Positions 1-36,100 of a DNA stretch of 36,100 bases are shown piece after piece. The notes beneath the pieces are model-generated. The model searched no databases. It saw only the letters and a list, made by a program, of their open reading frames with translations, and was not told the origin of the DNA. Position 1 is the stretch's first letter, and each line of letters begins with the position of its first letter. The translations under genes and the position numbers were made by a program. Origin of the DNA: a virus; the IMG/VR virus record IMGVR_UViG_3300042485_003881, positions 1-36,100 of that record; one strand, 5' to 3'.

Positions 1-198
1 ACAAGAGCATATTATTGGATTCAAAGTTGTAAAGTTCGAAATAAGGAATGGAAAATTGCTTTAAGTAATTATGCAAGTGATGAGTTTCTTGTTGCGGTAA
101 AATTGTCTATTAATTACTTTGAAAGTACCGAAGAGTATGAAAAATGTGCTTTTCTTAAAAAAATACAAGATTTTATTGAAAAATGCTTGGCTAAGTAA
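1..198 (+). CDS. C-terminal fragment of an unidentified protein (cut by left edge)
   Basis: An open frame runs from the first base to a TAA stop at 196-198, giving 65 residues of a protein whose start lies outside the window. The visible part is rich in Lys, Glu and aromatic residues and looks helical, for example FLKKIQDFIEK near the end. It carries no motif I recognise. Codon use (AAA, GAA, TTA) matches the downstream genes, which supports real coding. An 84-base gap follows before the next small gene, so it probably ends an upstream transcription unit. I cannot assign a function. Confidence 0.6.
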   Translation, partial: TRAYYWIQSCKVRNKEWKIALSNYASDEFLVAVKLSINYFESTEEYEKCAFLKKIQDFIEKCLAK

Positions 199-282
199 AA
201 GAAAGTTATTACCTTTAATTATATTTTGATTTTAAAATGATTGAAATATATAGATAAAAATTAAATAATCAAATAAAATAAA

Positions 283-450
283 ATGAAAAATAAAGAATTA
301 TTATTGAGACGGATGGAGTCTATTGAAAACCGGTTAAAAGTTTTAAGAAATGCTTTAAACGAAAGAGATTTAGAAAAAGCAAAATTAGTATTACAAGAAG
401 TATTAGAATTGAGAGAAGACGCTCAATCAATTGTTGAAAGAGAAAATTAA
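283..450 (+). CDS. Small helical protein (55 aa), function unknown
   Basis: ATG at 283, TAA at 448-450. The 55-residue product is almost entirely predicted helix and highly charged: it opens MKNKELLLRRMESIENRL, has heptad-like Leu/Ile spacing, and ends in an acidic stretch. It could form a short coiled coil. The gene sits 20 bases before the HD-domain gene, behind an A/T-rich leader typical of this genome, and its codon use fits its neighbours. I recognise no family. It might be a small regulator or assembly factor, but nothing in the sequence decides this. Confidence 0.6.
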   Translation: MKNKELLLRRMESIENRLKVLRNALNERDLEKAKLVLQEVLELREDAQSIVEREN

Positions 451-470
451 TAAATTAACAAATAAAAGTT

Positions 471-1265
471 ATGAATCTAACCCCAGAACAAATCCAAGGA
501 AATTGGATAGAATTAATGGATTATATTGAAAAATATATTTCCGAACCTCGTAAAGAAAACATTTTAGCATTTTATGATCAATACTCAGAACGTTTGATGT
601 TAATGCCTGCTGCGCATAAAAAAGAATATCATAACGCTTTCCCCGGAGGATATGTAGAACATGTTTTACGCGTTATTCGATGTGCTATTAAGCAAGCTAC
701 ATTATGGGAAGAGGAAGGATGTGACATGTCTACTTTTACAACTGAAGAATTAGTATTTTCAGCACTGAATCATGATTTAGGTAAAATGGGAAGTAAAGAT
801 GAAGATTCTTATATACCCCAGACAGATAATTGGAGACGTGAAAAATTAGGGGAGGATTATATGTTTAATACTAAAGTTCCATTTGCTTCAGTTCCAGATA
901 GAGGTTTATTTTTACTTCAATCACATGGTATATCTTATACATTTAATGAGATGATTGCTATCCAAACTCACGATGGTTTATATGATAAAGCAAATGAGAA
1001 ATACTTAATGCCTTATATGCCAGAACAAAAACCTAGAACTTCATTACCTTTTATCTTACATCAGGCTGATTTGATGGCAGCACGTATTGAATTTGAACGT
1101 GAATGGTTGCCTAAATTAAAAGAAAACAAAAAACCCTTGGATGCCGGAAAAGGAAATTATACATTAGGGAATAAACCAAACATGTCTAAAAAAATATCAA
1201 CCAAAACCAAAGCTTTAGGTTCATTTAAAAGTGAAGGTTTAAAAAATATATTTAACAGTTTATGA
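471..1265 (+). CDS. HD-domain phosphohydrolase
   Basis: The 264-residue protein carries the metal-binding pattern of the HD superfamily: H64 in the segment GGYVEHVLRV, the H101-D102 doublet in LNHDLGKMG, and H197/D200 in HQAD. HD proteins hydrolyse phosphoester bonds, usually in nucleotides or nucleic acids. The GGYVEH opening resembles the HD domains of YhaM-type 3'-5' exonucleases and of small phage HD hydrolases. The C-terminal 50 residues are Lys/Gly-rich and probably flexible. A role in nucleotide turnover or RNA/DNA processing is likely, but the substrate cannot be read from sequence. It overlaps the next gene by 4 bases (ATGA), so the two are probably translationally coupled. Confidence 0.85.
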   Translation: MNLTPEQIQGNWIELMDYIEKYISEPRKENILAFYDQYSERLMLMPAAHKKEYHNAFPGGYVEHVLRVIRCAIKQATLWEEEGCDMSTFTTEELVFSALNHDLGKMGSKDEDSYIPQTDNWRREKLGEDYMFNTKVPFASVPDRGLFLLQSHGISYTFNEMIAIQTHDGLYDKANEKYLMPYMPEQKPRTSLPFILHQADLMAARIEFEREWLPKLKENKKPLDAGKGNYTLGNKPNMSKKISTKTKALGSFKSEGLKNIFNSL

Positions 1266-1540
1266 TAGTTATATTATGCATTTTAGCAACATTAGTAGTA
1301 ATTCTAGGATTTACTACTTTTAATTTACTTAAAAAAAATGAAAAGCAAGAAGACATACTTGCAGGTTATCTAACGTATTTAGATAATTTATCTCGAACCA
1401 TAGAAATCTCTGGCAAGAAATTAAAAGAGTTAGACCGTGGTGGAGTTTTTGAAAAAGACGATGAAGTTGGGGTTATATTTCAATCAATACTTAAAGTACA
1501 GGAAATCCTCAATGAATTTAATCTTAGAAAAACAAACTAA
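1262..1540 (+). CDS. Small single-pass membrane protein
   Basis: This 92-residue protein has an N-terminal hydrophobic segment (about residues 1-22, Ile/Leu/Val-rich with one Cys) followed at once by Lys residues. The remainder is a charged helical tail with coiled-coil character. The layout suggests an inner-membrane anchor with a cytoplasmic helical domain. It starts within the stop of the HD gene (ATGA overlap), and its last 29 bases overlap the likely start of the sigma-factor gene, so all three may be co-translated. I do not recognise a family. Confidence 0.7.
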   Translation: MIVILCILATLVVILGFTTFNLLKKNEKQEDILAGYLTYLDNLSRTIEISGKKLKELDRGGVFEKDDEVGVIFQSILKVQEILNEFNLRKTN

Positions 1541-2249
1541 AGTGTCTCCAAAAAAAAAAGTAAGCAAAAATTACTTTACACAAGAGACAGAAGACGCTAT
1601 TGTATTATATAATAATACCCCTGACCCAGCAATCCGGAGTAGCATATATGAAGAAAAAATTCATTATGCGTTTTTTAAACTTACTCAAAATATTATTCAT
1701 ACATTTAAATTCTACCATACTGAGGTAGATAATCTAGAACATTTACAACATGAAATCATTGTATTCTTACTTTCAAAAATTCATTTGTTTGATCCAAGAA
1801 AAGGGGCTAAAGCATATTCTTACTTTGGCACTATTGTTAAACGTTGGTGTATTTTGTACAACGATAAAAACTACAAAAGCAAAGTTAAAAAAGTTTCTAC
1901 GGATGAATTAGAAAAAGATGATACCCATTCATATACTTTAGATTCGTCATCCCCAAATGATCGTTTATCTAATTTTATGGATGAATACGTTGAATTTGCT
2001 AGTTTAAACATATATAAACTATTTCCAAAACCATATGATGCTAAGATTGCAGATGCAATTTTAGAGCTGTTTCGTAAACGAGAGGGGATTGATATATTTA
2101 ATAAAAAAGCCCTTTATATCTATATACACGAGATGGTCCCAGATGCTAAAACCCCAAAAATTACTAAAATAGCAGCATCTTTATATGGGGTATTTAAAAA
2201 AAATTATTTATTTTATTTAGAACAAGGATATACTAATTTCAAACTTTAG
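1512..2249 (+). CDS. 55: T4 gp55-like late-transcription sigma factor
   Basis: I place the start at ATG 1512 (245 residues), preceded by aggaaat. An earlier in-frame ATG at 1437 would overlap the membrane-protein gene by over 100 bases. Around residues 75-115 it has a sigma region 2-like helix set: LEHLQHEIIVFLLSKIHLFD, then KGAKAYSYFGTIVKRW, the pattern of the minimal phage sigma factors related to T4 gp55. Such proteins bind host RNA polymerase core and, with the sliding clamp, direct it to late promoters for virion genes. The placement directly before the tail block fits this. The C-terminal 100 residues (helical, Lys/Tyr-rich) are less clear. The family call is from motif resemblance and needs a profile search. 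Confidence 0.75.
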   Translation: MNLILEKQTKVSPKKKVSKNYFTQETEDAIVLYNNTPDPAIRSSIYEEKIHYAFFKLTQNIIHTFKFYHTEVDNLEHLQHEIIVFLLSKIHLFDPRKGAKAYSYFGTIVKRWCILYNDKNYKSKVKKVSTDELEKDDTHSYTLDSSSPNDRLSNFMDEYVEFASLNIYKLFPKPYDAKIADAILELFRKREGIDIFNKKALYIYIHEMVPDAKTPKITKIAASLYGVFKKNYLFYLEQGYTNFKL

Positions 2250-2255
2250 TATTTT

Positions 2256-2267
2256 CCTATATTTATA
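2256..2267 (+). promoter_or_regulatory. Intergenic motif CCTATATTTATA
   Basis: This 12-mer lies between the sigma-factor gene and the next gene, 15 bases before its ATG. The identical 12-mer recurs at 6033-6044, also just before a start codon. It resembles the TAATATTTATTA element found in other gaps of this window. It may be part of a phage promoter or an A/U-rich translation leader; the sequence alone does not distinguish these. Confidence 0.35.
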
Positions 2268-2282
2268 CCCAAAAATATTCAT

Positions 2283-2621
2283 ATGAATAATTTAGAATCT
2301 AATATTTGGGGTAAGAAAAAATTTTCTGATCTCTTAAAAGAAATTTACGATAACCAAAAGAAAAAAGAAGCTCAAATTTCTGCTCTTATTGGTGAATTAA
2401 AACCATTAATTAACGATATTGGTGATGCTACCTTAATTGTTCCATTAATTAAAGAATATATGGAATTAGGTATTAAAAATGATGAACAATTAATTAAAAT
2501 GGTTAATATAGCTCAACGTGCCTTAGCTTCTGGTAAATCTGAAGAAGAATCTTTTGGTATGACTGATGAAGAAAAAACTCAATTATTAAATGAAGTAAAA
2601 AAATTTAATCCTAAGGACTAA
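2283..2621 (+). CDS. Helical protein of unknown function (112 aa)
   Basis: The 112-residue protein appears all-helical: a Lys-rich N-terminal coiled coil (about residues 13-40), a hydrophobic middle (LKPLINDIGDATLIVPLIKE) and an acidic C-terminus. Its stop overlaps the start of the spike gene (TAATG), so it is probably made with the tail proteins. It could be a small baseplate component or tail assembly chaperone, by position only. No family recognised. Confidence 0.65.
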   Translation: MNNLESNIWGKKKFSDLLKEIYDNQKKKEAQISALIGELKPLINDIGDATLIVPLIKEYMELGIKNDEQLIKMVNIAQRALASGKSEEESFGMTDEEKTQLLNEVKKFNPKD

Positions 2622-3862
2622 TGACTTCATATAATATACGCACAGTAGTTAATAATGCCTCAAGTAAAAGCAGTAATAAAGGAACTAAATCACAAAATTC
2701 ATCTTTTTTTGTTAGAGTATTAAGTGTAAATTTAGAACCTAATCAATCATTAACCTCAATAGGTACAATTACTGGAGAAAAAATTTCTACTAATTTTGTC
2801 AATCCTTCAAATAATATTCTTGCAAATATTAAACCTAAAAACCCATATATAAAAATCTTTCCTTTAGTTAATGAAATAGTTAAAGTAGAATCTGCTCCTT
2901 CACCTAATGGAAATACTAGACAACTTGTTTATGATTATCCTATTTCTTTATATGGATCTACCTCTTTAAATATTAATCCAAAACCTCCTTTATCTGTAAA
3001 TTTAAATACTATATCTAAAAAATCAGATTATACTCAAGTTGAAAATGGAGCTTATAATGTAATAAATAATAATAGTGCACCCCCAAGCTATACTCCTAAT
3101 GTTTTAGTTCCATCAACTTTTAAAGAAAAAGGAAATATTCATCCATTATTACCATTTTCCGGAGATATAATATATGAAGGTAGATGGGGACAAAGTTTAC
3201 GCTTTGGTAGTACTTCTAAAACAACCGGCAACTTTCAAAATTTATGGTCAAATTCAGGAAATGATGGGGACCCTATTATTATTTTAAGAAATGGTCAAGA
3301 TCCAAATTCTTCTACAAATGGAGCAGAACCAATAATAGAAAATATAAAAAAAGATTTATCATCGATTTATTTAACTTCTTACCAAAAAATTCCATTTAGT
3401 ATTACTAATGAAAATTTTTATTCTTATTCTAAAGATTCTCAACCTACAGAACCAGCATTATATACTCTTCCCCAAATAATAATAAATTCAGATAGAATAG
3501 TTTTAAATGCTAAAAATGATAATGTTTTAATAAGTGGTGAAAAGTCTGTTGGTTTATTTTCAAATAAAAGTATTAATTTAGAAGCTAGACAAGTATGTAT
3601 TAGCTCTAATAATGTTAAATTAGGGAATATAAATGCAGATCAATCTGTAATATTAGGAGATTTAGCAGTAGAATATTTAAAAATAATAGTTACTGAAATT
3701 TCAAATTTAGCAACTGCATTAAAATCAACAAATTTATGGCCTGGAGGATCCCCAGTTCCTGATTCTGCTATGTTAGTAGTAGCTTCTCAAGCTGAAGCTA
3801 ATTTAGAAACTATTAAGAGTAAATTAGATTTAATTAAATCAAATTTTGTTAAAACAATTTAA
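2621..3862 (+). CDS. Baseplate central spike / hub protein (gp5-like, OB-fold plus beta-helix)
   Basis: This 413-residue protein has a disordered Ser/Asn/Lys-rich N-terminus (about 1-25). A beta-rich region follows that includes FPLVNEIVKVESAP and the segment GDIIYEGRWGQSLRFGST (about 187-204), which I associate with phage baseplate spike proteins. Residues about 285-350 show short alternating repeats such as INSDRIVLNAKNDNVLISG and KSINLEARQVCISS, as in the beta-helix of VgrG/gp5 spikes. The last 60 residues are helical. Such proteins form the trimeric needle that punctures the outer membrane. No lysozyme domain is visible; the cell-wall enzyme may be the next gene. It is followed after 2 bases by the DUF5675-like gene. 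Confidence 0.7.
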   Translation: MTSYNIRTVVNNASSKSSNKGTKSQNSSFFVRVLSVNLEPNQSLTSIGTITGEKISTNFVNPSNNILANIKPKNPYIKIFPLVNEIVKVESAPSPNGNTRQLVYDYPISLYGSTSLNINPKPPLSVNLNTISKKSDYTQVENGAYNVINNNSAPPSYTPNVLVPSTFKEKGNIHPLLPFSGDIIYEGRWGQSLRFGSTSKTTGNFQNLWSNSGNDGDPIIILRNGQDPNSSTNGAEPIIENIKKDLSSIYLTSYQKIPFSITNENFYSYSKDSQPTEPALYTLPQIIINSDRIVLNAKNDNVLISGEKSVGLFSNKSINLEARQVCISSNNVKLGNINADQSVILGDLAVEYLKIIVTEISNLATALKSTNLWPGGSPVPDSAMLVVASQAEANLETIKSKLDLIKSNFVKTI

Positions 3863-3864
3863 AT

Positions 3865-4869
3865 ATGCCTCTTAAAAGATCAATATTATTAAATCACCCA
3901 TCACCCCTTAAAGATGTTAATACTTTTAAACCTTTACTTTTAAATGGAGCATACGTTGCTTACTCTGATCTTCCTGATATGTTTAAATCTTTTGTTAAGC
4001 GTACAGATAAAATTACTATTATTAGAGAAATAAATGATATTAATGCAAGAAAAGGCAATGTATCTTATGGAGGAAGAACCCAAGGTACTTTATGGCATGG
4101 AGGAGAAGTTTTAGGGTTTACAGTTGAAGATACTGTTAGAAACCAAAAAATCGCAAATGAAACAGCTATCCCTGACACCCTCCCAGATAATTTCTTACCT
4201 ACATCAGCTTACCCAGAAAATTTATATACTATTTTATTAAGTGGTACAACTTCTTCAGACTGGATTCCTCAAACTTTTTATAAAGGTAAAGGATTAGTGC
4301 TTAGCTCTAAATTTTCCGTAAGTGACAGAAACATTTATAATGAGGATGTTTATTCCCCGGGTTTTGCTACTGATAGACCAAGAACCGATCGAAACAACAA
4401 AAAAAAATATTTAGCATTTGATGGTAGTTGGATCCACCATGGAGGTTCAGAAAAAGATTCTTCAGGCTGTGTATTACTAAGTAATACAAGACTAGAAAAT
4501 GGACAAGTAGTAACATCTGCAGGCTCATGTAAAGCATTAAACTTATTTTTATTAAATAATAATCTGGTAGGCCCAGGAATAAATCAACAATTAGTAATAG
4601 TTAATGCTTTTAATTTTGATAGTCCTGAATATTTTGAAGAAATTGATTTTGAAATTGAAGGTAAACCAAATACAACCCCAAATTCTCCATCAAAACCTCC
4701 TACTTCCTCTGAAACCTCCAGTCCCTATGTAAATTATTCAACAAATAAGTTTGGAGATAAAAGCATAAGAATAACAACAATAGATGGTTCACCTAAAATA
4801 ATATGGTTAGAAAAAGATACTGACAAAGAATATTACCTTATTAATGATGAAAAGGTATTTCCATTTTAG
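3865..4869 (+). CDS. DUF5675 / L,D-transpeptidase-like tail protein
   Basis: The 334-residue protein contains the segment TQGTLWHGGEVLGFTVEDT (about 75-93) and, later, WIHHGG followed by SSGCVLLS (H191, H192, S200, G201, C202). This His-Gly...Ser-x-Gly-Cys pattern is shared by YkuD L,D-transpeptidases and the related DUF5675 phage/secretion-system proteins. The C-terminus (about 270-334) is a Pro/Ser/Thr linker plus a small beta-rich tail. Lying 2 bases after the spike gene, it probably acts on peptidoglycan as part of the baseplate or at lysis. Catalysis is inferred from the Cys/His pattern; a purely structural role is possible. Confidence 0.65.
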   Translation: MPLKRSILLNHPSPLKDVNTFKPLLLNGAYVAYSDLPDMFKSFVKRTDKITIIREINDINARKGNVSYGGRTQGTLWHGGEVLGFTVEDTVRNQKIANETAIPDTLPDNFLPTSAYPENLYTILLSGTTSSDWIPQTFYKGKGLVLSSKFSVSDRNIYNEDVYSPGFATDRPRTDRNNKKKYLAFDGSWIHHGGSEKDSSGCVLLSNTRLENGQVVTSAGSCKALNLFLLNNNLVGPGINQQLVIVNAFNFDSPEYFEEIDFEIEGKPNTTPNSPSKPPTSSETSSPYVNYSTNKFGDKSIRITTIDGSPKIIWLEKDTDKEYYLINDEKVFPF

Positions 4870-4873
4870 TAAG

Positions 4874-4881
4874 TATAAATA
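4874..4881 (+). promoter_or_regulatory. Exact match to T4 late-promoter box TATAAATA
   Basis: TATAAATA at 4874-4881, in the gap 4870-4912 and 31 bases before the next ATG. In T4, gp55 recognises this box as the late -10 element, and a gp55-like gene is encoded at 1512. The orientation and spacing are right for transcription of 4913 onward. The sequence is so AT-rich that chance matches are expected, so confidence is modest. Confidence 0.35.
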
Positions 4882-4912
4882 AAAATAATATTTAGCAGAC
4901 TACCCTAAACAA

Positions 4913-6031
4913 ATGATAGAAAATAAACCAGATTTTAAAAAAAATCTTTCTTCTAAAAAAACTCCCCCTAATAAATCTGATATATCATATGATATAACTT
5001 CTGAAGGATATGAATCTAAAGAAATTATTCCATATAAAGGAGATGGAACCCCTAAAAGTGATATAGGAGTAATATCTTTAATTCCTATTGAAAAATCATT
5101 AGAAATAGATAAAATAAAATCTTCTCAATTAGATAAATCTCAAATAAATAAATTATCCAAAGATAAAAAAAATTCCGAATATTTTAAACAAGAAAAATTA
5201 TCTAAAAAAATCCAAGAATTAAAAACGATTGTTATTCCTACTTTGTTAACCCTAATAGCTAAATTTGGAGTTACTAAAGCTACAGAACTAGTTAATAAAG
5301 AAAAATCAGAAATCCAAAATAAATTATCTAAAATAAAATTATGTCCTTCTAAACCAGAAATTGAAAAAATAATAAAAACAAAAAATAAACTAGTTAAAAT
5401 AATAGAAAATAGTTTAAAAATAATAGATATAACCGTTAAATCTTTAGGTATAGTTGAAGGTCTATTAATCATTATTGAAACCTCTTTTAAAATTTTTAAA
5501 AATCTCCCAATCCCCGTCTCTACAGGTGTGCCCGGAGTACCTGGTCTTCCAACTAATGTAATATTAGGGATTCAAGATAATAAAGATAAACTTTTAAAAA
5601 GAATAGAATCTCTTAAAAAAATAAATGAAAGTATATTAGGTATATTAATTTTATTAAAATCTACTCTAGAATTAGTTTTAAAATTACTTAATTTGTTAGA
5701 TATGTTACTTCAATCATGTATTCAAGAAGATCAAGAAAACCAAGAAGATCAAGAAGATCGAGAAACTAATCTATTAGCTACTCTTCAAAATTTAACCCTT
5801 GAACAATCAAATCAAGAATCTCCTGTAGTTACAAATATAAATGGGTTTACAATGGGAGTTGAAACTGAACCAAAAATTTCAACTTTATCTATAAAACGTA
5901 GAAGAGCTATAGCTACAAATAAACAAGGTATAGTAATGTTAACAGGAGAATGGTCATTTAGTTCAATTGACCAAATTTTAATTAATGAACTTATATTTTA
6001 TATTCAACAAAATGATTTAAGAGCAGATTAA
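4913..6031 (+). CDS. Virion/baseplate protein with hydrophobic helices
   Basis: The 372-residue protein has a disordered, Lys/Ser-rich N-terminus (about 1-100), then several long hydrophobic helices (for example IVIPTLLTLIAKFG, SILGILILLKSTLELVLK) separated by a Pro/Gly loop containing GVPGVPGLP. An acidic Gln/Glu/Asp repeat follows (about 271-285), then a C-terminal domain ending LINELIFYIQQNDLRAD. It lies among baseplate genes, so it is probably a virion component. The hydrophobic helices could insert in a membrane during DNA entry, which is an inference. I recall similar unnamed proteins in related phages but cannot name a family. Confidence 0.65.
   Translation: MIENKPDFKKNLSSKKTPPNKSDISYDITSEGYESKEIIPYKGDGTPKSDIGVISLIPIEKSLEIDKIKSSQLDKSQINKLSKDKKNSEYFKQEKLSKKIQELKTIVIPTLLTLIAKFGVTKATELVNKEKSEIQNKLSKIKLCPSKPEIEKIIKTKNKLVKIIENSLKIIDITVKSLGIVEGLLIIIETSFKIFKNLPIPVSTGVPGVPGLPTNVILGIQDNKDKLLKRIESLKKINESILGILILLKSTLELVLKLLNLLDMLLQSCIQEDQENQEDQEDRETNLLATLQNLTLEQSNQESPVVTNINGFTMGVETEPKISTLSIKRRRAIATNKQGIVMLTGEWSFSSIDQILINELIFYIQQNDLRAD
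5723..5765 (+). repeat. Short degenerate 9-base repeats (CAAGAAGAT)
   Basis: Imperfect tandem copies of CAAGAAGAT inside the gene at 4913, encoding Gln-Glu-Asp/Asn triplets. It marks a flexible acidic linker before the C-terminal domain. Replication slippage probably produced it. Confidence 0.6.
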
Positions 6032-6032
6032 C

Positions 6033-6044
6033 CCTATATTTATA
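6033..6044 (+). promoter_or_regulatory. Intergenic motif CCTATATTTATA (second copy)
   Basis: Identical to the 12-mer at 2256-2267 and located 5 bases before the ATG at 6050. So close to the start codon, it would give a nearly leaderless transcript if it were a -10 element. It may instead be an A/U-rich translation leader. Confidence 0.35.
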
Positions 6045-6049
6045 AACAT

Positions 6050-6385
6050 ATGAAAACCACAGATTTTAAAAAAATTATTAAAGAAGCAGTAAAGGAAGCA
6101 ATTCAAGAAGAATTAAAGGATATTCTATTAGAAGCAGTAAAATCTTCTAAACAAATAGTAAGAGAATCTTACACTCCTACTTCTACCCCTAATCCATCTT
6201 ATGCACCACCATCTATAGATTTTAGATCTAAATATGCTGAAGTATTAGGAGAAACAGCTTTAAGTTTTAACTCACAAAACACTCAACCATTTACACCACA
6301 AATGGGAGACCCAGTAAATGGAAGTTTAGGAGATGGAGAATTAGGTATAGATCAAATAATGGGCCTTTTAAATACTAATAAATAA
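6050..6385 (+). CDS. Small protein with capsid-targeting-like N-terminal helix
   Basis: The 111-residue protein begins MKTTDFKKIIKEAVKEAI, an amphipathic helix with I10-K11-E12, the (I/L)xE pattern shared by many proteins at 21170-34577. After about residue 45 it becomes Pro/Ser/Thr-rich and probably disordered, ending GDGELGIDQIMGLLNTNK. It overlaps the gp25-like gene (TAATG) and lies within the baseplate cluster. It may therefore be a baseplate-associated small protein that only resembles the tagged set, or a packaged protein placed among tail genes. No family recognised. Confidence 0.65.
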   Translation: MKTTDFKKIIKEAVKEAIQEELKDILLEAVKSSKQIVRESYTPTSTPNPSYAPPSIDFRSKYAEVLGETALSFNSQNTQPFTPQMGDPVNGSLGDGELGIDQIMGLLNTNK

Positions 6386-6789
6386 TGGCATTTTCTCCAG
6401 TTAAAAAATTTTTAAGTGATTTAAATCCAAACATAGGAGTTGGAGTAAATTTACCTTTAAGTGGACCTTCTGTTTTTACTTCTAATTATACAACAAAAGA
6501 AGCTATTAAAAATAACTTAATTAATTATTTTTTAACTAATCCTGGAGAATTACCATTAAATCCTACCTTTGGGTCAGGTTTAAGATCTTATATTTTTGAA
6601 CAAATATCACAAGATTTATTAAGTAATTTAGAAGAATATATTATCCAAAAAATAAATTTTTATTTTTCAATGATATCAATTGATAGTCTTGTAATTACTC
6701 AACAAGAAGATACTAACTTAATTAGAGTAATTTTAAAATATAATATTATTGATACAAATATGACAGATACACTAAACATCCAACTATAA
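6385..6789 (+). CDS. 25: gp25-like baseplate wedge protein (GPW/gp25 family)
   Basis: The 134-residue protein has the family's typical length and core pattern. NLINYFLTNPGELPLNPTFG is followed by SGLRSYIFE, the counterpart of the 'LLT.PGE....P.FGSGL' signature of GPW/gp25 proteins. These are the conserved wedge/sheath-initiator proteins of contractile tails; they anchor the sheath to the baseplate and have a T4-lysozyme-like fold without lysozyme activity. The start overlaps the preceding stop (TAATG) and the gp6-like gene begins 2 bases after its stop, the usual wedge-gene order. Confidence 0.92.
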   Translation: MAFSPVKKFLSDLNPNIGVGVNLPLSGPSVFTSNYTTKEAIKNNLINYFLTNPGELPLNPTFGSGLRSYIFEQISQDLLSNLEEYIIQKINFYFSMISIDSLVITQQEDTNLIRVILKYNIIDTNMTDTLNIQL

Positions 6790-6791
6790 AA

Positions 6792-8621
6792 ATGAATAAT
6801 ACAAATAGAGATATAAAATACATTAATCGAGATTTTTTAGATTTTAAAGAACGATTAATTGAATTTACAAAAGTTTATTACCCTTCCACTTACACAGACT
6901 TTTCAGAGGCATCCCCAGGAATGATGTTTATAGAACAAGCTTCATATGTAGGAGATGTTTTAAGTTTTTATTTAGATAATCAATTTCAAGAAACTTTTCT
7001 ACAATACTCTCAACAAACTAATAATATATTTGAGTTAGCATACATGTTTGGGTATAAACCAAAAACAACCGGAGCATCTCAAGTAGACATTGATTTTTAT
7101 CAACAAATTCCATCTAAATTAATAGGAAATGAATATGTCCCTGATTACGACTATGCAGTAAATATTCCAGAAAATACTTCTATTTCAGGATTTTTAATTC
7201 AAGATAAAATTGATTTTTCTCGTTCAAGTTCCCAAGACCCAACTAATGTAACAATTTACCAAATCTCTAATAATAAACCTCAATATTATTTATTAAAAAA
7301 GACTAGAAAAGCAATTTCCTCAATAATTAAATCTCAAACATTCCCCTTTACAACCCCAGAACCATTTACAACCATTAATATTCAAGATAGTAATATTATA
7401 AAAGTATTAGATATTACTGATTCTGATGGTAATATATGGTATGAAGTAGATCATTTAGCACAAGAAATGGTATTTGATTCAATAAAAAATACTAATATTA
7501 ATGACCCAAATAAAATAGACGATACTCCATTTTTATTAAAATTAAAAAAAGTTGCAAGAAGATTTGCAACTCGTTTTACATCTTTAACAAATTTACAAAT
7601 TCAATTTGGAGCGGGTTCACCAACTGATACAACTGAAGAAATTACTCCAAATCCTAATAATGTAGGTATTGGTTTACCCTTTAAAAAAGATAAATTAACT
7701 ACAGCATTTTCTCCAACAAATTTTCTTTATACAGGAACATATGGTATTGCACCCGCAAACACAACATTAACCGTTAGATATTTAACCGGAGGTGGAGTTG
7801 GATCTAATGCACCAGCAAATTCAATTACAAATTTTAATTCTACTAATATTAAATTTTCTCAATTTAATTTAGATCCTACTTTATCTAATTATGTAATAGA
7901 ATCAATATCTACTAATAATATTAACCCCGCTTCTGGAGGAAAAGGGGGAGACACAACAGAAGAAATTCGCCAAAATACTCTTGCATTAGTTGCATCCCAA
8001 AAACGTTCAGTTACTGCAGATGATTATTTAATTAGAGCTTTAAGTATGCCTTCTGAATATGGTTCAATTTCAAAAGCATATATTGAACAACCTAAATTAA
8101 CAGATAATCAAGTATCAACTATTGAAACATTATGTTTATATGTTTTATCTTTAAATTCTGCTGGGCAATTAAACTATGCTAATACAACTTTAAAAAATAA
8201 TTTAAGAACTTATATGTCTCAATATAGAATGATTGGAGATAATATAGAAATTAGAGATGCATACATTATTAATATTGGAATTAATTTTGAAATTATAGTA
8301 TTGCCTGAGTATAATAATAACGAAGTTTTAATAAGTTGTATAAATTCTTTAAAATCTTATTTTTTAATTGATAAATGGCAATTAAATCAACCTATCATAA
8401 TACAAGAATTATTTATTCTTTTAGATAAAATTAAAGGTGTTCAAACTGTAAAAGAAATACTTATTTCAAATAAGGCAGGAAGTCAATTAGGTTATTCTCA
8501 ATATTCTTATGATATAAAAGGAGCTACCCAAAATCACATTATTTATCCTTCATTAGATCCTAGCATTTTTGAAATAAGATACCCTGATAGTGATATAAAA
8601 GGTAGAGTAGTTCCTTTATAA
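6792..8621 (+). CDS. 6: gp6-like baseplate wedge protein (baseplate J family)
   Basis: The 609-residue protein opens with a segment typical of T4 gp6/phage J wedge proteins: YTDFSEASPGMMFIEQASYV (about 36-55), then LSFYLDNQFQETFL and the FGYKPK box (about 91-96). The middle is a beta-rich insertion. The conserved 'T..DY...al' region appears as KRSVTADDYLIRAL (about 400-413). The C-terminal domain (about 480-609) is alpha/beta with SYFLIDKWQLNQPIIIQEL. gp6 forms the ring that joins the six wedges. It is close to the length of T4 gp6 and follows the gp25-like gene directly. The call is secure at family level. Confidence 0.92.
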   Translation: MNNTNRDIKYINRDFLDFKERLIEFTKVYYPSTYTDFSEASPGMMFIEQASYVGDVLSFYLDNQFQETFLQYSQQTNNIFELAYMFGYKPKTTGASQVDIDFYQQIPSKLIGNEYVPDYDYAVNIPENTSISGFLIQDKIDFSRSSSQDPTNVTIYQISNNKPQYYLLKKTRKAISSIIKSQTFPFTTPEPFTTINIQDSNIIKVLDITDSDGNIWYEVDHLAQEMVFDSIKNTNINDPNKIDDTPFLLKLKKVARRFATRFTSLTNLQIQFGAGSPTDTTEEITPNPNNVGIGLPFKKDKLTTAFSPTNFLYTGTYGIAPANTTLTVRYLTGGGVGSNAPANSITNFNSTNIKFSQFNLDPTLSNYVIESISTNNINPASGGKGGDTTEEIRQNTLALVASQKRSVTADDYLIRALSMPSEYGSISKAYIEQPKLTDNQVSTIETLCLYVLSLNSAGQLNYANTTLKNNLRTYMSQYRMIGDNIEIRDAYIINIGINFEIIVLPEYNNNEVLISCINSLKSYFLIDKWQLNQPIIIQELFILLDKIKGVQTVKEILISNKAGSQLGYSQYSYDIKGATQNHIIYPSLDPSIFEIRYPDSDIKGRVVPL

Positions 8622-8623
8622 TA

Positions 8624-8649
8624 TAATATTTATAATAAAATATATTAAT
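8624..8649 (+). promoter_or_regulatory. Intergenic element shared with 21126-21151
   Basis: This stretch begins TAATATTTATAATAAAATAT and runs into the ATG at 8648. It matches 21126-21151 at 25 of 26 positions, and 19 bases from 8631 are identical. Its left part matches the TAATATTTATTA element of four other gaps. It could be a phage promoter or a translation leader. Confidence 0.4.
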
Positions 8650-9856
8650 GGCCGTATATAAAATATTTCCAACTTCTGATGCTACTCTATATTCTTTATA
8701 TCCTACAATGAATACAGGGTTAGATGCTATATTAGAAGTATCTAATCAATTAACTCCTTCTAATGTTCCTAGTGTAGCTAGATATTTAATTCAATTTGAT
8801 CAAAATGAAATATTAGATATTATTAATAATAAAATTAATAATAATCAATATGATATTTATCTTAAAAATTTTATAGCTGAAGCTCAAGGAATTAATCAAA
8901 AAACATCATTAGAAATTTTTCCATTAGCCCAATCTTGGAATAATGGGACAGGATATAATTTATCCTCCCCTTTAATAACAGATGGGGTTTCTTGGTTATA
9001 CCCTACAGACCCAGATTCTAACCCATGGTCTTTATATGGATATTACTCAGGATCAGAAGGATTCATATACTATACAAGCAGTTATAATTCTGAATATGGT
9101 GGAGAAGGTGGAGGAAATTGGTTTTTTGATACATTTGGAACAATTTATTTCACTGGGAGTTATGGCCCTTCAGACCCATACTATGTAGCAAACAGTTCAC
9201 CATTTTCTAGTTCAGTAAGTACATCTTTTGAATTACGTAACTTAAAAGATATTGAAATTAATGTAAACTCTATTATAGATAAGTGGAAAAATGATGTAAT
9301 TCCAAACTATGGACTTTTAATAAAATTAACAGGTTCACAAGAATTTAATACAAGCAAATATGTTCAACCTCAATTTAAATATTATAGTGTTGATACAAAT
9401 ACAATTTATCCACCATGTTTAGAATTTAGATGGTCAGATTTTCAAACAATATTAACAGGCTCAGCAACAAGCAGCATAGTAGATACTTCTAACTTAAAAT
9501 TATCTTTAGATGAAAACCCAGGCGTATTTTATCCAACTAGTGTAAATAAATTTAAAATAAATGTAAGTCCTTTATATCCACCTCGTGTATATCAAACATC
9601 CTCTTTATTTACAAATTTAAATTATCTCCCAACTTCTTCATGTTATGCAATAAAAGACTTGGCTACTAATGAATTTGTTATTAACTTTGATGATCAATAT
9701 ACCCAAATTAGTTCTGATTCAACAGGAAATTATTTTAGTGTTTATATGAGTGGCCTTGAACCAGAAAGATATTATAAAGTTTTAATTAAAACTATAATTG
9801 ATGGTTCAACATTAATATTTGATGATAATTATTATTTTAAAGTTATAAATGGATGA
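8648..9856 (+). CDS. Virion protein with DNRLRE-like N-terminal domain
   Basis: The 402-residue protein starts with a beta-sandwich pattern seen in DNRLRE-type surface domains: FPTSDATLYSLYPTMNTG (about 7-24), then ARYLIQFD (about 44-51), and a typical 'W..G.G' segment, QSWNNGTGYN (about 97-106). The rest is Ser/Thr/Tyr-rich beta structure with ITGS/FTGS-like turns common in tail fibres. It sits between the gp6-like gene and further tail genes, and overlaps the next gene by 4 bases (ATGA). It is probably a peripheral baseplate or fibre protein, perhaps glycan-binding. Domain assignment is by eye and could change with structure prediction. Confidence 0.65.
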   Translation: MAVYKIFPTSDATLYSLYPTMNTGLDAILEVSNQLTPSNVPSVARYLIQFDQNEILDIINNKINNNQYDIYLKNFIAEAQGINQKTSLEIFPLAQSWNNGTGYNLSSPLITDGVSWLYPTDPDSNPWSLYGYYSGSEGFIYYTSSYNSEYGGEGGGNWFFDTFGTIYFTGSYGPSDPYYVANSSPFSSSVSTSFELRNLKDIEINVNSIIDKWKNDVIPNYGLLIKLTGSQEFNTSKYVQPQFKYYSVDTNTIYPPCLEFRWSDFQTILTGSATSSIVDTSNLKLSLDENPGVFYPTSVNKFKINVSPLYPPRVYQTSSLFTNLNYLPTSSCYAIKDLATNEFVINFDDQYTQISSDSTGNYFSVYMSGLEPERYYKVLIKTIIDGSTLIFDDNYYFKVING

Positions 9857-10197
9857 GTGAAAATATAAAATTAAATAAACAAGTATATGATAAAAATTCA
9901 TATACTAAAATAATAAATAATTCTTTTAATAAATTAGGAGAATCAATTAATGAAAAAATTGTTAATCCTACACTATCTTTAAATGAATTTTTTGATATGT
10001 ACAATGATTTATTTTATGATATTCCTGAATTAGGTGAAAGAAATTCCCATGAATATTTAATTAAAAAAAGTAGTGAATATATTAATTTTAATGCTAATCA
10101 AGAAGAAATAGAAGCTTTACAAAAAGAAATTGATCAATTAAGAATAGATTTACTTGAAGAACAAAAACTAAATAATCCTTCAAAAACAGTGGAGTAA
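9853..10197 (+). CDS. Small conserved tail/baseplate protein
   Basis: The 114-residue protein has an Asn/Lys-rich N-terminal half. A segment follows that I recall from small T4-like phage structural proteins, FFDMYNDLFYDIPELGERNS then HEYLIKKSSEYI (about 47-78). A coiled coil follows (about 82-105, EIEALQKEIDQLRIDLLEEQ). It overlaps the preceding gene (ATGA) and precedes the giant structural gene. Its position fits a baseplate connector or fibre-attachment subunit. The function is unconfirmed. Confidence 0.65.
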   Translation: MSENIKLNKQVYDKNSYTKIINNSFNKLGESINEKIVNPTLSLNEFFDMYNDLFYDIPELGERNSHEYLIKKSSEYINFNANQEEIEALQKEIDQLRIDLLEEQKLNNPSKTVE

Positions 10198-10241
10198 AAA
10201 GTTAACATTATTAGCTTTTTAAATAAATAAATAAAGAATAA

Positions 10242-13200
10242 ATGGCCACCGAAATTATTAAATTAAATACTCAAAATTTAACTACTCAAACATATAACGA
10301 ATTAGATTCATCTTTACTTCCTTCTTATGGAATAGATACACTTTTTACAACTAGCAGTTATATTGAATGTTTTATTTATGATATTAATAATAAATTACTT
10401 TCTGAAAATTATTCTTTTAATTATTTTTCTTTAGCAAATAATCCTTTATTTTCAGGAGATGATAATTTACTTTCTCAAATCCAAATAGATCCTGAAAAAA
10501 CACTTTTAAATGAAGGATATAATCAAGGAGAATATGTTACTTATTTTAATTTTTTAAATAAACAAATAGGATCATATCTTGAAAATCTTTTTATAACTGA
10601 AATTTCTTCGGATAGAACTGAAATAAGATTAAGTAGTACTTATTTATCATCATTTGATTTAATTGAACAAGCTAATAATTTTATTAATGAAAGAGAAACT
10701 AATGAATATTTTATAGATTTTTATGTAAATTTTAAAAGTAATAAATTATACATAGCTAATAATATTGCTTTAGATACCCAAGATCCTCTTAATCCTACTA
10801 TATTAATTAAGTTATACAATGCCCTCCCTTCAGAATTTGATATAAATTCACCTTTATGGGTAGTAACATCTTTAGATGACCCTTGTATATACCAAGTTAA
10901 ATTTGAAGATTCTATTTTAACTTTTTCAGATACTATAAAAATTAAAGGACCTAATTTTAATTTAAATTTTAAAGATCAAGTTAATAATTCTTCATTAGAA
11001 TTATCATATTCTGATTTAATAACATCTCCCCTAACTAGTTCTTTTAATCAAATTAAAGGACTAATTAATAAAAAAGAAATTGATATAAATGTTGATTATA
11101 CAGATTTTTCAAATTTTACCCATTTCAGTTCAGTAAAATCTCGAACTGAAAATTTTATTTATAAAATTAATTTAATTGAGCAATACTCATCTTCTATTGC
11201 CTTAATTAATTCTCAAATAACAGGATCAACATCTTCTTCTATAGTAGTAAATAATAATAAAAACATATACGAAGATAAAATAAGCTCTATTATAAGCAAT
11301 TTTGATGGTTATGATTATTATTTATATTATTCTAGTGAATCTTTAGCTTATCCTAAAAGTAATTCACTTTCCCCTTATAATTTATATCCATCAACAAGTT
11401 CTATAGTTTTAACTTGGTTAGGAAGTGATGATGAATCTAACCCATACTATGGAGGGATATTACTCTCAGCATCAATATATGATAACGATAATCAAAATAA
11501 TCTTTATTTTTCAATACCAGAATACTTAAGAGAAGATCCATTAAATGATCAATATTTACTATTTGTTGAAATGGTAGGACAACATTATGATAATATTTGG
11601 ATATATTATAAAGATGTTACTCAAAAATATAATGCTGATAATCGTTTAGAAAATGGTATTTCAAAAGATATAGTAGCGGATGCAATTAGAGATTTTGGAA
11701 TTAAATTATACCAAAATAATTTTTCAAACGAGGATTTATATACAGCATTTTTAGGTTTAACACCTGATGGTGGTTTATTTCCATTTCCTAATATAACAGG
11801 ATCTTTACCTACTCCTAGTGGATATGAGTATATTAACACAAAAATATCTGCTTCAAATAATAATTTGCCGTTAGATGACGTTAATAAATCGTTATATAAA
11901 CGCATATATCATAATTTGCCATACCTATTGCAAACAAAAGGTACATTGCCGGGTCTGCGTGCACTTATTACCTCATATGGTATTCCTGATACAATATTAA
12001 GGATTAATGAATATGGTGGAAAAGATAAAACAAATACAAATGATTGGGATTATTGGCAAAATGAATTTAATTATGCTTATGAACAAAATGGAGATAATTT
12101 TATTTCATCTAGTTTTTATTTAAATTCATCTTGGGGAGGTTCTCAAATTCCCGAAACATTAATGTTTAGGTTTAAAACTAATGTTTTACCTACTTCATCC
12201 ATTCCTTATTCTCAAAGTTTATCTACAATTTCTAGTATTCTTTTAGGGCCAACTTCCCATATAACTCTTCGCTATACCGGATCAGCTTATACTTCTGGTT
12301 CTTATAATGGTTCAATTATTGACCCATATTATCAATATGCTTATTTAGATTTTTACCCTTACTACTCAATCCAACCCACCTTAAGTGCTAGTATTTATTT
12401 ACCATTTTTCAATGGAGATTGGTGGTCAGTAATGGTTAAAAAAACAGGAACTGGGGCATCAACTAATTTTGAATTATTTTCAGGAAATAAAATGTATGAT
12501 AGTGGTGAAAATGGAACCTCTATTAGCTTTCTAGCTTCATCCTCAGTTATAACTAATGATGGGGGGTGGAATAATTCTGATAAGATAGTTTTTGGTTCTG
12601 GCTCAAGTACTATAAATGCTAAAATATACAATAATTTTTCTGGATCTTTTCAAGAAATTAGATATTATACTAAACCTATAAGTGAAAGTGTATTTAGAGA
12701 TTTTGTAATGAATCCTTCCTCAATTGAAGGAAACTCTATAAATTCTGGAGCAGACCAATTAGCTTTTAGATTACCTTTAGGAGGAGAATTATATACAGGA
12801 TCTAAATCAATTCATCCAAAAGTTACGGGTTCATGGATTTTCACTTCCTCTTTTTTATCTGATAGTACTGCTTTTTTTAATTCAACACCTACATTTGTAT
12901 CTAATACAGAATATTTTTATTACGATCAACCAGTAGTGGGAATTAAAAATGCAATTGCTGATAAAATTAGAGTTGAAAATAATGTAATACCTGAGGGAGA
13001 TGTATTATCACCATTTATGTCTTTATCTCAACAAGCTAATATATCTCAAAGCTATACAGCAAATACAAATTTACTTGAGGTAGCATTTTCACCACAAGAT
13101 GAAGTAAATGATGATATTAATTCCTCTCTCGGATATTTTAATATAGGGGAATATATTGGAGATCCAAGGCTACGTTCCTCTTCAGCTGAATTCTATCCAG

Positions 13201-16200
13201 ACTTAAATGCTTTAAGAGATTCATATTTTCAAAAATATACTAAAAATTATAATTTAGTTGATTTTGTTCGTTTAATTAAATTTTTTGACAATTCACTATT
13301 TAAAATGATAAAAGATTTTGTACCTGCTCGTACAAGTCTTGCTTCTGGAATTGTAATTAAACAACATATTTTAGAAAGAAATAAAGTTCCTCAACCACAA
13401 GTTGATACTAATTCTAATATAGCATATTATGCTAGTGGATCTACAAACAATCAACCACTAACATTCCAAGATATATCCGTTTCGGGAACAATAGCTCCAC
13501 AATGGAACGACTATAATGCGGGTACAGTAGAAAATTTTGATGGAGGCACTGCAGGAGTATTTGAAATGTTTAATGGAACAGCTTTTGCTTCATCCGGCTC
13601 TAACATATTTAATTTAACACAAAGTTGGAGTGAATTAATCCAAAATGCTTCCGGATCTGTAAATGTAATTCATAACTCACAAGATGAATTTTATAATGGT
13701 GAGTTTGATGGTTCAGTTTTAACAGTCACTACTCAAAGTTTACATGCACCGTTTCCTAATGATTCTATAGATTTTAGTTATACTCCCGTAAGGTATAGTC
13801 CACAAAATTACGGTTTAGCTAGTAGTAATCCTTTTGCACAATATCAATTTTTAAATGCATTAACAGTACCTGCTCAAGGAGAAATTTTACTTTTAAGAGC
13901 TTTTAGAATACTTTTACCAGATGGTAGTACTGGATTGTCCTCTCCATATGTTAAAATTCATAAATTTGATAATAATGGATTTAATAATGATATAGCTTTA
14001 GGACAAGCTACTAAATTAAGAATTAAACATACAACATTACCTGACTATGTAACTATTGGAAATGTTGTATCAAGAACAGAATACCCAACATATTGGTTAT
14101 ATAAAGTAAATTTATTAGGATCAGATATAGCAGACAATTATATTTTAGATTATAGTGTTTCTTGTTCAGTAACATCTTCATATAGTGTAGGTAATGGTAC
14201 CCCAAAAACAATTATAAATTGGAATTCCTCCCTTCCAGGAACAAATTTACCACATTATGGAACCCCTTATTTTAATACTTCATCAGGAATATTTACTTTT
14301 GAAAATACTTCTAACATCCAATTAACTCTTACCGCCTCAATTAACACTACAGGTAATGGTATTACCTCTAATTTTATTCAATTAATTCAAATCCGAAATC
14401 AAACAGAAACTGTACTATCCACATCTATATATAATTCCGGAGGAACTAATGTTTTAACTACAATAACATCCTCATTATACCCTCTTTTAGGAGATCAATA
14501 TTATATTCAATTAACTAAAGCGGCACTAGGAGTTGGAATTACAGTAAATTCTGCTCAACTTTTACTAACCCAAAGCATATCTCCAACAGCATCTGTATCA
14601 TGTTCCGTTATAATTGAACCTTATCTTTCCGAACCTAATTTTTACAACAGTGATAATAATGCTCTTTTAAACAGCATTAGTGATCAAAGAGAAAATTCTT
14701 TTGCTTTAGATGTAGATTACACATATGGTACTACTCCCCCAATTAATTTCGGTTTATTAATTTCCGGAACCGCAACTCATGCTACTGTACCTGATTCAAA
14801 TTATACCTCTAAAAAATCAACTCTTTTAAAATATGATGGTTCAAAATCAACATCACAACTTTTAAATACTTGGACCCAAGGAGATACAGGAACATATGGT
14901 AAATTACCTACAGTAGAAAGCTTAAAAACATATATAGCATATTGCGATGGTATTAATGGATGGCCACCAGAACATGAAAATGCATCAGCAATGAATGTTA
15001 TATATTTAATTAAAGCTGATGGTACTGTAGTTATTCCAAATACCTCTAAAGATTCACTATCAATAATGCAACAAATATTTCAAACTGGTGAAAGAGTAAT
15101 TATTAATACAAAAAATGTAAACATCTCCCCCCTTGATCCTTATAGAACTGTTATTAGAGGAGGATCTCATATTGAACCTATTTTATATACTCAATTTGGT
15201 CAACTTCCTAATGTTACATGGAATACTACTATGAGTTTTGAAGATATAGTTCTTGCCCCTAATGGAAATGTAGAAAATTACGCAGCATTATATGGAAAAA
15301 CATATGGAGTTCAAACCTTAACATTTGGTGCTCCCCAACAAGTTACTTTTAATCAAACAATCTATGGAATAGCAGTAACATCAAACTCATATACAATTCC
15401 AGCAGGTTCTATTTCAGATGGAGTTCAATTTAATATAGATGCTAGTATTAATCTGCTATTAAGAAATGTTAATGAGGATTATGATTGGCAATATCTAGTA
15501 ACATTATACATTTACAAAAATTCAACAAGTATTTTTTCTACTACCCCCCTTGAATTTAATCTTAGCCCTAATAATGAACAATATACAACTATTTCTTCAT
15601 CCCAAGTTACTCTCCCCGCAGGAACTTTTAATACTGGAGACACAATCTCAGTTTATATTAAAGTAGACAATTATGAAGGATATCCATCTGGAGCAACTAT
15701 ATCTTCTAATAACACATCATTTAATATCTCCCAATACCCAGTATTTACACAACCTATAACATCCTCAGGTGTTAATTCTATTTGGAATTGGCCTAATTCT
15801 TCAAGCTATCCATATATAATTACCTCTTCAAATTCTGCTTTAGCTGAATTATATGGAAATCCTAATGTTAAAGCAAAAGACATTACAGGATCCGGTTTTA
15901 ATACAATCCAATTACCTTGGAAAATAAATTATGGAGATGAATTTAAATTTGAAGGTAGAGAGGATTTTACATATATGGTAAAAAATATCTTTGGTCCTGC
16001 AGAAAGCGGATCTGGAAGAGTATTTGAAACAGGATCTATTGAAGTCCATTTTAATGCAAACTTACCAGTCTCAGCATCTTCTAGTGTATTTAATTTAGAT
16101 CACTTCTTAATTCGTAGATATGTTGATGATGCTGCACAAAATGTTATAACAGGATTTAGACCTCCTAATTCAGAAGGTCCTTATATTGTAAAACCTGAAT

Positions 16201-16274
16201 TTGTAGTTCCTGAATTAAATAAATCAATAGATGAAGTTATATTAGATCTTACGCAAAAAGGTTTGATTATATAA
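10242..16274 (+). CDS. Giant tail/baseplate structural protein (2010 aa) with LamG-like domain
   Basis: This is the largest gene in the window. The N-terminal 500 residues are beta-rich with many Asn/Ser turns. A conserved-looking helical segment at about 553-592 contains YKRIYHNLPYLLQTKGTLPG and the loop GIPDTILRINEYGG. A concanavalin/LamG-like domain follows (about 636-835), with WWSVMVKKTG and FSGSFQEIRYY. A second helical region lies near 1000-1040 (LVDFVRLIKFFDNSLFKMIK). The rest is Ser/Thr-rich beta structure, closing with HFLIRRYVDD and an Ile-rich tail. Size and position after gp6 suggest a gp7-like wedge scaffold or a long fibre. I favour a wedge/fibre-attachment protein, with modest confidence. 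Confidence 0.8.
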   Translation: MATEIIKLNTQNLTTQTYNELDSSLLPSYGIDTLFTTSSYIECFIYDINNKLLSENYSFNYFSLANNPLFSGDDNLLSQIQIDPEKTLLNEGYNQGEYVTYFNFLNKQIGSYLENLFITEISSDRTEIRLSSTYLSSFDLIEQANNFINERETNEYFIDFYVNFKSNKLYIANNIALDTQDPLNPTILIKLYNALPSEFDINSPLWVVTSLDDPCIYQVKFEDSILTFSDTIKIKGPNFNLNFKDQVNNSSLELSYSDLITSPLTSSFNQIKGLINKKEIDINVDYTDFSNFTHFSSVKSRTENFIYKINLIEQYSSSIALINSQITGSTSSSIVVNNNKNIYEDKISSIISNFDGYDYYLYYSSESLAYPKSNSLSPYNLYPSTSSIVLTWLGSDDESNPYYGGILLSASIYDNDNQNNLYFSIPEYLREDPLNDQYLLFVEMVGQHYDNIWIYYKDVTQKYNADNRLENGISKDIVADAIRDFGIKLYQNNFSNEDLYTAFLGLTPDGGLFPFPNITGSLPTPSGYEYINTKISASNNNLPLDDVNKSLYKRIYHNLPYLLQTKGTLPGLRALITSYGIPDTILRINEYGGKDKTNTNDWDYWQNEFNYAYEQNGDNFISSSFYLNSSWGGSQIPETLMFRFKTNVLPTSSIPYSQSLSTISSILLGPTSHITLRYTGSAYTSGSYNGSIIDPYYQYAYLDFYPYYSIQPTLSASIYLPFFNGDWWSVMVKKTGTGASTNFELFSGNKMYDSGENGTSISFLASSSVITNDGGWNNSDKIVFGSGSSTINAKIYNNFSGSFQEIRYYTKPISESVFRDFVMNPSSIEGNSINSGADQLAFRLPLGGELYTGSKSIHPKVTGSWIFTSSFLSDSTAFFNSTPTFVSNTEYFYYDQPVVGIKNAIADKIRVENNVIPEGDVLSPFMSLSQQANISQSYTANTNLLEVAFSPQDEVNDDINSSLGYFNIGEYIGDPRLRSSSAEFYPDLNALRDSYFQKYTKNYNLVDFVRLIKFFDNSLFKMIKDFVPARTSLASGIVIKQHILERNKVPQPQVDTNSNIAYYASGSTNNQPLTFQDISVSGTIAPQWNDYNAGTVENFDGGTAGVFEMFNGTAFASSGSNIFNLTQSWSELIQNASGSVNVIHNSQDEFYNGEFDGSVLTVTTQSLHAPFPNDSIDFSYTPVRYSPQNYGLASSNPFAQYQFLNALTVPAQGEILLLRAFRILLPDGSTGLSSPYVKIHKFDNNGFNNDIALGQATKLRIKHTTLPDYVTIGNVVSRTEYPTYWLYKVNLLGSDIADNYILDYSVSCSVTSSYSVGNGTPKTIINWNSSLPGTNLPHYGTPYFNTSSGIFTFENTSNIQLTLTASINTTGNGITSNFIQLIQIRNQTETVLSTSIYNSGGTNVLTTITSSLYPLLGDQYYIQLTKAALGVGITVNSAQLLLTQSISPTASVSCSVIIEPYLSEPNFYNSDNNALLNSISDQRENSFALDVDYTYGTTPPINFGLLISGTATHATVPDSNYTSKKSTLLKYDGSKSTSQLLNTWTQGDTGTYGKLPTVESLKTYIAYCDGINGWPPEHENASAMNVIYLIKADGTVVIPNTSKDSLSIMQQIFQTGERVIINTKNVNISPLDPYRTVIRGGSHIEPILYTQFGQLPNVTWNTTMSFEDIVLAPNGNVENYAALYGKTYGVQTLTFGAPQQVTFNQTIYGIAVTSNSYTIPAGSISDGVQFNIDASINLLLRNVNEDYDWQYLVTLYIYKNSTSIFSTTPLEFNLSPNNEQYTTISSSQVTLPAGTFNTGDTISVYIKVDNYEGYPSGATISSNNTSFNISQYPVFTQPITSSGVNSIWNWPNSSSYPYIITSSNSALAELYGNPNVKAKDITGSGFNTIQLPWKINYGDEFKFEGREDFTYMVKNIFGPAESGSGRVFETGSIEVHFNANLPVSASSSVFNLDHFLIRRYVDDAAQNVITGFRPPNSEGPYIVKPEFVVPELNKSIDEVILDLTQKGLII

Positions 16275-16283
16275 TATTTATTA
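16272..16283 (+). promoter_or_regulatory. Intergenic motif TAATATTTATTA (copy 1 of 4)
   Basis: The 12-mer overlaps the stop codon of the giant gene (TAA at 16272-16274) and lies 27 bases before the next ATG, followed by the promoter-like GTATAATACA at 16284-16293. Exact copies occur at 25792, 29291 and 33747, always in gaps before a start codon. Confidence 0.4.
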
Positions 16284-16310
16284 GTATAATACAATATATA
16301 ATACAACAAT

Positions 16311-16976
16311 ATGGGATATTTAAATAATAGCGTCGTTACAGTAGATGCAATTTTAACAACAAAAGGAAGAGAACTTTTAGCAAAAAATGATGGTTCTTTT
16401 CGAATTACACAATTTGCTTTTGCAGATGATGAAATAGATTATACTTTGTATAACCCAACCCATCCTTCTGGATCTGCATTTTATGGAGAAGCTATCCAAA
16501 ATATGCCTTTACTTGAGGCTTTTCCTCAAGAAACTCAAATTATGAAATATAAATTAGCTACTTTACCCCGCGGAACAGCTAAATTACCAGTTTTAAATTT
16601 AGGTTATTCAGCTATTACTTTAAAACAAGGAGCTTCATTAGCTATTACCCCACAAACTTTAAATTATTTAGGTAATGCTCAAGCATACGAAACAAGTGGC
16701 TATTCAGCTACAATTTCCGATATTAGATTAATGAGCACATTTAATGGGATTGGTATTGATACTCCAGGGGCACAAAACACAAACCAAACAATCACAACAA
16801 CTTTAGGAACTAATGTTTCTCAAACTGTAATTGGTTCTCAAATTAATTTAAGAGCAACAACAGTAAATACTTTATTTGGCTCAAACACCCAGCTCTCAAC
16901 TACAATAACATTTGTAGGCTTAGATAGTGGAGCTCGTTTAACCATCCCAGTTTTAATTAGTAAAACAATAGTTTAA
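16311..16976 (+). CDS. Conserved virion structural protein
   Basis: The 221-residue protein opens GYLNNSVVTVDAILTTKGRE, then LAKNDGSFRITQFAFADDEI (about 2-42). I recall this opening from structural proteins of other T4-like environmental phages. The rest is beta-rich with Thr/Asn/Gln repeats and no transmembrane segment. It sits between the giant gene and two paralogous fibre-like genes, so it is probably a tail or fibre component. The exact role is unknown. The start at 16311 gives the conserved N-terminus without further ambiguity. Confidence 0.75.
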   Translation: MGYLNNSVVTVDAILTTKGRELLAKNDGSFRITQFAFADDEIDYTLYNPTHPSGSAFYGEAIQNMPLLEAFPQETQIMKYKLATLPRGTAKLPVLNLGYSAITLKQGASLAITPQTLNYLGNAQAYETSGYSATISDIRLMSTFNGIGIDTPGAQNTNQTITTTLGTNVSQTVIGSQINLRATTVNTLFGSNTQLSTTITFVGLDSGARLTIPVLISKTIV

Positions 16977-16986
16977 ATTATAAAAT

Positions 16987-18000
16987 ATGTCATTTAAAAG
17001 ATTAGAACCACAAGATTTTCTAGTTAGCTCAGATTCAATTGTTAATACTTTATGGTCAACAGATACTCCAACTTTAACTACTTTCTTTACATCCTCTACC
17101 CAAATTGGATCTTCTGCAGGTACTTATTACTATAGTGTTTATCAAACTTCATCTTTAGAATCAAATGCTGCGGTACAATTTGATATAGCATATGCTGATT
17201 TACTAGGAAGTGGAAGTGTATTATATAATAATTCCGTCCCTGAATTATCTCCTACAAAAACTATATATGGCCAATATCGTTCTATGATTTTAGAGGATGA
17301 AAATTCATCTTTTATTTTTGGGCAAGGAACTAATATTTATACAACTGATAATTTTTGGGTAATAAATTTTGAAAGAGCAAGATATAAACAATCTTTATTC
17401 CCAGGATCTTTAAATTTAAAACTCTCAGGATCTAATGGAATTATAAATCTTACAGATAATTCATTAGATAACCCTGTATCTCAATTCTTAGGTTCAACTA
17501 GAGTCTATCAATTAATTTCTGGGTCTAATGGAACCGCAGGAACTTTAGCAAATAGTGGATATGTAGATGCTTCAGGTTCATATGGTTTAGTATTTCCCGA
17601 TTTAGGAACTATTTTACTTAATCCATACGCTTTATCCCAATCAATTAGTGTATCTCCAAGTAGATCAAATAACTCAGATGGTTTAAATAATCAAAAATTA
17701 TTTAATTCTATTGATTTAGGTGACTCATTTACAATTAACTCACAAGAAACCCTTACTTCAGATTATGTTTTTGTTAGAGCACGCAATAGTGAATTTAACT
17801 ACTCTGAAAATCCTTCATTTATCTCAGGTTCAACAGGTGAGGTAATTTATAATAATTTTATTAATGCTCCCCAAGTATATCTTACTACTATAGGAATGTA
17901 TAATGATAGTAATGAATTAATAGCTGTAGCTAAAATGTCAAGACCATTATTAAAAGATTTTACAAAAGAGGCTTTAGTTAGAGTAAAATTAGATTTTTAG
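16987..18000 (+). CDS. Fibre-like structural protein, paralog A
   Basis: The 337-residue protein is rich in Ser, Asn, Thr and Tyr, with beta-strand alternation typical of phage fibre or baseplate-surface proteins. Its last 75 residues contain ARNSEFNYSENPSFISGS, then YLTTIGMYNDSNELIAVAKM, ending KLDF. The same framework ends the next gene, so the two are tandem paralogs. It begins 10 bases after the preceding gene. It may form a heteromeric fibre or collar with its paralog. Receptor binding is possible but not shown. Confidence 0.75.
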   Translation: MSFKRLEPQDFLVSSDSIVNTLWSTDTPTLTTFFTSSTQIGSSAGTYYYSVYQTSSLESNAAVQFDIAYADLLGSGSVLYNNSVPELSPTKTIYGQYRSMILEDENSSFIFGQGTNIYTTDNFWVINFERARYKQSLFPGSLNLKLSGSNGIINLTDNSLDNPVSQFLGSTRVYQLISGSNGTAGTLANSGYVDASGSYGLVFPDLGTILLNPYALSQSISVSPSRSNNSDGLNNQKLFNSIDLGDSFTINSQETLTSDYVFVRARNSEFNYSENPSFISGSTGEVIYNNFINAPQVYLTTIGMYNDSNELIAVAKMSRPLLKDFTKEALVRVKLDF

Positions 18001-18005
18001 AATGA

Positions 18006-18947
18006 ATGAGCATATTCAAACCATTTATAACTTCTGATGTTATTGTTTCTCCTTTTAAGGTAAATAAATCATTTACTTTTACAGGAAATGAGCTTACAAG
18101 CTCAAATGTACAAATTGATAGATTTCTTGGAATAAATAATACTTCATCTTTATGGGTATCTGGTTCAGATAATACTGGGTATATTACTTCCCAATCAAGT
18201 CAATTAGTATATCGTTCTATTAAAGAACTTTATTACTCTAATTATATTGGAGGAGATAATGGAGCCCCAGCAGCAACTGCTTCATTTAATAATGATGGAA
18301 CAATAACAGGTCCTGTTCCTACTACAAATTATTATAACTATTTATCAAATACTTTACCTCCAAACAGATATTTTCCTACAGGGTCGGATGAAATAGTTAC
18401 TGTAATATCTATCCCTTCAAATTTATTTGGTGAATATTTAAACCCAGGAACTATTTCAATTATTTCAGCTAGTTTAAATCTATACGATGATGGATTAGGT
18501 AATTTAATCTCAGCATCTAAAAAAGTAGGAGATGTTATTTATGAACATGGGATAATTACCATAACTAATAGCGGTACAACACCATATAGTTCAACTTTAC
18601 CTAATAATTTTTATAGTGGTTTATTAACTTGTTCATTTGAAAGTACAGTTACTATTTATGAAACCCAATATAAATGTACTATTAGAGAAAATGAATTTAA
18701 TTTTTCAAATAATCCCTCACTAATCTCAGGATCATCATCTATAAGTAATGGTAGTGGTAGTTTATTCCCTCAACCAGGAAACGGAAAATTAAATGATAAT
18801 GTAACAGGTTCATATTTTTCTCCATATATTACAACAGTTGGATTATATAATAATAATAAAGAATTATTAGCGGTAGCAAAACTTGCTCAACCACTACCTG
18901 TATCCTCTGTTACAGACACATCAATATTAATAAACTTTGATTTTTAA
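18006..18947 (+). CDS. Fibre-like structural protein, paralog B
   Basis: The 313-residue protein shares with paralog A the C-terminal framework: ENEFNFSNNPSLISGS, then YITTVGLYNNNKELLAVAKL, ending NFDF. The N-terminal two thirds differ, as expected for duplicated fibre genes with exchanged receptor or partner regions. ATG 18006 is chosen because the ATG at 18002 is out of frame and closes quickly. It is the last gene of the structural block; a nuclease gene follows after 5 bases. Confidence 0.75.
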   Translation: MSIFKPFITSDVIVSPFKVNKSFTFTGNELTSSNVQIDRFLGINNTSSLWVSGSDNTGYITSQSSQLVYRSIKELYYSNYIGGDNGAPAATASFNNDGTITGPVPTTNYYNYLSNTLPPNRYFPTGSDEIVTVISIPSNLFGEYLNPGTISIISASLNLYDDGLGNLISASKKVGDVIYEHGIITITNSGTTPYSSTLPNNFYSGLLTCSFESTVTIYETQYKCTIRENEFNFSNNPSLISGSSSISNGSGSLFPQPGNGKLNDNVTGSYFSPYITTVGLYNNNKELLAVAKLAQPLPVSSVTDTSILINFDF

Positions 18948-18952
18948 AATTT

Positions 18953-19411
18953 ATGTCAAAATGGTTTTACAACGATAAATGGATAGAATCTATTGAAGAT
19001 TTTCCCCAAGGAACCTATGGTTTCATTTATATTTCTGTTCATATCCCTACTAATAAATCTTATTTAGGTAAAAAATCTTTATACCATAATGTAAAGAAAA
19101 AACTAGGCAAAAAAGAATTAGCTGAACAACCTGTAACTAGAGGGAGAACATCTACTACAAAACAAATCATAAAAGAATCCGATTGGAAAACCTACTATGG
19201 CTCAGCAAAACCTATACTTGAACTTATAAAATTAGGAAAACAAAAAGACTTTGATCGTAAAATTTTATGTATTGTTCCAAACAAAAAACTATTAACATAC
19301 TATGAATGTAAATATTTATTTAAATTAGGTGTTTTAGAAAATCCAAATGATTGGATAAATGATAATATTTTAGGAAAGTTTTTTCGAAAAGACTTTGTTT
19401 CCCAAGATTAA
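18953..19411 (+). CDS. GIY-YIG-type endonuclease
   Basis: The 152-residue protein shows the GIY-YIG pattern: the first strand YGFIYISVHI, then SYLGKK (about 38-43), followed downstream by DWKTYYGSAKPILELI (about 82-97), DFDRKIL and a Glu in LTYYECKYLF (about 120-129). T4-like phages carry many free-standing GIY-YIG proteins, some of them homing endonucleases (SegA-E type) and some repair-like. The YLGKK form with a Lys-rich insert resembles a phage group I know only as putative nucleases. Placement between tail genes and primase is typical for an invasive single gene, but codon use matches its neighbours, so it is not recent by that measure. Confidence 0.7.
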   Translation: MSKWFYNDKWIESIEDFPQGTYGFIYISVHIPTNKSYLGKKSLYHNVKKKLGKKELAEQPVTRGRTSTTKQIIKESDWKTYYGSAKPILELIKLGKQKDFDRKILCIVPNKKLLTYYECKYLFKLGVLENPNDWINDNILGKFFRKDFVSQD

Positions 19412-19428
19412 TATTGTATCTTACATTT

Positions 19429-20358
19429 ATGGTAAATGAATTACTAGTTAATTTAGTTAATTCTGTTCTAGGAGCAGGCAAACGTACTGCAAGAGGAAAT
19501 CAATCTTATACTTGTCCTTTTTGTCATCACCACAAACCTAAACTTGAAGTTAATTTTACTGAAAATAAAGATGGTATAAATCAATGGGCTTGTTGGACGT
19601 GTAGTAAAAAAGGAAAATCAATAAAAAGTCTTTTTAATCAAATTAAAGTTGATGCTAATCACTTTCATGAATTAAGTAAATTAGTTAAAAATGTATCTTT
19701 ACACAATATAGGTGAATCAACCTCCACTACATTAGAATTACCAAAAGAATTTAAAACATTTACAAATAGTAAGGATATTGTAGCCAGACATGCTTGGTCT
19801 TATCTTAAAAAAAGAAACGTAACCCAACAGGACATATTAAAGTACAATATTGGCTATTGTAATTCAGGTCAATATAATAACATGATAGTTATACCGTCAT
19901 ATGATAGTACCGGTAAATTAAATTATTTCACCGCTAGATCATTTGAACCGAATCCTTACACCAAGTACCGCAACCCGGAAACGTCTCGCGATATTATACC
20001 GTTAGAATTGTTTATTAACTGGGATTTGCCTATTATATTATGTGAAGGACCATTTGATGCTATGGCAATAAAACGAAATGCGGTTCCATTGTTTGGAAAA
20101 AATATTCAACCTAGTTTAATGAAAAAATTAGTTGAATCAAAAGTACAAAAAATATATATTGCTTTAGATAACGATGCTATAAAGCAAGCACTTAGATTTT
20201 GTGAACAACTATTAGATGTTGGAAAGGAAGTTTATTTAGTAGAATTACAAGGGAAAGACCCTAGTGAATTAGGTTTTGAAAATTTTACAAAACTAATACA
20301 AACAGTGTCTCCATTAACACAATATAAACTTATGGAGAAGAAACTATCAACCATATGA
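19429..20358 (+). CDS. DNA primase (zinc-binding plus TOPRIM)
   Basis: I prefer ATG 19429 (309 residues) over the upstream in-frame TTG at 19414. An N-terminal zinc-binding domain has C29, C32 (CPFCHHH) and C55, C58 (CWTC). A TOPRIM domain follows with E206 in LCEGPFDA and D247/D249 in ALDNDA. This layout is that of DnaG-type and T4 gp61-type primases, which make RNA primers for lagging-strand replication. No helicase domain is present, so a separate helicase (gp41-like) should exist elsewhere. Bases about 19895-20030 have markedly different codon use (CGC, CCG, TTG) at the conserved catalytic approach. The gene overlaps the next one by 4 bases (ATGA). Confidence 0.9.
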   Translation: MVNELLVNLVNSVLGAGKRTARGNQSYTCPFCHHHKPKLEVNFTENKDGINQWACWTCSKKGKSIKSLFNQIKVDANHFHELSKLVKNVSLHNIGESTSTTLELPKEFKTFTNSKDIVARHAWSYLKKRNVTQQDILKYNIGYCNSGQYNNMIVIPSYDSTGKLNYFTARSFEPNPYTKYRNPETSRDIIPLELFINWDLPIILCEGPFDAMAIKRNAVPLFGKNIQPSLMKKLVESKVQKIYIALDNDAIKQALRFCEQLLDVGKEVYLVELQGKDPSELGFENFTKLIQTVSPLTQYKLMEKKLSTI

Positions 20359-21128
20359 CAAAAAGAAACATTAAAAGATCTTATAATAGAATCTTAGAAA
20401 TTTCAGAAGATGCAAAACAAATAACATTACCCGATTCAAGATATTATCGTAGAAATGGTAAATATTACCCTTCTATTACGTATGTTTTAAGTTATTACCC
20501 AAAAGGCAAATTTTTTGAAAATTGGCTTAAACAAGTAGGATTTGCTTCAGAACACATTGTTAAAAAAGCAGGTGAAGAAGGTACTCAAGTGCATGAAATG
20601 ATTGAAGAATATTTAAATGGAAAAGAACTTAACTTTTTATCCCCAAGTGGAACCCCATTATTTAATCCAGATGTATGGCAAATGTTTTTACGTTTTGTAG
20701 ATTTTTGGGAAGAATATAAGCCAACCCTAATTGAAGCAGAAGTACATTTATTTTCAGATGAAATAAAAGTAGCAGGTACTTGTGATATGGTTTGCGAAAT
20801 TAATGGTGAAATTTGGATTATTGACTTTAAAACATCAAATCACTTACAAACAACATATGACTTACAAACTGCAATTTATGGTAAATGCTATGAAGAATGT
20901 TTTGGTAAAAAAGCAGATCGTTACGGAATATTATGGTTAAAATCAAGCAAACGTAAAAGTGCTAAAGATAAAATACAAGGTAAAGGATGGGAAATGTATG
21001 AATCATCTCGTACACAAGAGGAAAATATTGATATTTTCTTAACAGTTAAAAAATTATTTGATTTAGAAAACCCTACTCACTCACCAATATTTACTGAATT
21101 TAAAACTAGTGTTAAGCGAGAGTTGTAA
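20355..21128 (+). CDS. RecB/Cas4-family PD-(D/E)XK exonuclease
   Basis: The 257-residue protein carries the motifs of Cas4/RecB-type nucleases in order: GTQVHEMIEE with H80, then AGTCDM with D144, then IIDFKTS with D157 and K159, then the Q-x(3)-Y motif in LQTAIYG. These residues bind the metal and cleave DNA. No four-Cys iron-sulfur cluster is visible, unlike many Cas4 proteins. Its start overlaps the primase stop, so it probably acts in phage replication, recombination or host-DNA degradation. There are no cas genes nearby. Confidence 0.9.
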   Translation: MTKRNIKRSYNRILEISEDAKQITLPDSRYYRRNGKYYPSITYVLSYYPKGKFFENWLKQVGFASEHIVKKAGEEGTQVHEMIEEYLNGKELNFLSPSGTPLFNPDVWQMFLRFVDFWEEYKPTLIEAEVHLFSDEIKVAGTCDMVCEINGEIWIIDFKTSNHLQTTYDLQTAIYGKCYEECFGKKADRYGILWLKSSKRKSAKDKIQGKGWEMYESSRTQEENIDIFLTVKKLFDLENPTHSPIFTEFKTSVKREL

Positions 21129-21151
21129 TATGTATAATAAAATATATTAAT
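21126..21151 (+). promoter_or_regulatory. Intergenic element shared with 8624-8649
   Basis: The stretch starts at the TAA stop of the nuclease gene and matches 8624-8649 at 25 of 26 bases (one T to G). Downstream AAAATACAATG (21161-21171, covering the next ATG) recurs in part before 33771 as AAAATACAATATG. It may start the transcription unit of the tagged accessory genes. Confidence 0.4.
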
Positions 21152-21169
21152 TTAAAATAATAAAATACA

Positions 21170-21688
21170 ATGAATAAAGAAACACTTAGAATGCAAATGT
21201 TAGCCGGTATTATTACTGAAGGCCAATACAAAGATAAATTAAATGAAAATATAGAGAATTGGGGAAATGAAGAAGATGATTATGGTAACAGTGAAAAAAA
21301 TTACAGAACAAAACCAAGCTTAGCAGATTTTGATTACGATGAAGAAGCCTATAAAAAATACATGGAAGAAAATTTCCCAGATGAACAAGTTGATATTGAT
21401 GAATCTTCTAGATTGTACCGAGAGGGTGATAATATATTTAATATTATAGATCAAGAAATTATAATCCCAGACCAAGACTCCAATTATGCTAATGGTACGA
21501 CTGATGATGAAGATGGGACTAATTTAGGAATTGGTTTTCCTACCCAAAAATTAGGAAAAGATTATACAGACGAACAGAAACAAAATTTTATTAATTATTT
21601 AAAAAAAAGAGCAGAAGAAGGAAATGAAAACGCTATAGAATTATATAAAATAGCTAAAACATCCCCAGAAGCTAAAGAATTTATTTAA
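21170..21688 (+). CDS. Acidic tagged protein, probable internal head protein
   Basis: The 172-residue protein begins MNKETLRMQMLAGIITEGQY, a helix ending in I15-T16-E17, which matches the (I/L)xE prohead-protease site. The remainder is strongly acidic (Asp/Glu clusters such as NEEDDYGN and DFDYDEEAYKKYMEENF) and probably disordered, with a helical C-terminus (about 135-172). Acidic, tagged proteins are common among T4 prohead core and internal proteins. It is the first gene of the tagged block and follows a promoter-like gap. The enzymatic role, if any, is unknown. Confidence 0.7.
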   Translation: MNKETLRMQMLAGIITEGQYKDKLNENIENWGNEEDDYGNSEKNYRTKPSLADFDYDEEAYKKYMEENFPDEQVDIDESSRLYREGDNIFNIIDQEIIIPDQDSNYANGTTDDEDGTNLGIGFPTQKLGKDYTDEQKQNFINYLKKRAEEGNENAIELYKIAKTSPEAKEFI

Positions 21689-21712
21689 TAAAAAATTACC
21701 CATAGTATAATT

Positions 21713-22513
21713 ATGATAAGTCTTATCCAATTATTAAAGGAAGTGCAAGATAGTCCTAAAGCTATTATATTAGCGGGAGCACCAGGATCTGGAAAAGGAA
21801 CTATTTTAAAAGATTTAAACTTAAGTAAATTTAAAATTCTTAACATTGATGATACTATAGCAGCTTTATCAAAACAAGATCAATTTACACTAGACCAAAA
21901 AACAGCAGATTCCGAAGATAGAAGTAAATTTATGTCGGCAATGCAAACTGCTGCAAAACAATTGAAAACTCAAGATTTACCTCAAACTATATTAAATAAA
22001 GAATCATTTATTTTAGATGGTACTGCTTCATCTCCAAACCAAACATTAAAACTAAAATCCCAACTTGAAGAAGCGGGATATAAAGTAATGATGTTATATG
22101 TTTATACTGAACTAGAAACATCTTTAAAACGCAATGAAGAACGATTTGAAAAATCAGGTGGAGAAGATAGAAGTTTACTTCCTGGTGCGGTGTTAGGAAC
22201 ATGGCTTATGGTAGCTAAAAATTTTCCTTTATATCAACAATTATTTGGTAATAACTTTGTATCGGTATCCAATACTGGTAATAACGAAACATTAAAAGAT
22301 ATTGATCAAATTATCCAAAAGTATGTTACCCCATTTGATCCAAAAGATCCAAAACAAAAAACTGAAAAAGAACAAGAAAAATCTAATAAATTAAAAGAAA
22401 AATTAAATATAGAAATTCAAAATTTCCTTGATTCTAATCTAGCTCAAAATATTATAAACTCCTCTGTTTCTAAAGAAGAAGCTCAATCTAAAATAAATGA
22501 ATTCATTAGTTAA
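21713..22513 (+). CDS. Tagged P-loop kinase (zeta/AAA_33-like)
   Basis: The 266-residue protein opens MISLIQLLKE, a capsid-targeting-like helix with L8-K9-E10. Walker A GAPGSGKGT (residues 22-30) follows almost immediately. LDGTASS and VMMLYVYTELETSLKRNEER match the Walker B-like strand and the Arg-rich lid of small P-loop kinases such as AAA_33, zeta toxin or polynucleotide kinase. Substrates in this superfamily include nucleotides, nucleic-acid ends and UDP-sugars; I cannot choose. The last 65 residues are a Lys/Glu-rich coiled coil. It overlaps the next gene by 17 bases, suggesting coupled translation. Confidence 0.8.
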   Translation: MISLIQLLKEVQDSPKAIILAGAPGSGKGTILKDLNLSKFKILNIDDTIAALSKQDQFTLDQKTADSEDRSKFMSAMQTAAKQLKTQDLPQTILNKESFILDGTASSPNQTLKLKSQLEEAGYKVMMLYVYTELETSLKRNEERFEKSGGEDRSLLPGAVLGTWLMVAKNFPLYQQLFGNNFVSVSNTGNNETLKDIDQIIQKYVTPFDPKDPKQKTEKEQEKSNKLKEKLNIEIQNFLDSNLAQNIINSSVSKEEAQSKINEFIS

Positions 22514-24017
22514 ATCACTTATATTTCCACTTTTAGAATCTGAACAAAAAGGTGTTGCTTTAATCCCTGGTGGTTTTAAACCTCCAACTATAGGGCATTT
22601 TGTATTAGTTAATGAAGTAGCACAAAATCCTAATTTTAATAAAGTAATTGTTTTAATAGGCCATAAAATAAGAGATGGTGTAACTAAAGAAGAAAGTTTA
22701 GCAGTATGGGATATCTATAAAAAATATCTCCCCTCTAACATTGAAATTAAAATTTCAGATAACTCTTCACCTATTGCAGATATTAGCTCACTTATAAAAA
22801 ACAATCCAGACACATACTTTTACCCAGTAGTTGGTATTCGAGGTGAAATGGATTTAGGTGATATAAAACGATTTGATAGTTTAGAAGGTAAATATCCTAA
22901 CTTTAAAACAATAGTAATTAAATCAAATGAAGGTAAAGATCGAGTTAGTGGAACAAACACTAGAGCTGCTTTAATTAGTGGAGAAAAAGAAAAATTTCAA
23001 TCATATCTTCCAACTGAATTATCACAAGAAGAAAAAGATGGGATTTGGTCTATTTTAACTAAAACCCCACTAAATGAAATAAAGTATGCTGAACCTAGCA
23101 AATTTGATTACCCAAAACAACTAAAAGCACTTACCGAATTTATGTTAGATAAGGGAATGAATATTAAACCTTTACCTAAAGTAAAATTTGTAGAAGATGA
23201 TGTTGAAAACGCTAGGAATTTTTTCGGTAAAACGGCGTATTACGATCGGAATCAACGCGTTATAGTACTTTATACAATGGATCGTCATCCAAAAGACATT
23301 ATGCGTTCATTTGCGCACGAAATGATTCACCACATGCAAAACTGTGAAGATCGTTTAAATGGTATTTCTACTCAAGACACAAACGAAGAAGGTAATTTGC
23401 CTGAAATTGAAAGAGAAGCATATGAAAAAGGAAATATGACTTTCCGAAACTGGACAGATACATTAACTGAAGGTGTATTTGAAGATAGAATTGAATGTGA
23501 TAATTGTGGATGGAGTTGGAAAATAAAAGATGGTGGAGATGACTTATATGTTTGTCATAAATGTGAACATGATAATACACCTAAACTATTAAACGAAGAA
23601 ACAGAAGAGGATAATGGTACTTTATTATATAAAAGCATATTTAAACCAGATATAAACATATTAGTTGCTTTTGGAAATTATGAAAATTATAAAATTTTAA
23701 AACCTTTATTTAATAAATATGGGTATGGTTTTTACTCCCCAGAAGATAAAACAATAATTCTTAATGGTGAACGTTTTATAAATTCTAATTTAGATTTTAG
23801 GGATTTTAAATTTGTTGAAGCACACGAAATAACCCATTTACTTTTAGGACATACAGGACCATATTCTGAAGAAGATGAAATGGATGCTGATTTAGGAGCA
23901 TATATTTTATTAAAAAATAAAAAGTTATCAACAGATAGACTTGTAAACGAATTTGAAAATAGACATGGTGTACCATTTACTGAAGAATTACTTGAACGAG
24001 TAAAAAATAGGTTGTAA
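22497..24017 (+). CDS. Tagged multidomain protein: NMNAT-like transferase, HExxHH peptidase, zinc ribbon, ImmA/IrrE-like peptidase
   Basis: The 506-residue protein has four parts. Residues 1-14 form a short helix ending L12-L-E14. A nucleotidyltransferase of the NMN adenylyltransferase/cytidylyltransferase type follows, with GGFKPPTIGH (25-34) and SGTNTR (151-156). A zinc peptidase carries H274-E275-x-x-H278-H279 and the later EREAYEKGN. A zinc ribbon uses C334, C337, C353 and C356. The last domain is an M78 (ImmA/IrrE)-like peptidase with H443-E444-x-x-H447 and LLLGH, then DEMDADLGAYILL. LxE sites at E14, E194, E325 and E367 fall at the domain joins. It probably acts as packaged cargo, possibly cut into separate enzymes in the prohead; this is inferred. 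Codon use shifts near 23215-23345. Confidence 0.85.
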   Translation: MNSLVKSLIFPLLESEQKGVALIPGGFKPPTIGHFVLVNEVAQNPNFNKVIVLIGHKIRDGVTKEESLAVWDIYKKYLPSNIEIKISDNSSPIADISSLIKNNPDTYFYPVVGIRGEMDLGDIKRFDSLEGKYPNFKTIVIKSNEGKDRVSGTNTRAALISGEKEKFQSYLPTELSQEEKDGIWSILTKTPLNEIKYAEPSKFDYPKQLKALTEFMLDKGMNIKPLPKVKFVEDDVENARNFFGKTAYYDRNQRVIVLYTMDRHPKDIMRSFAHEMIHHMQNCEDRLNGISTQDTNEEGNLPEIEREAYEKGNMTFRNWTDTLTEGVFEDRIECDNCGWSWKIKDGGDDLYVCHKCEHDNTPKLLNEETEEDNGTLLYKSIFKPDINILVAFGNYENYKILKPLFNKYGYGFYSPEDKTIILNGERFINSNLDFRDFKFVEAHEITHLLLGHTGPYSEEDEMDADLGAYILLKNKKLSTDRLVNEFENRHGVPFTEELLERVKNRL

Positions 24018-24035
24018 ATTTATTAAAATTAATAC

Positions 24036-24599
24036 ATGAAAAAAATACCAACTTTACTTGACTTATATGAGGCAATCAAACCATACACTATATATTGTGA
24101 TATGGATGGTGTGCTTTGTGATTTTGATCAAGGATATGAAAAGTTAACAGGAGAATCTACAGATGAAGCTAATGCTAAAGGTAAATCTTATTTTTGGAAA
24201 CTTTTTAGAGAAAGCGTTGGAAAAAATGAAAAAGATTTTTGGGCTAACTTACCATGGCAGCCCGGAGGAGAAGAACTTTGGAATCATATTAAATCTTCTT
24301 CACCAAATATCCTATCAGCACCCGCAGTAGATTTTAATTTACCTCAAGACCAACAATTAAATCCTGAATTTAACCAAGCTATTCAAGGTAAAAAAGAATG
24401 GATTTCTAAACACCTTAATGGTGTAAATAAAGAAATATTTGTTCCTGCTCCTCAAAAATCAACATTTGCAACATCAAAGCATATACTTATAGACGATATG
24501 CAAAAAAATATAGATGCTTGGATGGCAGCTGGTGGTAAAGCAATTTTACATACTTCTGCTCCAAAAACAATAGAAGCTCTTAAAAAATACGATTTATAA
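24036..24599 (+). CDS. Tagged HAD-family nucleotidase (5'(3')-deoxyribonucleotidase-like)
   Basis: The 187-residue protein starts MKKIPTLLDLYEAIKPY, with L10-Y11-E12 as a possible prohead cleavage site. HAD motif I follows at once: D22-M-D24 in YCDMDGVLCDF. The motif IV pair is D153-D154 in HILIDDMQKN; the Lys of motif III is probably one of those in SKHILID. The length and motif I match NT5C-like 5'(3')-deoxyribonucleotidases, which dephosphorylate dNMPs. T4-like phages often carry such HAD proteins. It abuts the next gene with no gap. Substrate is not certain; a polynucleotide phosphatase is an alternative. Confidence 0.82.
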   Translation: MKKIPTLLDLYEAIKPYTIYCDMDGVLCDFDQGYEKLTGESTDEANAKGKSYFWKLFRESVGKNEKDFWANLPWQPGGEELWNHIKSSSPNILSAPAVDFNLPQDQQLNPEFNQAIQGKKEWISKHLNGVNKEIFVPAPQKSTFATSKHILIDDMQKNIDAWMAAGGKAILHTSAPKTIEALKKYDL

Positions 24600-25172
24600 A
24601 TGTCAGATTCAGTTTTAAAAAAAGAATTCCAAAAAAGAGACGTTGAACGTTTACGTAACCTAGTTAAAGGTAAATATGGAGACAGAACAACTGTTGGAAT
24701 AGGTTATAGTAAAACTCCTGAAGGAGAACATAAAGAAGGTGACATTTGGAAATCAGATGGTAAAGAATGGACTATCAAAGATGGTTTAAAAGAAAATATT
24801 ACTAAATTAGATAAATTTAAAAATCTATCTATTCCTATATTTTGTCCAAAATGTAAACAAAACATGGACAAACAATTAGACATACACTATTTTAAATCTT
24901 ATGGTGAATGTTTAGATTGTAGAGCTACAACAGAAACCCAACTAAAAATATCTGGAAAGTGGGAAAATTATGTAAATCAAACATTTAATAAAGAAATTGA
25001 TCTTCATATAGAAGATCATAAAAGTTTTATAGATAACAAGTTGTCAGAAAGTAATAATAGCTTTGTAACAGAAGCTGGTGATGTGCAAAAATGGGTCGGT
25101 GGGATTGATAAAGATCGTGCATTAAAGGCTATGGAAGAATCTATTAATTATTTAAATTCACTTAAAAAATGA
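24600..25172 (+). CDS. Zinc-ribbon protein, conserved in large phages
   Basis: The 190-residue protein begins MSDSVLKKEFQKRDVERLRN and has a central zinc ribbon of C82-x-x-C85 and C104-x-x-C107. The segment before it (GDIWKSDGKEWTIKDG) and the C-terminal ESNNSFVTEAGDVQKWVGG are features I recall from unnamed proteins of other large phages. It carries no (I/L)xE tag at the start, though LSE occurs inside. It begins at the base after the preceding stop and overlaps the next gene (ATGA). Nucleic-acid or protein binding through the ribbon is plausible. Confidence 0.72.
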   Translation: MSDSVLKKEFQKRDVERLRNLVKGKYGDRTTVGIGYSKTPEGEHKEGDIWKSDGKEWTIKDGLKENITKLDKFKNLSIPIFCPKCKQNMDKQLDIHYFKSYGECLDCRATTETQLKISGKWENYVNQTFNKEIDLHIEDHKSFIDNKLSESNNSFVTEAGDVQKWVGGIDKDRALKAMEESINYLNSLKK

Positions 25173-25789
25173 CAACAACTGTATTTACAACAATTTTAGT
25201 AGCATTAATAACTGCTGTACTAGGTCCTATTATAGTAGCTTGGGTTAAACTAAAAATGGAAAAAAAATCCCAAAATACTTTAATGTTTGATGCTCTTGAA
25301 ACTTCAACTTTAGTAGATAATCAACTTGAAATTGTACTAGAAGAACTAGAATGTGATAGAGTATGGATTGCTCAATTCCATAACGGAGGTCATTTTTACC
25401 CTACAGGTAAATCTATTCAAAAGTTTTCTATATTTTACGAAAAATGTACCCCTGAAACTCCAAACATACAAGGTACATTTCAAAATATTCCTGTATCTTT
25501 ATTTCCTAGAGTACTTTCTAAAGTATATAAAGACAATGAATTGTATGTTTCTGATGTAGAAAATGATGAGGATACATATGGGTTAGAATTTTTTACTAAC
25601 CAATGTGGTACTAAATCAGCTTGCATAGTGGGCTTACATAGTTTAGATGACCATTTAATAGGAATAATGGGGATATCATTTAAAGAACCACATCATTTAG
25701 AAAAAGATAAATGGATATTCCTTAGACAAAAAGTAGGAGTTATAGGAACATTACTTTCTGAATATTTATACGCGACAAACAAAAAATAA
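25169..25789 (+). CDS. Membrane-anchored GAF-like domain protein
   Basis: The 206-residue protein has one N-terminal transmembrane helix (about residues 5-27, TTILVALITAVLGPIIVAWV) followed by a Lys-rich stop-transfer region. A soluble domain follows whose pattern resembles GAF sensor domains: LEELECDRVWIAQFHNGGHF (about 58-77), a variable loop, and GIMGISF with the closing helix near 185-205. GAF domains bind small ligands or cyclic nucleotides. No output domain is attached. Its role in a phage is unclear: it might sense or sequester a signalling nucleotide at the membrane. It overlaps the preceding gene by 4 bases. Confidence 0.65.
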   Translation: MTTTVFTTILVALITAVLGPIIVAWVKLKMEKKSQNTLMFDALETSTLVDNQLEIVLEELECDRVWIAQFHNGGHFYPTGKSIQKFSIFYEKCTPETPNIQGTFQNIPVSLFPRVLSKVYKDNELYVSDVENDEDTYGLEFFTNQCGTKSACIVGLHSLDDHLIGIMGISFKEPHHLEKDKWIFLRQKVGVIGTLLSEYLYATNKK

Positions 25790-25791
25790 TT

Positions 25792-25803
25792 TAATATTTA
25801 TTA
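25792..25803 (+). promoter_or_regulatory. Intergenic motif TAATATTTATTA (copy 2 of 4)
   Basis: The 12-mer sits in the 18-base gap before ATG 25808, with only 4 bases between. If this is a -10 element the transcript would be nearly leaderless. An A/U-rich translational leader is the alternative. Confidence 0.4.
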
Positions 25804-25807
25804 TAAA

Positions 25808-26272
25808 ATGAAAGATACTTTTGACTTAACAAAATTTTTAAAAGAAAATAAATCTCTTGAAAATTTAAACCCAACATTTAAATCTCTTAATGAAAGTTTA
25901 TCCCCTAAAGATAAAATTAGAGAAATGATTTTAGCTGAACTAAATGATGATCCATATAATCCCGAAGGAGTTTGTGAAGATGGAGAATTAGAAGAAGCTA
26001 AAAAAAAAGATGAAGAAGTAGAAGACGTTGAAATAACAGACACAACTGAAGAAATACCTGCAGAAGATGCACCGGCTGAAGAAGCACCTGCTACAGGTGG
26101 TGGCTTAGAAGACATAGCTGCAGACATGGAAGGTACAGAAGGCGACTTAATGGATCATTTAATGAAAGCCCTTAAAGTTGCTAAAGGAATGAACAATGAA
26201 AAACTAGAAACACAAATAGGAAACACACTAAAATTTTTCGTTAGCGAATATATTGGTGGAGAAGAACAGTAA
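25808..26272 (+). CDS. Acidic tagged protein, probable prohead core/internal protein
   Basis: The 154-residue protein starts MKDTFDLTKFLKEN, with L11-K12-E13, and a second LNE lies in FKSLNESLSPKD. Residues about 55-105 are a highly acidic Glu/Asp/Ala/Pro stretch that includes a repeated PAEDAPAEEAPA pattern. A helical C-terminal domain (about 110-154) follows. Composition and tag match T4 internal or scaffold-core proteins. The minus strand here also has an open Ser/Ala-rich frame, which is a shadow of the acidic codons. A histone-like gene follows. Confidence 0.72.
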   Translation: MKDTFDLTKFLKENKSLENLNPTFKSLNESLSPKDKIREMILAELNDDPYNPEGVCEDGELEEAKKKDEEVEDVEITDTTEEIPAEDAPAEEAPATGGGLEDIAADMEGTEGDLMDHLMKALKVAKGMNNEKLETQIGNTLKFFVSEYIGGEEQ

Positions 26273-26302
26273 ACAATTAAATCTATATAAACAATCAAAT
26301 CT

Positions 26303-26476
26303 ATGAACACAACAGAAATTTTTAACGCAATTCAAGAACAATTAGCTACTTTAGAAGCGGAACATGGTAAAACATCAAAAGCAGCTCGTGGTAGAGCACG
26401 TAGCGCCGCTAACAATATTAAAAAATTAGCAGCAGAATTTAAGAAAACTTCAACTGCAGAAGACAAAGCAGCTTAA
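26303..26476 (+). CDS. Hc1-like histone H1-type DNA-binding protein (57 aa)
   Basis: This small gene (ATG 26303, TAA 26474-26476) encodes a Lys/Arg/Ala-rich protein. Its middle, KTSKAARGRARSAANNIKKL, and then AAEFKKTS match the style of chlamydial Hc1 and of small histone H1-like proteins of Bacteroidota. These bind and condense DNA. Its start MNTTEIFNAIQE also has I10-Q-E12, so it may be packaged with DNA in the head, although Hc1 proteins naturally begin with a similar helix. It lies between two acidic/helical genes and 3 bases before the next ATG. The resemblance is strong but the protein is short. Confidence 0.75.
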   Translation: MNTTEIFNAIQEQLATLEAEHGKTSKAARGRARSAANNIKKLAAEFKKTSTAEDKAA

Positions 26477-26479
26477 AAA

Positions 26480-27316
26480 ATGGAACAACCTATTAATGAA
26501 CCTTTTACTTCAGAGGAATCTCAAGAGATATACCAGAATTTTAAGACCATTATTAATAGTCGTTTAGATAAACTTTACAACTCAAAAGGCTCGGACGGCG
26601 AACAATACGCATATAGTATCGCCGTTAAGCAAATGAGAAAAAAACAAGCTGATAAATTAGCTGAACCAACAACTGAAGAACCTATGGAACAAGGAGACAA
26701 ATTAAAAGAAATGATTCAATCAGCATTATCTAAACCCTTATCTGAAAAGAAAAAAGCATCTTCATTTACATCTCAATATGATGATAAATTTACTGATGGG
26801 AGGAAAAAATTACCGGATGGTTTACAAAAGTCTATTTTAAAAAAACAAGGTAATTTAGATGAAGATCTTGATCTAGGCCATGAAGATAATGAACCACATA
26901 TGCTTAAAGCGGATTTATATCGTATTGGAAAATATGCTATGGAACTTTATAAAATGGTTGATCAATTTGAAGGTAAACAAGAAGTTGATTTTCCACACTG
27001 GTGGCAAGCAAAAATTATCGAAGCTAAAAATATGTTAGTTTCAGCTAAACATTACCTTGATTTTGAAATAAAAGAACCTCAACTAGATGCTATGGTAGAC
27101 GTAGCTTCTGAAGAAGGAGCTATTGATGAAACCGTTGATAAGACAAACGAATTTGACGTCACATTAAGAAACGGAAAACAGTTTTCAGGTGTTAAATTTA
27201 TTAATAAAAATTCATTTAATACACCAGATGGAGGATCGTATATAGATCAAGAAATTGCTACATCGAAAATGAAGAAAAAAATTAAAGAAGCTATTTTAGC
27301 TAAACTTAAAAAATAA
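26480..27316 (+). CDS. Conserved large-phage protein, helical, function unknown
   Basis: The 278-residue protein is mostly helical and charged. A conserved-looking core at about 128-198 contains DLGHEDNEPHMLKADLYRIG, then YKMVDQFEGKQEVDFPHWWQ and AKIIEAKNMLVSAKHYLDFE. I recall this core from unnamed proteins of other T4-like phages. A short beta-domain (about 225-255, DVTLRNGKQFSGVKFI) and a Lys-rich helix close the protein. No N-terminal tag is visible. It may be a structural or assembly protein. Bases about 26585-26640 have atypical GC-richer codons. It overlaps the next gene by one base pair of TAATG. Confidence 0.7.
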   Translation: MEQPINEPFTSEESQEIYQNFKTIINSRLDKLYNSKGSDGEQYAYSIAVKQMRKKQADKLAEPTTEEPMEQGDKLKEMIQSALSKPLSEKKKASSFTSQYDDKFTDGRKKLPDGLQKSILKKQGNLDEDLDLGHEDNEPHMLKADLYRIGKYAMELYKMVDQFEGKQEVDFPHWWQAKIIEAKNMLVSAKHYLDFEIKEPQLDAMVDVASEEGAIDETVDKTNEFDVTLRNGKQFSGVKFINKNSFNTPDGGSYIDQEIATSKMKKKIKEAILAKLKK

Positions 27317-27783
27317 TGACTAAAGATCAACTTAAGAGAAGAATTCAAGACTTAGCTCGTCAAGTATACTCTGCTAACACTATTACCCCAGCAGAAGCTA
27401 TCGAATACGATGAGTTAACTAAATTCCCTGAACTTAAAAAAGTTATAGTTGATTTACTTACTTTAGAATATGATAATTTTTTATCCTCAATTGATTGGGT
27501 AGCACCACGTCCTTCTACATTTAGAATTAATTTAAAAAACGACCAAAATTTTTATTTAATTTATGGAAGACGTAGTTGGATTGCTCAAGTAGAAGGTAAA
27601 AAATACTATTTACTTAATTTACCTGAAGAAGAAAGAGCTTCTCAATCTATAGCAAACATGCTAAGATATGGTGTTAAAGGAGAAGAAGGTGATAGTGAAA
27701 CTGGAGCAGGAATTGAAAGTGTAGAAACACCTCCTGCAGAATCACCACCTGTAGAGACCCCCCCAGAAGAAACACCAGCATAA
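27316..27783 (+). CDS. Conserved phage protein with Pro/Glu-rich tail
   Basis: The 155-residue protein has a helical N-terminus (MTKDQLKRRIQDLARQVYSA) with I10-Q-D12, one residue away from the tag pattern. A compact alpha/beta core (about 40-118) contains IDWVAPRPSTFRINLKN and FYLIYGRRSWIAQVEGKKYY. From about residue 120 it is acidic and then Pro/Glu/Thr-rich (repeats of PPxETPP type), probably disordered. The core looks like a small folded domain, but I do not recognise its family. It starts in the stop of the preceding gene (TAATG). Confidence 0.68.
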   Translation: MTKDQLKRRIQDLARQVYSANTITPAEAIEYDELTKFPELKKVIVDLLTLEYDNFLSSIDWVAPRPSTFRINLKNDQNFYLIYGRRSWIAQVEGKKYYLLNLPEEERASQSIANMLRYGVKGEEGDSETGAGIESVETPPAESPPVETPPEETPA

Positions 27784-27800
27784 TAAATTAAAATAAAAAA

Positions 27801-28067
27801 ATGAAAAACGAAGCTTTAAAAAAATTAATTAAAGAAGAAATAAAAAATCTTCTTGAACTTGAGACAGCTCCTGCAGCATCTACTGAAGTTAAAAAACTTA
27901 CAGATTATCTTATAGGAATAGGAAAAACAGCATTAGCACAAATTAATAAACCTGAAGAATTAGATTCAGTGTTAAATGCTATCTTTAATGGAATGAATGA
28001 TTCATTTAAAACAAATGCTAAAGCTGTAGCAATAAAAAAAGTAATTGATATGAAACTTAATGCATAG
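27801..28067 (+). CDS. Small tagged protein (88 aa)
   Basis: The 88-residue protein opens MKNEALKKLIKEEIKNLLEL, the clearest form of the shared N-terminal helix, with I10-K11-E12. The remainder is a helical bundle-like domain (about 30-88, VKKLTDYLIGIGKTALAQI and later). There is no catalytic motif. It is probably an internal head or core protein. Its stop overlaps a GTG start of the next gene (TAGTG). Confidence 0.7.
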   Translation: MKNEALKKLIKEEIKNLLELETAPAASTEVKKLTDYLIGIGKTALAQINKPEELDSVLNAIFNGMNDSFKTNAKAVAIKKVIDMKLNA

Positions 28068-29293
28068 TGGATATTTTAGAACAATTTATACGTGATATAG
28101 CTTACAAATTTCCTAAAGGATATCCTGACATGAAGGATAAACAGGATTATTTATTACTTGAACGTGAATTGTTTAAACATAATATTGATTTAAGAGAAGG
28201 AACTAGATCATCTAATTCCCGTAAAGCAATTGATGTTATTGTAAATTCTAAAGAAGGTAAAGCTGTTGGATTAACTAAAATGGCTAATGATTCTAGAATA
28301 GGCAATATAAATAAAATAGATAAAGATAAATTTATTGAAATTTTAAATAGTTTATTTAATTCCCCTAAAATAAAAATATATAGTCCTAAAGAAGGACCTA
28401 ATTTAAGTTCAAAATACAATATGTTTGAATTTGATTTAGAAGATGAAGGACAAGTACAAATTACTTTAGCAGGTGGAGCAAATGAAGGTGAAAAATATGA
28501 AAAAAATTTACTAGGTAAATTACAATCTGCTGCTGGAGAATCTTTAGATTCAATAGAAGATTATGAAACAAAACAAATATTTTCTACCTTAGGAATTGAT
28601 CCTTCCCAATTAACATCTAAAGATATTTATTTTGCAGGTGCATCTGATACCTCAAGACAACTTTCATTTGATGGCCCTCAAGATTTAGGGGAAAAAATTT
28701 CAGATATAGTAATTACTACACCAAACAAAACATATTATCTTTCAATTAAAAATGTGGGTGGTTCTGCGATATATAATGGTGGAAATCTTCCATTTATTGT
28801 ATTTGATAAAGAAGGTAAAGTAATATTTGATAAATCAAAATTTAATGATAATCCATTATTTGCAGATATATTTGATACTTTAAATATTGATTCTCAAAGA
28901 ATAGCAGATGGGTTAAATAATTATGTTAATAAAACAGGTGTATCAAATAATTGGGAATCTATTGATGGAGTAGATTTAAGTAAAGTAAAAAAATTACTTG
29001 CTTCATCTTTTGGATATGGTTATTGGTATGTTAGAGAAAAACCTGGAGGAAAATTATTTATTTATCATGTAGCAACTGCTAAAGATGCTAACAAAATGGT
29101 AGGCGAACTAAGACCAGATTCAGTTAAAGTAAAATACCCAGGTTCTACAACTAAAGTTTTAGAAGTAAGAATTGAAACAGATAGTGAAGTATTAGAGGGA
29201 GGTAAAACTACTCCTTTAGTATATCAAATTGTAGCTAGAAATGCTTCTGGTAAACTTCTCCCATTAAGAATGAATATTAGAACTAATAAATAA
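28067..29293 (+). CDS. Unknown protein, possible PD-(D/E)XK-like fold (GTG start)
   Basis: The 408-residue protein begins at a GTG (28067) overlapping the preceding TAG. The nearest downstream ATG would remove the helix DILEQFIRDIAYKF. Features in order: an N-terminal region of about 90 residues; GANEGEKYEKNLLGKLQSA (about 145-163), a helix typical of nuclease folds; then KISDIVITT (about 211-219) and YLSIKN (about 225-230). The spacing of Glu, Asp and x-x-Lys is like a PD-(D/E)XK nuclease, which I infer only weakly. The N-terminal I8-R-D10 is a near miss of the tag. The C-terminus (about 330-408) is a separate alpha/beta domain. Confidence 0.6.
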   Translation: MDILEQFIRDIAYKFPKGYPDMKDKQDYLLLERELFKHNIDLREGTRSSNSRKAIDVIVNSKEGKAVGLTKMANDSRIGNINKIDKDKFIEILNSLFNSPKIKIYSPKEGPNLSSKYNMFEFDLEDEGQVQITLAGGANEGEKYEKNLLGKLQSAAGESLDSIEDYETKQIFSTLGIDPSQLTSKDIYFAGASDTSRQLSFDGPQDLGEKISDIVITTPNKTYYLSIKNVGGSAIYNGGNLPFIVFDKEGKVIFDKSKFNDNPLFADIFDTLNIDSQRIADGLNNYVNKTGVSNNWESIDGVDLSKVKKLLASSFGYGYWYVREKPGGKLFIYHVATAKDANKMVGELRPDSVKVKYPGSTTKVLEVRIETDSEVLEGGKTTPLVYQIVARNASGKLLPLRMNIRTNK

Positions 29294-29302
29294 TATTTAT
29301 TA
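29291..29302 (+). promoter_or_regulatory. Intergenic motif TAATATTTATTA (copy 3 of 4)
   Basis: It overlaps the TAA stop of the preceding gene and ends 2 bases before ATG 29305. Same 12-mer as at 16272, 25792 and 33747. Such close spacing argues for a translation leader or a leaderless transcript. Confidence 0.35.
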
Positions 29303-29304
29303 AT

Positions 29305-29985
29305 ATGGAACATTTACGTAAATTAATAAAAGAGGTTTTATCTTCCCCACCTAAAAAAGATGCTTGCAATTGTGGTTGCCACGATTGTGACAACGTAGGT
29401 AATACGGGTGTTGTACTAAATGAAAGTTTAGTTAAAAAAGAAATATTGTCGGAGAATCTGCGATATCACGTGGATAAACAACTCCCACTTACCGAAAACA
29501 CGTTCCGATATGGTTCCGATTCTTTTCTTAATTTATGGGCAGAAGCTCGTTCACTATATTTACGTGAAATTATTCATGTAAACGAAGATGATAAAGAAAT
29601 TTTAGAGGAAACTGACTTAGGTAACTTTGGTTTATATGAAAATCAAAAAGTACCTTTAGATTTACTTTTACTTGAAAATGAGGAACTTGAAGAAGCAGAA
29701 GATAAAAAGAAAAATCCACCAATTGGAAAACCAAAACGTGGAGGATCTAAAAAATTTTATGTTTACGTAAAAAACCCTCAAACTAAAAAAATTAAAAAAA
29801 TTAGTTTTGGAGATACAACAGGCTTATCAGCTAAAATAAACAACCCAAAAGCTAGAAAAGCATTTGCTGCACGTCACGATTGCAAAAATAAAACAGATAA
29901 AACTAAAGCTTCATACTGGAGTTGCCGTTTACCTCGATACGCAAAATTACTTGGATTAAAATCATCTTTTTCAGGATTCTGGTAA
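29305..29985 (+). CDS. Tagged Cys-rich protein with conserved C-terminal domain
   Basis: The 226-residue protein starts MEHLRKLIKEVLSSPP, with I8-K9-E10. A Cys/His cluster follows (C21, C23, C25, H26, C28) that may bind metal. The middle has several LxE-type sites (LNE, LSE, LTE) and FRYGSDSFLNLWAEARSLYL (about 67-86), a segment I recall from other phage head-associated proteins. The C-terminal domain (about 150-216) has KFYVYVKNPQTKKIKKISFG and AFAARHDC followed by SYWSCRLPRY, known to me from large phages. The role is probably packaged cargo. Bases about 29440-29530 have atypical codons (TCG, CTG, CGA). Confidence 0.75.
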   Translation: MEHLRKLIKEVLSSPPKKDACNCGCHDCDNVGNTGVVLNESLVKKEILSENLRYHVDKQLPLTENTFRYGSDSFLNLWAEARSLYLREIIHVNEDDKEILEETDLGNFGLYENQKVPLDLLLLENEELEEAEDKKKNPPIGKPKRGGSKKFYVYVKNPQTKKIKKISFGDTTGLSAKINNPKARKAFAARHDCKNKTDKTKASYWSCRLPRYAKLLGLKSSFSGFW

Positions 29986-30392
29986 TGAATAGATTAGAAA
30001 AACTTATTAATGAAGTTCTTTCTGAAGAAAAGGAAAAACGTGACAGATGCTTACGCATTGCTGATCGCAAATTTGATAAACCTTCCGCTTATAAATCAGG
30101 CGCTGTAGTTAGATGCCGTAAAGGAGGCATTTGGAAAGGTTTAAAAGAAGAAGTAATCCAAGAAAAAGTTAAAGAAACCCTCCGTACTTGGTTTTCCCGC
30201 AAGGGTGCACCTGGTAAAAAAGGTGGATGGGTAGATTGTAATTCACCAATTAGAAAAGATGGTGAAATAACAGGATATAAATCTTGTGGTAGAGAAAAAG
30301 GAGAAGAACGTTCAAAATATCCTTCATGTCGTCCTACAGCAGCTCAATGCAAAACACCTGGTAAAGGTAAAACTTGGGGTAAAACAAAATGA
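29985..30392 (+). CDS. Tagged Arg/Lys/Cys-rich protein (DUF5872-like)
   Basis: The start is ATG 29985 in the preceding stop (TAATG), giving 135 residues; an in-frame ATG at 29922 lies inside the upstream gene. It opens MNRLEKLINEVLSEEKEKR, with I8-N9-E10 and a second LSE at 12-14. The C-terminal half, WFSRKGAPGKKGGWVDCNSP, GYKSCGREKGEERSKYPSC and RPTAAQCK, matches a Cys-rich phage and giant-virus domain that I believe is DUF5872. It is basic and may bind DNA and metal. Inferred packaged protein. Confidence 0.72.
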   Translation: MNRLEKLINEVLSEEKEKRDRCLRIADRKFDKPSAYKSGAVVRCRKGGIWKGLKEEVIQEKVKETLRTWFSRKGAPGKKGGWVDCNSPIRKDGEITGYKSCGREKGEERSKYPSCRPTAAQCKTPGKGKTWGKTK

Positions 30393-30814
30393 TAAAACTT
30401 ATAAACATATTAAGCGAAGCTGAATTAAATAAATGTCCTATTCCAACTCAAAATATAGAGTTGAATTTGCAAAATAGACAAAAAGCAATTAATGAATATG
30501 GATATGGACCTTTAAATCCAAATGAGCCAAATGATAAATTTTGGCAAGCCAAAGCAGACATGTGGCAACTAGATTCTGTAGAAGAAGCTAAAACTTCACG
30601 TTGTGGTAATTGTGCGGCATTTGATGTTACAACAAAAACATTAGATTGCATAGCTAAAGGAATTGGTACAGATGGAGGTAGTGAAGATCCTTTTGATGTT
30701 ATTAAAGCTGGAAAATTAGGATATTGTAGAATGCTTAAATTTAAATGTGCTGCTGCTCGAACTTGTGATGCTTGGGTTGTTGGTGGTCCTATTACAGATG
30801 ACAAAACTGCATGA
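30389..30814 (+). CDS. Tagged Cys-rich protein, probable metal binding
   Basis: The 141-residue protein starts MIKLINILSEAELNK, with L8-S9-E10 exactly as in the T4 capsid-targeting sequence. After YGYGPLNPNEPNDKFWQAKA comes a Cys-rich domain: C72-x-x-C75 (CGNCAAF), LDCIAKG, GYCRMLKFKC and RTCDAWVVGGPI. Six or more Cys suggest zinc or iron-sulfur binding. The pattern is vaguely like HiPIP-type domains, but I do not claim that. Similar unnamed proteins occur in other T4-like phages. It overlaps both neighbours by 4 bases (ATGA). Confidence 0.75.
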   Translation: MIKLINILSEAELNKCPIPTQNIELNLQNRQKAINEYGYGPLNPNEPNDKFWQAKADMWQLDSVEEAKTSRCGNCAAFDVTTKTLDCIAKGIGTDGGSEDPFDVIKAGKLGYCRMLKFKCAAARTCDAWVVGGPITDDKTA

Positions 30815-31248
30815 TTAAACTAATAGACATATTAAAGGAAATAGGTGATGCAAATTCCCAACCATATGAGTATTCTTATGATGGGCCCAATCACAGAGCC
30901 TACTTTACTACAGAATACGATACTAAGTATAAAGTTAGTTTTAAAATAGTTGATGGTAGAATGTTAATTGCTTTTGGTGTAATATATGATAGTGATTATG
31001 ATGATGATGATGATCTTGATTATGAAGTTATTACTAATAGAGGAAACATATATCGTGTTATGAGTACTGTCATGAGTATAATAAATAGAGCAATATCTGA
31101 ATTTAATCCAAATGAAATTAAATTTGATTCTAATGATAGAAAAATAAAATTATATAAAAACTATATAGAAAAACATTTAAAAGGATACAATATTACTAAA
31201 GAAACCCCATTCAATTTACTCTTCCAACGTAATAATCCAATTTTTTAA
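30811..31248 (+). CDS. Tagged phage protein of unknown function
   Basis: The 145-residue protein begins MIKLIDILKEIGDAN, with L8-K9-E10, nearly identical to the preceding gene's tag. Then comes a beta-rich domain (YEYSYDGPNHRAYFTTEYDT, KYKVSFKI), an acidic loop of Asp repeats (about 58-70, from a GAT-rich stretch near 30990-31020), VMSTVMSIINRAI and a Lys/Tyr-rich helix. I recall similar unnamed proteins in large phages. No catalytic residues are evident. It overlaps the next gene (TAATG). Confidence 0.72.
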   Translation: MIKLIDILKEIGDANSQPYEYSYDGPNHRAYFTTEYDTKYKVSFKIVDGRMLIAFGVIYDSDYDDDDDLDYEVITNRGNIYRVMSTVMSIINRAISEFNPNEIKFDSNDRKIKLYKNYIEKHLKGYNITKETPFNLLFQRNNPIF

Positions 31249-31508
31249 TGTATCCATACACAGACATAGAAGTTACAGATAAATATATTATTCGTGAATT
31301 TAACGAAAATATAGACCCAATAGAACTTATGTGGCATCGCGATGATGAATCTCGTACTATTGAAATTCTAGAAGATACAAATTGGCAACTTCAATTAGAA
31401 AATTGCTTGCCTACCTCACTAAAAGATCGTATATTTATACCAAAACACGAGTGGCATCGTGTAATTAAAGGAACAGGAACTTTAAAGTTAAAAATACATA
31501 AATCATGA
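31248..31508 (+). CDS. Small cupin-like protein
   Basis: The 86-residue protein has a single beta-barrel pattern: ELMWHRDDESRTIEILEDTN (about 27-46), then WQLQLENCLP, and PKHEWHRVIKG (about 65-75). H30, D32 or D33, E68 and H70 may bind metal as in small cupins. Similar small proteins occur in many T4-like phages without assigned function. It lacks the N-terminal tag and overlaps the next gene by 4 bases (ATGA). Confidence 0.72.
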   Translation: MYPYTDIEVTDKYIIREFNENIDPIELMWHRDDESRTIEILEDTNWQLQLENCLPTSLKDRIFIPKHEWHRVIKGTGTLKLKIHKS

Positions 31509-31777
31509 AATTAGATAATTTAAAACAATTAGTTAAAGAAGAACTTAATCGTACTTTAAGTGAAAATGTAAGAAACAATAAAGATATTAAAGCCGGAGAA
31601 TATGAAATAACATATGAACCAATGATTGGAGAACCTAAAACTATTACAGTTAAAGTAGAAGAGGACACTACTCCTCGTGATACAGAAAATTTTTGGAGAA
31701 GTTTATTATCTAAAACTCATAAAAACTATAAGTTAGAAGATCGTCAAAAGAAAATAAAAAAAATAGTAAAAAAATAA
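31505..31777 (+). CDS. Small tagged protein (90 aa)
   Basis: The 90-residue protein opens MKLDNLKQLVKEELNRTLSE, the shared helix with V10-K-E12 (Val instead of Ile/Leu) and then L18-S-E20, a perfect LxE. A short beta segment follows (AGEYEITYEPMIGEPKTITV) and a Lys-rich C-terminus. No family recognised. It is the last gene before a strong intrinsic terminator, closing the accessory operon. Confidence 0.7.
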   Translation: MKLDNLKQLVKEELNRTLSENVRNNKDIKAGEYEITYEPMIGEPKTITVKVEEDTTPRDTENFWRSLLSKTHKNYKLEDRQKKIKKIVKK

Positions 31778-31827
31778 CTTACAGACAGATTCATAGCCTG
31801 TCGACTTAAAAAAATTATTAGAGATCT

Positions 31828-31858
31828 GTGGCCTCCTTTGGGAGGTCACTTTTTATTT
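31828..31858 (+). terminator. Intrinsic terminator
   Basis: GTGGCCTCC (31828-31836) pairs with GGAGGTCAC (31841-31849) around a TTTG loop, with one G-U pair. The stem is followed by TTTTTATTT (31850-31858). This is the most GC-rich hairpin in the window, and it lies 51 bases after the end of the tagged operon. Confidence 0.88.
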
Positions 31859-31883
31859 CGTATATTTAAACATAAAATAAAAC

Positions 31884-33191
31884 ATGGACAAAAAAATAGT
31901 AATAGTAGGAGCAGGTGTAGCAGGTATAAATGCTGCAACTAAATTAGTAGACAATGGATATCCTGGAGAACTTATTACCATAATTGATATGGGTAAAGAT
32001 CCATATAACCGCTTACCTGAAGAGGTAATGACAGGTATGCTAGGAGCTGGAGGATGGAGTGATGGCAAATTAACTTACCATACAGCAATTGGTGGTGTAT
32101 TATCAAAATACACAGGTGAGGAAAAAGCAATGGAATTGATGGATCAAGTGATTACTAACTTTAAACGTTTCCACCCTAAACCAGAAGAAGTACAATGTTC
32201 AAATCCTGAATCTGAACCTGAATTTATTAAACCATACTTTGGTTTACGTTTATTTCCTGTTTGGCACGTAGGTACAGATTACCTATCTGAAATTGCTAAA
32301 AATTGGTACAATTATTTAGTGTCTAAAGGTGTTAAATTTGAATGGGGAGCTAAAGTTTATGCTATTGATTTTAAAAATAATATAGTTAAATTTAAAAACC
32401 AAACCCACCGTGAACTTCAAGCTAATATACAATATGATGAACTTATATTTGCAGTAGGCAAGTCAGGAATTGATTTTGCTCAACAGTTAGCAAACGAATA
32501 TAAACTACCAGATGAACCCAAATCAGTACAAATTGGTGTTCGATTTGAGGCACCACAAGAACACTTTCAAAAATTAATTGATATTTCATATGACTTTAAA
32601 TTATATAGAAAATTTGACGATAAAGGTGTTTCATTGCGTTCATTTTGTACAAACAATAATGCAGCATTTGTTGCTGTAGAGGAAACATATGGCGATGTAA
32701 GTTATAATGGACATGCTAAAAAAGATCCTAAATATTTAAATGGAATGACCAATTTTGGCATTTTAATGGAAATTAAAGGTATTGACAATCCATTTGAATG
32801 GTGTAGAGAAGCAGTTAAAAAAGTACAAATTGATGGAACTGGAACATACTATAGCCCATCACGTAAACCATCACTAACATCAGAAGGTACAGATGTATCA
32901 TCAATTCAAGTAGAGGATTTAATGTATTTATATGATTCATTAGGTGAATATGCTCAATATATTGTTGATTTTATTGAAGATATGAAAAAAGTATTTCCTA
33001 CACTTAAAGATGATTGGGGAATTTATATGCCGGAAGTTAAATATCTTTCACCAGAACCATTAGTAAATTATAAAGATCTTAGTTTAACAAAGTATCCTAA
33101 CGTACATTTCGTAGGAGATGCTTTATCCGCTCGTGGTATAACAGTTTCGGGAGCGCATGGAGTTTATGTAGCAGAAAGTTTTTTAAAATAA
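31884..33191 (+). CDS. FAD-dependent oxidoreductase
   Basis: The 435-residue protein starts with a Rossmann dinucleotide-binding site, VIVGAGVAGINAA (G9, G11, G14). It also has a glycine-rich loop LGAGGWSDGKL (about 53-63) and the C-terminal FAD contact VHFVGDALSARGITVSGAHG (about 410-429). The overall layout is like the FAD-dependent dehydrogenases of COG2509 type. The substrate is unknown. Such an enzyme is unusual in phage genomes and would be an auxiliary metabolic gene. It follows a terminator, so it probably has its own promoter. It carries no N-terminal tag and is presumably made in the infected cell, not packaged. Confidence 0.85.
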   Translation: MDKKIVIVGAGVAGINAATKLVDNGYPGELITIIDMGKDPYNRLPEEVMTGMLGAGGWSDGKLTYHTAIGGVLSKYTGEEKAMELMDQVITNFKRFHPKPEEVQCSNPESEPEFIKPYFGLRLFPVWHVGTDYLSEIAKNWYNYLVSKGVKFEWGAKVYAIDFKNNIVKFKNQTHRELQANIQYDELIFAVGKSGIDFAQQLANEYKLPDEPKSVQIGVRFEAPQEHFQKLIDISYDFKLYRKFDDKGVSLRSFCTNNNAAFVAVEETYGDVSYNGHAKKDPKYLNGMTNFGILMEIKGIDNPFEWCREAVKKVQIDGTGTYYSPSRKPSLTSEGTDVSSIQVEDLMYLYDSLGEYAQYIVDFIEDMKKVFPTLKDDWGIYMPEVKYLSPEPLVNYKDLSLTKYPNVHFVGDALSARGITVSGAHGVYVAESFLK

Positions 33192-33209
33192 ATAAATAAA
33201 ATAAAAGTT

Positions 33210-33749
33210 ATGAAAATAGGATTTTGCGGTACAATTTCAGTAGGTAAAACTACATTAGTTAATGCTTTAAAAGAATTACCAGAGTTTGCAGACTATCATT
33301 TTGCAACAGAACGTTCAAAATATTTACGTGATTTAGGTATTCCATTAAACACAGATTCAACATTAAAAGGTCAACTTATATTTTTAGCTGAACGAGCTAG
33401 TGAATTACTTCATGAAAATATGATAACAGATCGTACAGTAATTGATGTTATGGCATTTAGTCATTTATCAATTACTATTCCATTTTTTATATCTGCCGAT
33501 TTAAATAAAGCTGTATCTGAATTAATACGAGATTATGATTATATATTTTATGTTTCACCTGAAGGTGTAGAACTAGAGGATAATGGTGTTCGTGTAGTAG
33601 ATTCTGAATATAGAATGGAACTTGATAAAACTATTAAACAATTACTAGAACAACATAAATTTAAATTTAATACTATTAAAGGATATTCTGAACTATCAGG
33701 TACTACTGAGGAAAGAATACAAAAAATTAAACAAGTAATGTCCCTTTAA
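33210..33749 (+). CDS. NadR-like P-loop kinase (AAA_28 type)
   Basis: The 179-residue protein has Walker A at GTISVGKTT (residues 7-15), then FATERSKYLRDLGI (about 31-44) with the E-R pair seen in NadR-type ribosylnicotinamide kinases and related AAA_28 proteins. ITDRTVIDVMAFSHL (about 72-86) is a Walker B-like strand, and RVVDSEYRMELD follows. NadR kinases phosphorylate nicotinamide riboside; close relatives phosphorylate deoxynucleosides. The start shares the leader ATAAAAGTTATG with the HD gene at 471. It is the second gene after the terminator. Confidence 0.75.
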   Translation: MKIGFCGTISVGKTTLVNALKELPEFADYHFATERSKYLRDLGIPLNTDSTLKGQLIFLAERASELLHENMITDRTVIDVMAFSHLSITIPFFISADLNKAVSELIRDYDYIFYVSPEGVELEDNGVRVVDSEYRMELDKTIKQLLEQHKFKFNTIKGYSELSGTTEERIQKIKQVMSL

Positions 33750-33758
33750 TATTTATTA
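33747..33758 (+). promoter_or_regulatory. Intergenic motif TAATATTTATTA (copy 4 of 4)
   Basis: It overlaps the stop of the kinase gene and is followed by ATAAAATACAATATG, ending at ATG 33771. The distance to the start (12 bases) would allow a short leader. Confidence 0.4.
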
Positions 33759-33770
33759 ATAAAATACAAT

Positions 33771-34577
33771 ATGAAACAGACTCGTTTACTTGAAATTATA
33801 CGTGAAGAAATATCTAGTGCTTTAAATGAAGTTCCTGATTTTGGTGGAAAATTAGATCAAGGAGTAGCCAAAGAATTTGGTGAAAAAAATACTTTACAAA
33901 ATGCCGTAGATAAAATAGTTGGTGAAACCCTTACAGATATGGGTGTTACACTTGAAGATCTTAAAAAAGATAAAGCTAAAGCAACTGAAGCTCTTACTAG
34001 TATTAGAGAAAAAGTTTTAGGAGCTAAAAGAAAAAATATACCTCAGGATCCTAGAGTTACAAAAGCTCTTGAAAAACAAGAAGATGTTGAAGTTGCTACG
34101 TTAGGTGCTATTAGCGGAAAATCATTACAACAAAACCAAACAGAAAACGCTATTAAAAAAGCACTAGGATTAAAAGAACCAGGACAACGTGGTAGAAAAG
34201 CAAGTGAAAAATCTGAACCTAAAGAAAAATCTACTAAAACAAAATCAGAACCTAAACCAAAATCCGAACCTAAAGCAAAAGAAAGTAAAACGGATGCAGG
34301 AACAGATGATGAAGGAAATAAAGTAGAAATAGACACTACTGTTAAATCTCTTACAGGGGATAAAGAAATTGAAACTAAATTAAAAGATGTTATTTCTAAG
34401 AAAAAAGATAAATTAAAAGCAGCTTTAAAATCAAAAGATCAAGAAACATACAATAAAGAAAAAGCAGCCTTAAAGCAATTTTTAGAAAAACCAGAAATTG
34501 CAAAATATATTAAGAAAAAAACAGTTGATAAAGTTAATCCATATACAATCTCAAGTATAGAAGATGATATAAAATAA
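33771..34577 (+). CDS. Tagged Lys/Glu-rich protein with KSEPK repeats
   Basis: The 268-residue protein starts MKQTRLLEIIREEISSALNE, the shared helix with I10-R-E12 and then L18-N-E20. A helical region follows (about 30-140). A disordered segment (about 140-185) repeats KSEPK/KPKSEPK and resembles histone-tail or linker sequences. A Lys-rich helical C-terminus (about 195-268) ends the protein. Composition suggests nucleic-acid contact or core filling. By tag and composition it is probably an internal head protein, although it lies outside the main tagged operon. Confidence 0.72.
   Translation: MKQTRLLEIIREEISSALNEVPDFGGKLDQGVAKEFGEKNTLQNAVDKIVGETLTDMGVTLEDLKKDKAKATEALTSIREKVLGAKRKNIPQDPRVTKALEKQEDVEVATLGAISGKSLQQNQTENAIKKALGLKEPGQRGRKASEKSEPKEKSTKTKSEPKPKSEPKAKESKTDAGTDDEGNKVEIDTTVKSLTGDKEIETKLKDVISKKKDKLKAALKSKDQETYNKEKAALKQFLEKPEIAKYIKKKTVDKVNPYTISSIEDDIK
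34208..34287 (+). repeat. Degenerate repeats encoding KSEPK units
   Basis: Three imperfect copies of AAATCAGAACCTAAA in the same reading frame encode KSEPK units with Lys/Thr spacers. It is a low-complexity linker, not a DNA-level element. Confidence 0.6.
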
Positions 34578-34578
34578 A

Positions 34579-34938
34579 ATGAAAGATAAAATATTTCAAA
34601 TAAAGTTATCCCATCTTATCATAGGTGGGATACTTTTGTTGTTAACAATATTTTTACTTAAATGTAATGTTAATCCTCCAAAAATAAATACTTACGATAA
34701 AGAAAAAAGAAAAATTGATAGTTTATGTGTTGAAATTAATTATTTAAAAAAAAATCAAATAAAATTAGATAAAAATCTAAATAAACAAATATTAGTTATA
34801 GATTCATTAAGTAAAGAAATTAAAAAAACAGAAAAAGAACTAATACAAAAACGTATATATTATGGCAACAAAATTAAAAACCTTAATAGTTCTTCTCCTT
34901 CTGAGCTTGACAAGTTTTTCTCAGAAAGATACAAATAA
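34579..34938 (+). CDS. Membrane-anchored coiled-coil protein (inner-spanin-like)
   Basis: The 119-residue protein has a single N-terminal transmembrane helix (about residues 13-28, IIGGILLLLTIFLLK) and then a long Lys/Glu/Leu-rich coiled coil (about 40-95). This is the Rz/i-spanin layout: inner-membrane anchor with a periplasmic helical domain. The gene at 34862 begins inside it in another frame, as Rz1 does in Rz. It starts 1 base after the preceding stop. No sequence motif defines i-spanins, so the call rests on architecture and overlap. Confidence 0.6.
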   Translation: MKDKIFQIKLSHLIIGGILLLLTIFLLKCNVNPPKINTYDKEKRKIDSLCVEINYLKKNQIKLDKNLNKQILVIDSLSKEIKKTEKELIQKRIYYGNKIKNLNSSSPSELDKFFSERYK

Positions 34939-35290
34939 AATTTGCCTTTCTTATTCTACAGCAAAATTAATAGCAATTGATTTAGTTAAAGGAGATTCAG
35001 CTGTAGCAGAATTAAAAATTACAAATAAATTAATTTGGCAATTAAACGAAAAAATTAGTACTCAAGATAGTATTGTTACACTTTATGTAATTAAAGAAAA
35101 AAATTATATTTCTCAAAATATTAAATATGAGGAAATAAATATTGAAAATAAAAAAATAATAACAGGTCTTGAAAATGATGTTGCTAAATTAACTCAAAAA
35201 AATAATAATTTAAAATCAGGACTTAAATATCTTGGTGGAGGATTCGTGGCTTCCATACTTACTATTATTACCTTGACATTAATTAAGTAA
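34862..35290 (+). CDS. Secreted coiled-coil protein with C-terminal membrane segment (spanin-like partner)
   Basis: The 142-residue protein starts with a signal peptide (ATKLKTLIVLLLLSLTSFSQ), then a soluble helical/coiled-coil region (about 40-115), and ends in a transmembrane segment (about 123-141). It overlaps the preceding gene by 77 bases in a different frame. No lipobox Cys is visible, so it is not a classical o-spanin; a C-terminal membrane anchor is unusual. I have seen similar proteins in Flavobacterium-type phages without a firm function. It might be a lysis or envelope protein. It overlaps the terminase start (TAATG). Confidence 0.62.
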   Translation: MATKLKTLIVLLLLSLTSFSQKDTNKICLSYSTAKLIAIDLVKGDSAVAELKITNKLIWQLNEKISTQDSIVTLYVIKEKNYISQNIKYEEINIENKKIITGLENDVAKLTQKNNNLKSGLKYLGGGFVASILTIITLTLIK

Positions 35291-36100
35291 TGGCTGAAGA
35301 TTTAAAAAAAGCGATAAGAGAAGAATATGTAAGATGTGCAACATCTCCGGCATATTTTATGAAAAAGTATTGCTACATTCAACATCCAAAACGTGGTAGA
35401 ATTCAATTTAATCTTTACCAATTTCAAGAAAAAGTATTAACTTTATTTCAAGAAAATCCTTACTCAATGGTTTTGAAATCTAGGCAACTAGGAATTTCAA
35501 CTTTATGTGCGGGTTATTCTTTGTGGATGATGATTTTTCATCAAGATAAAAATATACTTTGTATTGCTACAAAACAAGAAACAGCTAAAAACATGGTTAC
35601 CAAAGTAAGGTTCATGTATGAAAGTTTACCTTCTTGGCTTAAAGAAAAAGATAAACCTACCGAAGACAATAAATTAACATTACGTTTAAAAAATGGATCT
35701 CAAATTAAAGCAACAGCAGCCTCCAGTGATGCAGGCCGTTCAGAAGCCGTTTCTTTACTAATTATAGATGAAGCCGCATTCATCAACAATATTGGAGAAA
35801 TATGGGCTTCAGCACAACAAACATTAGCTACAGGTGGTGGATGTATTGCTTTATCTACTCCTTATGGTACCGGTAATTGGTTTCATCAAACATGGGTTGC
35901 TGCAGAAATGGCAGAAAACAGTTTTTTACCAATTAGATTACCTTGGCAAGTTCACCCTGAACGAGATCAAGTATGGAGAGATAGACAAGATTCTGATTTA
36001 GGAATTAGAATGGCAGCACAGGAATGTGACTGTGACTTTTCTACATCTGGAGATACTGTATTTTATCCTGACGATATAACATTTTACGAAAAAACATTTA
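35290..36100 (+). CDS. 17: Terminase large subunit, gp17-like (incomplete at right edge)
   Basis: The ATG overlaps the preceding stop. The 270 visible residues cover the ATPase domain: a variant Walker A K63-S-R-Q-L-G-I-S-T71, a Walker B strand ending I158-I-D160-E161 with the catalytic Glu, and the coupling motif LSTPYGTGN (188-196). The deviant P-loop (SRQLGIST) is typical of T4-type terminases. The enzyme cuts concatemeric DNA and pumps it into the prohead. The C-terminal nuclease domain lies beyond the window. Head genes (portal, prohead protease, major capsid) are expected downstream. Confidence 0.93.
   Translation, partial: MAEDLKKAIREEYVRCATSPAYFMKKYCYIQHPKRGRIQFNLYQFQEKVLTLFQENPYSMVLKSRQLGISTLCAGYSLWMMIFHQDKNILCIATKQETAKNMVTKVRFMYESLPSWLKEKDKPTEDNKLTLRLKNGSQIKATAASSDAGRSEAVSLLIIDEAAFINNIGEIWASAQQTLATGGGCIALSTPYGTGNWFHQTWVAAEMAENSFLPIRLPWQVHPERDQVWRDRQDSDLGIRMAAQECDCDFSTSGDTVFYPDDITFYEKTF

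Follow-up and report, generated by a model that had tools for sequence, protein, structure and literature searches.

A DUF5675 protein encoded beside the presumed tail spike of a phage is probably an exchangeable peptidoglycan enzyme

The gene that directly follows the presumed central spike gene in the window, a virus record of 36,100 bases, encodes a DUF5675 protein that is probably a tail-associated, exchangeable peptidoglycan enzyme. We read it as a tail-delivered peptidoglycan L,D-hydrolase and consider this reading probable. The preliminary description of this DNA had suggested that the phage may use a Cys-based peptidoglycan-active enzyme in its tail. That suggestion gains from an invariant His/Cys pair, a YkuD-like predicted fold, the fusions in two related loci (L128 and L154) and the replacement in relatives by GH19-type genes, by VanY or by a part with a sub-threshold CHAP match, whereas the accompanying spike label and YkuD membership were not sustained.

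Gene order and the presumed spike

The genes are encoded on one strand in the order presumed spike, DUF5675 gene, g4913, 111-aa gene, gp25 and gp6-like wedge protein (Table 1), and the gap of 2 bases previously given between the first two ORFs is correct. The host of the phage is likely to be a member of the Bacteroidota, since the wedge protein shares 45.9% identity with its counterpart in Flavobacterium phage immuto, which is annotated as a baseplate wedge protein. Elsewhere in the window, residues 15-189 of a 506-aa ORF (22497-24017) matched a cytidyltransferase PHROG and residues 394-480 a metallo-protease PHROG, and a 152-aa ORF (18953-19411) matched phrog_447, labelled NAD synthetase (E 3.3e-27), with a weaker match to a homing endonuclease PHROG.

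Table 1. Features of the tail locus in the window
Feature	Position	Strand	Basis
Conserved protein of 112 aa, encoded before the presumed spike	2283..2621	+	80 loci, the best 80 of 581 relatives in viral_contigs
Presumed central spike, 413 aa, without a detected lysozyme domain	2621..3862	+	Gene order
DUF5675 protein (slot gene), 334 aa, ATG start	3865..4869	+	Pfam PF18925, E 5.4e-6; predicted model
First DUF5675 motif block, residues 54-104 (R54 E55 ... R71 T72 ... E88 D89 ... P103)	4024..4176	+	Nearly invariant alignment columns
Putative catalytic segment W189-C202 (His191, 4435-4437; Cys202, 4468-4470)	4429..4470	+	Invariant in 24/24 rows
C-terminal tail from residue 256 to 334, made up of a linker and a beta segment of low confidence and lacking a recognisable docking hairpin	4630..4866	+	pLDDT mostly <50; hairpin test negative
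g4913, baseplate-operon protein, 372 aa	4913..6031	+	Alignment of relatives: like its counterparts in loci with a slot gene, its N-terminus is the second part of a split transthyretin/CarboxypepD_reg-like domain
Conserved 111-aa protein	6050..6385	+	Syntenic in relatives
gp25-like baseplate wedge protein	6385..6789	+	PF04965, E 7.7e-9; phrog_261
gp6-like baseplate wedge protein	6792..8621	+	phrog_219, E 1.5e-13

The upstream gene had been described as a spike without a lysozyme. No lysozyme domain was detected in its product by Pfam, PHROGs or NCBIfam, in agreement with that description, whereas the identity as a gp5-type spike was not confirmed. A 15-row alignment of the protein yielded no match to PDB sequences at E <= 1, no relation to T4 gp5 was found by hhalign, and the best PHROGs matches of its relatives had E values of 0.06-0.07. 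We retain the label of central spike as a presumption by analogy, because the gene precedes the genes for gp25 (PF04965) and the gp6-like wedge protein (phrog_219), as T4 gene 5 is located upstream of gene 6, and because a repetitive C-terminus points in the same direction.

The His/Cys protein and its predicted fold

The product of the slot gene matched the Pfam family DUF5675 (PF18925) with 26.7 bits, exactly the curated cut-off of 26.7; the genome-wide search with the same profile, which scores one stretch, gave 16.7 bits, below the cut-off. It has both conserved blocks of the family in addition to the match at the cut-off, and differs by an N-terminal extension, a C-terminal tail and the place beside the spike gene. 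Pfam assigns no function to DUF5675, and the papers in the searched library that mention the family give it as a list entry only. Searches with the single sequence retrieved no close relatives from phages (tblastn) and none that could be confirmed in viral_contigs, whereas a search with an alignment reached 27 DUF5675 loci. Comparison with PDB sequences yielded nothing meaningful, and a scan of genome_contigs with the DUF5675 alignment gave 97 stretches that fit a pattern, of which 0 were confirmed.

The WIHHGG...SSGC pattern that had drawn attention to the protein is contained in the segment WIHHGGSEKDSSGC (residues 189-202, nucleotides 4429-4470). An IHxG...GC segment with the His and the Cys is present in all rows of a 24-row alignment that leaves out near-identical copies and the slot protein of locus L138, and F185, H191, G193, E196, G201 and C202 are invariant in the 24 sequences, the window included. 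On the basis of these six residues the His/Cys pattern is confirmed to exceed chance, and the protein was aptly described as DUF5675-like. The L138 slot protein scored 41.8 bits with our own DUF profile, yet lacks the IHxG...GC segment; it is a protein of 539 aa (L138:7564-9183) with the first DUF5675 block only.

A comparison of the predicted structure with L,D-transpeptidases had been proposed as a check in the preliminary description. The AlphaFold2 model of the window protein had a mean pLDDT of 76.5, with 128 residues at >= 90 and poor values from residue 256 onward. Foldseek gave no match to the PDB under E 1e-3. When the Foldseek candidates were aligned with VIA-align, the six best rows were all YkuD-fold enzymes with peptidoglycan as substrate, aligned over 104-125 residues of model positions 20-254, namely Pgp2 (Z 7.9 and 7.5), Csd6 (6.7), Bd1075 (6.5), DpaA (6.0) and LdtA (5.6), followed by a seventh row at Z 3.1; Z values below 8 can reflect a common arrangement and are no proof of relation. 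Bd1075 is presumably of the same class as Pgp2 and Csd6, that is, an L,D-carboxypeptidase. A Foldseek search of BFVD gave five matches with E < 1e-3, of which one is named DUF5675 (Ralstonia phage RP31) and another, in the uncultured gut phage cr116_1, carries the name L,D-carboxypeptidase/transpeptidase, for which reason the fold assignment alone is not new.

Membership in the YkuD family was not supported by the sequence. The window protein had no match to Pfam YkuD (PF03734) at E <= 1, and its relative L027 reached E 0.06, below the cut-off. The published YkuD motif is H(S/G/D)X14-19C (PMC4599014), whereas H191 is followed by H192 in the window protein and only 10 residues separate H191 from C202. 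Comparison with E. coli LdtB/C/E by hhalign gave E 0.014 at a probability of 3%, which is not significant (an unrelated control pair gave E 0.01), and the value for DpaA was E 0.3. Identity to YkuD-fold enzymes is only about 8-14%, although the predicted fold and a His and a Cys are shared with Pgp2, Csd6, DpaA and LdtA and the SSGC of the window protein is as in E. coli LdtC and LdtE. So far as prediction goes, the protein works like a YkuD enzyme.

The place behind the presumed spike in related loci

For a census of the place between the presumed spike and g4913, hereafter the slot, relatives were collected as the best 80 of 373 from one search and the best 80 of 581 from a search with the 112-aa protein. 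After removal of 46 loci without spike or g4913 ORFs and 27 sequence duplicates, the 161 loci and the window were reduced to 89 distinct loci. The co-occurrence of spike and DUF5675 genes that the preliminary description proposed to examine is confined to a minority of these: among the matches listed, 7 have a separate DUF5675-type gene (the window, L027, L036, L063, L104, L126 and the degenerate L138), 2 have DUF5675 fused in frame to g4913 (L128, 637 aa, and L154, open at the contig end), 6 have a GH19-type gene, 9 have another gene and 65, including L080 with its broken spike ORF, have none. The enzyme is therefore dispensable in those 65 loci. The GH19-type genes are those of L073 and L100, the only ones above the Pfam GH19 cut-off, L049, L054 and L105, which fall below it, and L144, recognised by our own profile. 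A gene at the slot position in Mel-JY01 is annotated as putative chitinase and matched endolysin PHROGs (E 9.9e-33); like the GH19-type genes, it is located between the presumed spike and the next baseplate gene. GH19 is a glycan-cutting family, unlike the L,D-type enzyme proposed for the window. The nine other slot genes (L051, L070, L101, L110, L112, L117, L124, L139 and L143) had no family match above the cut-off among those scanned, and several of them end with the hairpin described in the last section.

We also inferred a quick tree from the C-terminal parts of g4913 (92 rows, without L076, L082, L087, L107 and L154 and with 8 DUF5675 loci added). Slot content required at least 18 changes on this tree, as compared to 25-31 in 200 shuffles, and so partly follows descent, yet has been exchanged often. 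For example, the g4913 C-terminal parts of L020, which has no slot gene, and of L101/L110, which have another gene, are 93% identical. On the evidence of this census, the place after the presumed spike is an exchange slot, and since relatives have other genes, some of them for wall enzymes, or none at the same place, the window gene is probably an exchangeable tool for the passage of the tail through the wall.

The 27 DUF5675 loci reached with the slot alignment form an uneven sample, which favours the setting from which the query was drawn: 22 are located within the spike-g4913 region or next to it (in two of these, L182 and L183, DUF5675 precedes the 111-aa gene and not g4913), and the other 5 are C-terminal parts of proteins of 979-1434 aa. 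Homology to gp033 of immuto was seen for three of these large proteins (L178, L185 and L186). The gp033 gene lies downstream of those for the sheath, tube and tape measure, and its product has a C-terminal VanY domain (E 6.6e-10); the L194 homologue ends with a CHAP match below the threshold. The homology is claimed for these three only, because L181 and L187 had no match to L186. A search for the wedge protein in the five contigs, which are fragments, gave no match. A large tail-type protein with swappable C-terminal parts, which are VanY, one without family assignment, a weak CHAP match or DUF5675, was seen in L192:10555-13371, L193:1734-5402, L194:1680-5387, L178, L185 and L186. In the podophage MW202697 (L198:7786-8417), a 140-aa DUF5675 gene directly follows a short ORF whose sequence we read as holin-like, and in Vibrio phage Virtus (OK381870) the DUF5675 gene precedes a gene with a TM helix. 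All these settings suit a wall enzyme.

The arrangements in MW202697 and Virtus would also fit an endolysin-type enzyme that lyses the cell when infection ends and whose gene merely sits within the structural operon. We consider this unlikely for the window protein, since DUF5675 is fused to the baseplate-operon protein in L128 and L154, baseplate genes flank the slot gene on both sides and the related phage immuto has a separately annotated lysozyme. Genes of virion-associated hydrolases are placed among tail genes or fused to them, and both the baseplate neighbours of the window gene and the two fusions conform to this. It seems similarly unlikely that the protein serves the baseplate in a structural or binding capacity and has lost catalysis: L138 at the same place has no His/Cys segment and most loci (65/89, among the matches listed) have no separate slot gene, but the His/Cys pair is invariant in 24/24 aligned sequences, L138 being outside the alignment. 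We give a slightly lower probability to an active L,D-transpeptidase-like enzyme whose reaction forms or exchanges bonds instead of cutting them, for example in sealing the wall after entry or in coupling a protein to it. Although the YkuD fold includes transpeptidases (LdtA is among the best rows) and Tlde1a performs both exchange and carboxypeptidation (PMC9638812), the slot is common to hydrolase families and the best five rows are Pgp2 (two entries), Csd6, Bd1075 and DpaA; Pgp2 and Csd6 have been described as L,D-carboxypeptidases and DpaA as a hydrolytic amidase.

As a tail-delivered L,D-hydrolase, the DUF5675 protein would form part of the baseplate beside the spike and would reach the periplasm on contraction. 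His191 would activate Cys202 as the nucleophile, and the target of cleavage would be an L,D bond within the peptide stems or else a protein tether attached to them, so that the tail tube could pass. Wall enzymes carried on phage tails are well established, T4 gp5 being one, and the DUF5675 enzyme would fill the role of the lysozyme domain inside the T4 spike. As with the gp5 lysozyme, a wall enzyme would be located at the spike and its gene lies upstream of the gene for the gp6-type wedge protein; the differences are that the window enzyme is encoded by a separate gene and has another predicted fold, and that no gp5 homology was found for the presumed spike. The T6SS effector Tlde1 (PF10908) would be similar in that a contractile machine delivers an L,D-acting enzyme, if the delivery and activity proposed for the window protein are correct. 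PF10908 gave weak sub-threshold matches in the relatives L063, L128, L180 and L186 and no match in the window, and Tlde1 kills rivals whereas the window enzyme would serve phage entry.

A split transthyretin-like domain at the joint in related loci

The homologues of g4913 in loci without a slot gene often start with a CarboxypepD_reg-like domain (sub-threshold Pfam matches). Residues of about 237-342 in the fused L128 protein resemble the CarboxypepD_reg/transthyretin-like domains of the SusC NTE (BT3090, Z 9.3) and carboxypeptidase D (Z 8.9). The pLDDT of this domain is about 80-89 except in a loop near 261-280 (about 50), in a model with a poor DUF5675 part and a mean pLDDT of 59.3 over its whole length. 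Where the two genes are separate, the break lies within that loop, the slot gene ending with the first hairpin and g4913 beginning with the remainder, so that, unlike in the SusC NTE and carboxypeptidase D, the domain is split between two genes, a cut known from sequence only. In L179:3532-5388, a single frame contains DUF5675, the whole CarboxypepD_reg-like domain and the start of g4913; a TAG stop then comes immediately before an ATG, from which the same frame continues through the remainder of g4913.

A profile built from 29 g4913 hairpins of loci without a slot gene matched, at >= 8 bits, 12/23 slot ORFs and 5/1892 other ORFs, one of the five running to the contig end and thus possibly a cut g4913. 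The hairpin is present in g4913 in 0/30 loci with a slot gene versus 48/62 loci without, the latter figure partly by construction. Slot genes contain it in 14/30 cases by the independent profile and in 29/30 by a profile trained on both, and hence partly on the same loci; the exception is the window. No hairpin was recognisable in the tail of the window protein, for which 595 of 2000 shuffles scored as high, and the tail had no relative better than E 0.57 among 2054 distinct ORFs. The window g4913 starts without a hairpin, in the manner of the split ones. Three frames were read from 4599 to 4960 for a frameshifted hairpin and none was seen. A programmed frameshift that joins the slot gene to the next gene was set aside, since gaps and frames vary at the joints.

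In the relatives, the hairpin of the separate slot proteins and the remainder in the next gene are perhaps a natural split-domain dock. Docking in the window is unproven, because its protein has no recognisable hairpin. We tentatively suggest that the incomplete transthyretin-like beta-sandwich of g4913 could be a socket to which interchangeable enzymes (DUF5675, GH19-type and others) would bring the missing hairpin, close to their C-terminus, as a plug, so that any plugged enzyme would be loaded beside the spike, with the window as a member that would have lost or replaced its plug. It is quite possible, and we put this a little higher, that the hairpin is a mere scar or homology arm of slot-swapping recombination with no role in docking. 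Slot content differs between close relatives such as L020 and L101/L110, so that a shared joint sequence would ease exchange, and the window manages without the hairpin. Against a scar, the hairpin is conserved like the enzyme core (means of 0.69 and 0.72 in 7 DUF5675 rows without the window) and better than the tail that follows (0.42), slot proteins that are not related to one another have it, and the next gene retains only the complementary part of the domain.

In a limited literature search we found nothing that pairs crAss-like phages with a transpeptidase, and the exchange slot and the split domain may be new. If the preferred reading is true, DUF5675 would become a family of L,D-acting wall enzymes on phage tails that is open to testing, and these phages would provide a natural series of close relatives that differ in the wall enzyme at one tail position. 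If the split domain docks, it would explain how the enzyme can be changed in tails without redesign of the spike and could provide a tag pair for fixing proteins together; a true socket would be nature's counterpart of engineered split-domain tags.
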